Origin: Nocardioides solisilvae
GTDB taxonomy: Bacteria; Actinomycetota; Actinomycetes; Propionibacteriales; Nocardioidaceae
Direction of reading: 5' to 3'
DNA length: 64,000 nucleotides
Assembly: GCF_003194625.1 (NCBI RefSeq)
Contig: NZ_QHKX01000001.1
Span: 124,001 to 188,000 of the forward strand
The notes under the pieces are model-generated. The model was given only the letters and a program-made list of their open reading frames with translations. It did no database searches and was not told where the DNA came from. Positions 1-64,000 of the stretch are shown here, one piece after another. Position numbers and translations under genes: made by a program. Each line of letters begins with the position of its first letter. The stretch's first letter is position 1.

Positions 1-63
1 CGGCTCACCTCGGGCGCGCCGGCGCTGCTCGCGCACGTGGGCGAGCGGGACGCGCGCGCCTGA
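1..63 (+). CDS. C-terminal end of an unidentified protein (truncated by window edge)
   Basis: The last 20 codons and a TGA stop of a rightward gene that begins before the window. All codons in this frame end in G or C, which marks it as the coding frame. A second open frame runs to base 104 but has many A/T third positions. The visible tail (ending GERDARA) is too short to assign to a family. It ends about 45 bases before the terminator hairpin next to the tRNA gene. Confidence 0.5.
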   Translation, partial: RLTSGAPALLAHVGERDARA

Positions 64-65
64 AC

Positions 66-95
66 CCCGACGACCTGGCCCCGGACGACCTGGCC
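66..95. repeat. Two tandem 15-base repeats
   Basis: Two adjacent near-identical 15-mers (CCCGACGACCTGGCC, then CCGGACGACCTGGCC) directly after the stop codon of the first gene. They could be a remnant of an older, longer C-terminus. No function is apparent. Confidence 0.45.
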
Positions 96-106
96 CGGAA
101 ATGACC

Positions 107-131
107 TGAGCCCCGCACGTGGCGGGGCTCA
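107..131. terminator. Terminator hairpin beside tRNA-Tyr
   Basis: A perfect 10-base-pair stem (TGAGCCCCGC at 107-116 pairing with 122-131) around a 5-base loop. It starts one base past the tRNA 3' end when read leftward, so it probably ends the tRNA transcript. It may also serve the rightward gene before it. There is no long T run, as is usual in high-GC actinobacteria. Confidence 0.75.
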
Positions 132-132
132 G

Positions 133-215
133 TGGCAGGTGAAGGATTCGAACCTTCGAAGGCATAAGCCGACGGATTTACAGTCCGCTCCCATTGGCCG
201 CTCGGGCAACCTGCC
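133..215 (-). tRNA. tRNA-Tyr (GTA anticodon)
   Basis: An 83-base class II tRNA read leftward. The acceptor stem GGCAGGT (209-215) pairs with ACCTGCC (134-140), with discriminator A at 133. The anticodon GTA (complement of 179-181) sits in the loop context CTGTAAAT, and a T arm with GGTTCGAATCC is present. A long variable arm fits bacterial tRNA-Tyr. CCA is not encoded. Confidence 0.96.
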
Positions 216-257
216 GGGTGCTGCGCGGACCGTTTGGCCCGGCGACAACAAGACGGA

Positions 258-286
258 AGAATAGCGCAGGCCCCACCCCAGAGGAA
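258..286 (-). promoter_or_regulatory. Predicted promoter of tRNA-Tyr
   Basis: Reading leftward, a -10-like TATTCT (263-258) lies 17 bases after TTCCTC (286-281), a weak -35. Transcription would start near 251, about 36 bases before the tRNA 5' end. The element lies inside the 5' region of the divergent yajQ gene. Confidence 0.4.
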
Positions 287-300
287 AAACAGGAGACGTC

Positions 301-792
301 ATGGCTGACTCGTCGTTCGACATCGTGAGCAAGCTCGACCGCCAGGAGGTCGACAACGCGCTCGGCCAGGCCGCCCGCGAGGTCGCGACCCGGTTCGACT
401 TCAAGGGCACGGGCGCCACCATCGAGTGGCAGGGCGAGAAGGCGATCGAGATCACCGCCAACGCCGACGACCGCGCCAGCGCCGTGCTGGACGTCTTCAA
501 GGACAAGCTGGTCAAGCGCCAGCAGTCGCTGAAGATCCTCGACGCCTCGGAGCCGCGCCCGTCGGGCCAGCAGTCGAAGATCTCGATCACCCTCAAGGAG
601 GGCATCACCTCCGAGGACGCCAAGAAGATCAGCAAGCTGATCCGCGACGAGGGCCCCAAGGGGGTCAAGGCGCAGATCCAGGGCGACGAGCTGCGCGTGT
701 CGTCGAAGAAGCGCGACGACCTGCAGGCCGTGCAGCAGCTGGTGAAGGCGCAGGACTACGAGTTCGCGGTGCAGTTCACGAACTACCGCTGA
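301..792 (+). CDS. yajQ: YajQ family nucleotide-binding protein (DUF520)
   Basis: A 163-residue protein that starts [11 protein letters not shown] and has the two-domain length typical of YajQ/DUF520. Family members bind nucleotides or RNA. The Xanthomonas homologue binds cyclic-di-GMP; whether this one does is unknown. ATG is preceded by AGGAG (290-294) at good spacing, so the start is well supported. The coding end overlaps the end of convergent cysA by 17 bases. The protein is cytosolic with no signal peptide. The gene is probably monocistronic. Confidence 0.93.
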
Positions 793-1762
793 GGGCCGCC
801 GCCCGCGGCATCACCGTGGCACCCTCGGCCGGGCTGAGCCACACCGTGGCCCCCTCCTCGAGCCGCAGCGAGCGGGCGTGGGTGCGGGTGAGCTGGACCA
901 GCACCTCCTCGCCGTCGAGCGTGTGCACCGTCAGCCGGACCTCGAAGCCCACCCGGAGCACCCGGGCGACGGTGCCCTCGGCGGCGCCCGCGACCTGCGG
1001 GGTCACCTGCACGTCGATGTCGTGCGGCCGGATCGCGTGGCCGCCCAGGGTGGTGACGTCGCCGAGGAAGCGCATGACGAAGTCGCTGGCGGGCGCGTCG
1101 TAGAGCTGGTCGGGGCTGCCGACCTGCTCCACGCGACCGTCGTTGACCACGACGATCTCGTCGGAGACCTCGAGGGCCTCCTCCTGGTCGTGGGTCACGA
1201 AGACGGTGGTCACGTGCATCTCGTCGTGCAGCCGGCGCAGCCAGTCGCGCAGCTCCTTGCGGACCTTCGCGTCGAGCGCCCCGAACGGCTCGTCGAGCAG
1301 CAGCACGGTCGGCTGGACCGCCAGGGCGCGGGCCAGGGCCATGCGCTGCCGCTGACCGCCCGAGAGCTGGGCGGGCAGGCGGTCGGCGAACTGCGAGAGG
1401 TGGACCAGCGCGAGCAGCTCGTCCACCCGCCTCTTGATGTCGGCCCGGGGGGTCTTGCGGATCTCCAGGCCGAACGCGACGTTGCGCGCGACCGACATGT
1501 GCTTGAACGCGGCGTAGTGCTGGAAGACGAAGCCCACGTTGCGCTTCTGCACGGGCAGCCGGGTCGCGTCCGTGCCCTCGATGACCACCGAGCCGCTGTC
1601 GGGCGTCTCGAGGCCGGCGATGATGCGCAGCAGGGTCGTCTTGCCGCCGCCGCTGGGCCCCAGCAGTGCGGTCAGCTGGCCGGTGGGCAGGGTGAGGTTG
1701 ATGTCTTCCAGGGCCACGAAGTCGCCGTAGCGCTTGGAGATGCCCGTGACGTCGATGCTCAT
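776..1762 (-). CDS. cysA: Sulfate/thiosulfate import ATP-binding protein CysA
   Basis: ABC-transporter ATPase of 328 residues that powers sulfate or thiosulfate import. Walker A is GPSGGGKTT (residues 35-43), the signature is LSGGQRQR, Walker B is VLLLDEPF, and the H-loop is in [11 protein letters not shown]-terminal regulatory TOBE-like region follows, somewhat shorter than in E. coli CysA. It is last in the leftward operon sbp-cysT-cysW-cysA. The 42 bases between cysW and cysA hold half of a repeated hairpin element. Which sulfur oxyanion is preferred cannot be read from the sequence. Confidence 0.93.
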
Positions 1763-1782
1763 GACAGGTGACTGACCTTTCG

Positions 1783-1829
1783 GTGGTGGCGCGCTTCGCG
1801 CGAGTCAGTGGTGGCGCGCTTCGCGCGAG
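1783..1829. repeat. Two 22-base direct repeats, each with a hairpin
   Basis: Identical 22-mers at 1783-1804 and 1808-1829, 25 bases apart. Each contains CGCGC-TTC-GCGCG, able to form a 5-base-pair hairpin. The right copy encodes the last seven cysW codons (SREARHH) and the left copy lies in the cysW-cysA gap, so the gap looks like a duplication of the gene end. The hairpins could stabilise or attenuate the mRNA before cysA. Confidence 0.75.
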
Positions 1830-2632
1830 CGGAGCACGAAGACGACGAGGATGGCGAGGACGGAGACGCTGGCGAGGAGGAAGGCGATCGCGTACGCCCC
1901 CTCCTGGTCGAAGTTGAGGTACTTCTCCTCGACCGCGAGGGTCGCCGTACGGGTGGAGCCCAGGACGTTGCCCGAGACGACCTTGACGGCACCGAACTCG
2001 CCCAGCGAGCGGGCCAGGGTGAGGACCACGCCGTAGACGACGGCCCACTTGATGCTGGGCAGGGTGATCCGCCAGAACGTCTGCGCGCCGCTGGCGCCCA
2101 GGCTCGCGGCGGCCTGCTCCTGCTCGGTCCCGAGCTCGTGGAGGACCGGCACGACCTCCCGGATGACCAGCGGCAGCGACACGAACGCGGTCGCCATGAT
2201 GATGCCGGGCGTCGAGAAGATGACCTGGAAGCCCGCGCTCTCGAGCGAGGGCCCGAGCCAGCCGTTGCGGCCGCCGTAGACCAGCACGAGCGCGAGGCCC
2301 ACCACGATCGGCGAGACCGAGAGGGGCAGGTCGAGCAGCGCGCTTACGACCCGCTTGCCCGGGAACTCGTTGCGCACGAGCAGCAGCGAGACGCCCACGC
2401 CGAAGACGGTGTTGATGACGGTCGCCACGACCGCCGCGATCGCGGTCAGCCGCAGGGCCGACTGCATGTCGGGGTCCTCGAGGATCGCGCGGATCGCCTC
2501 GTCGCCGTGGGCGAACGTGTGGGTGACCACGAGCGAGACCGGCCACGCGACCAGGAGGAACAGGTAGGCGACGACGACGACCCGCAGCACGTAGGTCATC
2601 GGGCCCTTGGGGTAGCGGTGTCGCTCAGCCAC
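1805..2632 (-). CDS. cysW: Sulfate ABC transporter permease CysW
   Basis: Inner-membrane permease of 275 residues with about six membrane segments. It has the cytoplasmic EAA-type coupling loop (EQAAASLGASGAQTFWRITL) that contacts the CysA ATPase. It overlaps the end of cysT by 8 bases and pairs with CysT to form the channel. Its final residues SREARHH are encoded by one copy of a direct repeat duplicated downstream, so the C-terminus may have been altered recently. Confidence 0.92.
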   Translation of the reverse strand: MAERHRYPKGPMTYVLRVVVVAYLFLLVAWPVSLVVTHTFAHGDEAIRAILEDPDMQSALRLTAIAAVVATVINTVFGVGVSLLLVRNEFPGKRVVSALLDLPLSVSPIVVGLALVLVYGGRNGWLGPSLESAGFQVIFSTPGIIMATAFVSLPLVIREVVPVLHELGTEQEQAAASLGASGAQTFWRITLPSIKWAVVYGVVLTLARSLGEFGAVKVVSGNVLGSTRTATLAVEEKYLNFDQEGAYAIAFLLASVSVLAILVVFVLRSREARHH

Positions 2633-3464
2633 GGCGGGCCACCCTTCGCTGGACGACGTCGAGCAGGACGATCACGGCCAGGGAGATCAGGAGCAGCAGC
2701 GTCGCGATGGCTGCGGCGCTGCTCCGGTTGTCGTTCTCGATCGCGGCGAGGATGCGCACCGACGTGACCTCGGACCTGAACGGCAGGTTGCCCGAGAGCA
2801 GGACCAGGGAGCCGTACTCCCCCACCGCGCGCGCGAAGGAGAGCGCCGCCCCCGCGGCGATCGCGGGCACCAGGGCCGGCAGCACGACGCGGCGGAAGGT
2901 CGTGAGGCGGGACGCACCCAGGGACGCGGCCGCCTCCTCGATCTCGGGGTCGAGCTGCTCGAGGACCGGCTGGACCGTGCGCACGACGAACGGCAGCGTG
3001 ACGAACAGGAAGGCCAGGAAGACCGAGTACTCGGTGTTCGCGACGTGCAGCCCGAGCGGGCTGTCGTTGCCGTAGAGCGAGACCAGCACCAGGCCGGCCA
3101 CGATGGTGGGCAGCGCGAACGGGATGTCGATGACGAGCTCGAGGAGCTTCTTGCCCGGGAAGCCGTCCCGGACCAGCACCCACGAGATCGTCGTGCCGAC
3201 CACGATGTTGACGACCGTCACGGCGAACGCCGAGAGCACGGTGAGCTTGATGGCCGCAGCCGTCTGCTCGTTGGAGATGGCCGACCAGAACCCGCCGAGC
3301 CCGCCGGCCGCCGCCGTCGCGACGACGGCGGCCAGCGGGACCAGGACGAGCAGGCTGAACCAGATCATGGTGACGCCCAACCCGATCCCCGAGGTCCGGG
3401 TCAGGTCGTGGGTCGCCGTGCGGCGGGCCGGGGCCCGCCGCGCGACGTCTTCGGAGACGCTCAT
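2625..3464 (-). CDS. cysT: Sulfate ABC transporter permease CysT
   Basis: Membrane permease of 279 residues. A charged, Arg-rich N-terminal segment of about 25 residues is followed by six predicted membrane helices, with an EAA loop EEAAASLGASRLTTFRRVVL. It forms the heterodimeric channel with CysW. The start is ATG at 3464, 23 bases after the sbp stop. The gene is part of the single sulfate uptake operon. The paired permeases and downstream CysA fit the CysTWA class rather than the molybdate class, which has one permease. Confidence 0.92.
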   Translation of the reverse strand: MSVSEDVARRAPARRTATHDLTRTSGIGLGVTMIWFSLLVLVPLAAVVATAAAGGLGGFWSAISNEQTAAAIKLTVLSAFAVTVVNIVVGTTISWVLVRDGFPGKKLLELVIDIPFALPTIVAGLVLVSLYGNDSPLGLHVANTEYSVFLAFLFVTLPFVVRTVQPVLEQLDPEIEEAAASLGASRLTTFRRVVLPALVPAIAAGAALSFARAVGEYGSLVLLSGNLPFRSEVTSVRILAAIENDNRSSAAAIATLLLLISLAVIVLLDVVQRRVARRG

Positions 3465-3487
3465 GGGGATCTCTCGCGCTCGTCCGA

Positions 3488-4576
3488 CTAGGAGGAGGCC
3501 TTGCCGGACTTGGCGATCGCGTCCGTCACGATGCCCAGCGACTGGCCGTCCTCGCCGGTGCCGAACAGCTTGTCGGCGACGCCGCTCCAGTCACCGCCGC
3601 CGAAGTCCTGCTCCAGCGTCAGCAGGTTGGGGACCTCGGGGAACGGGTCGTCGGCGACCGGCGCACCCTTGATGTCGGTGGGCTCGAGGCCGACGGCGTC
3701 CCAGTCGACGGTGCCGGGCGCGGCGGTGTTGACCGGGCGGAAGCCGGTGAGGGCGAACTGCTTCTGGCCCTCCTTGCTCAGGACGAAGTCGAGCCAGTCC
3801 TGGGCGACCGGCGCGCTGTCCTCCAGGACCGCGCCCGGGTTCTCGATGAGGAGGGTGGTCTCCGGGATGACGTACTCGAAGCCCTCACCGTTCTGCGCGG
3901 CGAGGATGGCCTCGTTCTCGTAGGCCAGCAGCACGTCGCCGTTGCCCTGCAGGAAGCTCGTCGTCGCGTCGCGGCCCGAGTTGGTGAGCGAGACGACGTT
4001 CGCGAAGAGCTTCTCGGTGAACTCGGTCGCCTCCTCCTCGGAGCCCCCGTTCTCGGTGATGTGGCCCCAGGCGGCGAGGGCGTTCCAGCGGGCGGCGCCC
4101 GAGGAGGCCGGGTTGGCGGTCACGATGCCGACACCGGGCTCGACCAGGTCGTCCCAGCCCTGGATGTCCTTCGGGTTGCCGTCGCGGACGCCGAGGACCA
4201 CGACCGAGGTGGAGACGATGCCCTTGTTCTCGCCCTGGTTCCAGGACGGGTCGACGAGCTCGGCGTCGACGAGGCGCTGGACGTCGGTGGAGACGGAGAA
4301 GTGGACGTAGTCGGCGTCGAGGCCGTCGGCCACCGCGCGGCTCTGGTCGCCCGAGGCGCCGTACGACGTCTTGAAGCTGGCCCCCTTGCCCTCGTCGGTC
4401 TTCACGAACTCGTCGGCGATGTTCTTGTTGGCCGCCTCCGGCACGGCGAAGCCGACGATGCTGATCGTCTTGTCGTCGCCCTCCGCCGCGTCCGATCCGC
4501 CGCAGGCGCTCAGGCCCAGCATCCCCAGCGCGACCGCGCCCGCGACCAGTCCTCGGCGCATTCCCCTCGACCTCAT
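3488..4576 (-). CDS. sbp: Sulfate-binding lipoprotein (substrate-binding protein)
   Basis: Solute-binding lipoprotein of 362 residues that delivers sulfate to CysTW. The start at 4576 is preferred because AGGGAG lies about 6 bases upstream and the protein then begins with a normal signal peptide, MRSRGMRRGL, and lipobox LSAC (acylated Cys25). The frame is open 69 bases further to an ATG at 4645, but that would put 23 unlikely residues before the signal. The mature part resembles the Sbp/CysP family. It is first in the operon, so it carries the promoter region with the palindromes at 4630-4652. Confidence 0.9.
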   Translation of the reverse strand: MRSRGMRRGLVAGAVALGMLGLSACGGSDAAEGDDKTISIVGFAVPEAANKNIADEFVKTDEGKGASFKTSYGASGDQSRAVADGLDADYVHFSVSTDVQRLVDAELVDPSWNQGENKGIVSTSVVVLGVRDGNPKDIQGWDDLVEPGVGIVTANPASSGAARWNALAAWGHITENGGSEEEATEFTEKLFANVVSLTNSGRDATTSFLQGNGDVLLAYENEAILAAQNGEGFEYVIPETTLLIENPGAVLEDSAPVAQDWLDFVLSKEGQKQFALTGFRPVNTAAPGTVDWDAVGLEPTDIKGAPVADDPFPEVPNLLTLEQDFGGGDWSGVADKLFGTGEDGQSLGIVTDAIAKSGKASS

Positions 4577-4629
4577 GTGCTGCTCCCTCGTGCAGCCGCC
4601 CTCGCGGACGGCGTGATCTGATGTTTGCC

Positions 4630-4652
4630 CAGTAACGTACTGCACTTTAGTG
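4630..4652. promoter_or_regulatory. Paired inverted repeats in the sbp promoter region (candidate operator)
   Basis: CAGTA-ACG-TACTG (4630-4642) is a perfect inverted repeat. It abuts CACT-TT-AGTG (4643-4652). Read leftward, a -10-like TACGTT (4639-4634) lies inside the first repeat and TAAAGT (4649-4644) inside the second, so a bound protein would block RNA polymerase. The regulator is unknown; no regulator gene lies nearby. The surrounding divergent gap (4577-4834) shows no recognisable riboswitch. Confidence 0.4.
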
Positions 4653-4834
4653 GCTTACTTCGCATATGAGACAAAGGCTGGGACGTGTCGCGGCTCACGC
4701 CGCCTCGCGAGGGGCCCCGGCGGCGTTCAAGACGAAGCGGTCGGCGGCTTGGCGCGGGGTTACTGTGGAGGCGGTGCGCCTGCTCCGGGGCGCCCCCAGG
4801 ACATGCAGCAGGACAGGCAGAAGGAAGGCCCGCA

Positions 4835-6784
4835 GTGACGAAGCAGGTCAAGCAGCTGGACCGCGTGATCATCCGGTTCGCCGGTGACTCCGGTGACGGC
4901 ATGCAGCTCACGGGCGACCGGTTCACCCAGGAGTCCGCGGCCTTCGGGAACGACCTCGCGACGTTCCCCAACTTCCCCGCCGAGATCCGGGCGCCGCAGG
5001 GCACCCTGCCGGGCGTCTCGTCCTTCCAGGTGCACTTCGCCGACCACGACATCCTCACGCCGGGCGACCGGCCCGACGTGCTGGTGGCGATGAACCCGGC
5101 GGCGCTGCGCGCCAACCTCGGCGACCTGCCCAAGGGCGCGACGATCATCGTCGACACCCACGACTTCACCGCGCGCAACCTCACCAAGGCCGGCTACGCG
5201 GGCTCGCCGCTCGAGGACGACTCGCTGGCCGAGTTCGCCGTGCACCAGCTCGACCTCACGGGGATGACCGTCGAGGCGGTCAAGGAGTTCGGCCTCTCCC
5301 GCAAGGACGCCGCCCGCGCGAAGAACATGTTCGCCCTCGGCCTGCTGTCGTGGATGTACGGCCGTCCGACCGAGACCACGGTCGAGTTCCTCTCCCGGCG
5401 CTTCGCCAAGGTGCCCGACATCCGCGACGCCAACATCACGGCGTTCAAGATGGGCTGGAACTTCGGCGAGACCACCGAGGCCTTCGCCGTCTCCTACGAG
5501 ATCAAGCCGGCCCCGATGGAGCCCGGCACCTATCGCAACATCACGGGCAACCTGGCGCTGGCCTACGGGCTCGTCGCCGGCGGGGTGCAGTCGGGCCTGC
5601 CCGTCTTCCTGGGCTCCTACCCGATCACCCCGGCCTCCGACATCCTGCACGAGCTCTCCCGGCACAAGGCCTTCGGCGTCACCACCTTCCAGGCCGAGGA
5701 CGAGATCGCCGGCGTCGGCTCCGCCATCGGCGCCTCGTTCGCCGGCCACCTGGGCGTCACCACCACCTCCGGGCCGGGCGTGGCGCTGAAGTCGGAGGCG
5801 ATCGGCCTCGCCGTGATGACCGAGCTGCCGCTGGTGGTCGTCGACGTGCAGCGCGGCGGCCCGTCCACCGGACTGCCCACCAAGACCGAGCAGGCCGACC
5901 TGCTGCAGGCGATGTTCGGCCGCAACGGCGAGTCGCCGCTGCCCGTCATCGCGCCGCAGTCCCCCGGCGACTGCTTCGACGCCGCCCTCGAGGCCTGCCG
6001 GATCGCGGTCACCTACCGCACCCCGGTGATGCTGCTCTCCGACGGGATGCTCGCCAACGGCTCCGAGCCGTGGCGGATCCCCGAGGTCTCCGAGCTGCCG
6101 GTCATCGACCCGGCCTTCGCGACCGGGCCCAACCACGTCTCCACGACCAAGGACGCGAAGACCGGCGAGGTCAGCGAGGTCGCCGACTTCTGGCCCTACG
6201 TCCGCGACGAGGAGACCCTCGCCCGCCCGTGGGCGCCGCCCGGCGTCGCGGGCCTCGAGCACCGGATCGGCGGCCTGGAGAAGGCCGACGGCCACGGCAA
6301 CATCTCCTACGACCCGGCCAACCACGACTACATGGTGCGCACCCGTGCCGCCAAGGTCGCCCGGATCGCCGACTCCCTGCCCCCGCTCGAGGTCGACGAC
6401 CCGACCGGCGCGGCCAAGGTGCTGGTGCTGGGGTGGGGCTCCACCTACGGCCCCATCGGCGCCGCGGTCCGCCGGGTGCGCCGCGCCGGTGGGCGGGTGG
6501 CCCAGACCCACCTGCGCCACGTCAACCCGTTCCCGAAGGACCTGGGTGCGATCCTGGCGCGCTACGACAAGGTGCTGGTCCCCGAGATGAACCTCGGCCA
6601 GCTCTCGCTGCTGCTGCGCGCCGAGTACCTGGTCGACACCGTCGGCTACAACCAGGTCAACGGCATGCCGATCAAGGCCGCCGACCTCGCCGAGGTGATC
6701 GGCAGCCTCGTCGCCGAGGTCGAGGGCACGCCCCTCGACCTCGCCGGCACCCTCGACGACTCCGTGGAAGGAGCCTCCCGATGA
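4835..6784 (+). CDS. korA: 2-oxoacid:ferredoxin oxidoreductase, fused gamma-alpha subunit (KorA)
   Basis: Oxidises 2-oxoglutarate (or a related 2-oxoacid) to the acyl-CoA with ferredoxin as acceptor, together with KorB. There are 649 residues: a gamma domain first (FAGDSGDGMQ near 15-24), then the alpha pyrimidine-binding domain (SYPITPASD near 265), then a C-terminal domain. The start is GTG at 4835, with AAGGAAGG six bases upstream. An upstream in-frame extension to 4685 lacks family similarity. It is coupled to korB by an ATGA overlap. Actinobacterial KorAB can supplement or replace oxoglutarate dehydrogenase. Confidence 0.93.
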   Translation: MTKQVKQLDRVIIRFAGDSGDGMQLTGDRFTQESAAFGNDLATFPNFPAEIRAPQGTLPGVSSFQVHFADHDILTPGDRPDVLVAMNPAALRANLGDLPKGATIIVDTHDFTARNLTKAGYAGSPLEDDSLAEFAVHQLDLTGMTVEAVKEFGLSRKDAARAKNMFALGLLSWMYGRPTETTVEFLSRRFAKVPDIRDANITAFKMGWNFGETTEAFAVSYEIKPAPMEPGTYRNITGNLALAYGLVAGGVQSGLPVFLGSYPITPASDILHELSRHKAFGVTTFQAEDEIAGVGSAIGASFAGHLGVTTTSGPGVALKSEAIGLAVMTELPLVVVDVQRGGPSTGLPTKTEQADLLQAMFGRNGESPLPVIAPQSPGDCFDAALEACRIAVTYRTPVMLLSDGMLANGSEPWRIPEVSELPVIDPAFATGPNHVSTTKDAKTGEVSEVADFWPYVRDEETLARPWAPPGVAGLEHRIGGLEKADGHGNISYDPANHDYMVRTRAAKVARIADSLPPLEVDDPTGAAKVLVLGWGSTYGPIGAAVRRVRRAGGRVAQTHLRHVNPFPKDLGAILARYDKVLVPEMNLGQLSLLLRAEYLVDTVGYNQVNGMPIKAADLAEVIGSLVAEVEGTPLDLAGTLDDSVEGASR

Positions 6785-7884
6785 CTGCGACCGACCTCCC
6801 CTTCCCGACCTCCGGCACCGCCGGCGTCCCGACCCTCGCCGAGGGCGAGAAGCAGACCGGCAAGGACTTCACCTCCGACCAGGAGGTGCGCTGGTGCCCG
6901 GGCTGCGGCGACTACGCCGTGCTCAAGGCCGTCCAGTCGTTCCTGCCCGACCTGGGGCTGCGCCGCGAGAACATCGTCTTCGTCTCGGGCATCGGCTGCA
7001 GCTCGCGCTTCCCGTACTACCTCGACACCTACGGGATGCACTCGATCCACGGGCGGGCCCCGTCGATCGCCACCGGCATCGCCACGGCCCGCGAGGACCT
7101 CTCGGTCTGGGTCGTCACCGGCGACGGCGACGCGCTCTCCATCGGCGGCAACCACCTGATCCACGCCCTGCGCCGCAACGTCAACATGACGATCCTGCTC
7201 TTCAACAACCGGATCTACGGGCTCACCAAGGGGCAGTACTCCCCCACCTCCGAGGCCGGCAAGGTCACCAAGTCCACCCCGATGGGCTCGCTCGACCACC
7301 CGTTCAACCCGGTCTCCCTGGCGCTGGGCGCCGAGGCGAGCTTCGTGGCCCGCACCATCGACTCCGACCGCAAGCACCTCACGTCGGTGCTGGCCGCGGC
7401 CGCCGCCCACCGCGGCACGTCGCTGGTCGAGATCTACCAGAACTGCCCGATCTTCAACGACGGGGCGTTCGACGCGATCAAGAGCCCCGACACCAAGGCC
7501 GACGCGATCATCCCGCTGGTCCACGGGGAGCAGATCCGCTTCGGCCAGCACGACGAGGAGGGGCGCGGCACCAAGGTGCTGGTCCGCGACGAGGTGACCG
7601 GCGGGGTCCGGGCGGCCATGGCCGCCGACGTCGCCGAGGAGGCCGTGCTCGTCCACGACGCGCACAACCCCGACCCGACGCTCGCCTTCGCCATCAGCCG
7701 GCTCACCGACTCGGGCTACCTCAACCAGTCGCCCATCGGCATCTTCCGCCAGGTCGACCGCCCGACGTACGACGACCAGGCGCGCGAGCAGCTCACCCTC
7801 GCGGCCGGCTCCTCGTCCGACGGCGACCCGGGGGCCCGCCTCGCCTCGCTGATCGGCGGCGGCGACACCTGGACGGTCGTCTGA
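6781..7884 (+). CDS. korB: 2-oxoacid:ferredoxin oxidoreductase subunit beta (KorB)
   Basis: Thiamine-diphosphate subunit of 367 residues. An iron-sulfur motif CPGCGD lies at 39-44, with a further conserved Cys in GIGCSSR (about 73). The thiamine-binding signature runs from GDGD (114-117) to NN (142-143). The start ATG overlaps the korA stop (ATGA). No separate ferredoxin or delta subunit follows, so the electron acceptor is encoded elsewhere. The last six codons form the left arm of a strong terminator hairpin. Confidence 0.94.
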   Translation: MTATDLPFPTSGTAGVPTLAEGEKQTGKDFTSDQEVRWCPGCGDYAVLKAVQSFLPDLGLRRENIVFVSGIGCSSRFPYYLDTYGMHSIHGRAPSIATGIATAREDLSVWVVTGDGDALSIGGNHLIHALRRNVNMTILLFNNRIYGLTKGQYSPTSEAGKVTKSTPMGSLDHPFNPVSLALGAEASFVARTIDSDRKHLTSVLAAAAAHRGTSLVEIYQNCPIFNDGAFDAIKSPDTKADAIIPLVHGEQIRFGQHDEEGRGTKVLVRDEVTGGVRAAMAADVAEEAVLVHDAHNPDPTLAFAISRLTDSGYLNQSPIGIFRQVDRPTYDDQAREQLTLAAGSSSDGDPGARLASLIGGGDTWTVV

Positions 7885-7898
7885 GCGACCGTCCAGGT
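7867..7898. terminator. Bidirectional terminator overlapping the korB stop
   Basis: A perfect 13-base-pair stem (ACCTGGACGGTCG at 7867-7879 with 7886-7898) and a 6-base loop that contains the korB stop codon. It separates korB from the convergent gene ending at 7907 and can act in both directions. Confidence 0.85.
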
Positions 7899-7906
7899 CG
7901 GTCGGC

Positions 7907-8302
7907 TCAGCGCCGCTTCTTGCCACCCGGCATGATCACGCCGATCTTCGTGCTGCGGGAGCGGGCGAAGCCGTCCTGCCCGTTGACCTGCACGCGGTAG
8001 AGCCACTTGCCGGGCTCCTTGGGCGCGAGGATCCGGGTCTTGGCCACGCCGTTGGCGTTGACGTTGACCTTCTTGAACTTCTTCCACTTGCACTTGCCGC
8101 ACTTCTTCTGCTGGATCACGGCCTTGCCGTCGACCATGTCGGAGATGGTCGCCTTGAGCTGGAAGGCGCGGTAGGTCTTCTGGGTCGTCGTCCACTCGAT
8201 CGTGCGGACCGGGAGGTCCTCGGCCTGCGCCGGGACGGCCAGGAGCGGCCCGCCGAGCAGGAGGGCGACGGACGGGACGAGCAGTGCGCGGAAGATCCGC
8301 AT
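7907..8302 (-). CDS. Small secreted basic protein with an Ig-like fold signature
   Basis: A 131-residue exported protein of unknown function. It has a signal peptide (MRIFRALLVP start, likely cleavage after AQA at 25-27). The mature part is Lys-rich, with a Cys pair CGKC (68-71) and a tail KKRR. The stretch from KAVIQQ through KWKK to YRVQV lines up with residues about 99-142 of the GH16 enzyme at 29349 (KVVLQ, SWKK, EYRVKL), suggesting the same accessory beta-sandwich on its own. GGGGG lies upstream of ATG. It is probably monocistronic. Confidence 0.7.
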   Translation of the reverse strand: MRIFRALLVPSVALLLGGPLLAVPAQAEDLPVRTIEWTTTQKTYRAFQLKATISDMVDGKAVIQQKKCGKCKWKKFKKVNVNANGVAKTRILAPKEPGKWLYRVQVNGQDGFARSRSTKIGVIMPGGKKRR

Positions 8303-8396
8303 GAGTGAGTACCCCCGTGGAGCGTTGGAACGGCTGACCCGCCCATCCTAGGGGGCGACCGCGGACCCCGCCCGGGGCAGGACGGGATGCGCCGCC

Positions 8397-8402
8397 TAGC
8401 CT
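8397..8402 (+). promoter_or_regulatory. -10 element of rarD (leaderless)
   Basis: TAGCCT lies exactly six bases before the GTG at 8409. Transcription would then begin at the start codon. The same arrangement precedes several other genes in the window, and it favours 8409 over the GTG at 8403. No clear -35 is present. Confidence 0.6.
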
Positions 8403-8408
8403 GTGCCG

Positions 8409-9329
8409 GTGAGGAGACCGAGGAGCCGCGCGGGCACCGGCCTGGCGGCCGGGGTCGCCGCCTACACCCTCTGGGGAGGCTTCCCGCTCTACTGGCCGCT
8501 CCTGGAGCCCGCCGGCGCGGTCGAGATCCTCGCCCACCGCGTGCTCTGGTCGGCGCTCACCATGACGGCCGTCGTGCTGCTGCTCGGGCGCGGGCCCCAG
8601 CTGCGGGCCCTCGTGGCGGACCGGCGCAAGCTGGCCCTGCTCGGCGTCGCCGCTGCCGTGATCAGCCTCAACTGGGGCGGCTACATCTGGGGCGTCAACA
8701 ACGGCCGCGTGGTCGAGGCCTCCCTGGGCTACTTCATCAACCCCCTCGTCACGGTGCTGATGGGGGTGCTGGTCCTGGGCGAGCGGCTGCGCACCCGGCA
8801 GTGGCTCGCGCTCGGCGTCGCCGGGCTCGCCGTCGTGGTCCTCACCGTCGACTACGGCCGGCCCCCGTGGATCGCGCTGCTGCTCGCCTTCAGCTTCGGC
8901 ACCTACGGGCTGGCGAAGAAGAAGGCCGACGGCGGCGCGGTCGAGACCCTCACCGTCGAGACGCTGCTGCTGCTGCCGGTCGCGGGCGCGTACGTCGCCT
9001 GGCTGACCGCCACCGGCGGCGCCCACTTCGGGGCCGAGGGGGTCGCGCACGCGCTGCTCTTCACCACCACCGGCGTGGTCACCGCCGTGCCGCTCGTGCT
9101 CTTCGGCGTCGCCGCCACCCGGGTGAGCATGGTGGGCCTGGGCCTGCTGCAGTACCTCGCGCCGATCATCCAGTTCGCCCTCGGCGTGCTCTGGTTCGGC
9201 GAGGAGATGCCGACCGGCCGGTGGATCGGCTTCGGCCTGGTCTGGCTGTCGCTGGTCCTGCTGACGGCCGAGATGGTGGGCCACCGACGCCGGCAGCTCG
9301 CGCGGGCCGCGGAGGGCGCGGCCCTCTGA
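8409..9329 (+). CDS. rarD: RarD family EamA transporter
   Basis: Integral membrane protein of 306 residues with about ten helices and two EamA halves. It has typical RarD features: YTLWGGFPLYW near the N-terminus and SLNWGGYIWGVN. The E. coli protein was named for chloramphenicol resistance, but the natural substrate is unknown. The start at 8409 rests on the -10 hexamer six bases upstream; GTG at 8403 would add two residues. It is convergent with the polyprenyl synthase gene, whose stop is 10 bases away. Confidence 0.88.
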   Translation: MRRPRSRAGTGLAAGVAAYTLWGGFPLYWPLLEPAGAVEILAHRVLWSALTMTAVVLLLGRGPQLRALVADRRKLALLGVAAAVISLNWGGYIWGVNNGRVVEASLGYFINPLVTVLMGVLVLGERLRTRQWLALGVAGLAVVVLTVDYGRPPWIALLLAFSFGTYGLAKKKADGGAVETLTVETLLLLPVAGAYVAWLTATGGAHFGAEGVAHALLFTTTGVVTAVPLVLFGVAATRVSMVGLGLLQYLAPIIQFALGVLWFGEEMPTGRWIGFGLVWLSLVLLTAEMVGHRRRQLARAAEGAAL

Positions 9330-9339
9330 GGGGTGCCGC

Positions 9340-10347
9340 TCAGGCGGAGCGGACCGCCACCACGTCGGCGAACGCCTCCAGGGCGTCCCGGACGGGCCCG
9401 CCGGGCAGGGCACCGAGCAGCGCCTTGGCCTCGGCCGCACGCGCCCGGACGTAGGCCCGCGCCTCGTCCATCGCCGGGTGCTGGCGCAGCAGGCCCAGGG
9501 CCTCCGCGTGGCGGGCGTCGTCGGAGAGGTCCTCCCCGAGCAGCTCGAGCAGGCGGGAATCACCCGGGTCCTGCGAGCGCAGCGCGAAGAGGACGGGCAG
9601 GGTGAGCACCCCCTCGCGGAGGTCGGTGCCCGGGGTCTTGCCCGACTCGTCGGACTCCGAGGCGATGTCGAGGATGTCGTCGGAGAGCTGGAACGCCGAG
9701 CCCACCAGCTCGCCGTACGCCGTCAGCGCCTCGACGACCTCGGCGGAGGCGCCGGAGAACATCGCGCCGTAGCGGGCCGAGGTGGCGATCAGCGAGCCGG
9801 TCTTGCCGGCCACCACGTCGAGGTAGTGGGCGAGCCGGTCGGCGCCCGGCTCCGGCTGGACCGTCTCGAGGACCTGCCCCTGGACGAGGCGGGAGAAGGT
9901 CTGCGCCTGGATCCGCACGGCATCGGGGCCCAGGTCGGCCGTCAGCTCCGAGGAGCGGGAGAAGAGGAAGTCACCGACCAGGATCGCGACGTGGTTGTCC
10001 CAGCGGGCGTTGGCCGAGTCGGCGCCGCGGCGCAGGTCGGCCTCGTCCATCACGTCGTCGTGGTAGAGCGACGCCAGGTGGGTCAGCTCGACCACGCAGG
10101 CGGCGGTGAGCACCTCGGGGGCCTCGGGCCGGGGCCCGGCCTCGGCGGCGAGGAGCACCAGCAGCGGACGGAACCGCTTGCCGCCGGCGGACATGAGGTG
10201 GCCGGCGGCCTCCGTGATGAAGGGGGCACTCCCGCGGACGTGCTCGGCGAGCGCCTCCTCGACCTCGACCAGCCGGCCGCGCAGGCGGGCCGAGAGCTCG
10301 TCGTCGACGACCGGCAGGGCCAGTCCGGGGGTCGCGTCAGTGGTCAC
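9340..10347 (-). CDS. Long-chain trans-polyprenyl diphosphate synthase (quinone tail)
   Basis: Adds isopentenyl diphosphate units to an allylic primer to make a long all-trans chain. 335 residues, with both aspartate-rich motifs: DDVMD (97-101) and DDILD (223-227). The residue five before the first motif is Ala92, and small residues there permit long products. GTG at 10347 overlaps the nuoN stop (GTGA), so it is translated with the complex I operon. The likely product is the menaquinone side chain, octaprenyl if the organism is Nocardioides (MK-8). Chain length cannot be proven from sequence. Confidence 0.9.
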   Translation of the reverse strand: MTTDATPGLALPVVDDELSARLRGRLVEVEEALAEHVRGSAPFITEAAGHLMSAGGKRFRPLLVLLAAEAGPRPEAPEVLTAACVVELTHLASLYHDDVMDEADLRRGADSANARWDNHVAILVGDFLFSRSSELTADLGPDAVRIQAQTFSRLVQGQVLETVQPEPGADRLAHYLDVVAGKTGSLIATSARYGAMFSGASAEVVEALTAYGELVGSAFQLSDDILDIASESDESGKTPGTDLREGVLTLPVLFALRSQDPGDSRLLELLGEDLSDDARHAEALGLLRQHPAMDEARAYVRARAAEAKALLGALPGGPVRDALEAFADVVAVRSA

Positions 10348-11951
10348 CTGATGAATTCTCCCGCACGGGCCACGAGGTCCAGCAGGGGGCCCGGCACGAC
10401 GCCGAGGACCAGGGTCGCGGCGGCACCCACCGAGATCGCGACGGCGGTGAGCACCGACGGGGTCGCCACCGACGGTCCGTCGCCGACCGGTTCGCGGAAG
10501 TACATGAGCACGATGACCTTGACGTAGAGGTAGACCGCGACCGCGCTGGCGAGCACCGCGGCGACCACCACGGGCCACGCGCCGGCGGCCAGGGCGACGG
10601 AGAAGACCGCCCACTTGCCGATGAAGCCCGAGGTGAGCGGGATGCCCGCCATGGCCAGCAGGAAGAACGCGAAGACGGCCGCGACGAACGGCGCCTCCTT
10701 GCCCAGGCCGGCCCAGCGGCTCAGGTGGGTGGTCTCGCCGCCCGCGTCGCGGACCAGGCTGACGACGGCGAACGCGCCGAGCGTCATCAGGCCGTAGGTG
10801 GCGAGGTAGAAGAGGACGGCCTGGAGCGAGGTGATCTCGCCCTCGGCGATCCGGTCGGCGCCCTGGAGGCCCAGCACGCCGGTGAGGATGAAGCCGGTGT
10901 GGGCCACCGAGGAGTAGGCCAGCAGCCGCTTCACGTCGTTCTGGGTCAGCGCCAGCAGGGTGCCGACCACCATCGAGAGGATCGCGACGACCCACAGCAT
11001 CGGCGCCCAGGACCAGCGGTCGTTGCCCAGGCCGACGTAGAGCAGCCGCAGGAGCGCGCCGAACGCGGCGACCTTGGTCGCGGCCGCCATGAAGGCGGTC
11101 AGCGGCGTGGGCGCGCCCTGGTAGACGTCGGGGGTCCAGGCCTGGAACGGGGCGGCGCCCACCTTGAAGAGCAGCCCGACGGCGAGCAGGCCCGTGCCGA
11201 CCAGCAGCATCGCGCGGTTCTCCGTGGCCCCGGCGACCGCCTCGGAGATCGCGGCGAGCTCCATCGACCCGGCGTACCCGTAGAGCAGCGCCGCGCCGTA
11301 GAGGAAGAAGGCCGAGGAGAAGGCGCCCAGCAGGAAGTACTTCATGGCCGCCTCCTGGCTCAGCAGGCGGCGCCGGCGCGCCAGGCCGCAGAGCAGGTAG
11401 AGCGGGAGGGAGAGGATCTCCAGCGCCACGAACATGGTGAGCAGGTCGTTGCTCGCCGGGAAGAGCAGCATGCCCGAGACCGCGAAGAGCATGAGCGGGT
11501 AGACCTCGGTGTGCTCGAGGCCGCGGGTGGACGCCTCGCGCTCCCCCTCGGTGCCCGGCAGCGCCGCGGCCTGGCCGGCGAAGGCGGAGACCCCGCCGTC
11601 GAGCCGGCGCTCGCCGAAGAGCATGGCCCCCAGAGTGGCCAGGACCAGGATCAGGCCCCACAGGAAGAGGGTCGGGCCGTCCACGGCCACGGTGCCGACC
11701 GCCGCCACGAGTCCGTGCGCCCGGCCGTCGGCGTGCGCCAGGTCGGAGTCCTCGGAGAGGTCGAGCGCGACGACGACCGTGCAGGCCAGCGCGGCGACCA
11801 GGCCCACGAGGGTCAGGCTGGTCTGGGTGACGTAGCGGTAGGCCCGGGGCACGAAGGCCTCGGCCACCACGCCGACGCAGGCCACGCCGAAGACGACCAG
11901 CAGCGGCAGCAGCTGGAAGTAGTCGAGGGACGGCTTGACGAACTCGGTCAC
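10344..11951 (-). CDS. nuoN: NADH-quinone oxidoreductase subunit N
   Basis: Antiporter-like proton-pumping subunit of complex I with about 14 membrane helices. At 535 residues it is longer than the E. coli protein (485), partly because of a hydrophilic insert around 118-147 (LDGGVSAF to GLEHTEV). The start is GTG at 11951, in a GTGA overlap with nuoM. Conserved lysines of the discharge channel occur in predicted helices 7-8 (for example AATKVAAFGA). It is the last nuo gene, followed directly by the coupled polyprenyl synthase. Confidence 0.95.
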   Translation of the reverse strand: MTEFVKPSLDYFQLLPLLVVFGVACVGVVAEAFVPRAYRYVTQTSLTLVGLVAALACTVVVALDLSEDSDLAHADGRAHGLVAAVGTVAVDGPTLFLWGLILVLATLGAMLFGERRLDGGVSAFAGQAAALPGTEGEREASTRGLEHTEVYPLMLFAVSGMLLFPASNDLLTMFVALEILSLPLYLLCGLARRRRLLSQEAAMKYFLLGAFSSAFFLYGAALLYGYAGSMELAAISEAVAGATENRAMLLVGTGLLAVGLLFKVGAAPFQAWTPDVYQGAPTPLTAFMAAATKVAAFGALLRLLYVGLGNDRWSWAPMLWVVAILSMVVGTLLALTQNDVKRLLAYSSVAHTGFILTGVLGLQGADRIAEGEITSLQAVLFYLATYGLMTLGAFAVVSLVRDAGGETTHLSRWAGLGKEAPFVAAVFAFFLLAMAGIPLTSGFIGKWAVFSVALAAGAWPVVVAAVLASAVAVYLYVKVIVLMYFREPVGDGPSVATPSVLTAVAISVGAAATLVLGVVPGPLLDLVARAGEFIR

Positions 11952-13462
11952 TGGTCAGCTCCCACGGTGGGCAGGTCGTCGGTCACACCGACCTGGGTGA
12001 GGGTGTCCTCGACGTGGGGGTTGATCACGTCGAGCAGCGGCATCGGCACGAATCCGAAGAGGACCAGCGCCAGCAGCAGCGGGGCGAGCACGCCGACCTC
12101 GCGGGTGTCGAGGTCGGTGACACCGGCGTGCTCGGGGCGGGTGGGCCCGGTCATCGTGCGCTGGTAGGTCCACAGCACGTAGATCGCGGCCAGCACGATC
12201 GCGGTGACCGCGACGGCGCCGGTCCACCAGGCGTAGCCGAAGGCCGCGATCAGGACCATCATCTCGGAGACGAAGGGCGAGAGACCGGGCAGGCCGAGCG
12301 CGGCCAGGCCGGCGACCAGGAAGGTGCCCGCGAGCACCGGCGCGACCTTCTCCAGGCCGCCCATCTGGCTGATCAGCGGGGTGCCGCTGCGCCGGATCAT
12401 GAAGCCGGCGACCAGGAAGAGCGCCGCGGTGGCGAGGCCGTGGTTGACCATGTAGAGGATCGCGCCGGCCGCCCCCTGGCTGGAGAGGACGAAGATCCCG
12501 AGCACGATCAGCCCGAAGTGCGACAGTGAGGTGAGGCCGATCAGGCGCAGGACGTCGTCCTGGCCGATCGCCACCAGGGCGCCGTAGACGATCGAGACCA
12601 GCGCGAGCACCACCACGACCGGGGTGGCCCACCGGGAGGCGTCGGGCAGCAGCCCGAGGCAGAACCGCAGCATGCCGAAGGTGCCGATCTTGTCGAGCAC
12701 GCAGACCAGCAGCACCGAGGTGCCGGTCGTCGCCTTCTCGGTGGTGTCGGCCAGCCAGGTGTGCACCGGGAACATCGGCGCCTTGATCGCGAAGGCGATG
12801 AAGAAGCCGACGAAGAGCCAGCGCTGGGTGGTCTCGTCGATCTCGAGCGCGGCGAGGTCGCCCAGGAGGTACGACGGTGAGCCGGCGTCCGCGGAGACGA
12901 CGTACAGGCCGATCACCGACGCCAGCATGATCAGGCCGCCGGCCAGCTGGTAGACCAGGAACTTCGTCGCGGCCCGGCTGCGCCCCTCGCGGCCGAAGCC
13001 CGCGATGAGGAAGTAGGCCGGGATCAGCGTCGCCTCGAAGACGACGTAGAAGAGGAAGACGTCGGTGGCGGTGAAGACCGCCAGCGAGAGCGCCTCGAGC
13101 GCCAGCACCCAGCCGAAGAAGGCCCGCGTGGACCCCTCGTCGCTGTCGCGCCAGGAGGCGAGCATCACCAGCGGCACGAGGACCACGGTGAGCAGCACCA
13201 TGAGCAGGCCCAGGCCGTCCACGCCGAGGGCGTAGTGGGCGCCCAGCAGGCCGATCCACTCGTGCTCCTCGGTGAACTGGAAGCCGCCGTCGCGCTCGAA
13301 GCCGAGGGCGACCACGAGGGCCGGCACCAGGGTGGCGGCCGCGAAGCCGAGCCCGACCTGCTTGGGCAGCGCCTCGCCCTGCCGACTGGGCAGGAAGCCC
13401 GTCACCAGCGCCCCGACGAGCGGGACGAGGATCAGGAGGGTCAACCAGGGAAGTTCGCTCAT
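11948..13462 (-). CDS. nuoM: NADH-quinone oxidoreductase subunit M
   Basis: Antiporter-like membrane subunit of 504 residues, the usual family length. It starts [15 protein letters not shown] at 13462 in an ATGA overlap with nuoL. Conserved features are [20 protein letters not shown], which holds the essential Glu of helix 5, and the helix 7-8 segment [20 protein letters not shown]. It is translationally coupled on both sides. It pumps protons as part of the membrane arm. Confidence 0.96.
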
Positions 13463-15402
13463 GCGAGGTTCACCGCCAGCAGGGCCAGGACGACGAGCAG
13501 CACGCCGCCGACAACGGAAAGGGCGTAGGAGCGGACGAAGCCGTTCTGGAGGCGCCGGCCGACCGTGGAGAGACCGCCGAGCGCGGCGGCGCCGCCCTCC
13601 ACGACCCCGTCCACGCCGACCCGGTCCATGGTGGTCAGGCCGCGGGCCAGGCTGGTGCCGGGGCGCACGACGAGCACGTCGTTGAGCTGGTCGCCGTACA
13701 GGTCGGCGCGGGCCGCCCGGACGACCGGGGAGACCTCGGTCGGCGCGGTCCGCGGGACCTCCTTCCTGCCGACCAGGAACCAGGCCGCGGCGACGCCGAG
13801 GGCGACCACGGCGACGACGATCGTCGTGATCACCAGCGCCGGGAGCGGCGGCTCGTGGTGCTCGGCCACGCCGGTGACGGGCGCCAGGAACTCGACGATC
13901 CAGTCGCCGAGCAGCAGGACGCCGCCCAGCACCGACAGGGCCGCGAGCACGACCAGCGGCACGGTCATCACCTTGGGCGACTCGTGCGGGTGCACGCCCG
14001 GCTCCCAGCGCTTCTCGCCGAAGAAGGTCATGAGCATCAGCCGGGTCATGTAGAAGCCGGTGATGCCGGCGCCCAGGAGGGCGCAGAGGCCCACCAGGAG
14101 GTTCTCGGCCAGCGCGGTCTCGATGATCTTGTCCTTGGACCAGAAGCCCGAGAAGAGCGGGAATCCGATGATCGCCAGGTAGCCCATCGCGAAGGTGAGG
14201 AAGGTGACCGGCATGTACTTGCGCAGGCCGCCGTAGTGGCGCATGTCGACGTCGTCGTCCATCCCGTGCATCACCGAGCCGGCGCCCAGGAACATGTTGG
14301 CCTTGAAGAAGCCGTGGGTGAGCAGGTGGAAGATGGCGAACGCGTAGCCCGCCACGCCGAGCCCGGCGGCCAGCATCATGTAGCCGATCTGGCTCATCGT
14401 GGAGCCGGCGAGCGCCTTCTTGATGTCGTCCTTGGCGCAGCCGAGGACCGCACCCCAGAGCAGGGTGACCGTGGCGACGACGACGGTGGCCGTCTGGGCG
14501 GCCGGGGCCAGCTCGAAGATGAAGTTGGAGCGGACCACGAGGTAGACGCCGGCGGTGACCATGGTGGCGGCGTGGATGAGCGCCGAGACCGGGGTCGGAC
14601 CCTCCATGGCGTCCAGGAGCCAGGCCTGGAGCGGCACCTGGGCCGACTTGCCGCAGGCACCGAGGAGGAGCAGCAGGCCGATCGCGTTGAGCGTGCCCTG
14701 CCCGGCCTCGGAGGAGGCGGCGCTGATCACCGAGAAGTCGGTGGAGCCGAAGGTGGCGAACATCAGGGCGATCGCCAGCGAGAGGCCGATGTCGCCCACG
14801 CGGTTGATCACGAACGCCTTCTTGGCGGCCGCGGCCGCGGACGGCTTGTGCTGCCAGAAGCCGATCAGCAGGTAGGAGGCGAGGCCGACGCCCTCCCAGC
14901 CGAGGAAGACGCCGAGGAAGTTGGCCGAGAGGACCAGCACCAGCATCGCCGCGACGAAGAGGTTGAGGTAGCCGAAGAACCGGCGGCGGCGCGGGTCGTG
15001 CTCCATGTAGCCGATGGAGTAGACGTGGATCAGCGTGCCCACACCCGTGATCAGCAGCAGGAAGAGCGCGTTGAGCGGGTCGTAGAGCAGGTCCATGCCG
15101 ACCTTGAGGCCGCCGGCCTCGAACCAGGTCCACAGCGACTGGCCGACCTGGCGGTCGGCCTCGTCACGGCCCAGCAGCGCGAAGAAGGCAGCCAGGCTGA
15201 GCGCGAAGGAGCCCGCGACGGTGGCGGTGCCGAGCCAGTGGCCCCACCGGTCCATCGCGCCGCGGGCCAGCGCGCCGCCGAGCAGCAGCACCACCGCGCC
15301 GGCCAGGGGCAGCGCGATGACGAGCCAGAGCAGGGAGAGGACGCCGTCCGCGGCGCCGGGGTCGACGACCGGGATCTGGGCGTCGGCAAGGGAGAGAGAC
15401 AT
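13459..15402 (-). CDS. nuoL: NADH-quinone oxidoreductase subunit L
   Basis: Distal antiporter-like subunit of 647 residues with about 16 helices and the long lateral amphipathic helix at its C-terminal end. Conserved stretches include [19 protein letters not shown] and [20 protein letters not shown]. The start ATG at 15402 is 13 bases after nuoK. It ends in an ATGA overlap with nuoM. No unusual feature was noted. Confidence 0.96.
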
Positions 15403-15415
15403 GTCAGCGACCTCG

Positions 15416-15715
15416 TCAGTACTTCAGCAGGCTCGCGTCGTCGACCGAGGCCGAGCGACGGGTCCGGAAGATGGTCATGATGATGGCCAGCCCGACCACG
15501 ACCTCGGCCGCGGCCACCACCATCACGAAGAAGGCGGCGACCTGGCCGTCGAGGTTGCCGTGCTGCTTGGCGAAGGTCACCAGGGCCAGGTTGCAGGCGT
15601 TGAGCATGAGCTCCACGCACATGAAGACCACGAGCGCGTTGCGCCGGGTGAGCACGCCGACCGCGCCGATGGTGAACAGGATCGCCGAGAGGACGATGTA
15701 GGGGGTGAGGCTCAT
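15416..15715 (-). CDS. nuoK: NADH-quinone oxidoreductase subunit K
   Basis: Three-helix membrane subunit of 99 residues, standard length. The two buried acidic residues needed for proton translocation are present: Glu in [10 protein letters not shown] (helix 2) and Glu in [10 protein letters not shown] (helix 3). ATG overlaps the nuoJ stop by 4 bases. Confidence 0.96.
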
Positions 15716-16539
15716 GCCCGGTCCTCCTCGGTGTCGGTGACCGCACCGCTCTTGCCGCTGGTCTCCGGCGCCCTGGCCGGGTCCTGGTCGGGGACGCCGA
15801 GCTGGCGGGCGATCGGGTCGATGTCGTCGGCCAGCGCCGGGGCGGAGCGGACCACGCCGCGCGCCTGCATGACCCGCGAGACGGACAGCTCGGAGATGCT
15901 GCCGTCGGGCAGCAGCGCGGGGGTGTCGACCGCGTTGTGCCGGGCGTACACGCCGGGAGCCGGGAGCGGGCCGGGGTGCTTGCCCGACTCGGCGTAGTCG
16001 CGCATCCGCTGCGCGGCCATCTCGCCCTGGGTCTGCTTGGGGGTGAGGCGCTCGCGGTGGGCGAGCACCATCGCGCCGAGCGCGGCCGTGATCAGCAGGG
16101 CCGCGATCGCCTCGAAGGCGAAGACGTAGCGGGTGAAGAGCAGGGCGGCGATCCCCTCGACGTTGCCGTCGGCGTTGGCCGCGCCCATCCCGGTGACGGC
16201 GCCGAGCGAGACCTGGCCGACCGCGAGGACCAGCACCGCGCCGAGCGCGAGCCCGACGAGCGTGGCGGCGAGCCGCTGACCGCGGATCGTCTCGACCGAG
16301 GAGTCGCTCGCGTCGACGCCGACGAGCATCACGACGAAGAGGAAGAGCATGAGGATCGCGCCGGTGTAGACGATCACCTGGACGGCGAACAGGAACGGCG
16401 CCTCGAGCACCAGGTAGAGCACCGAGAGGCTCATCATGACGACGGCGAGCAGCAGCGCCGCGTGGACGGCCTTGCGCACGAAGAGGATGCCCAGGGCCGC
16501 CAGCACCATCACCGGGGAGAGGATCCAGAAGGCGGTCAC
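15712..16539 (-). CDS. nuoJ: NADH-quinone oxidoreductase subunit J
   Basis: Membrane subunit with five helices in the first ~170 residues, including the conserved segment [20 protein letters not shown]. The 275-residue protein carries a hydrophilic C-terminal extension of about 100 residues not found in E. coli NuoJ; similar tails are known in actinobacteria. GTG at 16539 overlaps the nuoI stop by 4 bases, which fixes the start. The same frame is open further upstream but runs through nuoI coding sequence. Confidence 0.94.
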
Positions 16540-17126
16540 CGGTCGGCCTCCTTCTTGGAGAAGTCGCCGCGGTAGTAGTCGCCCTCGTCGTCGCCGAGCA
16601 GCATCGGGTGGGGCGGCTGCTCCATCCCGGGCAGCAGCGGGGCGAGCAGGTCGTTCTTCTCGTAGATCAGCGACTCGCGCGTGGTGTCGGCCAGCTCGTA
16701 CTCGTTGGTCATCGTGAGCGCGCGCGTCGGGCAGGCCTCGATGCAGAGCCCGCACAGGATGCAGCGCAGGTAGTTGATCTGGTAGACGCGGCCGTAGCGC
16801 TCGCCGGGGCTGAACCGCTCCCCGCCCTCGGCGTCGGAGTTGTCGTCGGCCTCGACGTAGATCGCGTCGGCCGGGCACGCCCACGCGCAGAGCTCGCAGC
16901 CGATGCACTTCTCCAGCCCGTCGGGCCAGCGGTTGAGCTGGTGCCGGCCGTGGAACCGGGGCGCGGTCGGCTGCTTGTCGAACGGGTACTGCTCGGTGAC
17001 GACCTTGCGGAACATCGTCCGGAAGGTCACCCCGAACCCGGCGACGGGGTCCCAGAGCTGCTCCTTCAGGGTCTTCGAGCCCTGCTCGGACCCCGCCTTC
17101 TCAGGGCGGGACTCAGCGGCGGCCAT
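16536..17126 (-). CDS. nuoI: NADH-quinone oxidoreductase subunit I (two 4Fe-4S clusters)
   Basis: Peripheral ferredoxin-like subunit of 196 residues that carries clusters N6a and N6b. The cysteine sets are complete: C74, C77, C80, C84 ([12 protein letters not shown]) and C122, C125, C128, C132 ([12 protein letters not shown]). ATG shares one base with the nuoH stop (TGATG). It links the peripheral and membrane arms and passes electrons toward NuoB. Confidence 0.96.
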
Positions 17127-18511
17127 CAGATCTCCTCACCAGCGTGGTCGGTCGTGCGGGTCGGGAAGGTCAGCGGGGCGGCGGCGCCGCGGACGGGACC
17201 GCCCGCCGGCATCGGGGGCACCGGGAAGCCGCCCGCGAAGGCGTCCTCCGGCTCGGCGGGCGCCTCGTCGGCGCCCTCGCCGTCGCCCCCGCCGCCGGGC
17301 AGCACCAGCGCGACGGCCAGCAGCACCACGGCGACCGCGAAGCCCGCGATCAGGTAGTTGCGGTCGATGCCGTCGGGGCCCGCCGCCAGGCGGATCGCGG
17401 CGACCGCCATGATCCAGGCCAGCGAGATCGGGATCAGCACCTTCCAGCCGAACGCCATGAACTGGTCGTAGCGCAACCGGGGCAGGGTGCCGCGCAGCCA
17501 GATGAACATGAAGATGAAGAGCAGCATCTTGCCGAAGAACCAGAGCACCGGCCAGTAGCCCTCGTTGGCGCCGTCCCACAGGGAGAACGGGAACGGGGCC
17601 CGCCAGCCGCCCAGGAAGAGCGTGGTGGCGATGGCCGAGACGGTGGCCATGTTGATGTACTCGGCGAGGAAGAACATCGCGAACTTCATCGCGGAGTACT
17701 CCGTGTGGAAGCCGCCGACCAGCTCGCCCTCGGCCTCGGGGAGGTCGAAGGGGGCGCGGTTGGTCTCGCCGACCATCGCGATCACGTAGACCACGAACGA
17801 CGGCAGCAGGATGAAGCCGAACCAGCCCGGCACCGGCACGTCGAGGCCGAAGAGCTCGACCTCGCCGCCCGCCTGGGCCGCGACGATCTCGGAGGTCGAC
17901 ATCGAGCCGGCGTAGATGAAGACCGCCACCAGGGCCAGGCCCATGGCGATCTCGTAGGAGATCATCTGGGCGCTCGAGCGCAGGCCGCCCAGCAGGGAGT
18001 AGGTCGAGCCCGAGGACCAACCGGCGAGCACGATGCCGTAGATCCCGATCGAGGCGATGCCGAGCAGGAAGAGGACGGCCACCGGCATGTCGGTGAGCTG
18101 CAGCGGGGTCGTGAGGTCGGTGAACGGGACGTCGACCTCGGGGCCGAGCGGGATCACCGACCAGGTCACGAAGGCGGGGATCACCGCGATGAACGGCGCC
18201 GCGAAGTAGACGACCTTGTCGGCCGCCTTCGGGAAGATGTCCTCCTTGAACATCAGCTTCGTGCCGTCGGCCAGCGCCTGGAGCAGGCCGAAGGGGCCGT
18301 TGACGTTGGGGCCGATGCGGTGCTGCATCCGGCCCACCACGCGGCGCTCGAACCAGATGTTGAAGAGCGTCAGGAGGACGAGGACGAGGAAGATCAGGAC
18401 GGCCTTGACCAGGACCAGGCCCCAGGGGTCCTGGCCGAACGCCTCGAGGCGTCCGCCGGCCTCGCCGACCTCGGCCTGGGCGCTCACCAGGACACGCGTT
18501 GCGGTGCTCAC
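17126..18511 (-). CDS. nuoH: NADH-quinone oxidoreductase subunit H
   Basis: Eight-helix membrane subunit that forms much of the quinone-binding chamber. 461 residues; the first ~400 match the family ([37 protein letters not shown]). A Gly/Pro-rich hydrophilic C-terminal tail of about 55 residues is an actinobacterial-type extension. GTG at 18511 overlaps the nuoG stop (GTGA). Confidence 0.95.
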
Positions 18512-20964
18512 TCCCCTGCTCCCTTCACCGTGACGGTGCTGCCCGGCGAGGCGACGTCCGCCAGCACCCCGCGCCCCACCGAGCGCGCGGGCAGCCAGAC
18601 GACGCCGTCGGGCAGGTCGGCGACCTCGGCGGGCAGCACGACGCTGCCCCGGTCGCCGGTGACCTCGACGCGGGCGACGACCCCGTCGGCGACGGGCCCG
18701 AGGATCCGCTCGTGGTCGGTGGCCGACAGGCGGGCCACCGCCCGCCGGCCGGCGGCGCGGTAGGCCGACTCGCCGTCCTGCATCGACCCGAGGTCGACCA
18801 GCTGCTTCCAGGTCGCCAGGCGCATGGCGCCGGGCGCCGGCTCCGAGGCCCCGGCCGTCGGGGCCGGCGCGGTGCCGGCGAGCGCGGGGCGCTCCCCGTC
18901 CCACGGGCCGACGGCGGCCATCTCGCGGCGCACCTCCTCGACGGTCCGGAAGCCGAGCGGGGCGCCGAGCTCCTCGGCGATCCCGGCCAGGACCCGCAGG
19001 TCGGGCAGCGACCCCGGGTTGGCGAAGACCTGCTCGAAGGCGCGGGTGCGCCCGTCCCAGGTGACGAAGGTGCCGGCCTTGTCGGTGACCGGGGCCACCG
19101 GCAGCACCACGTCGGCGTACGGCGTCACGTCGGTGGCGCGCAGCTCGAGCTGGACGACGAAGCGGGCCCGGCCCAGCGCCTCGCGGAACGCCGCGGGGTC
19201 GGCCGTGTCGTCGGGGTCCACGCCCCCGACCACGAGGCCGCCCAGCTCGCCCGCGGCCAGCGCGGCCACGATGGCGTCGCCGTCGCGGCCCGGCCCGGTC
19301 GGCAGCTGCTCGACACCCCAGGCGGTGGCGAGGTCGACCCGCGCGGCGGCGTCGGCCGCGGGGCGGCCGCCGGGCAGCAGCGTGGGCAGGCAGCCGGCCT
19401 CCACGGCGCCGCGGTCGCCGGCGCGCCGGGGCACCCAGGCGAGACGGGCCCCGGTGGTCCGGGAGAGCTCGGCCGCGGCCGTCAGCGCGCCGGGGGTGGC
19501 GGCGAGCCGCTCCCCCACCAGCAGCAGGCCGCCGCCGTCGAGCGCGACCTCCCCGTCGTGGGCCAGCTCGCGGAGCGCCTCGGCCTCGGCGCCGGGCGCC
19601 GTGCGGACGAGGCGGCCGTCCAGCTTGGCCAGGCCGCGGGAGGTGTACGGCGCCACGGAGACCACGCGGGTCCCGTGCTGCTTGACCGCCTTGCGGAGCC
19701 GCAGGAAGAGGGTGCCGGCCTCGTCCTCGGGCTCGAGGCCCGCCAGGACGACGACCGAGGCGCGCTCGAGGTCGGCGTAGGTGACCCCGCCGTCCTCGTG
19801 GCTGGTCAGCACCACCTCGGAGGCGAGGAAGTCGGCCTCCTCGGCGCTGTGCGGGCGGGCCCGGAAGTCGATGTCGTGGGTGCCGAGGGCGACCCGGGCG
19901 AACTTCGCGTAGGCGTAGGCGTCCTCGGCGGTCAGGCGGCCGCCGGTGAGGACGGCCGAGCCGCCGGCGCCGGCCAGGCCGCGGGCCGCGACGGCGAACG
20001 CCTCGGGCCACGACGCGGGACGCAGCTCGCCGGTGTCGGCGTCGCGGACCTGCGGGTGGGTCAGCCGGTCGGCCTGGCGCGCGTAGGCGAAGGCGTACCG
20101 GTCCTTGTCGGTGATCCACTCCTCGTTGACGTCGGCGTCGTGGCCGGCGAGCCGGCGCATCACCTTGCCGCGCCGGTGGTCGACCCGGATGGCTGCACCG
20201 CAGGCGTCGTGCTCGGCCACCGACGGCGAGGAGACCAGGTCGAAGGGGCGCGAGCGGAACCGGTAGTCGGCGCTGGTCAGCGCGCCGACGGGGCAGATCT
20301 GGACCGTGTTGCCGGCGAAGTAGCTCTCGAACGGCTCCCGCTCGTAGATCCCGACCTGCTGGAGCGCGCCGCGCTCGATCAGCGCGATGAACGGGTCGCC
20401 CGCGATCTCCTGGGAGAACCGGGTGCACCGGGCGCAGAGGATGCAGCGCTCGCGGTCGAGCAGGACCTGCGCCGAGATGTTGATCGGCTTGGGGTAGGTC
20501 CGCTTGACGCCGCCCTGGGCGGAGAACCGGGACTCGCCGCGACCGTTGGACATCGCCTGGTTCTGCAGGGGGCACTCGCCGCCCTTGTCGCAGACGGGGC
20601 AGTCCAGCGGGTGGTTGATGAGCAGCTGCTCCATCACGCCCTGCTGGGCCTTGTCGATGTCGGGCGAGGTCAGCTGCGTGCGGACCTCCATCCCCTCCGA
20701 GACGACGAGGGTGCAGGAGGCCTGCGGCTTCATCCGGCCGGGCGGGCCCTGCATCTGGCGCATCGAGCCGTCGGGGCCGGGCAGCGCCACCTCGACGAGG
20801 CACTGCCGGCAGGCGCCGGCGGGCGCGAGCAGCGGGTGGTCGCAGAACCGCGGGATCTGGACGCCGATCTGCTCGGCGGCGCGGATCACCAGCGTCCCCG
20901 GGGGGACGCTGACGGCCACGCCGTCGATCGTGAGGTTCACCAGCTCGGTGGAGACCTGGGTCAT
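18508..20964 (-). CDS. nuoG: NADH-quinone oxidoreductase subunit G
   Basis: Largest peripheral subunit, 818 residues. The N-terminal 2Fe-2S ligands are C41, C52, C55 and C84. The His-Cys cluster starts at H118 with C122, C125 and C131. A 4Fe-4S set begins CILCARC (174-180), with a later Cys in QICPVGAL. A molybdopterin-oxidoreductase-like domain without an evident active site follows. It conducts electrons from NuoF toward NuoI. ATG overlaps the nuoF stop by 4 bases. Confidence 0.95.
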
Positions 20965-22280
20965 GCGCGCGCTCCTGCGGGTGCGAAGAGGGTGGACGCC
21001 GCGGGGTCGAAGGGGCAGCCGCCCTGGGTGAGGTGGGCGACGTACTCGTCCCGGAAGTACTGGATCGAGGACTGCACCGGGCTCACCGCGCCGTCGGCGA
21101 GGGCGCAGAACGAGCGCCCCAGGATGTTGTCGCACTGGTCGAGCAGCTGGTCGAGGTCGGCCTCGGTGCCCTGGCCCTTCTCGAGCCGGGCCAGCACCTG
21201 CACCAGCCACCACGTGCCCTCGCGGCACGGGGTGCACTTGCCGCAGGACTCGTGCTTGTAGAACTCCAGCCAGCGCAGGGTCGCGCGGACCACGCAGACG
21301 GTCTCGTCGAAGATCTGCAGGGCCCGGGTGCCGAGCATCGAGCCCGCGCCGCCGACGCCCTCGAAGTCGAGCGGCACGTCGAGGTGCTCGTCGGTGAGCA
21401 GCGGCGTGGAGGAGCCGCCCGGCGTCCAGAACTTCAGGGCGTTGCCGTTCCGCATCCCGCCGGCCAGCTCGATGAGGCGGCGCAGGGTGATCCCCAGCGG
21501 GGCCTCGTACTGGCCGGGGCGCTCGACGTGGCCGGAGAGGCTGAAGATGCCGAAGCCCTTGGACCGCTCGGTGCCCATCGAGGAGAACCACTCGGGCCCG
21601 TTGGCGACGATGCTGGGCACCGAGGCGATCGACTCCACGTTGTTGATCACCGTGGGGCTGGCGTAGAGCCCCGCCACCGCCGGGAACGGCGGGCGCAGCC
21701 GGGGCTGCCCGCGGCGGCCCTCGAGGGAGTCGAGGAGCGCCGTCTCCTCGCCGCAGATGTAGGCGCCGGCGCCGGCGTGCACGACCAGGTCGAGGTCGTA
21801 GCCGGAGCCGTGCACGTCCTTGCCGAGGTGGCCGGCCAGGTAGGCCTCCTGGACGGCGCGCTGGAGCCGCCGGATCACGTGCAGCACCTCGCCGCGGACG
21901 TAGATGAAGGCGTGGTTGGCGCGGATCGCGTAGGCGCTGATGATGACGCCCTCGACGAGGGTGTGCGGGCTGGCCATCATGAGCGGGATGTCCTTGCAGG
22001 TGCCCGGCTCGGACTCGTCGGCGTTGACGACGAGGTACTTCGGCTTCGGGTTGTCCTGCGGGATGAAGCCCCACTTCATGCCGGTCGGGAAGCCCGCGCC
22101 GCCGCGGCCGCGCAGCTGCGAGTCCTTGACGGCGGAGATGATGTCGTCGGGCGCCATCCCGAGCGCCTTGGTCAGGGCGCGGTAGCCGCCCTGGGCCTCG
22201 TAGGCCTCCAGCGTCCAGGAGCGCTCGTCGCCCCAGTTGGCGGTCAGGACCGGGGTCAGGGTCTCGATCGGGTCGCTCAC
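20961..22280 (-). CDS. nuoF: NADH-quinone oxidoreductase subunit F (NADH/FMN site)
   Basis: NADH-oxidising flavoprotein subunit of 439 residues. The glycine-rich NADH/FMN region is [14 protein letters not shown] (near 57-70), a second FMN signature is [13 protein letters not shown], and the N3 4Fe-4S motif is [16 protein letters not shown] at 22280 overlaps the nuoE stop. It accepts hydride from NADH, so it ties the operon to the ratio sensed by Rex. Confidence 0.96.
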
Positions 22281-22972
22281 TTGTCGTCCGCCTTCCGCTG
22301 CTCGCCGCCGGTGGGGGCGGTCCAGCCGTTCTCCCGGGCCAGCTCGCGGCCGACCAGCGAGGCCGGGCCGGCCGAGGGGCCCTCGTCGGCGAGGCCGTCG
22401 TTGAAGCCGGCCAGCACCCGCTCGGCCTCGCGCCACGTGCAGATCCGCGGGCCGCGGGTGGAGCGGACCTCGCGCCCGGCGCGCAGGTCGTCGACGAGCT
22501 GCACGGCCGACTCCGGCGTCTGGTTGTCCATGAACTCCCAGTTGACGGTCATCACCGGGGCGTAGTCGCAGGCCGCGTTGCACTCGATGTGCTCGAGCGA
22601 GACGGTGGCGGTGTCGCCCTCGCGGGACGCGGCCGTCTCGTCGTTGCCGACGTCGAGGTGCTCCTTGAGCCGCTCGAGGATGGCGTCGCCGCCCATCACC
22701 GCGCAGAGCGTGTTGGTGCAGACCCCGACGTGGTAGTCGCCGACGGGGCGGCGCTTGTACATCGTGTAGAAGGTCGCCACGCCGCTGACCTCGGCGGCGG
22801 TGATCCCGAGGACCTCGGCGCACGCCTCGATCCCCTCGGGGGTGATCCGGCCCTGGGCGGACTGGACGAGGTGGAGCATCGGCAGGAGCCCGGAGCGCGG
22901 CTGGGGGTAGCGGGCCGCGATCTCGCGGAGCTCGGCGACCGTGCGGTCGTCGAGCGGGGTGTCGGTGCTCAT
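22277..22972 (-). CDS. nuoE: NADH-quinone oxidoreductase subunit E
   Basis: Thioredoxin-fold subunit that holds the 2Fe-2S cluster N1a, with ligands C85, C90, C131 and C135 (CTNTLC and CNAAC). 231 residues, longer than E. coli NuoE (166) because of a C-terminal extension of about 60 residues that ends Lys/Asp-rich. The start ATG at 22972 overlaps nuoD by 4 bases. The open frame further upstream lies inside nuoD. Confidence 0.94.
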
Positions 22973-24312
22973 CGGTCCACTCCTCCCATCACGGGGTCGA
23001 TCGAGGCGATGGCCACGATCACGTCGGAGACCATGCCGCCCTCGGACATCACGCTGGTGCCCTGCAGGTTGACGAACGACGGGTCTCGGAAGTGCGCCCG
23101 GAACGGCCGGGTGCCACCGTCGGAGACGACGTGCGCGGCGAGCTCGCCGCGGGGGCTCTCCACCGGCACGAAGGCCTGGCCCGGCGGGACCCGGAAGCCC
23201 TCGGTGACCAGCTTGAAGTGGTGGATCAGCGCCTCCATCGACTCGCCCATGATGTGGCGGATGTGGTCGAGGCTGTTGCCCATCCCGTCGCTGCCGATGG
23301 CGAGCTGGCTGGGCCAGGCGACCTTCTTGTCGCCCACCATGACGGGGGCCCCGTCGAGGCCGGCGAGCCGGTCGGCGCACTGCTCGACGATCCGCAGGGA
23401 CTCCCACATCTCGTTGAGCCGCACCCGGAACCGCCCGTAGGCGTCGGGGGTGTCCCAGGTCTGGACGTCGAACTCGTAGTCCTCGTAGCCCGAGTACGGC
23501 TGGGTCTTGCGCAGGTCCCAGGCGTAGCCGGTGGCGCGCAGCGGCGGGCCGGTGATCCCCAGGGCCAGGCAGCCGGCGAGGTCGAGCTCGCCGACGCCCT
23601 CGAGGCGTCCCCGGAAGATCGGGTTGGCGTTGCAGAAGTCGGCGTACTCGGGGAGCCGCTTCTTCATCAGCGCGACGAAGGCGCGGATGTCGTCGAGCGC
23701 ACCGGCGGGGAGGTCCTGCGCGACGCCGCCCGGGCGGATGAAGGCGTGGTTCATCCGCAGGCCGGTGATCGTCTCGAAGAGGTCGAGCACGAGCTCGCGC
23801 TCGCGGAAGCCGACCGTCATGACGGTCAGCGCGCCGATCTCCATGCCGCCCGTGGCGATGGCCACCAGGTGGGAGGAGATGCGGTTGAGCTCCATCAGGA
23901 GCACGCGCATGACCTGCGCCTTCTCGGGGATCTGGTCCTCGATGTCGAGGAGCCGCTCGACGCCGAGGCAGTAGGTCGCCTCGTTGAAGAACGGGGAGAG
24001 GTAGTCCATCCGGGTGCAGAAGGTGACGCCCTGCACCCAGGAGCGGTACTCCATGTTCTTCTCGATGCCGGTGTGCAGGTAGCCGATGCCGCAGCGGGCC
24101 TCGGTCACCGTCTCGCCCTCGAGCTCGAGGATGAGCCGGAGCACGCCGTGGGTGGACGGGTGCTGCGGCCCCATGTTGACGACGATGCGCTCCTCGGCGC
24201 CCTCGCCGAGGCCCTCGCTGATGGAGTCCCAGTCCTGGCCGGTGACGGTGAAGACCCGTCCCTGGCTGGTCTCGGAGCCGTGGGCGTAGAAGTCGTGCTG
24301 GTCGGTGCTCAT
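22969..24312 (-). CDS. nuoD: NADH-quinone oxidoreductase subunit D
   Basis: 49-kDa-type subunit of 447 residues, derived from hydrogenase large subunits, which lines the quinone site near cluster N2. Conserved segments: [20 protein letters not shown] near residue 46, [13 protein letters not shown], and the C-terminal DPVMGGVDR. In place of the hydrogenase Ni ligands it has the usual substituted residues. ATG shares one base with the nuoC stop. Confidence 0.96.
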
Positions 24313-25106
24313 CAGGTGTAGGACCTCCGCTGGTCCGGCGGCGGGACGGACCCGCCCTTGTACTCCACAGGGATGCCCCCGAGGGGGTAGTCCTTGCGCT
24401 GGGGGTGGCCCGGCCAGTCGTCGGGCATGAGGATCCGGGTCAGCGCGGGGTGGCCGTCGAAGACGACCCCGAACATGTCCCAGGTCTCGCGCTCGTGCCA
24501 GTCGGCCGTGGGGTAGACCGGGACGACCGTCGGCAGGTGGGGGTCGGAGTCGGGGACCGCGACCTCCAGCCGCACCCGGCGGTTGTGGGTCATCGAGAGC
24601 AGGTGGTAGACGACGTGCAGCTCGCGACCGGCGTCTTCGGGGTAGTGCACGCCCGAGATCGAGGAGCAGAGCTCGAACCGCAGCCGCGCGTCGTCGCGGA
24701 GCAGCCGGACCACGGGGAGCAGGTCCTCGCGGCGGACGTGGAAGGTGATCTCGCCGCGGTGCACCACGACCCGGTCGGTCGCCTGCTCCAGGCCCGAGCC
24801 GGCGAGGCCCTCGGCCAGCGCGTCGGCCACCTCGTCGAACCAGCCGCCGTACGGGCGCTGGGTGGCGCCGGGGAAGATCACCGGCGCGACCAGGCCGCCG
24901 AAGCCGCTGGTGTCGCCGGTGCCGGCGGCGCCGAACATCCCGCGGCGGACGCCGACCGCGCGCTCCTGCGTCGCGTCGGCAGGCAGGATCTCCCCGCCCT
25001 CGCCGGGCGCGTTGACCTCGTCCTCGCGGGCGCGGGTGCCCGGGGTGTCCCGGGTGACCCGCACGTTGTCGGCGGTGCCGAACTCCTTCTTCTTCTCGTC
25101 GCTCAT
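24312..25106 (-). CDS. nuoC: NADH-quinone oxidoreductase subunit C
   Basis: 30-kDa-type peripheral subunit of 264 residues. The family domain begins about residue 95, and the signature [16 protein letters not shown] lies near 205, followed by LPDDWPGHP-like [18 protein letters not shown]. The first ~90 residues are a charged, low-complexity extension. The start ATG at 25106 overlaps nuoB by 4 bases. It is a separate gene, not a NuoCD fusion. Confidence 0.95.
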
Positions 25107-25657
25107 CGCAGCAGGCCCCGCATCTCGGAGGTGGGCAGGGCGTTCAGCGCCGCGGTCTCGTCGGCCTCGATCTCCGCCAGGCGGTGGGCGCCCATCTTGG
25201 TGCCCTGCACCTCCTTGTGGAGCTTGAGGATCGCGTCGATCAGCATCTCGGGCCGCGGCGGACATCCGGGGAGGTACATGTCGACCGGCACGACGTGGTC
25301 GACGCCCTGGACGATCGCGTAGTTGTTGAACATGCCGCCGGAGCTGGCGCAGACGCCCATGGCGAGCACCCACTTGGGCTCGGGCATCTGGTCGTAGATC
25401 TGGCGCAGCACCGGCGCCATCTTCTGGCTCACCCGGCCCGCCACGATCATCAGGTCGGCCTGGCGGGGGCTGGCCCGGAAGACCTCCATGCCGAAGCGGC
25501 CCAGGTCGTACTTCGGGCCGCCGCTCGTCATCATCTCGATGGCGCAGCAGGCCAGGCCGAAGGTCGCCGGCCAGAACGACGCCTTCCGCATCCACCCCGC
25601 CAGGCCCTCGACGGTGGTGAGCATGACTCCGCTCGGGAGCTTGTCCTCGACACCCAT
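25103..25657 (-). CDS. nuoB: NADH-quinone oxidoreductase subunit B (cluster N2)
   Basis: PSST-type subunit of 184 residues that carries the terminal 4Fe-4S cluster N2. It has the adjacent ligands C37 and C38 ([10 protein letters not shown]), then one Cys in MGVCASSGG and one in LPGCPPRPE. It hands electrons to the quinone. It lies 9 bases after nuoA and overlaps nuoC by 4. Confidence 0.96.
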
Positions 25658-25666
25658 GTCAGTTCC

Positions 25667-26026
25667 TCAGTCCCAGTCCAGTCCGCCACGACGCCACTCG
25701 TAGGCGTAGACGATGGTCACGTTGAGCAGGAAGAGCGCGACGGCCGCGAAGCCGAACCAGCTCAGCTGGTCGAAGTAGACCGCCCACGGCACGAGGAACA
25801 TGATCTCGACGTCGAAGACGATGAAGGTCATCGCGATCGTGTAGTACTTCACGGGGAAGCGCCCGCCGCCGACCGGCTGGGGCGTGGGCTCGATGCCGCA
25901 CTCGTAGGAGTCGACCTTGACCCGGTTGTGCCGCTTCGGCCCGAGGACCGAGCTCATCCCGATCGACAGCACGGCGAATCCGGCCGCGATCGCGGCCAGG
26001 AACAGCACCGGTGTGTAGAGCTCCAT
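25667..26026 (-). CDS. nuoA: NADH-quinone oxidoreductase subunit A
   Basis: Three-helix membrane subunit of 119 residues. The conserved loop YECGIEPT (about 41-48) includes the Cys whose accessibility changes in the active/deactive transition of mitochondrial homologues, and FDVEIMFLVPWAV follows. First gene of the operon; GAAGGAG lies upstream of ATG. Its leader (about 87 bases) begins with a Rex-type operator. Confidence 0.95.
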   Translation of the reverse strand: MELYTPVLFLAAIAAGFAVLSIGMSSVLGPKRHNRVKVDSYECGIEPTPQPVGGGRFPVKYYTIAMTFIVFDVEIMFLVPWAVYFDQLSWFGFAAVALFLLNVTIVYAYEWRRGGLDWD

Positions 26027-26087
26027 CTCCTGCGCACTCCTTCCCGTGGAGCGGCCACGTGGGAGACCCAGGTCACAGTCGTGCGAT

Positions 26088-26103
26088 TGTGAAAGCCTTC
26101 ACG
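26088..26103. promoter_or_regulatory. Rex operator at the nuo promoter
   Basis: The extended palindrome TTGTGAAAGCCTTCACGAA (26087-26105) contains TGTGAA and TTCACG in the 16-base arrangement of Rex sites (TGTGAAC-N3-TTCACA in Streptomyces). It departs from that consensus at two defined positions. It lies about 10-25 bases downstream of the predicted transcription start of nuoA, where a bound repressor would block. rex itself is in this window at 54433. In Streptomyces nuo is a known Rex target. Confidence 0.82.
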
Positions 26104-26119
26104 AATGGCCGCGGCCGCC

Positions 26120-26148
26120 AGTCTAGGTGCCGGTGCGTCCTTCGTCAC
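26120..26148 (-). promoter_or_regulatory. Predicted promoter of the nuo operon
   Basis: Reading leftward, GTGACG (26148-26143), 17 bases, then TAGACT (26125-26120), a good TANNNT -10. The start would be near 26113, giving an 87-base leader that begins with the Rex site. The gap 26027-26220 also holds an AT-rich patch (about 26186-26216) of unknown role. Confidence 0.55.
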
Positions 26149-26220
26149 GCCGGGGGTGCAGAGCGGCGATTCGCACGCTGACCTGCGTATTTAACTCAGT
26201 CTGGCGTTGCGTAATTCTCG

Positions 26221-26910
26221 TCACGCACGGGCGCGGTGCAGCGCCACGATGCCGCCACTGAGGTTGCGCCACTCGACGTCGCGCCAGCCGGCCTCCCCGA
26301 CCATCGCGGCGAGACCGGCCTGGTCGGGCCAGGCGCGGATCGACTCGGCGAGGTAGACGTAGGCGTCCGGGCTGGAGGAGACCGCGCGCGAGATCGCGGG
26401 CAGCGCCTTCATCAGGTACTCCAGGTAGACGGTGCGGAACGGCGACCACGTGGGGTGGCTGAACTCGCAGACCACCAGGCGGCCGCCGGGCCGGGTGACC
26501 CGGCGCAGCTCGGCGAGACCGGCGAGCGGGTCGACGATGTTGCGCAGCCCGAACGAGATCGTCACCGCGTCGAACGAGGCGTCCGCGAAGGGCAGCCGCG
26601 TGCCGTCGCCCGCGGTGAAGGGCAGGTGGGGCCGCGCCTGCTTGCCGACCCGCAGCATCCCGAGGGAGAAGTCGCACGGCACGACGGTCGCGCCCGCCTC
26701 GGCGAACGGCACGCTCGACGTGCCGGTGCCGGCGGCCAGGTCGAGGACCCGCTCCCCCGGCTGCGGCGCCACCGCGGCCAGCACGTCGCGGCGCCAGCGC
26801 CGGTCCTGGCCGAGCGAGAGCACGTCGTTGGTCACGTCGTACCGGCGCGCGACCGCGTCGAACATCCGCTGGACGTCGGAGGGCTGCTTGTCGAGTTCTG
26901 CACGGGCCAC
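26221..26910 (-). CDS. menG: Demethylmenaquinone methyltransferase (MenG/UbiE)
   Basis: Last step of menaquinone synthesis: SAM-dependent C-methylation of demethylmenaquinone. 229 residues, with a class I methyltransferase fold. Motif I is [12 protein letters not shown], the UbiE signature [17 protein letters not shown] lies near 24-40, and a second signature is SFGLRNI. GTG at 26910 is six bases after TAGGCT, so the mRNA is probably leaderless. It lies upstream of the nuo operon, in the same direction but with a separate promoter between. Confidence 0.94.
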
Positions 26911-26916
26911 GGGCGG

Positions 26917-26922
26917 AGCCTA
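26917..26922 (-). promoter_or_regulatory. -10 element of menG (leaderless)
   Basis: TAGGCT on the minus strand, six bases (CCGCCC) before the GTG start of menG. Same arrangement as for menE, menF and others in the window. Confidence 0.65.
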
Positions 26923-26933
26923 TACGCGCCCGC

Positions 26934-27233
26934 TCAGCCGAGCCGGTCCAGCAGCACGGGGGCCACGACCAGCACCAGGGCGAGGAGCACCCAGGCGCCG
27001 CTGCGCAGCAGCCCCGGCCCGTACCGGGCGCCGGGCGGCACCGCGCGGCGCGCCACCACCAGGCAGCCCGCCGCCGCCCAGAGCAGCGCCGGCACGAGCG
27101 GTGGGGCCCCCTCGTCGGTGAACGCGGTCGCGGTGGCGACGGCGGCCATCAGCGCCAGCACGCCGGCCGACACCGCGAGCCGCAGGCGCCAGCGCCGCTC
27201 GAGCGCGGACCCCTGCTCGCCGGTGAGTGTCAT
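26934..27233 (-). CDS. Small three-helix membrane protein of unknown function
   Basis: 99 residues with a short basic N-terminus (ALERRWRLRL) and three predicted membrane helices at about 19-38, 46-62 and 78-97. No family was recognised. ATG has GGGAGG six bases upstream, so the mRNA has a leader, unlike the divergent menF. It lies between menG (24 bases away) and menF, but nothing in its sequence links it to quinone chemistry. Confidence 0.65.
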   Translation of the reverse strand: MTLTGEQGSALERRWRLRLAVSAGVLALMAAVATATAFTDEGAPPLVPALLWAAAGCLVVARRAVPPGARYGPGLLRSGAWVLLALVLVVAPVLLDRLG

Positions 27234-27272
27234 CTGCGTCCTCCCGTCCCGGGGCCCTCGGCGGCCCGGCGG

Positions 27273-27278
27273 TAGTCT
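27273..27278 (+). promoter_or_regulatory. -10 element of menF (leaderless)
   Basis: TAGTCT is exactly six bases before the GTG start at 27285. No Shine-Dalgarno sequence fits in the gap, which supports a leaderless transcript. Confidence 0.62.
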
Positions 27279-27284
27279 CGCGGG

Positions 27285-28568
27285 GTGAGCAAGAGCCCGG
27301 CCACCCCCGCCGGTCCGACGACCGGCGACCCGCTGGTGGTGCGGACCGTCGCGGTCGACCCCGCGTCCGTGGACGACCTGCTGGCCCGGCTCCCCGACGA
27401 CCGGCCCGTCTCCTGGCTGCGCAACGGCGAGGGGCTCGTCGGCTGGGGCGTCGCCGCCCAGGTCCGCACCAGCGGCAGCACGCGGTTCAGCGAGGCCGAC
27501 AAGTGGTGGGCCGAGCTGGTGGCGCGGGCCGAGGTCGAGGACGCCGTCGACGAGCCCGGGACCGGGCTGGTCGCCTTCGGCTCCTTCGCCTTCGCCGACG
27601 CCCCCGGCGACTCCGTCCTGGTCGTGCCCTCGGTCGTCCTGGGCCGCCGCGGGGCGGTGGCCTGGTGCACGACCGTCACCCCCGCCGGCGAGCCCGTCCC
27701 CGGCCCGGCGGACGTCCTCGCCGCCGACGTCGCCGCGCCGGCGGCCCCCCGCGACGTGCAGTTCGCCGACGGCGCGCTCAACGGCGACCAGTGGATGTCG
27801 GCGGTCGCCGACGCCGTGACCCGGATCCAGCGCGGCGACCTGGAGAAGGTCGTGCTGGCCCGCGACCTGCTGGCCACCGCCGCGGAGCCGGTGGACGTCC
27901 GCTGGCCGCTGGCCCGCCTCGCCGAGCAGTACCCGACCTGCTGGACCTTCCACGTCGACGGCTTCTTCGGCGCCACCCCCGAGATGCTGCTGCGCCGCGA
28001 GCGCGGCCTGGTCACCTCCCGGGTGCTGGCCGGGACGATCCGCCGCACCGGCGACGACGAGCGCGACCTCGCCCTGGCCGCCACGCTCGCCCGCAGCTCG
28101 AAGGACCTCGAGGAGCACGAGTACGCCGTCCGCTCGGTCGCCGACGCGCTGGAGCCGCACTGCTCCTCGATGAACGTCCCCGAGGCGCCGTTCGTCCTCC
28201 ACCTGCCCAACGTCATGCACCTGGCCACCGACGTGAACGGCGTCGTCCACGACGCCGGGACCGTCTCCTCGCTCCAGCTGGCGGAGTCGCTGCACCCCTC
28301 CGCCGCCGTCGGCGGCACGCCCACGGGGCCCGCGACGGCGCTGCTGGCCGAGCTCGAGCGGATGGACCGGGCCCGGTACGCCGGCCCGGTCGGCTGGATG
28401 GACGCCTCCGGCGACGGCGAGTGGGGCATCGGCCTGCGCTCGGCGGGCGTCGAGGGACGCGTGGTCCGGCTCTTCGCCGGCTGCGGGATCGTCGCCGACT
28501 CCGACCCCGAGGCCGAGCTCGCGGAGTCGCAGGCGAAGTTCGTGCCGGTCCGCGACTCCCTGGGCTGA
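27285..28568 (+). CDS. menF: Isochorismate synthase (MenF)
   Basis: Converts chorismate to isochorismate, the committed step into menaquinone (or a siderophore). 427 residues; the chorismate-binding domain fills the C-terminal two thirds. Motifs include FFGATPEMLLRRERG, AGTIRRTGDD, the metal-binding Glu in ELERMDRARYAGPVGW, and GDGEWGIGLRSA. The neighbouring menG and menE-C-D favour a menaquinone role over siderophore synthesis. The start is GTG, leaderless. Confidence 0.93.
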   Translation: MSKSPATPAGPTTGDPLVVRTVAVDPASVDDLLARLPDDRPVSWLRNGEGLVGWGVAAQVRTSGSTRFSEADKWWAELVARAEVEDAVDEPGTGLVAFGSFAFADAPGDSVLVVPSVVLGRRGAVAWCTTVTPAGEPVPGPADVLAADVAAPAAPRDVQFADGALNGDQWMSAVADAVTRIQRGDLEKVVLARDLLATAAEPVDVRWPLARLAEQYPTCWTFHVDGFFGATPEMLLRRERGLVTSRVLAGTIRRTGDDERDLALAATLARSSKDLEEHEYAVRSVADALEPHCSSMNVPEAPFVLHLPNVMHLATDVNGVVHDAGTVSSLQLAESLHPSAAVGGTPTGPATALLAELERMDRARYAGPVGWMDASGDGEWGIGLRSAGVEGRVVRLFAGCGIVADSDPEAELAESQAKFVPVRDSLG

Positions 28569-28587
28569 GCCCGCTACCGCGAGCCGG

Positions 28588-29229
28588 TCACAGGTCCAGG
28601 TCCTCCCCCGCCGCGAGGCGGGTCCAGCCCAGGCCGCGCGGCCCGTTGAGCCGTTCCATGTGGCCGTCGACGATGCCGTGCCCGGCCTCGGAGTAGACCG
28701 CGTCGTGGATCGCCAGGTTGCGCGGGGCGCCGACGGTGCGCACGAAGTCGATCGCCTCCCCCACCTTGAGCCACGGCGCGCTGGCCGGCGCCAGCAGCAG
28801 GTCGACGGGCTCCCCGGGCGGCGTCAACGCGTCGCCCGGGTGGTAGACGCGGGTCCCGTCCAGGTCCAGCAGGTAGCCGGAGTTGTCGACGCGCGGGAGC
28901 TCCTCGTGGATGACGGCGTGCCGCTCCCCCACCACCGAGACCGGGAGCCCGAGGTCGAGGCGGTCGCCGGGCACCACCCGCCGCAGCCGGACCGCCAGCT
29001 CCGGCGCCTCGGCGAGCACCCGGTCGGCCACGGCCCCGATCGTCACCACCTCGGCGTCGCAGGCGCGCAGGTGGTCGACGTGCAGGTGGTCCGGGTGCTC
29101 GTGCGTGACGAGGACGACGTCCGCCCCGGCGACGGCGTGGACGTCGGTGAAGACGCCCGGGTCGAGCACCAGGACGGTGCCGCGGTGCTCGAGGCGGACA
29201 CAGGCGTGGCCGTGCTTCGTGATGCGCAT
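28588..29229 (-). CDS. MBL-fold metal-dependent hydrolase
   Basis: A 213-residue metallo-beta-lactamase-fold protein of the UlaG-like small class. The metal motif THEHPDHLH (HxHxDH) lies near residues 44-52, further metal residues are in GERHAVIHEE and VYHPGDAL, and a late His in LAIHDAVYSE. The substrate is unknown. The start ATG at 29229 is six bases after TACGCT, so an upstream extension of the open frame is unlikely. It is convergent with menF, 19 bases apart. Confidence 0.85.
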   Translation of the reverse strand: MRITKHGHACVRLEHRGTVLVLDPGVFTDVHAVAGADVVLVTHEHPDHLHVDHLRACDAEVVTIGAVADRVLAEAPELAVRLRRVVPGDRLDLGLPVSVVGERHAVIHEELPRVDNSGYLLDLDGTRVYHPGDALTPPGEPVDLLLAPASAPWLKVGEAIDFVRTVGAPRNLAIHDAVYSEAGHGIVDGHMERLNGPRGLGWTRLAAGEDLDL

Positions 29230-29235
29230 GGGGCG

Positions 29236-29241
29236 AGCGTA
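29236..29241 (-). promoter_or_regulatory. -10 element of the MBL-fold gene (leaderless)
   Basis: TACGCT on the minus strand followed by six bases (CGCCCC) and ATG. It fixes the start at 29229. Confidence 0.62.
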
Positions 29242-29270
29242 GAAGCGTCGACGACACCGGAAAAGTCGGT

Positions 29271-29288
29271 CCCACCCGTTACGGTGGG
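29271..29288 (+). promoter_or_regulatory. Hairpin over a possible GH16 promoter
   Basis: CCCACC (29271-29276) pairs with GGTGGG (29283-29288) around CGTTAC. A -10-like TACGGT (29280-29285) lies inside, so the dyad could be an operator. The transcript would have a leader of about 57 bases. No regulator is suggested by the neighbours. Confidence 0.3.
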
Positions 29289-29348
29289 CCCCGTCGTCGC
29301 CGATGGGGGCGGCACTCGACCACCCACCCACGCCCGAACAGGATCTCC

Positions 29349-30596
29349 ATGTCTGGACGTCGTCTGATCGCCGCCGGCGCCGCAGCCCTGCTGCTGCCCG
29401 CCGCGGCCCTCGTCTCCACGCAGGCAAGCTCGGCCACCGCGCCGGCCGCCTCACCCCTCTCCAGCAGTGCGGCGCAGGCCGACGTGCTGGCCCGCAAGAA
29501 GGCACGCAAGAAGGCCCGCAAGGCCAAGGTCAGCATCAAGGTGCTGCCCCCGATCTCGCAGTACGGCAAGCGGCCCACCTCGCCGAGCAGCCGCGCGGTC
29601 ATCGAGGTGACCGCCAAGCCCGGCAAGGCCGGCCGCAACAAGAAGGTCGTCCTCCAGGCCCGCAGCGGCTCCTCCTGGAAGAAGGCGGGCGCGGGTCGCA
29701 CCAACGCCCGCGGCAAGGCCCACCTCCTGGGCGCGGTCAGCCGCGACGGCCAGCCCGTCGAGTACCGCGTGAAGCTCGGCAAGGCCACCTCGAAGTCGGC
29801 CACCACCGCGCAGTGGCTGGCCCCGAGCTTCGAGGACACCTTCGAGGGCACCACCCTCGGCGCCGGATGGAACCACCGGATCCCGGAGTACAACGGCGAC
29901 GGCAACCGTCTCTGCTCCCGCGGCGGCCCCGAGGCCGTCAGCGTGGGCAAGGGCACGGTCCGCCTCAGCGTGATCAAGGACCCGGCCCGCAACGACAAGT
30001 GCGTCGCCAAGCGGAGCGGCAAGGTCACCGGCAAGTACAACTACCGGCTCAACGGCCACATCTCCACCGAGGAGAGCTACAGCTTCAAGTACGGCGTCGC
30101 CGCCGCGCGGATGAAGTTCCCCAAGGCCCGTGGCCAGCACAGCTCCTTCTGGATGCAGCCGGCCGAGCACGTCGCGGGCTCGACCGACCCGAAGCTCTCG
30201 GGCGCCGAGATCGACGTCATCGAGCACTTCGGCAAGGGCTCCGGCCCCAAGGACTCGATGGGCCTGACCACCTTCACCTACCACTGGGCCAAGGGCGGCC
30301 AGCGGGTGAAGACCGGCAACTGGCTCAAGAACGTCAAGCAGTACACCGCGAAGAAGAACGACGACTGGTTCAAGGCCTACCACGTCTTCTCCGTCGAGTG
30401 GACCCCTAAGCAGTACATCTTCCGCATCGACGGCCAGGAGACCTGGCGCAGCAACCGGGGTGTCTCCGGCCAGCCGCAGTACCCCATCCTGTCGCTGCTC
30501 AGCTCCGACTACGAGCTGTCCGACCTGGGCAACGAGCGCAAGCTGCCGCAGCACATGTACGTCGACTGGATCCGCGTCTGGGAGACCCCTTCCTGA
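29349..30596 (+). CDS. Secreted glycoside hydrolase family 16 (endo-beta-glucanase type)
   Basis: Exported polysaccharide hydrolase of 415 residues. A signal peptide (MSGRRLIAAG onward, to about residue 29) is followed by a Lys/Arg-rich linker (ARKKARKKARKAK, 48-60), an Ig-like accessory domain (about 65-155), and the GH16 catalytic domain from about 160. The catalytic motif EIDVIE has nucleophile Glu287, Asp289 and acid/base Glu292. The substrate may be a beta-1,3- or mixed-linkage glucan, not decidable here. AGGA lies upstream of ATG. It sits alone among menaquinone genes and ends in a strong terminator. Confidence 0.9.
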   Translation: MSGRRLIAAGAAALLLPAAALVSTQASSATAPAASPLSSSAAQADVLARKKARKKARKAKVSIKVLPPISQYGKRPTSPSSRAVIEVTAKPGKAGRNKKVVLQARSGSSWKKAGAGRTNARGKAHLLGAVSRDGQPVEYRVKLGKATSKSATTAQWLAPSFEDTFEGTTLGAGWNHRIPEYNGDGNRLCSRGGPEAVSVGKGTVRLSVIKDPARNDKCVAKRSGKVTGKYNYRLNGHISTEESYSFKYGVAAARMKFPKARGQHSSFWMQPAEHVAGSTDPKLSGAEIDVIEHFGKGSGPKDSMGLTTFTYHWAKGGQRVKTGNWLKNVKQYTAKKNDDWFKAYHVFSVEWTPKQYIFRIDGQETWRSNRGVSGQPQYPILSLLSSDYELSDLGNERKLPQHMYVDWIRVWETPS

Positions 30597-30626
30597 CCCG
30601 CGACACCGGTCGCTGAAGCACCGAAG

Positions 30627-30660
30627 ACGCGCCGCATCCCCGTCAGGGGGTGCGGCGCGT
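30627..30660 (+). terminator. Terminator after the GH16 gene
   Basis: A 15-base-pair stem (30627-30641 with 30646-30660, one G-T pair) and a 4-base loop GTCA, starting 30 bases past the stop. It also lies just beyond the end of convergent menD. Confidence 0.85.
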
Positions 30661-30694
30661 TCGCGTTGTGGGGGTAGCCCCGGTCGGGCCGGCG

Positions 30695-32383
30695 TCAGGC
30701 CGGACGCAGCGCCCGGATCCGCTGGTCGAGCGCCCGGCGGTCGTCGCGGCGCACCCGCGCCTCCACGACCTCGATCCCGCCGGCGGGCTGGGCGAGGGCG
30801 TGCTCGAGCTCGGGGAGCGACTCCACCCGCCAGTGCGGGGTCCGGGTGGCGGCGCACCAGGCGGCCAGGTCGACCCCGTGCGGGGTGCCGAAGAGCCGCT
30901 CGAACCGGTCGGCGTACTCCTCGGCCCCCTGCTCGAGCATGCTGAAGATCGATCCGCCGTCGTCGTTGACGACGACCAGCGTCAGGTCGGGGCGGCTCTC
31001 CTCCGGCCCGAGCACCAGCCCTCCACCGTCGTGAAGGAAGGTGACGTCGCCGAGGAGCGCGAGGTTGCGCGAGCCGGGCCCGCGGGCCAGGGCGGCGCCG
31101 ATCGCGCTGCTCACCACGCCGTCGATGCCGGCCAGCCCGCGGTTGGCGAGCACCTTGCGACGGGCCCCCACCTCCCAGCGGGGCACCATGAGGTCGAGGT
31201 CGCGGACCGGGCTCGAGGCCCCCACCCACAGCTGGCCCCCCGGGGGCAGCGCGCGGGCGACCGCACCGGCCACCTCGTGGGGGGTGAGCCCGGGCTCGCC
31301 GGCCAGGAGCCGGTCCAGCTGCGCGGAGACCGAGGCGTCGGCCTCCCGCCAGGCCGCCAGCCACCCGGCGTTCGCCTCGTCGGCCCCGGCCACCCGCAGC
31401 GCCCGGGCCGCGCGGGCGACGACGAAGGGTCGGCGCTGCCACAGCGCGTGGGGGTCGACGTCCCAGACCTCGACGTCGGCGCGCGCCAGCAGCCGGGTCA
31501 CGGGCCGCGACAGCGTCGGGTGCCCGTGGACCACCACCCGTTCGACCTGCTCCCCCAGCTCGGTGTCGAGCAGCAGGCGGTAGGCGCGCAGCGCGTGGGT
31601 CCCCGTGCGGGAGCCGGAGCTGGGCTCGGCGAGCAGCGGCCAGCCGGCGTCCTGGGCGAGCACCCGCGCGGGCGGCCCGGCGTCGTCCCCCGCCACCACC
31701 ACGGTCCGGGGGCCCAGGGGCACCTCGACGGCCTCGGCGGCCAGGTCGCGCCACGGGTGCTCGATGGGAGCGGGCGGCACCGTCACGTCGGGCACCCACC
31801 GGTCCGTGGGCAGCAGCGGCTCGTCGAGCTGCACGTTGAGGTGGACGGGTCCGGGGCGGCCGCGGGACGCCTCGCGCAGCAGGTCGCGGAGCCGCTCCGC
31901 CTCTCCCGCGCCACCGGCCAGGTCGAGGACCGGGGCGCCGACGAGGAGCCCCACGTGCTCGGTGGTCTGGTTGGCGCTCGTCCCGCGCAGCCGCAGGGGT
32001 CGGTCGGCCGTCACGGCGACCAGCCGCACCCCGGAGTGACGCGCCTCCAGCACCGCGGGGTGCAGGTTGGCGACCGCCGTCCCCGACGTGCAGACCACGG
32101 CCACCGGGCGGCCGGAGGACCGGGAGGCCCCCAGGGCGGTGAAGGCGGCGCTCCGCTCGTCGATGCGCGTGTGCAGCCGCAGCAGCCCGGCGACCGCCGC
32201 GTCGTGCAGCGCGAAGGCGAGCGGGGCGTTCCGGCTGCCCGGGGAGAGCACGGCGTCGACGACGCCGGCCTCCACCAGCGCCGCGACGACGTCCCGGGCC
32301 AGGCCCGTCGCCTGCGCGCCGCCGCCGACGTCGCCGCCCGTCCCGCGCGTCCCGCCGTCGGTCCCGCTGCCCGTGGCGCTCAC
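30695..32383 (-). CDS. menD: SEPHCHC synthase (MenD)
   Basis: Thiamine-diphosphate enzyme that joins isochorismate and 2-oxoglutarate with loss of CO2. 562 residues, usual length. Signatures: VLSPGSRNAPLAFAL near the N-terminus, VCTSGTAVANLHPAV, and the thiamine-binding stretch from GDVTFLHDGGGL to NDDGGSIFSML. GTG at 32383 overlaps the menC stop (GTGA). The first ~27 residues are Gly-rich and variable. It is last in the menE-menC-menD operon. Confidence 0.94.
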   Translation of the reverse strand: MSATGSGTDGGTRGTGGDVGGGAQATGLARDVVAALVEAGVVDAVLSPGSRNAPLAFALHDAAVAGLLRLHTRIDERSAAFTALGASRSSGRPVAVVCTSGTAVANLHPAVLEARHSGVRLVAVTADRPLRLRGTSANQTTEHVGLLVGAPVLDLAGGAGEAERLRDLLREASRGRPGPVHLNVQLDEPLLPTDRWVPDVTVPPAPIEHPWRDLAAEAVEVPLGPRTVVVAGDDAGPPARVLAQDAGWPLLAEPSSGSRTGTHALRAYRLLLDTELGEQVERVVVHGHPTLSRPVTRLLARADVEVWDVDPHALWQRRPFVVARAARALRVAGADEANAGWLAAWREADASVSAQLDRLLAGEPGLTPHEVAGAVARALPPGGQLWVGASSPVRDLDLMVPRWEVGARRKVLANRGLAGIDGVVSSAIGAALARGPGSRNLALLGDVTFLHDGGGLVLGPEESRPDLTLVVVNDDGGSIFSMLEQGAEEYADRFERLFGTPHGVDLAAWCAATRTPHWRVESLPELEHALAQPAGGIEVVEARVRRDDRRALDQRIRALRPA

Positions 32384-33357
32384 GCGATCCCCTCCTCGTC
32401 CGTCCCGCCGGTCGTCGCCGCGAGTCGGCGGACCGCGTCGTACCGCTCCTGCCAGTGCGCGACCCGATCGGGGGGCGCCGCGTGCCGGGCCAGGGCGTCG
32501 CGGTCCACCCGGACGGGGCGCACCGGCAGCCGGCCGCCCACCGGCAGCAGCGGATCGACCGCCACGTCGGCGGCGAGCAGCTGCACGGTGGCCAGGCCGC
32601 AGGCGTGGTCGAGCGTGGGCAGCGCTGCGGCCAGGGCCACGCCCGCGGCGATGCCGACGCTGCTCTCCAGCGCGGAGGAGACGACGACCGGCAGCCCGAT
32701 CTCCTCGGCGATCCGCAGGCAGGCCCGGACGCCGCCCAGCGGCTGCACCTTGAGCACTGCGACGTCGGCGGCCTCGAGGTCGCGGACCCGGTAGGGGTCC
32801 TCGGCCCGCCGGATCGACTCGTCGGCGGCCACCGGGACGTCGACCCGGCGGCGCACCGCGGCGAGCTCCTCGACGGCGGCGCAGGGCTGCTCGACGTACT
32901 CCAGGCCTCCCGCCGCCCGATCGAGGACGGGGATCCGCGTGACCGCCTCGTCGATGCTCCAGAGCCCGTTGACGTCGATGCGGATCCGCCCGCCGGGGCC
33001 GAGGGCGTCGCGGACGGCCTCGACCCGCGCCTGGTCGTCGGCGAGCGACTGCCCGGGCTCGGCAACCTTCACCTTGGCGGTCGCGCAGCCGCCCGCCACG
33101 ACGATCGCGTGGGCCTGCTCCGGCCCGACGGCCGGCACCGTCACGTTGACCGGGACGTGGTCGCGCACCGGGGCCGGCCAGTCGCCGGCGGCCGCCTCGC
33201 GGGCGCTGCGCAGCCACGGCTCGGCGACGGGCGGCGGGTACTCGAGGAAGGGGCTCCACTCGCCCCATCCCCGGTCGGTCTCCAGCAGCGCGCCCTCGCG
33301 GACGGTGATGCCGCGGAACCGGGTCCGCATCGGCAGGGAGAAGACGTGCAGCCTCAC
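32380..33357 (-). CDS. menC: o-Succinylbenzoate synthase (MenC)
   Basis: Enolase-superfamily dehydratase of 325 residues, the size of the M. tuberculosis enzyme. Visible active-site parts: KVKV (catalytic Lys pair), metal ligands in RIDVNG, EYVEQP and VAADES, and VLKVQPLGG with the second catalytic Lys. It forms o-succinylbenzoate after MenD and MenH-type steps. GTG at 33357 overlaps menE by 4 bases. No menH-like gene is visible in the window. Confidence 0.92.
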   Translation of the reverse strand: MRLHVFSLPMRTRFRGITVREGALLETDRGWGEWSPFLEYPPPVAEPWLRSAREAAAGDWPAPVRDHVPVNVTVPAVGPEQAHAIVVAGGCATAKVKVAEPGQSLADDQARVEAVRDALGPGGRIRIDVNGLWSIDEAVTRIPVLDRAAGGLEYVEQPCAAVEELAAVRRRVDVPVAADESIRRAEDPYRVRDLEAADVAVLKVQPLGGVRACLRIAEEIGLPVVVSSALESSVGIAAGVALAAALPTLDHACGLATVQLLAADVAVDPLLPVGGRLPVRPVRVDRDALARHAAPPDRVAHWQERYDAVRRLAATTGGTDEEGIA

Positions 33358-34394
33358 GCGTCGCTCCCCCCGCTCGCGCGGCGGGCCAGCGCGAGCCGGT
33401 CGACCTTGCCGTTGCCGAGCAGCGGCCACTGCGCGACCAGCTCGAGCTGGCGCGGGGCCCACGACCGCGGGTGCGGCCCCGCGACCCACGCGCGCAGCCC
33501 GTCGAGCGTCGGCGACGCCCCCGGACGGGGCCGCACCCAGGCGACGACCCGGTGTCCCCACTCCTCGTCGGGCACCCCGACCACCTCGGCCTGCTCGACG
33601 TCGGGGTGCTCGCGCAGCCGGGCCGCCACGGCCGGCAGCGGCACGTTGACGCCGCCGGAGACCACGACGTCGTCCAGCCGCCCGAGGACCCGGAGCCGGC
33701 CGTCCTCGTCGAGCCGCCCCGCGTCGGCGGTGAGGTACCACCCGTCGACCAGGACCTCGGCCGTGAGCGCGGGGTCGTCGAGGTAGCCGTCGAAGAGGGT
33801 GGGCCCACCGAGCCGGATCCGGCCGTCGGTGCCGAGGGTGACCGCCACCCCGTCGAGCGGCACGCCGTCGTAGACGCACCCGCCCGCGGTCTCGGAGGCG
33901 CCGTACGTCGCCACCACCCGGATCCCGGCGGCCTCGGCGTCGGCGCGCAGTGCCGGGTCGGTGCCCGCGCCGCCGACGAGCACGGCCCGCAGCGCGGCCA
34001 GCGCGGCGGCCTCGCCCGGGTCGCGGAGCATCCGGTGCAGCTGGGTGGGGACCAGGGAGGTGTACGTCGCGGGCACGCCGCCGTCGTCCCACGCACCGAC
34101 CACGGGCGGGTGCCCGGCGAGCAGGGAGCGGACGACGACCTGGACGCCCGCGACGTAGGAGGTCGGGAGGTGCAGGGCCCAGCGGCCCTGGCTCCCGAGC
34201 CTGCGGGCGCTGGCCCGGGCGGACGCGACGACGGCGTCGCGGGGGAGCAGCACCCGTTTGGGGAGACCGGTCGAGCCGGAGGTCTCCAGCAGGAGACGCT
34301 CCGGCTCGTCGGCGTCCAGCCAGTCGGCCAGCTGTCGCACGGCCACGTCGGCCTCGGGCGACGGTGCCAGCGGGGAGGGGGACGTCGGGGTCAC
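33354..34394 (-). CDS. menE: o-Succinylbenzoate-CoA ligase (MenE)
   Basis: AMP-forming acyl-CoA synthetase of 346 residues, short as in other actinobacteria. The P-loop is LLLETSGSTGLPKRV (near 35-48), an adenylate motif is YGASETAGG, the hinge is near GRLDDVVVSGG, and the C-terminal catalytic Lys is in LLGNGKVDRL. It begins the menE-menC-menD operon. GTG is six bases after TAGCGT, which suggests a leaderless mRNA. Confidence 0.92.
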   Translation of the reverse strand: MTPTSPSPLAPSPEADVAVRQLADWLDADEPERLLLETSGSTGLPKRVLLPRDAVVASARASARRLGSQGRWALHLPTSYVAGVQVVVRSLLAGHPPVVGAWDDGGVPATYTSLVPTQLHRMLRDPGEAAALAALRAVLVGGAGTDPALRADAEAAGIRVVATYGASETAGGCVYDGVPLDGVAVTLGTDGRIRLGGPTLFDGYLDDPALTAEVLVDGWYLTADAGRLDEDGRLRVLGRLDDVVVSGGVNVPLPAVAARLREHPDVEQAEVVGVPDEEWGHRVVAWVRPRPGASPTLDGLRAWVAGPHPRSWAPRQLELVAQWPLLGNGKVDRLALARRASGGSDA

Positions 34395-34400
34395 CCCCGA

Positions 34401-34406
34401 ACGCTA
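34401..34406 (-). promoter_or_regulatory. -10 element of menE-menC-menD (leaderless)
   Basis: TAGCGT on the minus strand, six bases before the GTG start of menE. It serves as the operon promoter. The 32-base gap to the upstream peptidase gene leaves no room for a long leader. Confidence 0.6.
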
Positions 34407-34426
34407 TCCCCCTCCCCGGCGTGGCC

Positions 34427-36115
34427 TCAGTTGCCGGGCAGGGCGTGCCCGTGGTCGTGCCCGCCGCCGCCGGCGGCGTCGTTGAGCCGCGGGTCGTGGG
34501 GCTTGGCCGCCTTGCGGGTCTCGCCGCGCAGCTTCGGACCCTTGCGGTTCACGCTCCAGGTGGACTGGGCGTAGGTGTGCACCGCGTGGGCGATCGCGTC
34601 GCTGTTGGCGTCGAGGGCCTTCTTCGACACGTTGCCCAGGTCGTCGCACTCCGCGTGGTAGCACTCGTCGTAGGCGACCCCGGCCTTGCCGCCGAACGCC
34701 TTCGCCTGCGCCTTGGTCTTCACGCCCTCGGCCCCGGTGAAGAGACCACCGGAGGCAATGTCCTGGTCGATGAACGGCCCGTAGTCGCTGCGCCCGGAGA
34801 ACGAGGTCTCGGCGGAGCGCAGCCCGGCACCCTTGAAGTGGTCGTGGAAGAGCGCCTCGATCGCGCCGGACCCCTTGGGCCCGACCGCGCCGTCCTCGAA
34901 CTCGCCGGAGTTGTCCCCGTCGTAGACGAAGAGCGCGTAGTTGGGCGAGCCGACCATGTCGAAGTTGAGGTAGAGCGCGATCTCGTCGAGCGTGTCGGGG
35001 TCGTTCTCGGCCAGGTCGCCGACGTAGTGCTCGGCCCCCAGCAGGCCCTTCTCCTCCGCACCCCACCAGGCGAACCGGACCCGGTTGCGCGGCTTGGTCT
35101 TCTGCTTCGCCATCTGCACGGCGACCTCGAGCAGCGCGGCGCTGCCGCTGCCGTTGTCGTTGATGCCCGCGCCCTCGACGACGCTGTCGAGGTGGGCGCC
35201 GGCCATGACGACGTTGCTGCGCCGGCCCTGGCGGCTCTCGGCCAGCACGTTCCAGGTCTTGCGCACCTCGGACCGGGTGCTCGCGGCGAGGCGGACCGTC
35301 GCGCCGCTGGCCAGGGACTGACCGACGGCGAAGCTGGCGCCCACGGCCGGGATCCTGGCGACGGCGCCGCCGAGGGTGCCGGCGAACGCGTCGGTGGCGC
35401 CCTCGGTCCCGGTGTTCATGATGATGACGCCGGCGGCGCCGGCGGTCTGCGCGTTGACGACCTTGTCGCCGAAGGCGCAGGTGCCCCGGCGGATCAGGGC
35501 GATGCTGCCGGCCGTGAACCCGGCGAAGTCGGCCGCCTCGCAGCCGCTGGTGGAGCCGGCCAGGTCGCCGAGGTTGAGGTCGACGGCCTGCACCGCGGCG
35601 GTCAGGTCGCCCGAGCCCGAGTAGTCCATGAGCGCGAAGTCGGTGCCCTCGGCGAACGGGGTCGTCGTGGCGCCCTCCACCCGGGCCAGCGTGGCCGGGG
35701 CGAGCTGCTCGAAGTAGTCGAAGTCGAACGCCTGCACCGACGGCCGGTAGCCGGCCTTGCGCAGCGTGCGGACGACGTAGTCCCGGGAGGCGCGGTAGCC
35801 GGGGTTGCCCGACGCCCGGTTGCCGTCGTTCTGGTCGGCGATCTTCTGGAGCTCGCGCAGGTGGCTGCGGACCCCGCGCAGGGTGACTGCCTTCTGCAGG
35901 GCCCGGGAGTCAGGCGCGGTGACGGTGCGCGTCGGCTTGGACGGCTTGCCGGGCTTGCCGGGCTTGGCCTTCGCCAGGGCAGCGGAGTCGGCCACGGGGC
36001 CGGCGGTCGCCGGCGGCGCCAGGACGCCTCCCGCCAGGGCCGCGACGGCGAGGGCGACGGTGGCCGCCCCGGCCCGCCCGCGCTGCGCGGGCCGACGGTT
36101 CGATCGGTCGTTCAA
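34427..36115 (-). CDS. Secreted M28 family aminopeptidase with PA domain
   Basis: Exported zinc peptidase of 562 residues. A signal peptide (basic n-region, helix about 16-31, cleavage near ATA-GP at 38) is followed by a Lys/Pro linker (AKAKPGKPGKPSKPTR), an inserted PA domain (about 165-290) and the M28 core. The core shows AGAHLDSV, GINDNGSGS, AWWGAEEKGLLG, FDMVGSP and YHAECDD. TTG at 36115 is chosen because GGAAAGG lies about 9 bases upstream and the predicted promoter would start transcription inside the longer ATG (36172) version. Substrate preference is unknown. The C-terminus is His/Gly-rich. Confidence 0.82.
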   Translation of the reverse strand: MNDRSNRRPAQRGRAGAATVALAVAALAGGVLAPPATAGPVADSAALAKAKPGKPGKPSKPTRTVTAPDSRALQKAVTLRGVRSHLRELQKIADQNDGNRASGNPGYRASRDYVVRTLRKAGYRPSVQAFDFDYFEQLAPATLARVEGATTTPFAEGTDFALMDYSGSGDLTAAVQAVDLNLGDLAGSTSGCEAADFAGFTAGSIALIRRGTCAFGDKVVNAQTAGAAGVIIMNTGTEGATDAFAGTLGGAVARIPAVGASFAVGQSLASGATVRLAASTRSEVRKTWNVLAESRQGRRSNVVMAGAHLDSVVEGAGINDNGSGSAALLEVAVQMAKQKTKPRNRVRFAWWGAEEKGLLGAEHYVGDLAENDPDTLDEIALYLNFDMVGSPNYALFVYDGDNSGEFEDGAVGPKGSGAIEALFHDHFKGAGLRSAETSFSGRSDYGPFIDQDIASGGLFTGAEGVKTKAQAKAFGGKAGVAYDECYHAECDDLGNVSKKALDANSDAIAHAVHTYAQSTWSVNRKGPKLRGETRKAAKPHDPRLNDAAGGGGHDHGHALPGN

Positions 36116-36170
36116 TGTGCTCAACCTTTCCCGAGTCGGACGCGGCAGGATGGCCGCCACGTGTGCGCTC

Positions 36171-36199
36171 ATCTGAGCCGCAGGGGCTGGCCCTGTCAA
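36171..36199 (-). promoter_or_regulatory. Predicted promoter of the M28 peptidase gene
   Basis: Reading leftward, a consensus TTGACA (36199-36194), 17 bases, then TCAGAT (36176-36171). Transcription would begin near 36164, downstream of the ATG at 36172, so that ATG could not be used. The rest of the 36116-36424 gap holds a T-run, a possible SOS box and no evident gene. Confidence 0.5.
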
Positions 36200-36283
36200 G
36201 GGTCGACGCCGGATCGGTTCCGCTCGTCCGCGGCTCGGGAGTGTGCAGGTCGCGTGCGCCTCGCCCTCGCTGAGAGACTTTTT

Positions 36284-36299
36284 TCGAACACTTGTCCAC
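36284..36299. promoter_or_regulatory. Degenerate SOS (LexA) box upstream of the DUF222/HNH gene
   Basis: TCGAAC-ACTT-GTCCAC: the left half matches the mycobacterial LexA box (TCGAAC-N4-GTTCGA) exactly, the right half at three of six positions. Several 13E12/DUF222 genes of M. tuberculosis are LexA-controlled, which makes the placement notable. It lies about 125 bases before the start codon. Confidence 0.35.
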
Positions 36300-36424
36300 A
36301 ATTCGGACGTCCGGGCTCCTGCGGGGTCGTGTTGTCGGTGGTCGCTGGTTGAGTGGGGGTGTCGGCAGGTCAGCGGGGGCTCTGTCGGGTGGCGTCGGTA
36401 CGGCGTCGGGGACGGGGGTCTCGG

Positions 36425-37753
36425 ATGTGGGAGCAGGCGGGTGGTGAGCACCCGATCACCCGTGCGGTGGCGATGATCGACGCCGCGCTCGACTTGGCGG
36501 CGTCGGCGGATCCGATGTTCCTGTCGGCCCAGGCTCAGCGGGACGCGCTCCTGAATCTGACTCGGGTCGTTGACGGGGTGGAGTCGCTGCGGATGCGGGT
36601 CATGGGTGCCGTGGGAGCGCCCGGGGGTGTCGCCGAGACCGACGGAGCCCGGAGCGTCGCGGGGTGGCTCGACGCCCGGGCGCGGACCGGGTACGCCGCC
36701 GGCCGCGCGGCGGAGAAGCTCGGCGAAGCGCTGGCCTCCCGCTGGCACCTCGTGGCCGAAGGGCTCGTGTCCGGGGCGGTGAACCTCCCGCAGGCGCAGG
36801 TGATCGTGAAGGCCCTGGACAACCTCGTGGTCGACCCTTTGCCCGGAGAAGAAGTGCCCGCCGAGGTGCTCGCCCGAGCGGAGGCGCACCTGGTGGACGC
36901 CGCCCGCAAGTTCAACCCCAAGCAGCTGGAGACCCTCGGCGCGAAGATCCTGCAGACCGTCGCCCCCGAGACCTGCGACGAGCACGAACGCAAGCTGCTG
37001 GAGCGAGCCGAACGCCGGGCGAACGCGGCGACGAGGTTGAGCATCCGTCGCCGCGGCGACGGGGCGTCGAACCTCAGGGGCGTGGTCCCCGACCACGTCG
37101 CGGCCCGGCTCAAGACCATCCTCGAGGCGTGGACCTCCCCCAAGCAGGACGACGGCAAGGAAGCCGGTGCCGCCACCTCGCTCGGGTCGTTCAATCACAT
37201 TGATCCCGCCACCGGGGAACGGCTCCCCCAGGAGCGGTTGCAGGGGTTGGCGTTCTGCGCGTTCCTCGAGGCCGCCGACCCCCACCGGATCCCGGCCCAC
37301 GGGGGTGCGGCCACCAAGATCCTGGTCACCCTCGACTACGAGAAGCTGCGCGACCAGCTCGGCACGGGGTGGATCCTCACCAACGGCGAGGACCTCACCG
37401 AGGTCACCGCCCACACCATCCGGCGGATGGCCTGCCAGGCCGAGATCATCCCCGTCGTCCTCGACAGCGACGGGGTGCCGTTGGCCATGGGCCGCACGAG
37501 CCGGTTCTTCAAGATCTGGCAACGCGACGCCCACATGCTCACCCACCAGACCTGCCAGACCGTCGGCTGCTCGGTCCCCGCGCAGTGGTGCGAAGCCCAC
37601 CACGGCGGCGCCAACCCCTGGGTCGGCGGCGGCAACACCGACCTCGACGAGCTGGTCCTCCTGTGTCCCTTCCACCACCACAAGGCCCACGACCCCGGCT
37701 ACACCACCCACAAGCACGCGAACGGCGACGTCAGGTTCCACCGCCGGACGTAA
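36425..37753 (+). CDS. DUF222 and HNH endonuclease domain protein (13E12 type)
   Basis: 442 residues: an N-terminal DUF222 region and a C-terminal HNH nuclease. The zinc/HNH part has C377, C382 and C389, H391-H392 (CEAHHGG), Asn404 (GGNTDLDE), C414 and H417-H419 (CPFHHHKAHD). Such genes are multicopy in many actinobacteria and may be mobile or repeat-associated; their role is unsettled. The start ATG at 36425 (MWEQAGGEHP) is preferred over an upstream GTG at 36353 because the domain begins here. It is followed by 85 bases and then the thioesterase gene. Confidence 0.85.
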   Translation: MWEQAGGEHPITRAVAMIDAALDLAASADPMFLSAQAQRDALLNLTRVVDGVESLRMRVMGAVGAPGGVAETDGARSVAGWLDARARTGYAAGRAAEKLGEALASRWHLVAEGLVSGAVNLPQAQVIVKALDNLVVDPLPGEEVPAEVLARAEAHLVDAARKFNPKQLETLGAKILQTVAPETCDEHERKLLERAERRANAATRLSIRRRGDGASNLRGVVPDHVAARLKTILEAWTSPKQDDGKEAGAATSLGSFNHIDPATGERLPQERLQGLAFCAFLEAADPHRIPAHGGAATKILVTLDYEKLRDQLGTGWILTNGEDLTEVTAHTIRRMACQAEIIPVVLDSDGVPLAMGRTSRFFKIWQRDAHMLTHQTCQTVGCSVPAQWCEAHHGGANPWVGGGNTDLDELVLLCPFHHHKAHDPGYTTHKHANGDVRFHRRT

Positions 37754-37838
37754 GCCGCGGACCCAGGCCGGCGGACCCGAACCGGAGCCCGCTCGGCCGG
37801 GTGGCGGACCGCCGACGCGGGCCTGCTTCAATCCTCTG

Positions 37839-38669
37839 GTGGACCTGGCCTTCTTCCGCCCCGACGGCGACCGACTCGTCCCCCTCGACCTCGCGCGCAG
37901 CATGTGGCGCGACGACCAGATGCACGGGCTGGCGGTCAGCGGGGCGCTCGGACGCGCGATCGAGGCGCGCGGCCTGGCCGCCGGGCGGCCCGAGCTGGTC
38001 CCGGCCCGCTACACCGTCGACCTCTTCAGGGCCGCCACGATGGAGCCCTGCGAGCTGGAGACCGAGGTGGTCCGCGAGGGGCCGCGGCTGATGCTGGTCG
38101 ACGCCGTGCTGCGCCAGGGCGGCGAGCCCGTGGCCCGGGCGAGCGCGGTGCTGCTGCGCCGCACCGAGGTGCCGGACGGCGAGGTCTGGTCCCCCGACGA
38201 CGTGCCCGCCCCGCCGCCCCTGGACGTCGCCCCCGACGAGGACACCCCGCGGCTCCCCTTCTTCCACAGCGCCGCCGGCTGGTCCCAGGACTTCGGCCAG
38301 CACCAGAACGCCTCCCGCAAGCAGACGTGGCAGACGGGGCTGCCGATCGTCCTCGGCGAGCAGCCGTCCCCCTTCGTGGCAGCCGCGAGCATCGCCGACG
38401 GCGCGAGCCTGGTGACCAACTGGGGCACCCGGGGCGTGCAGTACATCAACACCGACATCACCCTCTCCATCGCGCGACCCCCGGTCGGGCTCCAGATCGG
38501 GCTGGTCGCCACCGACCACCACGCCAGCGACGGGATCTCGGTCGGCTCCGCCACCGTCTACGACCGCCGGGGCGCGTTCGGGGTCGCCACGGTGACCGCG
38601 CTGGCCAACAGCCGCCGCACGGTCGACCTCTCCGACGGCATGGACTACCAGCGGGGGCCGAAGCGATGA
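37839..38669 (+). CDS. Double-hotdog acyl-CoA thioesterase, candidate DHNA-CoA hydrolase
   Basis: TesB-like protein of 276 residues. Hotdog 1 is about residues 15-115 (MHGLAVSGALGRAIE at 28-42) and hotdog 2 about 145-265 (YINTD at 202-206, TDHHASDGISVGS at 225-237). GTG at 37839 has a possible -10 TTCAAT six bases upstream. It overlaps menA by 4 bases (ATGA), so both are made together. The menaquinone pathway needs a thioesterase between MenB and MenA, and none of the known MenI types is seen here. That role is inferred from position. A general fatty acyl-CoA thioesterase is the alternative. Confidence 0.82.
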   Translation: MDLAFFRPDGDRLVPLDLARSMWRDDQMHGLAVSGALGRAIEARGLAAGRPELVPARYTVDLFRAATMEPCELETEVVREGPRLMLVDAVLRQGGEPVARASAVLLRRTEVPDGEVWSPDDVPAPPPLDVAPDEDTPRLPFFHSAAGWSQDFGQHQNASRKQTWQTGLPIVLGEQPSPFVAAASIADGASLVTNWGTRGVQYINTDITLSIARPPVGLQIGLVATDHHASDGISVGSATVYDRRGAFGVATVTALANSRRTVDLSDGMDYQRGPKR

Positions 38670-39544
38670 GCGGACCGAGCGCTGCCGACTGGTGGGCGGG
38701 CGCCCGTCCGCGCACCCTCCCCGCGGCGGTCGCGCCGGTGCTCGCCGGCACCGGGGTGGCGACGTACGCCGACGGGCTGGTGTGGTGGAAGGCCCTGCTG
38801 GCCCTGGTGGTCAGCCTCGCGCTGCAGGTGGCGGTCAACTACGCCAACGACTACTCCGACGGGATCCGCGGCACCGACGAGGACCGGGTCGGCCCGATGC
38901 GCCTGGTCGGCTCCGGCACCGCCTCCCCCGCGGCGGTGAAGCGGGCCGCCTTCCTCGCCTTCGGCGTCGCGGGCGTGGCCGGACTCGTGCTGGCCGTGAC
39001 CACGGCGTGGTGGCTCGTCGCGGTCGGGGCCGTCTGCATCCTGGCGGCCTGGTACTACACGGGCGGCACCCGCCCCTACGGCTACCTCGGCCTCGGCGAG
39101 GTGATGGTCTTCGTCTTCTTCGGACTCGTCGCCGTCGTCGGGACGACCTACGTGCAGACGCTCACGTGGGAGTGGCCGGCGCTGTACGCCGGCGTGGGCG
39201 TCGGCGCGCTCGCCTGCGCGATCCTCGTGACCAACAACCTGCGCGACATCCCCACCGACCGGGAGTCGGGGAAGATGACGCTCGCCGTCCGCCTCGGCGA
39301 GGAGCGGACCCGGCTGCTCTACGTCCTGCTCGTCGCCGCGGCCGCGGTCGCCGTCGTCGCGGTGGCCGCGAGCACCCACTGGTGGGTGCTGGCGGCGCTG
39401 GCGTTCGTGGTGCCGATGCTCCCGGCGCTCCGCACGGTCCTGAGCGGGGCGAGGGGCCCGGCGCTCATCCCCGTCCTGGCGGCCACGGGGACCGGCCAGC
39501 TCTGGTGGGCCGGGCTGGTCGTCGTCATGCTCCTCGTGCCCTGA
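38666..39544 (+). CDS. menA: 1,4-Dihydroxy-2-naphthoate polyprenyltransferase (MenA)
   Basis: Membrane UbiA-family prenyltransferase of 292 residues with about nine helices. It attaches the polyprenyl tail to DHNA with decarboxylation. The first Asp-rich motif is NDYSDGIRGTDEDR (61-74), the second is NLRDIPTDRESGK. The prenyl donor probably comes from the synthase coupled to nuoN. ATG overlaps the thioesterase stop. It is followed by a short repeat and hairpin. Confidence 0.94.
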   Translation: MSGPSAADWWAGARPRTLPAAVAPVLAGTGVATYADGLVWWKALLALVVSLALQVAVNYANDYSDGIRGTDEDRVGPMRLVGSGTASPAAVKRAAFLAFGVAGVAGLVLAVTTAWWLVAVGAVCILAAWYYTGGTRPYGYLGLGEVMVFVFFGLVAVVGTTYVQTLTWEWPALYAGVGVGALACAILVTNNLRDIPTDRESGKMTLAVRLGEERTRLLYVLLVAAAAVAVVAVAASTHWWVLAALAFVVPMLPALRTVLSGARGPALIPVLAATGTGQLWWAGLVVVMLLVP

Positions 39545-39590
39545 CCCGGCGCCCTGACCCAGCGCCCTGACCCGGCCCACCCTTGCCGGG
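39541..39590. terminator. Three 13-base tandem repeats and a hairpin between menA and the acetyltransferase
   Basis: CTGACCCGGCGCC recurs three times (39541-39578, the second and third copies slightly changed), beginning at the menA stop codon. The last copy supplies the left arm of a stem, CCCGGC (39571-39576) with GCCGGG (39585-39590). Placed between convergent genes, it probably ends both transcripts. The stem is short, so strength is uncertain. Confidence 0.45.
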
Positions 39591-39594
39591 CGCG

Positions 39595-40890
39595 TCAGAA
39601 CGACGTGCGCGACCAGGGGGTGGGGCCGCCGTCGGCCATCCGCGCCCACGACGCGAGGGCGCCGGGGTCGCCGGTGATCCGGCCGGCCGCGACGAGGGTG
39701 CCGACCCCGACCCCGCCCAGGTAGAGCGCCGAGAGGGTGGAGACGTCGGTCCGGACCTCCGACCCGTCGCCCGACCCGCCGACCGCAGAGACGGTCGCCG
39801 CCCCGTCGCGCACCGCGACGCGCCACCGGCCGGTCGCGTGGCCGAGCGGGTCGGCGACGTCGAGGACGACCTCCCCGTCGCCGTACCAGGGCCGCGCCTC
39901 CAGGCACCGCGGCACGTCCAGCACCCGCAGCCAGATGTGGTCGCGCACCCCGGTCACCCGGCGGGTCTGCGGGTCGGCAAGCGCCCACGTGAGCGGGTCG
40001 TCGGGCGAGGTGGTCGCCCGCACCACCTCGGTGAGGTCGATGTCGGCCAGGAAGCGCCACAGCGCCAGCTCGGCGCGGGGGGTGAGCCCGACGAGGTCCT
40101 GGACGCGCACCGTCCGGGGCCGGTCCCAGCCCTGGTGCCGGTAGAGCACGTAGCCGTCGGGGGTGCCGTCGGCGTCGAGGTGGACGGCTCCGCGGAGCCG
40201 GGGGTCCGGCTGCTGGTCCTCCCAGTTCCACTCCCCGCGGCTCATCGCCTCGTAGAGCGCCGGCCGCGAGACCGACCCGCGCGCGGTCCGGTGCCAGGCC
40301 TCGAAGAGGTCGCGCGAGAGCGGCCACAGGTCGGCGGGGTCGAGCACCTCGAGGCGGCCGTACCGTTCCTGTCCCGGCAGCGCGAAGCGGCTGCTCACGT
40401 CGACCTCGACGTCCGCGCGCCAGGTGGCCACGCCGAAGCCGAACCGGCCGTAGATCGCCCCCTCCGAGACGGTGAGGCCGGCGAGGGGCCGGCCCTGCTC
40501 CACGGCGTGCTGCAGGTCCTCGGTCATCAGCCGGCGCAGCACGCCCTGGCGGCGGTGGGCGGGGCTGACGGTGACGTCGGTGACCATGTGCAGCGGCAGG
40601 GGCGCGCCGCCCGTGCTCAGCTCGCCCGCGAACGACGTGAAGGTCGCGACCGGCGCCGGGCCGGCGCCGTACTCCCCCTGCGGCACCCAGGCGCCGCTGA
40701 GCCGCGGGGCGTCCGCCACGGTCGCACGCAGCCAGCGCGCGTAGGGCTCGTCGCCCAGCGGGGCGTCGTGGAAGCCCCGCGACACGGCGTCCGCGAAGGC
40801 CCGCAGGCGGGTGCGGCCCTGCCCGGCCGGATGCTCCTGCTCCCCCGTCGCGGGGTCGTGGGGATCGAGGGTCGCGAAGTCGAGGTGCAC
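39595..40890 (-). CDS. Eis-like GNAT acetyltransferase
   Basis: 431 residues arranged as in mycobacterial Eis: an N-terminal GNAT domain with the acetyl-CoA loop DVTVSPAHRRQGVLRRLM, a second GNAT-like domain and a C-terminal SCP2-like domain. The conserved Tyr of IYGRFGFGVA, the general acid in Eis, is present. The protein ends in Phe, whose terminal carboxylate is the base in Eis. Eis acetylates aminoglycosides and other amines, but the natural substrate here is unknown. The start at 40890 is chosen because TAGCGT (40903-40898) lies seven bases upstream; GTG at 40899 would add three residues. Confidence 0.85.
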   Translation of the reverse strand: MHLDFATLDPHDPATGEQEHPAGQGRTRLRAFADAVSRGFHDAPLGDEPYARWLRATVADAPRLSGAWVPQGEYGAGPAPVATFTSFAGELSTGGAPLPLHMVTDVTVSPAHRRQGVLRRLMTEDLQHAVEQGRPLAGLTVSEGAIYGRFGFGVATWRADVEVDVSSRFALPGQERYGRLEVLDPADLWPLSRDLFEAWHRTARGSVSRPALYEAMSRGEWNWEDQQPDPRLRGAVHLDADGTPDGYVLYRHQGWDRPRTVRVQDLVGLTPRAELALWRFLADIDLTEVVRATTSPDDPLTWALADPQTRRVTGVRDHIWLRVLDVPRCLEARPWYGDGEVVLDVADPLGHATGRWRVAVRDGAATVSAVGGSGDGSEVRTDVSTLSALYLGGVGVGTLVAAGRITGDPGALASWARMADGGPTPWSRTSF

Positions 40891-40966
40891 GGGGGTCACG
40901 CTACGTCGGCCCCGCGCGTCGCCGCACCGGGGTTTCCGCCGGCCCCGACTAGGGAGCGGGAGCCGC

Positions 40967-41230
40967 TCAGTCCTCCTCGCCCGGCTCCTTGCGGTTGGCC
41001 TCGAAGGCGGCGCGCGACCGGTCGGCGCGCTGCTGGATCCACAGGGCGGCGGCCTCCCGCTGGCGGGCCAGGAGGAACCAGGAGGAGACCCCCGACAGGA
41101 GCAGGGCGACCACGGCGGCCCAGAGCAGCGGGACCTCGTCGGTGACCAGCGACCAGATCCCCGCCACCACGAGCAGGCAGGCGAGGAAGAGGACGAGGCG
41201 CATCACGTTGTAGACGAGGAACGGCTTCAC
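40967..41230 (-). CDS. DUF4229 small membrane protein
   Basis: 87 residues with two predicted membrane helices (about 5-27 and 34-54) and a charged C-terminal half (WIQQRADRSRAAF to EPGEED). It matches the actinobacterial DUF4229 pattern; the function is unknown. GTG at 41230 is six bases after TAGGCT, which suggests a leaderless mRNA. It diverges from the 69-residue gene at 41275. Confidence 0.8.
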   Translation of the reverse strand: MKPFLVYNVMRLVLFLACLLVVAGIWSLVTDEVPLLWAAVVALLLSGVSSWFLLARQREAAALWIQQRADRSRAAFEANRKEPGEED

Positions 41231-41236
41231 GGGTCC

Positions 41237-41268
41237 AGCCTAGGCGCCGACCACCCTCGTCCTACATT
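41237..41268. promoter_or_regulatory. Back-to-back leaderless promoters for two small membrane genes
   Basis: Leftward -10 TAGGCT (41242-41237) is six bases before the GTG at 41230. Rightward -10 TACATT (41263-41268) is six bases before the GTG at 41275. Both fit in a 44-base gap, so the promoters must face and partly overlap each other. Confidence 0.6.
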
Positions 41269-41274
41269 GGAGGG

Positions 41275-41484
41275 GTGCTGAAGATCCTGATCGTCGTGCT
41301 GCTGGTCGCCCTCGCGATCTACGCGGTCACCCGCCTGCTGGAGAAGCGCGGGCGCGGCAACCGCCCGGGCCCCCGGCCGCGGCAGGCGCCGCCGCGCGTG
41401 ATGGGCCCCGACGACGACCCCGACTTCCTCCGCGACCTCGAGCGGAAGCGCCGCCGTCAGGAGGACGAGCCGGAGGCGGGCTGA
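41275..41484 (+). CDS. Small single-helix membrane protein
   Basis: 69 residues: an N-terminal membrane helix (LKILIVVLLVALAIYAVT, about 2-19) followed by a basic Pro/Arg region and a conserved-looking acidic/basic motif MGPDDDPDFLRDLERKRR. No known domain. It resembles small conserved actinobacterial proteins found beside ccsB/resB. GTG start, leaderless. It overlaps the end of convergent ccsB by 28 bases. Confidence 0.7.
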   Translation: MLKILIVVLLVALAIYAVTRLLEKRGRGNRPGPRPRQAPPRVMGPDDDPDFLRDLERKRRRQEDEPEAG

Positions 41485-42542
41485 CCCGCCACCGCCGGAC
41501 CCACCGCCACGACCGCGGCCTGCACCGCGCCCCCGTCCTCCACGCCCTGGGCGTAGGAGTGCTGCGAGGTGGTGGAGAAGAAGTTGATCCCGATGAAGTT
41601 GAACCACAGGGTGGCGACGCCGACCAGGGCGAGAATCGCGGCGTTCCGGCCACGCCAGCCGGCCGTCGTCCGGGCGTGCAGGTAGGCCGCGTAGACGACC
41701 CAGGTGATGAACGCCCAGACCTCCTTGGGGTCCCAGCTCCAGTAGGAGCTCCACGCCTCGTGCGCCCAGATCGGCCCGGTGATGAGCACCGCGAAGGTCC
41801 ACACGGGGAAGCCGAAGGCGTGCATCCGGTAGGAGATCCGGTCCAGGGTCGCGGTGTCGGGCACCCGCGCCAGGTAGCCGGTGCGCGGCCCGCTGCCGCC
41901 CGCCTCCTGCGTCGCCGCGGGCCGCCCGAGCGGCTCGCCGGTCGCGACCCCGCCGGCGGGCACCGCGACTCTCTCCTCGACCCGCTCGGCGGCGCGGCGC
42001 TCCGACCGCGCCTTGAGCAGGAAGAGGGCGGAGGTGATGCCGCCGAGGGTGAAGGCCCCCGTGGCGATGATCGCCGAGACGACGTGGATCACGAGCCACG
42101 GCGAGTAGAGCGCCTCGGTGAGCGGGGCGACGGGGTCGTAGAGCCAGATCACCGCGGTCATGCTGGCGGCCAGCACGAAGCCCACGACCAGCGGCGCCAT
42201 CCAGGAGAGCTGGAAGCGGCGGTGGAGCACGAGGTAGAGCAGCGAGACGAAGAATGCCCCCGAGATCGTGAACTCGTACATGTTGCCCCACGGCACCCGG
42301 TTGGGGTCCGCGGCCATCCCGCGGCCCAGGAGCGCGACGAAGTGGACGCCCGTGGCGATCACGGTGAGCAGCACGCCGAGGCGGCCGAACATCGCGGTGC
42401 GCCCGGTGGTGGGGGTCTCGTACGACGGGATCTTGCGCAGCGCGGCCCACTCCACGAGGTGGGCGAGCAGGGCGAGGAAGTACACCACCCCGGCCACGAA
42501 GATGGCCTGGTTGCTGAGGTTCTCCCACTGGGTGTCGGTCAC
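41457..42542 (-). CDS. ccsB: Cytochrome c biogenesis protein CcsB/ResC (heme handling)
   Basis: System II cytochrome c maturation protein of 361 residues with about eight helices. The tryptophan-rich WWD-type segment WAHEAWSSYWSWDPKEVW lies near residue 265, and flanking conserved histidines (IHVVSAI, SQHSYAQ) are likely heme ligands. A hydrophilic loop (about 180-225) is lineage-specific. With ResB it exports heme and attaches it to apocytochromes. GTG at 42542 overlaps resB by 4 bases. It is last in the hemL operon. Confidence 0.93.
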   Translation of the reverse strand: MTDTQWENLSNQAIFVAGVVYFLALLAHLVEWAALRKIPSYETPTTGRTAMFGRLGVLLTVIATGVHFVALLGRGMAADPNRVPWGNMYEFTISGAFFVSLLYLVLHRRFQLSWMAPLVVGFVLAASMTAVIWLYDPVAPLTEALYSPWLVIHVVSAIIATGAFTLGGITSALFLLKARSERRAAERVEERVAVPAGGVATGEPLGRPAATQEAGGSGPRTGYLARVPDTATLDRISYRMHAFGFPVWTFAVLITGPIWAHEAWSSYWSWDPKEVWAFITWVVYAAYLHARTTAGWRGRNAAILALVGVATLWFNFIGINFFSTTSQHSYAQGVEDGGAVQAAVVAVGPAVAGQPASGSSS

Positions 42543-44194
42543 GCGTCCTGCTCCTTGCTGGCTGGTGTCTCCATGATGCCTGCCTGCACCTCGGCGAGCT
42601 CCGCCGGGACGTCCCCGCCGCCGGAGCGGTCGAGGCCGGCGATCTCCACGACGGTACGGGCGTCGTCCCCGCTGCCGGTGCGGCGGGCCCGCACCCAGAC
42701 CCGGCGGGGCCGGACGTAGAGCGAGCCGATGAGCCCGAGGAGGGCGAGGCTGACCCCCGTGAGGGCGACGAGCTTGCCGGGGGTCTGGCTGATCTGGATC
42801 CGGTTCCACCGCTCGAGCCGCTCGAACTCGACGGTCCCGAGCCCGTCGGGCAGCTCGACCTGGTCCCCCGGGCGCAGGTCGAGCCGGAACATCGACCCGT
42901 CCTCCTTCGTGACCTGCTCGGCCTTGCTCGTGTCGAGGACGTAGACCGACTGGGAGCCGGGGTCGTCCATCCCGAGGTCGCCCTTCCACACGGTCAGCGA
43001 GACCAGCGGGTCGAGGGCGTCGCCGAAGGCCGAGTAGGGGCCGATCCCGTCCTCGCCGGCCTGGAAGCCGAACGTCGGGTAGAGCTCGCCCTGCAGGCCG
43101 ATCTGCTCCGGCCGGGCATCGCTGGCCTTGACCACCCCGAAGGAGCGGAAGGTGCCGTCGGTGGGCAGGAAGATCGTCGGGCCGGTCCACGCGACGTCCC
43201 CGTTGCCGTCGCGGACGGTGATCACCGGGGCGTAGCCGTGGCCGATGAGGAAGACGTCGGTGTCGCCGATGGTCAGCGGGTGGTTGACCCGCAGGTCGTA
43301 CTCCCGCTCCGGCCCGCCCGGCTCCTCGGTGTAGGTGAGGTGGGAGACGAACTTGCGCGCCTGGCCGGCCGCCGGGCCGTCGGTGAGCCACTCGATGTCG
43401 AAGTCGGTGACGTCGAAGGCGAAGGGCTCCATCCACTCCTGGCGGAAGAGGCTGCCCGGCACGAAGTCGTCGTACAGCGTGACGTTGTTGCTGAACCCCT
43501 TGCCGACCACGACGATCGTGCCGCCCTTGTAGCCGAAGAGGCTGCCCATCGCGAACCCCACCAGGACCACGAGGATCGAGAGGTGGAAGAGCAGGTTGCC
43601 GGCCTCGCGCAGGTAGCCGCGCTCGGCGGACACCCAGCGGTCCCCGTCGGTCGAGCCTGCTCCCCCGTCGGTCGAGCCTGTCGAGACCTCGACCCGGTAG
43701 CGGCGGCCGCGCAGCACCTCCACGGCCCGGGCGAGCACGACGTCGGGCGCCTGGTCGGTCTCGTACGTCGTGTGGTCGGCCAGCCGGGTCAGGTTGCGGG
43801 GCGCCCGGGGCGGGCGCGCCCGCAGGGCCCGCCAGTAGACGCCCGTGCGGGGGATGATGCAGCCCACCAGCGAGACCATGAGCAGCAGGTAGATGGCCGC
43901 GAACCAGGGCGTCTCGTAGACGTTGAAGAGGCCGAGCTTCTCGTAGATCGGCGCCAGGGTCGGGTGCGACTCCCGCCACTGGGAGGCCTTGAGCGCGTCG
44001 ATGTCCTCCTGCGGCACCACCGACCCCGGCACGGCGGCCAGGGCGAGCAGCAGCAGGAGCACCAGCGCGGTGCGCATCGAGGTGAGCTGGCGCCAGGTCC
44101 AGCGGCCCAGCTCGCGGACCCCCAGCTCGCCGGGCCTGCGGGTCGGCTCGTCGTCGGGGGTCGTCCCCGGACGGGCCGGGTCGTGGTCGCTCAC
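42539..44194 (-). CDS. resB: Cytochrome c biogenesis protein ResB/Ccs1
   Basis: System II partner of CcsB, 551 residues, with predicted membrane helices near 45-65, 100-120, 195-215 and 480-500 and a large extracytoplasmic domain between the last two. The start is GTG at 44194, in an overlap with ccdA, giving a 35-residue hydrophilic N-terminus. A 7-residue tandem duplication (TGSTDGG/AGSTDGD) before the third helix is encoded by a 21-base repeat that looks like inserted repeat DNA. Confidence 0.92.
   Translation of the reverse strand: MSDHDPARPGTTPDDEPTRRPGELGVRELGRWTWRQLTSMRTALVLLLLLALAAVPGSVVPQEDIDALKASQWRESHPTLAPIYEKLGLFNVYETPWFAAIYLLLMVSLVGCIIPRTGVYWRALRARPPRAPRNLTRLADHTTYETDQAPDVVLARAVEVLRGRRYRVEVSTGSTDGGAGSTDGDRWVSAERGYLREAGNLLFHLSILVVLVGFAMGSLFGYKGGTIVVVGKGFSNNVTLYDDFVPGSLFRQEWMEPFAFDVTDFDIEWLTDGPAAGQARKFVSHLTYTEEPGGPEREYDLRVNHPLTIGDTDVFLIGHGYAPVITVRDGNGDVAWTGPTIFLPTDGTFRSFGVVKASDARPEQIGLQGELYPTFGFQAGEDGIGPYSAFGDALDPLVSLTVWKGDLGMDDPGSQSVYVLDTSKAEQVTKEDGSMFRLDLRPGDQVELPDGLGTVEFERLERWNRIQISQTPGKLVALTGVSLALLGLIGSLYVRPRRVWVRARRTGSGDDARTVVEIAGLDRSGGGDVPAELAEVQAGIMETPASKEQDA
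43642..43688. repeat. Palindromic repeat element inside resB
   Basis: CCCCGTCGGTCGAGCCTG occurs at 43642-43659 and 43663-43680 (period 21). The second copy runs into GGTCGAGCCTGTCGAGACC (43670-43688), an imperfect palindrome. From memory, sequences of this kind are dispersed in several actinobacterial genomes. The insertion is in frame and falls in a linker. Confidence 0.65.
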
Positions 44195-44952
44195 ACGCTC
44201 ACCTCGAAGTCGTTCTGCAGGTTGACCTGGACCCAGGTCACGAGCTCGGCCCACAGCCCGGTGACCAGCAGGACGCCGACGGCCACCAGCATGAGGCCGC
44301 CCGCCCGCATCACCCAGGCCTGGTGCCGCTTGAAGAAGGAGAAGGCGCGCATCGCCCGCCCGTAGGCGAGCCCGGCGAGCACGAAGGGCAGCCCGAGGCC
44401 CAGGGAGTAGAACCCCGACAGCAGCGCCCCGCGGCCGGCGCTCCCCTCCTGGTAGGAGAGGTTGAGGATCACGCCGAGGGTGGGGCCGATGCACGGCGTC
44501 CAGCCCAGGCCGAAGAGCAGACCGAGGAAGGGAGCGGCCGCCAGGCCCACCGCCGGCACCCGGTGGACGCGCCAGTCCCGCTGCAGCCAGGGCAGGACGC
44601 CGGCGAAGACCAGGCCGAGGACGATGGTGAGCACCCCGAGCACCACGGTGATCTGGCGCTCCCAGGTGACCAGCCAGACGCTGAGCCCGCCCGAGAGCGC
44701 ACCGAGGGCCACGAAGACGGCGGTGAAGCCGCCGACGAAGAGCAGCGAGCCGAGCAGCATCCGGCCGCGGCGCCGTTCCGCCTCCCCCGCCGCCAGGTCG
44801 GCGCCCGAGAGGCCGGTGGCGTAGGAGAGGTAGCCCGGGAGCAGCGGGATGACGCACGGGGAGAAGAACGAGACGAGCCCCGCGACGAGCGCGACGGGGA
44901 TCGCCAGGGCGAGCGAGCCGACCGCGGCCTGCTGCTCGAACCACTCAGCCAT
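44191..44952 (-). CDS. ccdA: Cytochrome c biogenesis thiol transporter CcdA
   Basis: Six-helix membrane protein of 253 residues that passes reducing equivalents from cytosolic thioredoxin to the extracytoplasmic thioredoxin-like protein. The two redox cysteines are in FFSPCVIPLLPGYLSY (helix 1) and WTPCIGPTLG (helix 4). It overlaps the end of tlpA by 8 bases and resB by 4. Function fits the adjacent TlpA and ResBC genes. Confidence 0.94.
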   Translation of the reverse strand: MAEWFEQQAAVGSLALAIPVALVAGLVSFFSPCVIPLLPGYLSYATGLSGADLAAGEAERRRGRMLLGSLLFVGGFTAVFVALGALSGGLSVWLVTWERQITVVLGVLTIVLGLVFAGVLPWLQRDWRVHRVPAVGLAAAPFLGLLFGLGWTPCIGPTLGVILNLSYQEGSAGRGALLSGFYSLGLGLPFVLAGLAYGRAMRAFSFFKRHQAWVMRAGGLMLVAVGVLLVTGLWAELVTWVQVNLQNDFEVSV

Positions 44953-45556
44953 CGCCGGCGCCCCCGGGAGCCCCGCTGCCGCCCGTGTTGCCTGCGCCCG
45001 CCACGTCCTCGACCAGGTCGACCAGGGTCAGCGCCGAGGGCAGCCGGCCGATGATCGAGCCGGCGACCCGCCCCTGGGCGTCGAGGACGACCGTGGAGGG
45101 GATGGCCCGGGGCGGGATCGTGCCGGAGAAGGGCAGCAGGGCCCGGCCGTCGGAGGAGTAGAAGGAGGGGTAGTCGATGCCGACGTTCTCGGCGAACCGG
45201 ACCGCCTGGGCGGCGGAGTTGTCGCGCACGTTGATCCCGACGAACGCGGCCTCGTCGCCGAGGGTCTCCCGCGCCTCGAGGAGGTCGGGCATCTCGATCC
45301 TGCAGTCGACGCACCAGGCGCCCCAGACGTTGACCACGACGGGGGTGCCGCGGCTGTCGGCCAGGTCGAGCGGCTCGCCCTCTAGGCCCTCGCCGGCGAG
45401 CTCCACGGGGTCGCCGCGCTCCGAGGGGTCGAGGAAGGTGACCTGCCCGTCGCCGCTGACGTAGCCCTTGTCGCCGGTCGCGGAGAGGTCGGAGCAGCCG
45501 GCCAGCAGCAGGCAGGCGGTCAGGAGGGCCGGGACGGCCCGGGGCAGGCGGGACAC
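44945..45556 (-). CDS. TlpA/ResA-like thioredoxin-fold lipoprotein
   Basis: 203 residues; a lipoprotein signal ends at LLAGC (acylated Cys21). The redox motif is WCVDC (Cys82, Cys85), lacking the Pro common in this family. The cis-Pro is in RAIPSTVV. It probably reduces the CxxCH cysteines of apocytochrome c before heme attachment, using electrons from CcdA. GTG start, one base after the phosphatase stop. The C-terminal tail is Gly-rich. Confidence 0.9.
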   Translation of the reverse strand: MSRLPRAVPALLTACLLLAGCSDLSATGDKGYVSGDGQVTFLDPSERGDPVELAGEGLEGEPLDLADSRGTPVVVNVWGAWCVDCRIEMPDLLEARETLGDEAAFVGINVRDNSAAQAVRFAENVGIDYPSFYSSDGRALLPFSGTIPPRAIPSTVVLDAQGRVAGSIIGRLPSALTLVDLVEDVAGAGNTGGSGAPGGAGDG

Positions 45557-45557
45557 G

Positions 45558-46244
45558 TCAGGGTCGCTTCTCCTCGGGGGCGCCGCCGGCCGAGAACGGC
45601 GCCCTGCGGTCGTGCACGGGGATCAGGTCGCCGGCCGGCTCGGAGTAGGTGAGCCGGACGAGGCGGTCGTCCTCGAAGTGGAGGGTGGTGAGCGAGCAGA
45701 GGGTGCACTGCCGGCTGCGTGGGTCGTGGACGAAGGAGCGGCCCTCGGCGGCCAGCCGCGTCGTCCAGATCGGGAGCTGGTGGGAGACCACCACGGCCTC
45801 GTGGCCCCGCGCAGCGTCGCGGGCGTCGTGCACCGCCGCCATCATCCGCGCGGCCATCTCCTTGTAGGGCTCGCCCCACGAGGGCTTGAAGGGGTTGTAG
45901 AGGTGGCGCCACAGGTGCGGCCGCTTGACGAGCGTCATCGCGCCCTCGCCGAAGCTGATCCCCTCGAACCGGTTGGTCGACTCGATCACCCGGGGGTCGA
46001 CCACGGGCTCGAGGCCCCGCGCGGCCAGCAGCGGCGCGGCCGTCTCACGGGCCCGCTCGAGCGGCGAGGTGCGGACGTGGACGACGTCGCGGTCGCCGAC
46101 GACGTCGGCGACCCGCTGGGCCATCCGACGGCCCCGCTCGGAGAGGTGGAAGCCGTCGCGGCGCCCGTAGAGGACCCCCTCCGGGTTGTGCACCTCGCCG
46201 TGGCGCAGCAGGTGCACCATCGTCCGGACCGGGCTCGGGCTCAT
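45558..46244 (-). CDS. Histidine phosphatase family protein
   Basis: 228-residue phosphoglycerate-mutase-like phosphatase. The phospho-acceptor His15 is in LLRHGEVHN, the second catalytic His is in [10 protein letters not shown], and Arg/Glu are in [12 protein letters not shown]. The substrate is unknown. It overlaps hemL by 4 bases and precedes tlpA by 1, so it is co-translated with heme and cytochrome c genes. The same position is occupied in Streptomyces, which argues for a linked function. Confidence 0.87.
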
Positions 46245-47578
46245 CGGACCTCCTCCGTGGTCGGGCGCTCGTCGCGGGCGGCGGCCGCGGCCCGCGCGGC
46301 GCCCGGCAGCGCGGAGAGCACGTGCTGGACCGCACGGTCGTCGTGGGCGGCGGAGACGAACCAGCACTCGTACGCCGACGGCGGCAGGTAGACGCCCGCG
46401 TCCAGCATCGCGTGGAAGAACGCCGCGTACGCCGCGGTGTCCTGGCGGGCGGCCCCGGCGAAGTCGCGCACGGGCCGGTCGTCGAAGAAGACGGAGAACA
46501 TCGTGCCGGCCGCCTGCACGACGTGGGGCACCCCCGCGGCGGCGAGCGCGTCGCCGGCCGCCTCCCGGATCGTGGTGGAGACCGCGCCCAGGCGGGCGTA
46601 GACGTCGTCGTCGGCCAGGCGCAGGGTGGCCAGGCCGGCGGTGGTGGCGACCGGGTTCCCCGACAGCGTGCCCGCCTGGTAGACCGGGCCCTCCGGCGCC
46701 AGGTGGGCCATGACGTCGGCCCGCCCGCCGAAGGCGGCGGCGGGGAAGCCCCCGCCCATCACCTTGCCGAAGGTCATGAGGTCGGGCGTCCAGCCCTCGT
46801 GGGCGCCGTCCAGGCCCCACCCGCCCCGGGCGGTCGCGCGGAACCCGGTCATCACCTCGTCGGAGACGAAGAGGGCCCCCGCCTCGCGGCAGGTCTCGGC
46901 GAGGAACGCGTTGAAGCCCGGCTCGGGCGGCACGACGCCCATGTTGCCGGGGGTCGCCTCGGTGACCAGCGCGGCGATCCGCGGGCCGTGCTCGGCGAAG
47001 GCGGCGGTGACGGCCGCCCGGTCGTTGTAGGGCAGGACCAGCGTGAGGCCGGCCTCCTGCGCCGGGACGCCGGGGGTGCCCGGCAGGGCGAGGGTCGCGA
47101 CGCCCGACCCGGCCTCGGCCAGCAGGGAGTCGACGTGGCCGTGGTAGCAGCCGGCGAACTTCACGACCAGGTCGCGCCCGGTGAAGCCGCGCGCGAGCCG
47201 GATCGCCGACATGGTGGCCTCGGTGCCGCTGGAGACCAGCCGCACCCGCTCCACCGGGGCGCGCCGCACGATCTCCTCGACCAGCTCGACCTCGGGCTCG
47301 GTGGGGGTGCCGAAGGACGTGCCGCGGGCCACCGCGGCCTGCACGGCCGCGGTCACCTCGGGGTGGGCGTGGCCGAGCAGCATGGGGCCCCACGAGCAGA
47401 CCAGGTCGACGTACTCCCGGCCGTCGACGTCGGTCAGCCAGGCCCCGGAGGCGGAGCGGATGAACCGGGGCGTGCCGCCGACGGCGTTGAACGCCCGGAC
47501 CGGCGAGTTGACCCCTCCGGGGGTCACCGCCTTCGCGCGGGCGAAGAGGTCGGCCGAGACCGGGCTGGGGAGGCTCAC
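46241..47578 (-). CDS. hemL: Glutamate-1-semialdehyde 2,1-aminomutase (HemL)
   Basis: PLP enzyme that forms 5-aminolevulinate from glutamate-1-semialdehyde, the step after HemA (53126). 445 residues. PLP-lysine is Lys272 ([13 protein letters not shown]), the N-terminal signature is [11 protein letters not shown], and [15 protein letters not shown] binds PLP phosphate. GTG at 47578 has GACAAT six bases upstream, possibly a leaderless promoter. First gene of the operon that ends with ccsB. Confidence 0.95.
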
Positions 47579-47584
47579 CGGCTC

Positions 47585-47590
47585 ATTGTC
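47585..47590 (-). promoter_or_regulatory. Possible -10 of the hemL-ccsB operon
   Basis: GACAAT on the minus strand, six bases before the GTG of hemL. It matches four of six bases of TATAAT, and the spacing equals that of the other leaderless genes, but the first base departs from TANNNT. Confidence 0.35.
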
Positions 47591-47703
47591 GCCCAACGGC
47601 CCAAGCCCGGCCCAATCCCCCACGGGCCGCGGACGCGTGACACAGACGTGAAACGGAGGGTGCGGCAGCGACGCGGGGGTTCCGTCCTCAGGGTGCGAGG
47701 AGC

Positions 47704-49524
47704 ATGATCGGAGGGATTCGGGTCGTGCAGGGGGGCGAGATGGCGAAGACGGGGTTCCGCGGGTGGCAGCGGACCACCGCCGGCGCGCCCCTGGCCGCCC
47801 TCGCGGTCGGCTGGACGGCGTGCCTCGCCGCGCTGGGCGCCCCCGGGCCCGGTGCCCCCGGCGCGGGTGCCGTCGCACCCGACGGCGCCACGGCGGTGCT
47901 CGCCGCCCCGGGCGCCTCCGGACCCGCCGGGGGCGGCGGCGCGGGCTCCGCGACCGACCCGGTCCGCGACCTCCCGCCGCCCGACGTGGTCCGGGCGGCC
48001 GAGGTCGACAGCGTCGCCCGGGAGGTCGCCACCGGCCTCGACGTCGAGGCGGCCAGCAGCGGAGCCGTGCCGGGGCCCGCCCTGGCGGCGTACCGGCTCG
48101 CCGAGGCCGTGATGCGCACCGCCGACCCCGGCTGCGACCTCGACTGGGCGGTGCTGGCCGCGATCGGCCGGGTGGAGTCCGACCACGGGCGGTACGGCGG
48201 CAGCGTGCTGGACGACGACGGACGGTCCCGGCCCGGTGTCGTGGGGATCGCGCTCGACGGCCGCCACGGCACGGCGCGGATCACCGACACCGACCGCGGG
48301 CGCCTCGACGGCGACGACCGGTTCGACCGGGCCGTCGGCCCGATGCAGTTTATCCCGTCGACGTGGTCCGCGGTCGCCGTCGACGGGGACGCCGACGGCG
48401 TCCGCGACCCCCAGGACCTGGACGACGCCGCGCTGGCCGCGGGCGTCTACCTGTGCTCCGGGCCGGGCTCGCTCGCCGACCCCGCGACGCTGCGCGACGC
48501 CGTCCTCTCCTACAACCGCTCGACCAGCTACGTCCGGCTCGTGCTGGGGGTCGCCGAGGCCTACCGCGGGTCGACCGCCGCCGACCCGCTCGGTGCGCGC
48601 TCGCTGCAGGCGGCCGGCGTGGCCGACCGGCTCCGGCCCGGCGACCCCGGCTGGCGCAGCAGCCCGGGCAGCGGCGTCGTGGCGCCGGCCCAGGAGCTCG
48701 CGGTCCACCCGCTCACCAGCACCCGCGGCCGGCAGGGCGAGGAGGCGGGGCCGCGGATCGAGGCGCTCGGCCCGCCCACCCCCTGGCCGCCGTCGCGGCG
48801 CCGCACGCCGACGCCCAAGCCCACGCCGACGCCAACGCCCACGCCCACGCCCACGCCGACGCTCACCCCCACGGCCACCCCGACGGCGACTCCCACCCCG
48901 ACGGCGACTCCGACGCTCACCCCCACGGCCACCCCGACGGCGACTCCGACGGCGACTCCGACGGCGACCCCGACGACCGAGCCCACCCCCACGGCGACGC
49001 CCACGGTGACCGACTCGGCCCAGCCCACGCCCTCCGCCGAGCCGACGCCGACCGCCGAGCCGTCCCCGTCGACGGATCCCACCGACGTGCCCACCGACGG
49101 ACCCGCGGACCCCGATGACGGGTCCACCGACGAGCCCTGGGTCCCGCCGGCGCTGCCGACCCCGCGCGGCCCGCTGCCCGACGTGGACCCGACGACGCTC
49201 CCCTTGCCTGACGACCTGCCTGACGACCTGCTTGACGACCTGCCTGCCGATCTGCGTGACGACCGGCCTGTCGACGACCGCCCGGCGGACGAGGCCGCGA
49301 GGATCGCGCTGCTCACCGCGGCGGCGCTCTGCCTGGAGTCGGGCGTGGCGCTGGAGGACGTCGAGCAGCTGGAGGCGTGCCTGGCCGACTGGCTGCTGCC
49401 CCCGCCCGACGGGACCGGGGAGGAGCGCGAGCAGGAGCCCCCGGCGGGTCAGCCCGCGGCCCGGGCGGCGGGTCCGGCGGTCAGCGGGTCAGGAGCCGTG
49501 CGGCCTCGGCGGCCCAGTAGGTGA
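47704..49524 (+). CDS. Secreted or anchored lytic transglycosylase with Thr-Pro repeat tail
   Basis: 606 residues. An N-terminal hydrophobic segment (about 26-46) is a signal or anchor. The SLT-type domain lies at about 125-290, with catalytic Glu in [18 protein letters not shown], and [11 protein letters not shown]. It cleaves peptidoglycan glycan strands. A Thr-Pro/Ala repeat tract follows (about 368-440), then an Asp/Leu/Pro repeat (about 502-521), probably a wall-spanning stalk. Start choice is uncertain: GTG at 47725 has GGAGGG at good spacing, and ATG at 47740 is also possible. The 3' end overlaps hemB by 44 bases. Confidence 0.85.
48806..49020 (+). repeat. Thr-Pro coding repeats, with two 38-base perfect copies
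   Basis: Short period-6 and period-12 repeats of ACG/CCG-type codons encode TPTPTP and TATPTP runs. Within them a 38-base unit at 48856-48893 recurs exactly at 48910-48947 (period 54, 18 residues). The array is in frame, so length changes alter only stalk length. Confidence 0.8.
49208..49267 (+). repeat. Five 12-base repeats coding an Asp-rich segment
   Basis: Units like CCTGACGACCTG, five in a row with slight changes, encode LPDD/LLDD-type tetrapeptides in the transglycosylase tail. They are acidic, unlike the preceding Thr-Pro stalk, and possibly bind cations. Confidence 0.75.
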
Positions 49525-50524
49525 GGACCACGTCGGCGCCGGCGCGCCGGATGGAGGTCAGCGTCTCGAGGATCGCGGCCTCGCGGTCGATCCACCCGTT
49601 CGCCGCGGCGGCCTCGACCATCGCGTACTCGCCGGAGATGTTGTAGGCCGCCACCGGCACGTCGACGGCGTCGCGCACCCGGCGGACCACGTCGAGGTAG
49701 GCCAGCGCCGGCTTCACCATGACGATGTCGGCGCCCTGCTCGACGTCGAGGAGGGCCTCGCGGACGCCCTCGACGGCGTTGGCAGGGTCCTGCTGGTAGG
49801 TACGCCGGTCGCCCTGGAGGCTCGAGTCGACCGCCTCCCGGAAGGGGCCGTAGAAGGCGGAGGCGTACTTCGCGGAGTAGGCGAGGATCGAGACGTCGGT
49901 GTGCTCCATCGCGTCCAGGGCGGTGCGGATCGTCGAGACCTGGCCGTCCATCATCCCGCTCGGGCCCACCATGTCGACCCCGGCGTCGGCGTGGGCGAGC
50001 GCCATCTCGGCGTACGCCGCGAGCGTGCGGTCGTTGTCGACCTGCCCGTCGGAGGTGAGCAGGCCGCAGTGGCCGTGGTCGGTGAACTCGTCGAGGCACA
50101 GGTCGCTCATCACCGTCAGTCCGTCGCCGACCTCGGCGACCACGTCGGTGATCGCCAGGTTGAGGATGCCCGTGGGGTCCACGGCCCCCGACCCGGTCGC
50201 GTCCTTGTGCTCGGGGACGCCGAAGAGCATCACCCCGCCCAGGCCGAGCTCCGCCGCCTCGGCGGCGGCGGCCCGCAGGGAGTCCCGGGTGTGCTGGACC
50301 ACGCCCGGCATCGACGAGATCGGCCGCGGCTCGTCGAGCCCCTCCCGGACGAAGAGCGGCAGCACCAGCTGTCGCGGCTCGACGGCGACCTCGGTGACCA
50401 TCCGGCGCAGGGCCGGCGTCGTCCGCAGCCGTCGCGGCCGCACCACGGGCCCGGTGACGGCACCGAGGGACGCCGGGGCTCCCGACGTCGGGAGCTCCTC
50501 GCCCGGGCCCGCGGCGGGGGCCAC
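49481..50524 (-). CDS. hemB: Porphobilinogen synthase (HemB)
   Basis: Condenses two 5-aminolevulinates to porphobilinogen. 347 residues from GTG at 50524, which shares one base with the cobA/hemD stop. The family usually starts closer to [14 protein letters not shown], so GTG at 50446 or 50443 would give a more typical length. Active-site lysines are in SAKYASAF and VMVKPALAY. The metal site reads [14 protein letters not shown]: two of the three Zn cysteines are present and the middle one is Asp, a mixed type. Last gene of the rex-hem operon. Confidence 0.92.
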
Positions 50525-52179
50525 TACTTGGACCCGGTCCGGCGCCGGCCCGACGCCTTGCGGTCCGAGGGCTTCGTGACGGGCTGGCCCGCCTCCACCA
50601 TCGCCAGCCGGCGGGCCGCGCCGAAGTCGGCGAGGGCGTCGACGAGGACCTCCACGTCGGGCTTGGGGGCCATCACGTCGACCCGCAGCCCGTGCTCCTC
50701 GGCCGTCTTGGCCGTGGCCGGCCCGATCACCGCGATCACGGTCGACGGGTGCGGCTTGCCGGCGATGCCGACGAGGTTGCGCACCGTCGAGGAGGAGGTG
50801 AAGACGACGGCGTCGAACTTGCCGGTCTTGATCGCGTCCCGGGTGGGGGCCGGGGGCGGGGTGGCCCGCACGGTCCGGTAGGCGGTGACGTCGTCGCACT
50901 CCCAGCCCAGCTCGACCAGGCCGGCGACCAGGGTCTCGGTGGCGATGTCGGCGCGCGGCAGGAAGACCCGGTTGATCGGGTCGAGCAGCTCGTCGTACGG
51001 CGGCCACTCCGCCAGCAGCCCGGCGGCGGACTGCTCGCCGGTGGGGACCAGGTCGGAGCGCAGGCCCCACGCGGCGATCGCCTCGGCGGTCTTGTCGCCG
51101 ACCGCCGCGATCTTGAGGCCGCTGAAGGCGCGGGCGTCGAGGCCGTACTCCTCGAACTTCTCCCGGACCGCCTTGACGGCGTTGACCGAGGTGAAGGCGA
51201 TCCACTCGTAGCGGCCCTCGACGAGGCCGCGGACGGCCTTGTCCATCTGCAGCGGGTTCCGCGGCGGCTCGACCGAGATGGTCGGCACCTCCTCGGGCAC
51301 GCCGCCGTAGGCCCGCAGCCGCTGCGAGAGCGAGCCGGCCTGCTCCTTGGTCCGCGGGACCAGGACGCGCCAGCCGAAGAGCGGCTTGGTCTCGAACCAC
51401 GAGAGCGTCTCGCGCAGGTTGACCACGTCGCCGACCACGATGATCGCCGGCGGCGCCACCCGGGCGGCGCGGACGTCGGCGGCCACGTCGGCCAGGGTCG
51501 AGGTGAGGGTGGCCTGTTCGGTGGTGGTGCCGACCCGGGTCACCGCGACCGGGGTCTGCGCCGAGCGGCCGGCGGCGACCAGCGCGGCCGCCGTGTCGCC
51601 GATGCTCCCCACGCCGGAGAGCAGCACGAGGGTGCGGTCGTCGGCGTACTGCGACCAGTCGACCGTCCCGCCGCAGGTCACCACGGCGACCTCGCGGTGG
51701 TTCTTGTCGGTGAGCGGGATGCCGGCGTACGCCGGGACCGCCTGGACCGCCGAGACGCCCGGGACGATGTCGAAGCCGACACCCGCCTTCACGCACGCCT
51801 GCGCCTCCTCGGGGCCCGAGGCGTAGAGGAAGGGGTCGCCGGTCATCAGCCGGACTACGCGGTGCTTCTTGCCGTGCTTGACGACCACCCGGGCGCGGTT
51901 GGCGTGGGTGAGCGGCTGGCCGTCCTCGCCGAAGCCGCCGTCGACCAGCAGCGGGGCGCCCTCGACGGGGGCCGGCTCCTCGCCGGGGACGCGGACCGGG
52001 AGGCCCAGGACCGCACGGACCATGTCCTCGTGCTCGGGGGCCTCGGTGACGACGACCTCGGCGTCGCGGATCAGCTCCACGGCACGCACCGTGAGCAGGC
52101 CCGGGTCGCCGGGACCGCTGCCGACGAAGGAGACCCAGCCGGTGGGGGTGGTCTTGCTGGGGGTGTTGCCTCGGGTCAT
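50524..52179 (-). CDS. Uroporphyrinogen-III C-methyltransferase / uroporphyrinogen-III synthase fusion
   Basis: 551 residues. The N-terminal SUMT (CobA) half, about 13-255, has [18 protein letters not shown] and [15 protein letters not shown]. The C-terminal HemD half is about 265-520. HemD closes the tetrapyrrole ring; SUMT methylates it toward siroheme and cobalamin. Siroheme would serve sulfite reductase downstream of the sulfate importer in this window. The fusion is common in actinobacteria (often called hemD or cobA/hemD). ATG overlaps hemC by 4 bases. Confidence 0.93.
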
Positions 52180-53129
52180 GGGTGCTGGTTCCTCACTGCT
52201 GCCTCGTGCGGTGCTTCCATCAGGTCCTTGGCGCCATCGGCGAGCATCTCGCTCGCCAGGCGGGCGCCGACGCCCGCTGCCTCCTCCGGCCGGCCGGTGG
52301 CGCTCATGCGCACCGACAGCCCGCCGTCCGCGGACAGGGCCACCGCCCTGATCCACAGCTCGTCCCCCGACTCCCCCTCGACCACCTCGGCCAGGGCACC
52401 CAGCGGTGCGCTGCACCCGGCCTCGAGCGTGGCCAGCACGGCCCGCTCCGCCTCGACGGCGACGCGGGTGCGCGCGTCGTCGAGCTCGCCCAGGAGGGCG
52501 GTCAGCTCCTGGTCGTCGCTGCGGCACTCGACCGCCAGCGCACCCTGCCCGGGGGCGGGGAGCATCTGGAGGGGGTCGAGCACCTCGGTCACCTCGTCGA
52601 GACGGCCCAGTCGGGCCATCCCGGCGCGGGCCAGCAGGATCGCGTCCAGCTCGCCCGAGGTCACCTTGCCGATCCTCGTGCCGACGTTGCCGCGGATCTC
52701 CACGACCTCCACGCCGAGCCCGAGGGCGCCGAGCTGCGCGGCCCGCCGCGGCGAGCCCGTGCCGACCCGGCTGCCCACCGGCAGCTCGCCCAGCGTCAGC
52801 CCGTCCCGGGCCACCAGCACGTCGCGGGGGTCCTCCCGCGGCGGCACGGCGGCCAGGGTGATGCCCGGGTGCGGGGTGGTCGGCAGGTCCTTGAGCGAGT
52901 GGACGGCGAAGTCCACCTCGTCGGCCAGCAGGGCGTCGCGCAGCGCGCTCACGAAGACGCCCGTCCCGCCCATCTGGGCGAGCGGCGCGCGGCTCACGTC
53001 GCCGTGGGTGGTCACCTCGACCAGCTCGACCTCGCGGCCGAGCCGCCGGACCATCTCGGCCACGTGGCCGGACTGGGTGGTGGCCAGGGCGGAGGCGCGG
53101 GTGCCCAGGCGCAGGGGTCGCAGGCTCAT
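52176..53129 (-). CDS. hemC: Hydroxymethylbilane synthase (HemC)
   Basis: Polymerises four porphobilinogens. 317 residues. The dipyrromethane cofactor Cys is Cys239 ([11 protein letters not shown]), the catalytic Asp is in HSLKDLPT, and arginines are in [11 protein letters not shown]. Overlaps of 4 bases with hemA and cobA/hemD show a coupled operon. Standard family length, nothing unusual. Confidence 0.95.
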
Positions 53130-54436
53130 CGCGCCTCCCCCTCGCCGGGCACGATGCCGCGGGTCACGGCCGAGACCGCCTGGGGGTCGAGCGCGAAGAG
53201 CTCGGCGAGCGCCTCCGCGTAGGAGACGGGCTCGCTCTCGGCGGCCAGCTCCTTGACCCGGGTGGTCGGCTGGTGCAGCAGCTTCTCGGCGACCCGGTGC
53301 ACCGTGCGGCGCACCTCGGCGCGGACGGCCTCGTCGAGCTCGGGCAGCCGCGTGGCCAGCCGGTCCATCTCGCTCTCCACCACGCCGGTGGCCATGGTCC
53401 GCAGCGCGACGACGGTGGGCGTGACGCTCGCCTGGCGGCGCGCGGCGAGGAACGCCTTGACCTCCTCGGCGACGATCTCCTGCACGCCGACGACGTCGCG
53501 GTAGGCGTCCTCGGCGTCGAGGACCGCCGCCAGCTGGGCCAGCCCGGTGAGCTCGACCCCCGGCAGGGCCGCGACGTCGGGGTCGACGTCGTGCGGCAGC
53601 GCGAGGTCGATGACGTCGAGGCGCTCGGTGCGCTCCCCGCGGGCGGTGGCCAGCATCGCCGCGCTGACCAGGATCCCGGTCGCGCCGGTGCAGGTGATGA
53701 GGACGTCGGCGTCGGCCAGGGCGGTGTCGAGCTCGGCCAGCGGCAGCGCGGAGACGTCGTACTCCGCGGCGAGGCGCTCGGCGTTCTCCAGCGAGCGGTT
53801 GGCGACCACCACCTCGCGCGCGCCCATCCGGGTCACGGTCGCGGTGGCGAGCGCGGCCATCGAGCCGGCACCCAGCACCACGACCTTGCGGCCCCCGAGG
53901 CCGCCGTGCGGCTCGGTGGTGTGGTGCAGCGCGGCGGTGACCAGGGAGGGCGCGGCGGCGTCGATGTCGGTCTCGGCGTGGGAGCGCTTGCCGACCCGCA
54001 GGGCCTGCTGGAAGAGCAGGTTGAGTGCCGGGCCGACCGTGCCGAGCTCCTGGCCGACGCGCAGCGCCTCGCGGGTCTGGCCGAGGATCTGGCCCTCGCC
54101 GACCACCATCGAGTCGAGCCCGGCGGCGACGTGGAAGAGGTGGGAGACCGCGCCGTCGTCGTAGTGGACGTAGAGGTGCGGAAGCATCGCCTCGGTGGTC
54201 TCGCCGGCCTGCTCGACCAGCATCCGGGAGAGCTCCTCGACGCTGCCGTGGAACCGCTCGACGTCGGCGTAGACCTCGAGCCGGTTGCAGGTGGCGATCG
54301 CGGTCGCCTCGAGCACGTGCTCGCAGGCGGAGACGTCGGTGACCAGCTTGCTGACCCCGTCGGCGTCGAGCGCGAGGCGCTCCAGCACCGCCACGGGCGC
54401 GGACTTGTGGGAGATCCCCACGACCAGGACGCTCAC
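53126..54436 (-). CDS. hemA: Glutamyl-tRNA reductase (HemA)
   Basis: First committed step of C5-pathway heme synthesis: NADPH reduction of glutamyl-tRNA to glutamate-1-semialdehyde, used by HemL. 436 residues. The catalytic Cys50 is in ATCNRLEVY, the NADP motif is VLGAGSMAAL, and the C-terminal dimerisation helices are present. GTG at 54436 overlaps the rex stop (GTGA), so heme entry is tied to the redox repressor. Confidence 0.95.
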   Translation of the reverse strand: MSVLVVGISHKSAPVAVLERLALDADGVSKLVTDVSACEHVLEATAIATCNRLEVYADVERFHGSVEELSRMLVEQAGETTEAMLPHLYVHYDDGAVSHLFHVAAGLDSMVVGEGQILGQTREALRVGQELGTVGPALNLLFQQALRVGKRSHAETDIDAAAPSLVTAALHHTTEPHGGLGGRKVVVLGAGSMAALATATVTRMGAREVVVANRSLENAERLAAEYDVSALPLAELDTALADADVLITCTGATGILVSAAMLATARGERTERLDVIDLALPHDVDPDVAALPGVELTGLAQLAAVLDAEDAYRDVVGVQEIVAEEVKAFLAARRQASVTPTVVALRTMATGVVESEMDRLATRLPELDEAVRAEVRRTVHRVAEKLLHQPTTRVKELAAESEPVSYAEALAELFALDPQAVSAVTRGIVPGEGEAR

Positions 54437-55167
54437 GAGACCCTCCCCTGGTCGACCAGGCCCTGCTCGACCAGCGGGACCGGCACCTCGTCGACCGACC
54501 CGTCGGGCCGGGCCTGCTGGGCCTTGCGCTGCTCGTGGTAGGCGAGGATCTGGAGCTCGATCGAGAGGTCGACCTTGCGCACGTCGACCCCCTCGGGCAC
54601 CGAGAGGACGCCGGGGGCGAAGTTGAGGATGCTGGAGATGCCGGCCTCGACCATCCGGTCGGCCACGTCCTGGGCGGCCGGCGCCGGCGTGGCGATGACG
54701 CCGATGGCCACGTCGTTGTCGCGCACGATCGCCGCCAGGTCGTCGAAGGGCCGCACCGCGACGCCGGCGACGAGCTCGCCGTGGCGGGAGGCGTCGGCGT
54801 CGAGCAGGGCGACCACGCGGAAGCCGCGGCTGCGGAAGCCGGAGTAGTTGGCCAGGGCGTGGCCCAGGTTGCCGATCCCGACGATGACGACGGGCCAGTC
54901 CTGGGTGACCCCGATCTCGCGGGCGATCTGGTAGCGCAGGTACTCCACGTCGTACCCGACGCCGCGGGTGCCGTAGCTGCCGAGGTAGGAGAGGTCCTTG
55001 CGCAGCTTGGCGCTGTTGACCCCGGCCGCGGCGGCGAGCTCCTCGCTGGAGCACGTCGCGGTGCCGGCCTCCGTGAGGCTGGTGAGGGCCCTCAGGTAGA
55101 CCGGGAGCCGAGCGACCGTCGCCTCAGGGATCTCCCTGGCCGCCTCGGGTGAAGTCCGTGCAGTCAC
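54433..55167 (-). CDS. rex: Redox-sensing transcriptional repressor Rex
   Basis: NADH/NAD+ sensor of 244 residues. A winged-helix DNA-binding domain (about 12-85, including AGVNSAKLRKDLSYLGSYGT) is followed by a Rossmann domain with GIGNLG (97-102). NADH releases it from DNA. The start is GTG at 55167 (MTARTSPEAA) with GGAAAGAAG upstream; the frame is open to 55263, but that stretch contains the promoter and operator. It heads the rex-hemA-hemC-cobA/hemD-hemB operon, like the Streptomyces rex-hemACD operon. Confidence 0.95.
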   Translation of the reverse strand: MTARTSPEAAREIPEATVARLPVYLRALTSLTEAGTATCSSEELAAAAGVNSAKLRKDLSYLGSYGTRGVGYDVEYLRYQIAREIGVTQDWPVVIVGIGNLGHALANYSGFRSRGFRVVALLDADASRHGELVAGVAVRPFDDLAAIVRDNDVAIGVIATPAPAAQDVADRMVEAGISSILNFAPGVLSVPEGVDVRKVDLSIELQILAYHEQRKAQQARPDGSVDEVPVPLVEQGLVDQGRVS

Positions 55168-55234
55168 TGGTTCTTCTTTCCAGCCAGAACGACGGCCCGG
55201 TCGGGTCCGGGTCCGGAATCGCTCGGCGCTCCTC

Positions 55235-55263
55235 ACTGTAGGAGTTTGTGAACGCGAGAACAA
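55235..55263 (-). promoter_or_regulatory. rex promoter with Rex operator in the spacer
   Basis: Reading leftward, TTGTTC (55263-55258), exactly 17 bases, then TACAGT (55240-55235). Between them lies TGTTCTCGCGTTCACA (55262-55247): the right half TTCACA is a perfect Rex half-site, the left half keeps only TGT. The position would give autorepression. The leader to the GTG is about 60 bases. Confidence 0.68.
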
Positions 55264-55357
55264 AATCTGTCCGGTCCGCGGCGCACGCGTCTGGGGCGCC
55301 CCGCGGCGGCGGGGGCCGTGAGCGTGAGGTGCGCCACCCGGCGCCGGCGGGACGCGC

Positions 55358-55633
55358 TCAGGGGCGGGCGAGCGCCGCCCGGAGCCGGGTCTCGTCGACT
55401 CGCCAGAAGTCGTGCTGGCGACCGTCGACGAAGGTCACCGGCACCTCCTCGGAGAAGCGGTCGAGCAGATCGCCGTCGTCGTCCACGTCGACCTCGGTCC
55501 AGGTGTCGCCGGTCTCGGCGCAGACCCGCTGCACCACCCCCACCGCCTCCTCGCAGAGGTGGCAGCCCTGCCGGCCGTAGACGACGACCCGGGCCAGCCC
55601 GCGGGTCCCCTCCAGACCACGTTCCTCGGACAC
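55358..55633 (-). CDS. Glutaredoxin-like thiol protein
   Basis: 91 residues with a thioredoxin fold of the DUF836/glutaredoxin-like class. The redox motif is CHLC (Cys24-Cys27) in VVVYGRQGCHLCEEA, and the cis-Pro is in VPVTFVDG. It lies 6 bases after the acyl-CoA synthetase stop and is probably co-transcribed with it. It also lies upstream of rex, in the same direction. The partner is unknown. Confidence 0.85.
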   Translation of the reverse strand: MSEERGLEGTRGLARVVVYGRQGCHLCEEAVGVVQRVCAETGDTWTEVDVDDDGDLLDRFSEEVPVTFVDGRQHDFWRVDETRLRAALARP

Positions 55634-55639
55634 GAGCCG

Positions 55640-57286
55640 CTACTCCAGCAGGCCCAGGGCCCGGCGCCGCTCGATGCCGCGCAGCCGGCCCTTCTGGATC
55701 TTGCCGGTGGCGGTCCGGGGCAGCTCGGCGACCACCTCGATCCGGGCGGGGTGCTTGAACCGGGCCAGGTGGCTCGTGGTGCGCTCCCGCACGGCGGCCT
55801 CGAGGTCGTCGGCCGGGACCGAGCCGTCACCCACGACGTAGGCGACGACCCGCTCGCCGGTCTCGGGGTCGTCGGCGCCGATCACCGCCACCTCGACCAC
55901 GCCCGGGACCTCGCGGACCACCTCCTCGACCTCGGAGGGGTAGACGTTGAAGCCCGAGACGATGACGAGCTCGCGGACCCGGTCGACGAGGTAGAGGTCG
56001 CCGTCGGCGTCGAGGTAGCCCACGTCGCCGGTGCTGAACCAGCCGTCGGCGTCGGGGCCGCCGGCGCCGTCGGGCCAGTAGCCGGAGAAGAGGTTGTCGC
56101 CGCGCACCTGGATCTCGCCGGGGTCGTCGCCCTCGAGGTGGCCGGTGTGCTCGTCGACCAGCCGCAGCTCGATGCCGGGCAGCGCCGCGCCGACCGAGCC
56201 GGTGTGCCGCACGCCGTCCGCGTCACCCGGGCGGCGGGGGTGGCGGCTGCAGAGGGTGGAGGTGACGACCGGCGCGGCCTCGGTGAGGCCGTAGCCCTGG
56301 TGCACCTCGACCCCGGACGCCTCGGTGAACCGGTCCATCACCTCGGCCGCCAGCGGCGCGGAGCCGGAGAGCATGAGCCGGACGGGGCCGAGCCGGTCGC
56401 GCAGCCCCTCGACCGGGAGCCAGTGGGCGAAGACGGGCGGGGCGACCGGGACCACGGAGACGGCCTCGTCGTCGATCAGGTCGAGCGTGGTCTCGGGCTC
56501 GAAGCGGTCGACGAGGATCAGCTTGGCGCGGTGCCGCAGCACGCTGCCGAGCACGGCGTTGAGGCCGTAGACGTGGAAGAGCGGCAGCACCCCGAGGACG
56601 ACGTCGTCCCCGTGCATCATCGGCGGCTGGACCGCGGCGACCTGCTCGATGTTGGCGACCAGCGCCCGGTGGGTGAGCATCGCGCCGCGCGGCCGGCCCG
56701 AGGCGCCGCTGGTGTAGAGGAGGACCGCGAGCTTCTCCGGGTCCTGCAGGAGCGGGCGCGGCCCGGGCGGCTCGGCCACGAGCTGGGCATAGCTGGCGTC
56801 GGAGCCGGGGTGGGCGGCGTCGCCGATGACGACGAGGCGCGGGTCGCGGGCCCGCTCCATCAGGTCGTCCTCGAGCTCCCCCTCGGCGAGGGGGCGACCC
56901 TCGCGCGCCGCGGCCAGCATCTCGAAGGCCTCGCGGACCGCGGGAGCGGTGCCGCCGTCGGCGACCACGAGGCGGGCGCCGGAGTCGGCGAGCATCCGGG
57001 CGAGCTCGTACGCCGTGGAGCCGGGGTTGACCGGCACGGCGACGACCTGCGCCGCGAGGGCGCCGAGGTAGCAGGTGACGAACTCCAGCCGGTTGCCGAG
57101 CACGATCATGGCCCGCATCCCGGCGACCAGCCCGGCGCGGCCCAGGCCGGTGGCGACCCGGCCCACCTCCTCGTCGAGCTGGGCCCAGGTCAGGCTGCGG
57201 CCGCCGACCTCCACGAGGGCCAGCCGGTCGGGGCACTCGGCGGCGGCGGACACCACCAGGTCGGCGACGGAAGAGCTGCGCGGCAT
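55640..57286 (-). CDS. AMP-forming acyl-CoA synthetase / ligase
   Basis: ANL-superfamily enzyme of 548 residues. The P-loop is [18 protein letters not shown], an adenylate motif is [10 protein letters not shown], the hinge follows [14 protein letters not shown], and the C-terminal catalytic Lys is in [10 protein letters not shown]. The substrate is a carboxylic acid, probably a fatty or aromatic acid, not decidable from sequence. An Asp/Glu-rich insert lies at about 130-150. It diverges from the HAD gene and is followed by the glutaredoxin-like gene. Confidence 0.88.
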
Positions 57287-57326
57287 GGCCGTGATACTTG
57301 CACAACCGACCCCCCTCGTCTCCCAC

Positions 57327-57332
57327 TACGCT
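57327..57332 (+). promoter_or_regulatory. -10 element of the HAD phosphatase gene (leaderless)
   Basis: TACGCT, then six bases, then the GTG at 57339. It supports that start over the much longer open frame that begins at 57075 inside the divergent gene. Confidence 0.62.
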
Positions 57333-57338
57333 GGACCG

Positions 57339-58226
57339 GTGACGCGCCCCGGACAGCACCGCACACCGTCCGACCTCCGACGCCGCTCCGCGCTGGCCGG
57401 CGAGGCAGCCGCCGCCTCCGCCGAGGTGGAGGTCGCGCTCGCCACGCCACCCGACGCCACGAGCGCCGCCTTCTTCGACGTGGACAACACCGTCATGCAG
57501 GGCGCGAGCATCTTCCACCTGGCCAAGGGGCTCTACAAGCGCAAGTTCTTCACCACCCGCGACATCGTCGGCGCGATGTACAAGCAGGCCTGGTTCCGCG
57601 TCGTCGGCAAGGAGGACCCCGAGCACATCGAGGACGCGCGCAACTCCGCCCTCGGGTTCATCGCCGGGCACACGGTCGCCGAGCTCGAGGAGCTCGGCGA
57701 GGAGATCTTCGACGAGGTGATGGCCCACCGGATCTGGCCCGGCACCCGGGCGCTGGCCCAGATGCACCTCGACCGGGGGCAGCGGGTCTGGCTGGTCACG
57801 GCGGCCCCGATCGAGATCGCCTCCATCATCGCCCGGCGGCTCGGGCTGACGGGGGCGCTCGGCACGGTCTCGGAGCACCGCGACGGCGTCTACACCGGCA
57901 AGCTCGTCGGCGACCTGCTGCACGGGCCGGCCAAGGCCGAGGCGGTCCGGGCGATCGCGGAGCGCGAGGGGCTCGACCTCGCCCGCTGCTCGGCGTACTC
58001 CGACTCGATCAACGACCTGCCGATGCTCTCCCTGGTGGGCGACCCCGTCGCGATCAACCCCGACCCCGCGCTGCGCGCACATGCCCGGGCCCAGGGCTGG
58101 CGGATCCGCGACTACCGGACCGGGCGGAAGGCCGCCCGGATCGGGCTGCTCACCGGTGCCGCCGCGGGCGCCACCGCGGGCGGGATCGCCGCCGGCCTGG
58201 CCGTGCGCGGCCGCCGCCACGGCTGA
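57339..58226 (+). CDS. HAD-IB family phosphatase (SerB-like)
   Basis: 295 residues. Motif I is FFDVDNT (nucleophile Asp47, acid Asp49), motif II is the Thr in WLVTAAP, and motif III is the Lys in GPAKAEAV with the Asp pair in [11 protein letters not shown]. The last ~30 residues ([20 protein letters not shown]) could be a membrane anchor. The substrate is unknown; homologues act on phosphoserine or lysophospholipids. The gene lies in a block of order shared with Streptomyces around rex and bldN. Confidence 0.87.
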
Positions 58227-58240
58227 GCCCCGTCCGACAT

Positions 58241-58265
58241 GTGACATCTTGCGCGCTCCTGTCAC
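58241..58265. promoter_or_regulatory. Inverted repeat upstream of the BldN-like sigma gene
   Basis: Perfect arms GTGACA (58241-58246) and TGTCAC (58260-58265), 13 bases apart, about 70-90 bases before the ATG. In Streptomyces bldN is repressed by BldD, whose sites contain GTGAC/GTCAC-like arms, but spacing here differs. A candidate operator only. A second small dyad, CCTCG/CGAGG at 58300-58315, lies nearer the start. Confidence 0.4.
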
Positions 58266-58331
58266 GCTACCCCTTCCCAAACCGCGCGTCCCCTCCTAGC
58301 CTCGAAACCACGAGGGAGGGAGGGGCGCGGC

Positions 58332-59192
58332 ATGCTCGGGAGGCACGACGCCCGCGCGGGGCTGGAGGAGCTCCGCCGCGCGGCACTGGCTGCCCTGCGC
58401 CCGACCCTGCTCCCCACCCTGAGCCCGACCGGGGAGCTGCGGTACGCCGTCCCGGACGGCCTGCTCCTCGCCGAGGCGGGCCCCCGGCTGCAGGCGCCCG
58501 CCCGGGCCGGCACCGCCGCCGCGCCCGACGTGCCCGCGCCCCGGGGTCGCGGCCGGACCCGACCCGGCGACCGGGACCGCGCGACCGCCAACGAGGTCGA
58601 CGAGGCCGAGCGCGAGCGGCTGATCGCCCTGGTCGAGCTTGCCCGCGGCGGCGACGCGGAGGCCTTCGGACTGCTCTTCGACCACTACCACCGCGCCGTG
58701 CACCGCTTCCTGCTGCACCGCACGGGATCGGTCACCCTCGCCGAGGACCTCACCTCCGAGACCTTCTTCCGGGCGCTCCGCTCGATGCAGGACTTCCGCT
58801 GGCAGGGCCGGGACTTCGGCGCGTGGCTGACCACGATCGCCCGCAACCTGGCGGCCGACCACTTCAAGTCGGGCCGCACCCGGCTCGAGAGCAGCACCGA
58901 CGACCTCGGACCGCACGAGGCGGCCCTCGACCGCGACCGGGTGGTCGGCGGCCGCGACCCCGGGCCCGAGGAGGCGGCGCTGGCCTCCGCCACGCACGCG
59001 GTGCTGCTCGCGGCGCTGCGCTCCCTGCCCGACGACCAGCGCGACTGCCTGGCCCTCCGGTTCCTCCAGGGGATGAGCCTGGCGGAGGTCGGCGAGGTGC
59101 TCGGCCGCTCGACGGGTGCGGTGAAGCAGCTGCAGCTGCGGGGCCTGCGCACCCTGGCCCGGCGGCTGCCCGCGGAGATGGCCGAGCCGTGA
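58332..59192 (+). CDS. bldN: BldN-like ECF sigma factor with N-terminal extension
   Basis: 286 residues: an extension of about 95 residues, sigma region 2 (about 100-185) and region 4 (about 225-280). The core is very close to Streptomyces BldN, with AEAFGLLFDHYHRAVHRF, AEDLTSETFFRALR, WQGRDFGAWLTTIARNLAAD and LRFLQGMSLAEV. Streptomyces BldN is likewise made with an ~86-residue N-terminal extension that is removed. GGGAGGGAGGGG precedes ATG. It is followed by its probable anti-sigma gene, with a BldN-type promoter between. The symbol reflects similarity and synteny. Confidence 0.88.
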   Translation: MLGRHDARAGLEELRRAALAALRPTLLPTLSPTGELRYAVPDGLLLAEAGPRLQAPARAGTAAAPDVPAPRGRGRTRPGDRDRATANEVDEAERERLIALVELARGGDAEAFGLLFDHYHRAVHRFLLHRTGSVTLAEDLTSETFFRALRSMQDFRWQGRDFGAWLTTIARNLAADHFKSGRTRLESSTDDLGPHEAALDRDRVVGGRDPGPEEAALASATHAVLLAALRSLPDDQRDCLALRFLQGMSLAEVGEVLGRSTGAVKQLQLRGLRTLARRLPAEMAEP

Positions 59193-59196
59193 GGAC

Positions 59197-59225
59197 CGTA
59201 ACCTCCGCCCCCTCCGGCTCGTTGC
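59197..59225 (+). promoter_or_regulatory. BldN-type promoter between sigma and anti-sigma genes
   Basis: CGTAAC (59197-59202), 17 bases, CGTTGC (59220-59225). The Streptomyces BldN consensus as I know it is CGTAAC-N16-CGTTGA; this matches 11 of 12 bases with one extra spacer base. It begins five bases after the sigma stop and would start transcription near 59232, about 52 bases before the anti-sigma ATG. Confidence 0.72.
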
Positions 59226-59283
59226 CACCAGTGACCCGGCCGTTCCCGGCGGTCCGGGCGCGCTCCCGAGGAAACCGCCAGCC

Positions 59284-60729
59284 ATGACCCGCCCGTCCCG
59301 CCCGTCCCGCCTGCCCGGCCTGCCCGGGTCCCGTCGGCGCGCGGCGGCGCTGGCCGAGCTGGACGCGCTGGCGGACCGGCTCGCGCGGGTGCCGGACACC
59401 CCGCCCCGGGCGGAGTTCGTCGCCGACCTGCGCGACCGGCTCGTCGCCGAGGCCGCGACCGTCCTCGTGCCGCGCGCGCGGGCGGGCGGGCTGCGCGACG
59501 GCACCGGCCCCGGCACTGGCCCCGGGGTCAGCACCGGGGTCAGGACGCCGGCCCGGCAGGTGCGGGACCGGCGGGTGGCCGCCGTCCTCGGCACCGCCGC
59601 GGTGCTCGCGGCCAGCGGCTCGGTCGGCGCGGCCTCGCAGGCGGCGATGCCGGGCGAGTTGCTCTACCCGGTGAAGTCGGTCCTGGAGTCCGCCCGGGAG
59701 CAGCTCGCCACCGGCGACCGCGACAAGGGCGAGCTGCTGCTGGCCCGGGCCGGCTCCCGCCTCGACGAGCTCGAGGAGCTGGTCGCGCGCGGCGACGACG
59801 ACAGCCTCGGGGCCACCGGGCCGACGCTCGAGGACCTCGCGGCCCAGGCCGAGGAGGGCGGCGGGCTGCTGCTCTCCGACTTCGAGGCCGACGGACGCCG
59901 CTCCTCGGTGCTCGCGGTGCGGGAGTTCGCCGCGGCCGCGCTCCCCCGGCTCGAGGCCCTCGCCCCGGACCTGCCCGCCGAGGCCCGCGACCCGCTCGTC
60001 GCCGCGGCCGAGGTGCTCGTGGCCCTCGACGACCGCGCCGTCGCGGCGTGCCCCGACTGCGGCGGACCCGACGTGCTCGTCGTCCCCCGCTTCCTCACCG
60101 CCCCCGTCCCGGTCGGTGCCGGTGGCGCCGACGGACCGCTGCCGCTGGCCTCCGGCGAGGGGCCGGCCGTCGGAGACGACCCGGCCGAGGCGCCCGGCGG
60201 AGCCGGGGACCCGGTCGGGCCGGGCACTCCCGGCGTGGGTCAGGAGGGCGAGCCCGCCGGGCCGTCCGCCTCCCCCAGCGCGTCCCCCCACGCGACTCCC
60301 AGCGCCTCGCCCACGGGCGGACCGGGCGGCACCGGGCCCACCGACCCGCCGACCTCCAAGCCCACCGACCAGGGCTCCGCGAGCGCGTCGCCCAAGCAGT
60401 CCCCCAGCCCGACCGCGAAGCGCACCGAGGAGACTCCCGCAGCGACCTCGGTGCCGCTCCCGACGCCGAGCGACGTGGTGGAGGAGCTCACCGAGGCGCT
60501 CGTCGGGTCCGGCGAGCCGAGCGGCACCGGTCCGACCGGCCCGGCGGACCAGGAGCCCACGGACGCCGGCCTCGTCGGTGACGTCGGCCAGGTGCTGGGC
60601 GAGGTCACCGGCACGCTGCTCGGCACCCCCGTCGGCGAGGCCGTGGAGCAGACCACCGGCGGCGTCCGCGGCTTGGTCTCCGGGGTGCTGCGCGGGGTCA
60701 ACGGGGGAAGGCGGAACCCCGGTCCCTGA
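59284..60729 (+). CDS. rsbN: Probable membrane anti-sigma factor (RsbN-like, DUF5667)
   Basis: 481 residues. A cytosolic N-terminal part (1-95) includes LDALADRLARVPDTPPRAEFVADLRDRL as two shorter conserved pieces. One membrane helix lies at about 97-117, then a DUF5667 region (from AAMPGELLYPVKSVLESA, about 120-230), an extracytoplasmic CPDC pair (Cys256, Cys259), and a long Pro/Ser/Thr/Gly-rich tail. The position directly after the BldN-like gene, and its topology, match RsbN, the BldN anti-sigma factor. GAGGAAA lies upstream of ATG. Sigma binding is inferred, not visible as a known motif. The end overlaps the acyltransferase gene by 32 bases. Confidence 0.78.
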   Translation: MTRPSRPSRLPGLPGSRRRAAALAELDALADRLARVPDTPPRAEFVADLRDRLVAEAATVLVPRARAGGLRDGTGPGTGPGVSTGVRTPARQVRDRRVAAVLGTAAVLAASGSVGAASQAAMPGELLYPVKSVLESAREQLATGDRDKGELLLARAGSRLDELEELVARGDDDSLGATGPTLEDLAAQAEEGGGLLLSDFEADGRRSSVLAVREFAAAALPRLEALAPDLPAEARDPLVAAAEVLVALDDRAVAACPDCGGPDVLVVPRFLTAPVPVGAGGADGPLPLASGEGPAVGDDPAEAPGGAGDPVGPGTPGVGQEGEPAGPSASPSASPHATPSASPTGGPGGTGPTDPPTSKPTDQGSASASPKQSPSPTAKRTEETPAATSVPLPTPSDVVEELTEALVGSGEPSGTGPTGPADQEPTDAGLVGDVGQVLGEVTGTLLGTPVGEAVEQTTGGVRGLVSGVLRGVNGGRRNPGP

Positions 60730-61876
60730 GCAGGGAGAAGAGGGTCTGCTGGATCGTCTCCCGCACCTGGTCGGTGAGGTCGAAGACCAGCATCGGGTCC
60801 TCGGCCTCGGCCTCGTCGTAGGCGTCGGTGCGGATCGGCTCGCCGAACTCCATCAGCCACTTCGACGGCAGCGGCACCAGGCCGAGGGGGCCCAGCAGCG
60901 GGAAGAACGGCGTGACGGGCAGGTAGGGCAGGTTGAGCAGCCGCGCCAGCGTCGAGAGGTTGCCGACGATCGGGTAGATCTCCTCGGCCCCCACCACCGA
61001 CAGCGGGACGATCGGGACCCCCGTGCGCAGGGCCGCCGAGACGAACCCCCCACGGCCGAAGCGCTGCAGCTTGTAGCGCTCGGAGAACGGCTTGCCGATG
61101 CCCTTGAACCCCTCGGGCCAGACCCCGACCAGCTCGCCGGAGGTGAGCATCCGCTCGGCGTCCGCCTGGCAGGCGAGCGTCGCACCCGCACGGCGGGCGA
61201 TGGAGGCGACCAGCGGGAGGCGGAAGACGAGGTCGGCGCCCAGCGGCCGCAGGAACCGGCCGGTCTGCTCGTGGACCGAGAACATCGTCATCAGTCCGTC
61301 GACCGGGATGGTCCCCGAGTGGTTGGAGACGACGAGCGCCCCGCCGTCGGTCGGGATGTTCTCGACGCCGCGGACCTCGATCCGGAACCACTTCTCCGCG
61401 ATCGGCCGCAGCACCGCGAGCAGCAGGTGCTCGGTGAGCTGGGGGTCGAAGCCGAAGTCGTCGACCGGGTAGTCGCCGTCCAGCCGCTTGCGGACGAAGG
61501 CGAGCAGCTCGGCCAGCCGGCGCTCCCAGTGGTCGCCGAAGACCTCGCGCGCCCCGGCCTCGATCGCGCCGAGCCACTCCCCGACCGGGATCCCGCCCGT
61601 GGGCTCGCGCTCCTCGGTGGTGAAGGGGCTGCGCGGCTCGGACCGGCCGGCGGCCCCGGCGTGGGCCTGCGTGCCGGCGCCCGCGGCGCGGCTCGGGTCG
61701 TTGCTCGGGTCCTTGCTCGGGTCGCTGCCCGCGGCGGGGCTCGCGGCGCGCGACCGCTTGGGGGCGGGCGCGGGCTTGCCGGCGAGGTTGCGCGCGGCGG
61801 ACGACGGCTTGGCGCGGCCGGTCCCGCGGCCGGGGCGGCCACCGGTGCCGAGGGGGATGATCTCTGCCTCAGGCAC
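60698..61876 (-). CDS. Lysophospholipid acyltransferase family protein
   Basis: 392 residues. The first ~95 are a disordered Ala/Pro/Lys-rich region that includes three SDPS/KDPS/NDPS-type repeats. The PlsC-like domain follows, with NHSGTIPVDG as the catalytic block (His six residues from Asp, not the common four) and VWPEGFKGIGKPF as the second motif. It transfers an acyl chain to an unknown lipid acceptor. The start is GTG at 61876, with AGGAGG five bases upstream; the longer frame to 61915 lacks a ribosome site. It overlaps the SDR gene by 8 bases. Confidence 0.85.
   Translation of the reverse strand: MPEAEIIPLGTGGRPGRGTGRAKPSSAARNLAGKPAPAPKRSRAASPAAGSDPSKDPSNDPSRAAGAGTQAHAGAAGRSEPRSPFTTEEREPTGGIPVGEWLGAIEAGAREVFGDHWERRLAELLAFVRKRLDGDYPVDDFGFDPQLTEHLLLAVLRPIAEKWFRIEVRGVENIPTDGGALVVSNHSGTIPVDGLMTMFSVHEQTGRFLRPLGADLVFRLPLVASIARRAGATLACQADAERMLTSGELVGVWPEGFKGIGKPFSERYKLQRFGRGGFVSAALRTGVPIVPLSVVGAEEIYPIVGNLSTLARLLNLPYLPVTPFFPLLGPLGLVPLPSKWLMEFGEPIRTDAYDEAEAEDPMLVFDLTDQVRETIQQTLFSLLRDRGSAFPR
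61691..61726 (-). repeat. Three 12-base tandem repeats in the acyltransferase N-terminus
   Basis: GCTCGGGTCGTT, GCTCGGGTCCTT and GCTCGGGTCGCT in a row (plus-strand reading). They encode a Ser/Asp/Pro/Lys tetrapeptide repeat in the disordered region, a likely site of replication slippage. Confidence 0.75.
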
Positions 61877-62861
61877 GGGAACCTCCTGTGGTCGCGAGAG
61901 GCGCCCGGTCGCCACGACCCAGGCTGCGGCAGAAGTCGGCGAAGGCCTCGGCGGTGGTGTAGCGGGGGGTGAACCCCAGCACCTCGCGCATCCGGGTGGT
62001 GTCCACCCCGCGGCCGTAGGTGAGCAGGTTGCGCTGCTCGGGCGAGAAGTCGGCGAGCCGCGCCGAGCGCAGCATCGACTCCACCCGGCCCAGGGCCAGC
62101 GCCGGGAGCGGCAGGCCCACCTTGCCCAGCCGGCGCACGGCCTGGGTCAGCATGAGGACGCCGTCGCCCGCCACGTTGAAGGTGCCCTCGACGTCGTGGG
62201 TGGTCGCGTGGAGGAGGACGTCGTAGAGGTCGTCCTCGTGGAGGAACTGCAGGCGCGGGTCGAAGCCCAGCACCATCGGGACGACCGGCATCCGGAAGTA
62301 GGACGTCATCGGGCTGACCACGTGGGCGCCGATCACGTTGGCGCAGCGCAGCATCGTGACCCGCACGTCGGGGCGACGGCGGGCGAAGCCGCGGACGTAG
62401 CCCTCGACCTCGGTGACGTCCTGGGCGTAGCCGGACCGCGGGAGCTTCTTGGCCCCCATGTCCTCGGTGAACATGGCCGGGTCGCGGTTGCTGGCGCCGT
62501 ACACGCCGGTGCTCGACTTCACGACCATGTGCTTGACGCCCGGGGCCCGCTGGCACGCGGCCAGCAGCTGCATGGACCCGATGACGTTGAGCTCCTTCAT
62601 CGCGGTGCGCCCGCCGGAGCCGGCGGGGGTCGCGATGACGCTCATGTGCACGACGGTGTCGACGTTCTCCCGCGCGATCACCTTGGCGATCACGGGGTTG
62701 CGGATGTCGGCGCGGACGAAGGAGACGTCGCCGATGTCACCGCGCGGCGGGACGACGTCCACGCCGATGACGCGATCGATGGAGGGGTCGGCAGCGGCCG
62801 CGCGCGCGAAGCGGCGACCCACGTCCCGGGACGTCCCGGTGACCAGCACGACCCTCCCCAT
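61869..62861 (-). CDS. Extended SDR / NAD-dependent epimerase-like protein, altered active site
   Basis: 330 residues with a Rossmann fold. The nucleotide motif is GTSRDVG (9-15), a departure from GxxGxxG, and VVHMSVIATPAG corresponds to the family's VIHLAA region. At the catalytic YxxxK position it reads YAQDV, so the Lys is missing and classical epimerase chemistry is doubtful. It could act as a binding or regulatory protein. It lies 16 bases after the 33-residue gene and overlaps the acyltransferase gene, suggesting one leftward operon. Confidence 0.83.
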   Translation of the reverse strand: MGRVVLVTGTSRDVGRRFARAAAADPSIDRVIGVDVVPPRGDIGDVSFVRADIRNPVIAKVIARENVDTVVHMSVIATPAGSGGRTAMKELNVIGSMQLLAACQRAPGVKHMVVKSSTGVYGASNRDPAMFTEDMGAKKLPRSGYAQDVTEVEGYVRGFARRRPDVRVTMLRCANVIGAHVVSPMTSYFRMPVVPMVLGFDPRLQFLHEDDLYDVLLHATTHDVEGTFNVAGDGVLMLTQAVRRLGKVGLPLPALALGRVESMLRSARLADFSPEQRNLLTYGRGVDTTRMREVLGFTPRYTTAEAFADFCRSLGRGDRAPLATTGGSRA

Positions 62862-62877
62862 GATCGCGAGGCCTTGC

Positions 62878-62979
62878 TTACTTGCCGAGCTTGCGACGCT
62901 GCACGCGCGTCTTCTTCAGCAGCTTGCGGTGCTTCTTCTTGGCCATGCGCTTGCGCCGCTTCTTGATGACAGAACCCAC
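62878..62979 (-). CDS. 33-residue basic ribosome-associated protein (AURKAIP1/COX24, bTHX-like)
   Basis: A tiny protein, [19 protein letters not shown] followed by a second half ending RRKLGK. Roughly half its residues are Lys or Arg. It matches the conserved 32-33-residue actinobacterial family annotated as AURKAIP1/COX24-domain or bTHX protein, bound in the small ribosomal subunit. GTG start with AAAGG about 7 bases upstream; the stop is TAA. Streptomyces has the same gene between its bldN region and an HTH gene. Confidence 0.88.
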
Positions 62980-63032
62980 GGGAAACCTTTCAACGTCCTC
63001 ACGGCTCCGACGAGTCGCCGGACCGAGGTGTC

Positions 63033-63062
63033 AGCCTACTGGCCAGCACCAGCCCGGCAGAA
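63033..63062 (-). promoter_or_regulatory. Predicted promoter of the small ribosomal protein operon
   Basis: Reading leftward, TTCTGC (63062-63057), 18 bases, TAGGCT (63038-63033). It would start transcription near 63026 and leave a leader of about 46 bases, which holds the ribosome site. Confidence 0.45.
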
Positions 63063-63106
63063 TCGGGTGCCACCCGGTGGGCGGCGTCCGGCGGGCGGGA
63101 GTCGCC

Positions 63107-63307
63107 TCAGCCGGCGTTGAAGAAGCTCTTGCGGAGGTACTCGTCGACGTCGTCCTCGGTCACCCGGAACGAGCGGCCCACGCGCACCGCGGGCAGCTCG
63201 CCGTTGTGCACGAGGCGGTAGACCGTCATCTTGGAGACGCGCATCATCGCGGCCACCTCGGCGATGGTGAGGAACTTGACGTCTGCCCGGTCCGAGGGGT
63301 TGGCCAT
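63107..63307 (-). CDS. Excisionase-type helix-turn-helix DNA-binding protein
   Basis: 66 residues with a MerR/excisionase-like winged HTH. FLTIAEVAAMMRVSKMTVYRL (about 12-32) spans the HTH and is followed by the wing VRVGRSFRVTEDDVDEYL. In Streptomyces the gene at this position (near bldN and the 32-residue ribosomal protein) encodes a similar protein linked to development. Phage excisionase is unlikely because no other phage gene is present. GGACAGG lies upstream of ATG; the leader is about 65 bases. Confidence 0.88.
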   Translation of the reverse strand: MANPSDRADVKFLTIAEVAAMMRVSKMTVYRLVHNGELPAVRVGRSFRVTEDDVDEYLRKSFFNAG

Positions 63308-63334
63308 CTCTGCACCTGTCCTTCTGCCCCACGG

Positions 63335-63385
63335 CGCCGGCTTCCCCGCCGGCGTCACAGACGTGTGGCGTCTTCGGTGAGAATA
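63335..63385 (-). promoter_or_regulatory. Promoter and leader hairpin of the HTH gene
   Basis: A -10-like TATTCT (63385-63380) gives a start near 63373. The leader contains CGCCGGC-TTCCCC-GCCGGCG (63335-63354), a 7-base-pair hairpin some 27 bases before the ATG that could modulate translation. The rest of the 63308-63486 gap shows only a GC-rich dyad at the acuC stop. Confidence 0.4.
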
Positions 63386-63486
63386 GGGCTTCCTGTGACC
63401 CGTGGGGAAGAGAATGACTACTGAAACTTCACGGAAACGGCGTGTCGCGTTGATTTTCGGCTGAACGAGGCTCCCGCCGCGGGCTC

Positions 63487-64000
63487 TCAGGCGTAGGGAT
63501 CGAGCCCGTGGAGCGGGAAGACCTCCATCCGGGTGGCGTGGATCGCGCGGTCCAGCCAGGTCTCCGGGTCGTAGCCGTCGCGCCAGTCCCGGTAGGCCGG
63601 CGTACGGCCGTCGGTCATCCGGTGCGGAGCGCCGCCGCCCAGCACCTCGACCACGTGGTCGCGCCAGGCCTCGGGGGTGTCCTGCGCCGGGTCCAGGGGG
63701 TGGCCCCCGACGATCGCGAGCAGGTGGGTCCAGGCCCGCGGCACCACCGTGGAGATCGCGTAGCCGCCCCCGCCTGTGACCACCCACCGCCCGTCCGCGA
63801 CCTCGTGGGCGAGGTCGTGGAGCGCCAGGTACGCCGCGCGCTGGCCGTCGACGCTGAGCATCAGGTGGGTGAGCGGGTCCTCCATGTGGGAGTCGCAGCC
63901 GTGCTGGGTGACCAGCACCTGCGGGGCGAACTCGCGGACGAGCTCGGGGACCACCGCGTGGAAGGCGCGCAGCCAGCCCGCGTCGGCCGTGCCCGGGGGC
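63487..64000 (-). CDS. acuC: Acetoin utilization protein AcuC, histone-deacetylase fold (5' end outside window)
   Basis: The C-terminal 170 residues of a class I deacetylase-family protein; the reading frame runs off the right edge. Visible motifs are VTQHGCDSHMEDPLTHL, with the metal-binding Asp and His of the family, and VVTGGGGYAISTVVPRAW, which carries the glycine-rich loop. AcuC-type enzymes deacetylate acetyl-CoA synthetase in Bacillus. The activity here is inferred from family. In Streptomyces an acuC gene is also near the HTH gene. Confidence 0.9.
   Translation of the reverse strand, partial: PPGTADAGWLRAFHAVVPELVREFAPQVLVTQHGCDSHMEDPLTHLMLSVDGQRAAYLALHDLAHEVADGRWVVTGGGGYAISTVVPRAWTHLLAIVGGHPLDPAQDTPEAWRDHVVEVLGGGAPHRMTDGRTPAYRDWRDGYDPETWLDRAIHATRMEVFPLHGLDPYA

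Follow-up and report, generated by a model that had tools for sequence, protein, structure and literature searches.

A BldN-RsbN-type sigma/anti-sigma pair with a conserved, probable feedback promoter in Nocardioides solisilvae, and a probable secreted-hydrolase regulon in its genus

In Streptomyces, BldN is the gatekeeper of aerial growth, a role that it exerts through the chaplins. The window analyzed here (the whole 64-kb stretch of N. solisilvae DNA) carries a gene for a BldN-like sigma factor followed by one for a membrane protein, and we asked what such a pair might control in a genus without chaplins. Sigma factor, anti-sigma factor, and autoregulatory promoter all seem to have been kept there, with a clear alternative output, and the question of what BldN did before chaplins becomes directly testable in a simpler host in which exact transcription starts are predicted.

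A first-pass annotation of the locus, made from the letters alone, had described the upstream gene as a BldN-like sigma factor with an N-terminal extension, and the family model, the structural match, the synteny, and a common extension motif all agreed with this. The gene (58332-59192, plus strand) encodes a BldN-type ECF sigma factor of 286 amino acids, whose best NCBIfam model was TIGR02952, "BldN family" (152.7 bits, under the cut-off of 206), and whose best PDB match was S. venezuelae BldN (6dxo_A, E 2.6e-45). About 98 residues precede region 2, against an extension of some 90 residues expected for sigma-BldN, and this extension contains the motif GLxxLRxxxLxxL (58356-58397, plus strand; AGLEELRRAALAAL), which is common to congeners and Streptomyces-like BldN (GLATLRATVLDHL) and takes the form GLxxLRxxVLxxL in chaplin-bearing genomes. 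Furthermore, the ten-gene order hemC-hemA-rex-glutaredoxin-HAD-bldN-rsbN-acyltransferase-epimerase-HTH was identical in a chaplin-bearing genome (G231). The locus thus resembles the Streptomyces sigma-BldN/RsbN system (SCO3323/SCO3324; S. venezuelae; PDB 6DXO) in synteny, ECF family, and extension motif.

The downstream gene (59284-60729, plus strand) encodes a protein of 481 amino acids, and a homologue was present at the same position in the bldN-bearing congeners that were read. It has a predicted cytoplasmic sigma-binding domain (residues 1-96, 59284-59571), a single transmembrane helix (residues 98-116, 59575-59631) that is the hydrophobic maximum of the protein and lies at the same place in congeners, and a DUF5667 domain predicted to lie outside the membrane (59644-59856; Pfam PF18915, E 4.9e-10), all on the plus strand. 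A profile built from seven congeneric N-termini, with zero Streptomyces rows, found RsbN as its best PDB match (6dxo_D, E 1.1e-4), and when Streptomyces-like rows were added, the RsbN chain of 6DXO was matched at E 1.8e-20. With this match and the one helix, the earlier description of an RsbN-like membrane partner held. The protein shares with Streptomyces RsbN its adjacency to bldN, a homologous N-terminus, one transmembrane helix, and a BldN-type promoter before the gene, but differs by a shortened sigma-binding domain: in alignments, the segment between RRRA and an RPEF-like motif lacks about 20 residues that congeners have, a loss that falls between the first two helices. We also considered a class I anti-sigma factor and rejected it, as Pfam gave no such family for the partner and RsbN was the best structural match. 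The pair is similar to class I pairs of the RpoE/RseA type in that a membrane anti-sigma factor is encoded after the sigma factor, which, here by prediction, drives its own inhibitor; it differs in that RsbN is the founder of a separate class of anti-sigma factors, ASDIII (PMC8103513). Taken together, the synteny, the family models, the extension motif, and the 6DXO match argue that both genes are orthologues rather than look-alikes, and we regard it as very probable, from these comparisons, that the two genes are orthologues of Streptomyces bldN and rsbN and that a feedback promoter precedes rsbN.

That promoter had been noted as CGTAAC-N17-CGTTGC, five bases past the sigma stop, and both coordinates and reading frames were as described. 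The site (59197-59225, plus strand) begins at the fifth base past the TGA that ends the sigma frame at 59192, and consists of a -35 element CGTAAC (59197-59202), a 17-base spacer (59203-59219), and a -10 element CGTTGC (59220-59225). CGTAAC-N16..18-CGTTG occurred once in the 64-kb window, with 0.00 occurrences expected from shuffles, and CGTAAC-N16/17-CGTT occurred four times across the four contigs of the genome (3.58 Mb in all), compared to zero for a reversed-pattern control. When a profile of the site was used, the rsbN site was the top match genome-wide (E 2.6e-4). Among 41 congeneric loci, a site between bldN and rsbN at N17 was found in all, with an exact match, including the -35 hexamer, in 40 of them; TCGTT at -10 was invariant, while spacers and flanks were unrelated among the loci. 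On the strength of this footprint, 59197-59225 is to be read as a real promoter.

Two statements of the annotation about BldN agree with the literature. The BldN motif has been given as CGTAAC-N16-CGTTGA, the sequence of the S. coelicolor bldM promoter (PMC2375139), which has the same -35 hexamer and CGTT core as the sites studied here. It differs from the rsbN promoters of the genus in its spacer (N16 versus N17) and at -10, where the "GA" positions of the Streptomyces consensus vary within the genus and only TCGTT is invariant. In addition, rsbN itself is a BldN target in S. venezuelae, where it has a BldN-dependent promoter (Chandra & Chater, PMC4255298). Outside the genus, the rsbN site was present at N17 in f22, f11, and f1g9, at N16 in f16, f12, and f27, and at N16 or N17 in 8 of 8 loci of f3 and f4; in the chaplin-bearing genomes of f22 the promoter reads N17-CGTTGT. 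Since the site is kept across several families, including chaplin-bearing genomes, the feedback loop appears to be old. The loop is already published for Streptomyces, and the conservation adds its evolutionary depth; orthology and the promoter shared by several families support the proposal of the annotation that the same loop operates in this organism. In three f17 loci (L053, L054, and L057), no BldN-type site was found before rsbN, and the genes overlap in two of the three; going by these sequences, such loci must have lost or rewired autoregulation. Read-through from bldN on a bicistronic message may also reach rsbN. Two BldN orthologues of f3 (L163 and L164) have no N-terminal extension, yet their rsbN promoter is kept.

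Chaplins (PF03777) were found in 0 of 40 congeners. In a repeat of the search with a positive control, four f22 genomes gave 9 to 15 chaplins per genome, which marks f22 as Streptomyces-like, and the other families tested gave 0. Chaplin control is a feature of the Streptomyces regulon and not of the BldN protein family. CGTAAC-N16/17-TCGTTG gave 88 sites, among the matches listed, in the 40 congeners, compared to 4 for the reversed pattern, and forty further regions were read alongside six others and two sites of the window genome. By a simple rule, 29 of 40 downstream proteins looked secreted, compared to 7 of 36 window genes. Trypsin-like proteases lay behind sites in seven genomes and M6/InhA-like proteases in four; beta-helix proteins (three), X-Pro peptidases (two), M4 and M12 proteases, penicillin amidase, PhoD, and esterases were also encoded downstream of sites. 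In 17 congener cases an ATG stood exactly 35 bases past the start of the site, with no enrichment at other offsets, so leaderless mRNAs would be expected. The same offset places the predicted start of the anti-sigma transcript in the window at 59232 (plus strand), the position that the annotation had named. Unlike the Streptomyces BldN system, with its chaplins, the genus has a lytic transglycosylase and secreted peptidases and hydrolases as its putative targets, many of them with predicted leaderless mRNAs. A regulon of secreted hydrolases under BldN, in place of chaplins, is probably the output in the genus, as far as site distribution can tell, and it is this output that is new.

Not all proteins behind such sites look secreted. 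Five congeners (L173, L186, L188, L194, and L199) encode apparently cytoplasmic proteins of 84 to 93 amino acids with an ATG exactly at +35 of a BldN-type site, the arrangement predicted to be leaderless; these proteins may belong to the presumed regulon without being secreted, and a Pfam scan of one of them gave no match. A second family of small proteins (82 to 83 amino acids; L195 and L204) lies right behind BldN-type sites, and in three f3 genomes (L210, L211, and L212) the gene of an ABC transporter ATPase, Mce-type by eye, is preceded at a distance of about 80 bases by a BldN-type site that is conserved among them.

BldN could nevertheless be a developmental switch as in Streptomyces, controlling aerial growth and sporulation, with the hydrolases as developmental effectors. 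A mycelial cycle could make use of proteases and murein hydrolases, convincing BldN orthologues have been reported only in morphologically complex genera, and Nocardioides has been called mycelial (PMC4255298). However, none of the 40 congeners has chaplins, the recurrent targets are secreted enzymes, and the bldN locus is near-universal in the genus, small genomes included, and we consider a developmental role possible but rather unlikely. In a bolder reading, to which we give a probability of about one half, BldN-RsbN in the genus and allied families would act chiefly on secreted enzymes that degrade murein and protein. The transglycosylase near bldN would be the most constant target of this switch, and leaderless mRNAs would be frequent; control of the cell wall and secretome would then be the older role, and chaplins would have been recruited later in the Streptomyces line.

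Besides rsbN, the second recurrent putative target was a secreted lytic transglycosylase (SLT_2/MltB-like) encoded 10 to 16 kb upstream of bldN in congeners. Thirty-eight genomes, the window's own included, were read for a site before this gene. An exact CGTAAC-N16/17-CGTT was present in 33, at 63 to 160 bases from the gene start, with one mismatch in two further genomes and two mismatches in one; only the window genome and its nearest relative (G028) had no site. These promoters have N16 or N17 spacers, and a fixed N17 matrix misses the N16 sites. As a control, 480 bases surrounding the start of the bldN match were scanned in the same way and gave 0 of 41. A sister genus had exactly two sites per genome, one before rsbN and one before the transglycosylase, and the transglycosylase genes of f3 and f4 also have a site upstream.

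The sites might instead be read mainly by another ECF sigma factor of similar specificity, with BldN only sharing the consensus. These genomes hold many ECF genes, and ECF factors often have common -35 "AAC" and -10 "CGT" cores. Against this, all families tested, except part of f17, have the site within the bldN-rsbN locus, and complete genomes without bldN (G023, G150, G162, and six of f2) had neither an intergenic site with a gene downstream nor a close transglycosylase. As bldN and the transglycosylase are linked, losing them together says less than losing each separately would. In one further genome (G016) bldN was not found, but two sites stand before genes for secreted proteins and the assembly is only 87% complete, and the bldN region is probably missing from it. 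We judge control by another sigma factor to be improbable. That the motif between the two genes is a chance match can be dismissed almost entirely, for short hexamers can arise randomly but the footprinting (40 of 41 congeneric loci exact), the shuffles, and the reversed-pattern control refute it.

The window organism itself provides a thinner case. The annotation had expected cell-surface outputs other than chaplins; this was borne out for the genus, whereas in the window genome the transglycosylase has no site, which leaves a secreted M19-dipeptidase-like gene as the one convincing candidate output of that kind. A genome search of the sort that it had proposed, for CGTAAC-N16/17-CGTTG upstream of surface-protein genes, gave this gene as the best match besides rsbN. 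Its site (G000:C1:1058203, minus strand, N16) is followed by AAGGAGG and then an ATG about 12 bases past the predicted transcription start; among 20 relatives, one has the site exact and four others have it with one mismatch, which makes the gene poorly conserved as a target. It would be the only convincing target besides rsbN in this genome. Two other sites (G000:C2:975417 and C3:249869) seem to fall within other genes and are probably chance matches, and a site 180 bases before guaA (G000:C3:476962) is doubtful as a target. The window's own transglycosylase gene (47740-49524, plus strand; SLT_2, MltB-like; PF13406 at E 2e-7, TIGR02283) was ruled out as a BldN target, since base-by-base reading of its upstream region gave a best match with 3 mismatches; its product carries a long Thr-Pro repeat tail. 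By comparison with the other genomes, the window organism and G028 have lost the transglycosylase site, and in the window organism the loop seems intact while the regulon looks reduced. A lineage that kept the loop and lost this promoter offers a natural test of regulon shrinkage.

For the mechanism, we infer binding, release, and transcription from Streptomyces (PMC8103513 and PMC4255298) together with the sequence. The sigma factor would be made with its N-terminal extension, and the cytoplasmic N-terminus of RsbN would bind it at the membrane, away from RNA polymerase, until some signal on the outer, DUF5667 side frees it. The freed sigma factor would then transcribe rsbN from 59197-59225, starting near 59232, to give negative feedback. 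Across the genus it would also drive secreted hydrolases, the lytic transglycosylase foremost, often as leaderless mRNAs, while in the window organism a small regulon would comprise rsbN, the M19-dipeptidase-like gene, and perhaps others. We likewise infer the membrane side, the signal, and BldN, as opposed to another sigma factor, as the reader of the sites, whereas orthology, conservation of the promoter, the distribution of the targets, and the lack of chaplins are seen in the sequences themselves.

Finally, control of bldN itself may have left a trace upstream. A 15-base palindrome (GTAACTNNNAGTTAC) was observed 5' of the bldN match start in a subset of the congeners, at eight loci (L008, L010, L011, L015, L017, L019, L037, and L038), with variants in L018 and L020, and is possibly an operator for some regulator of bldN.
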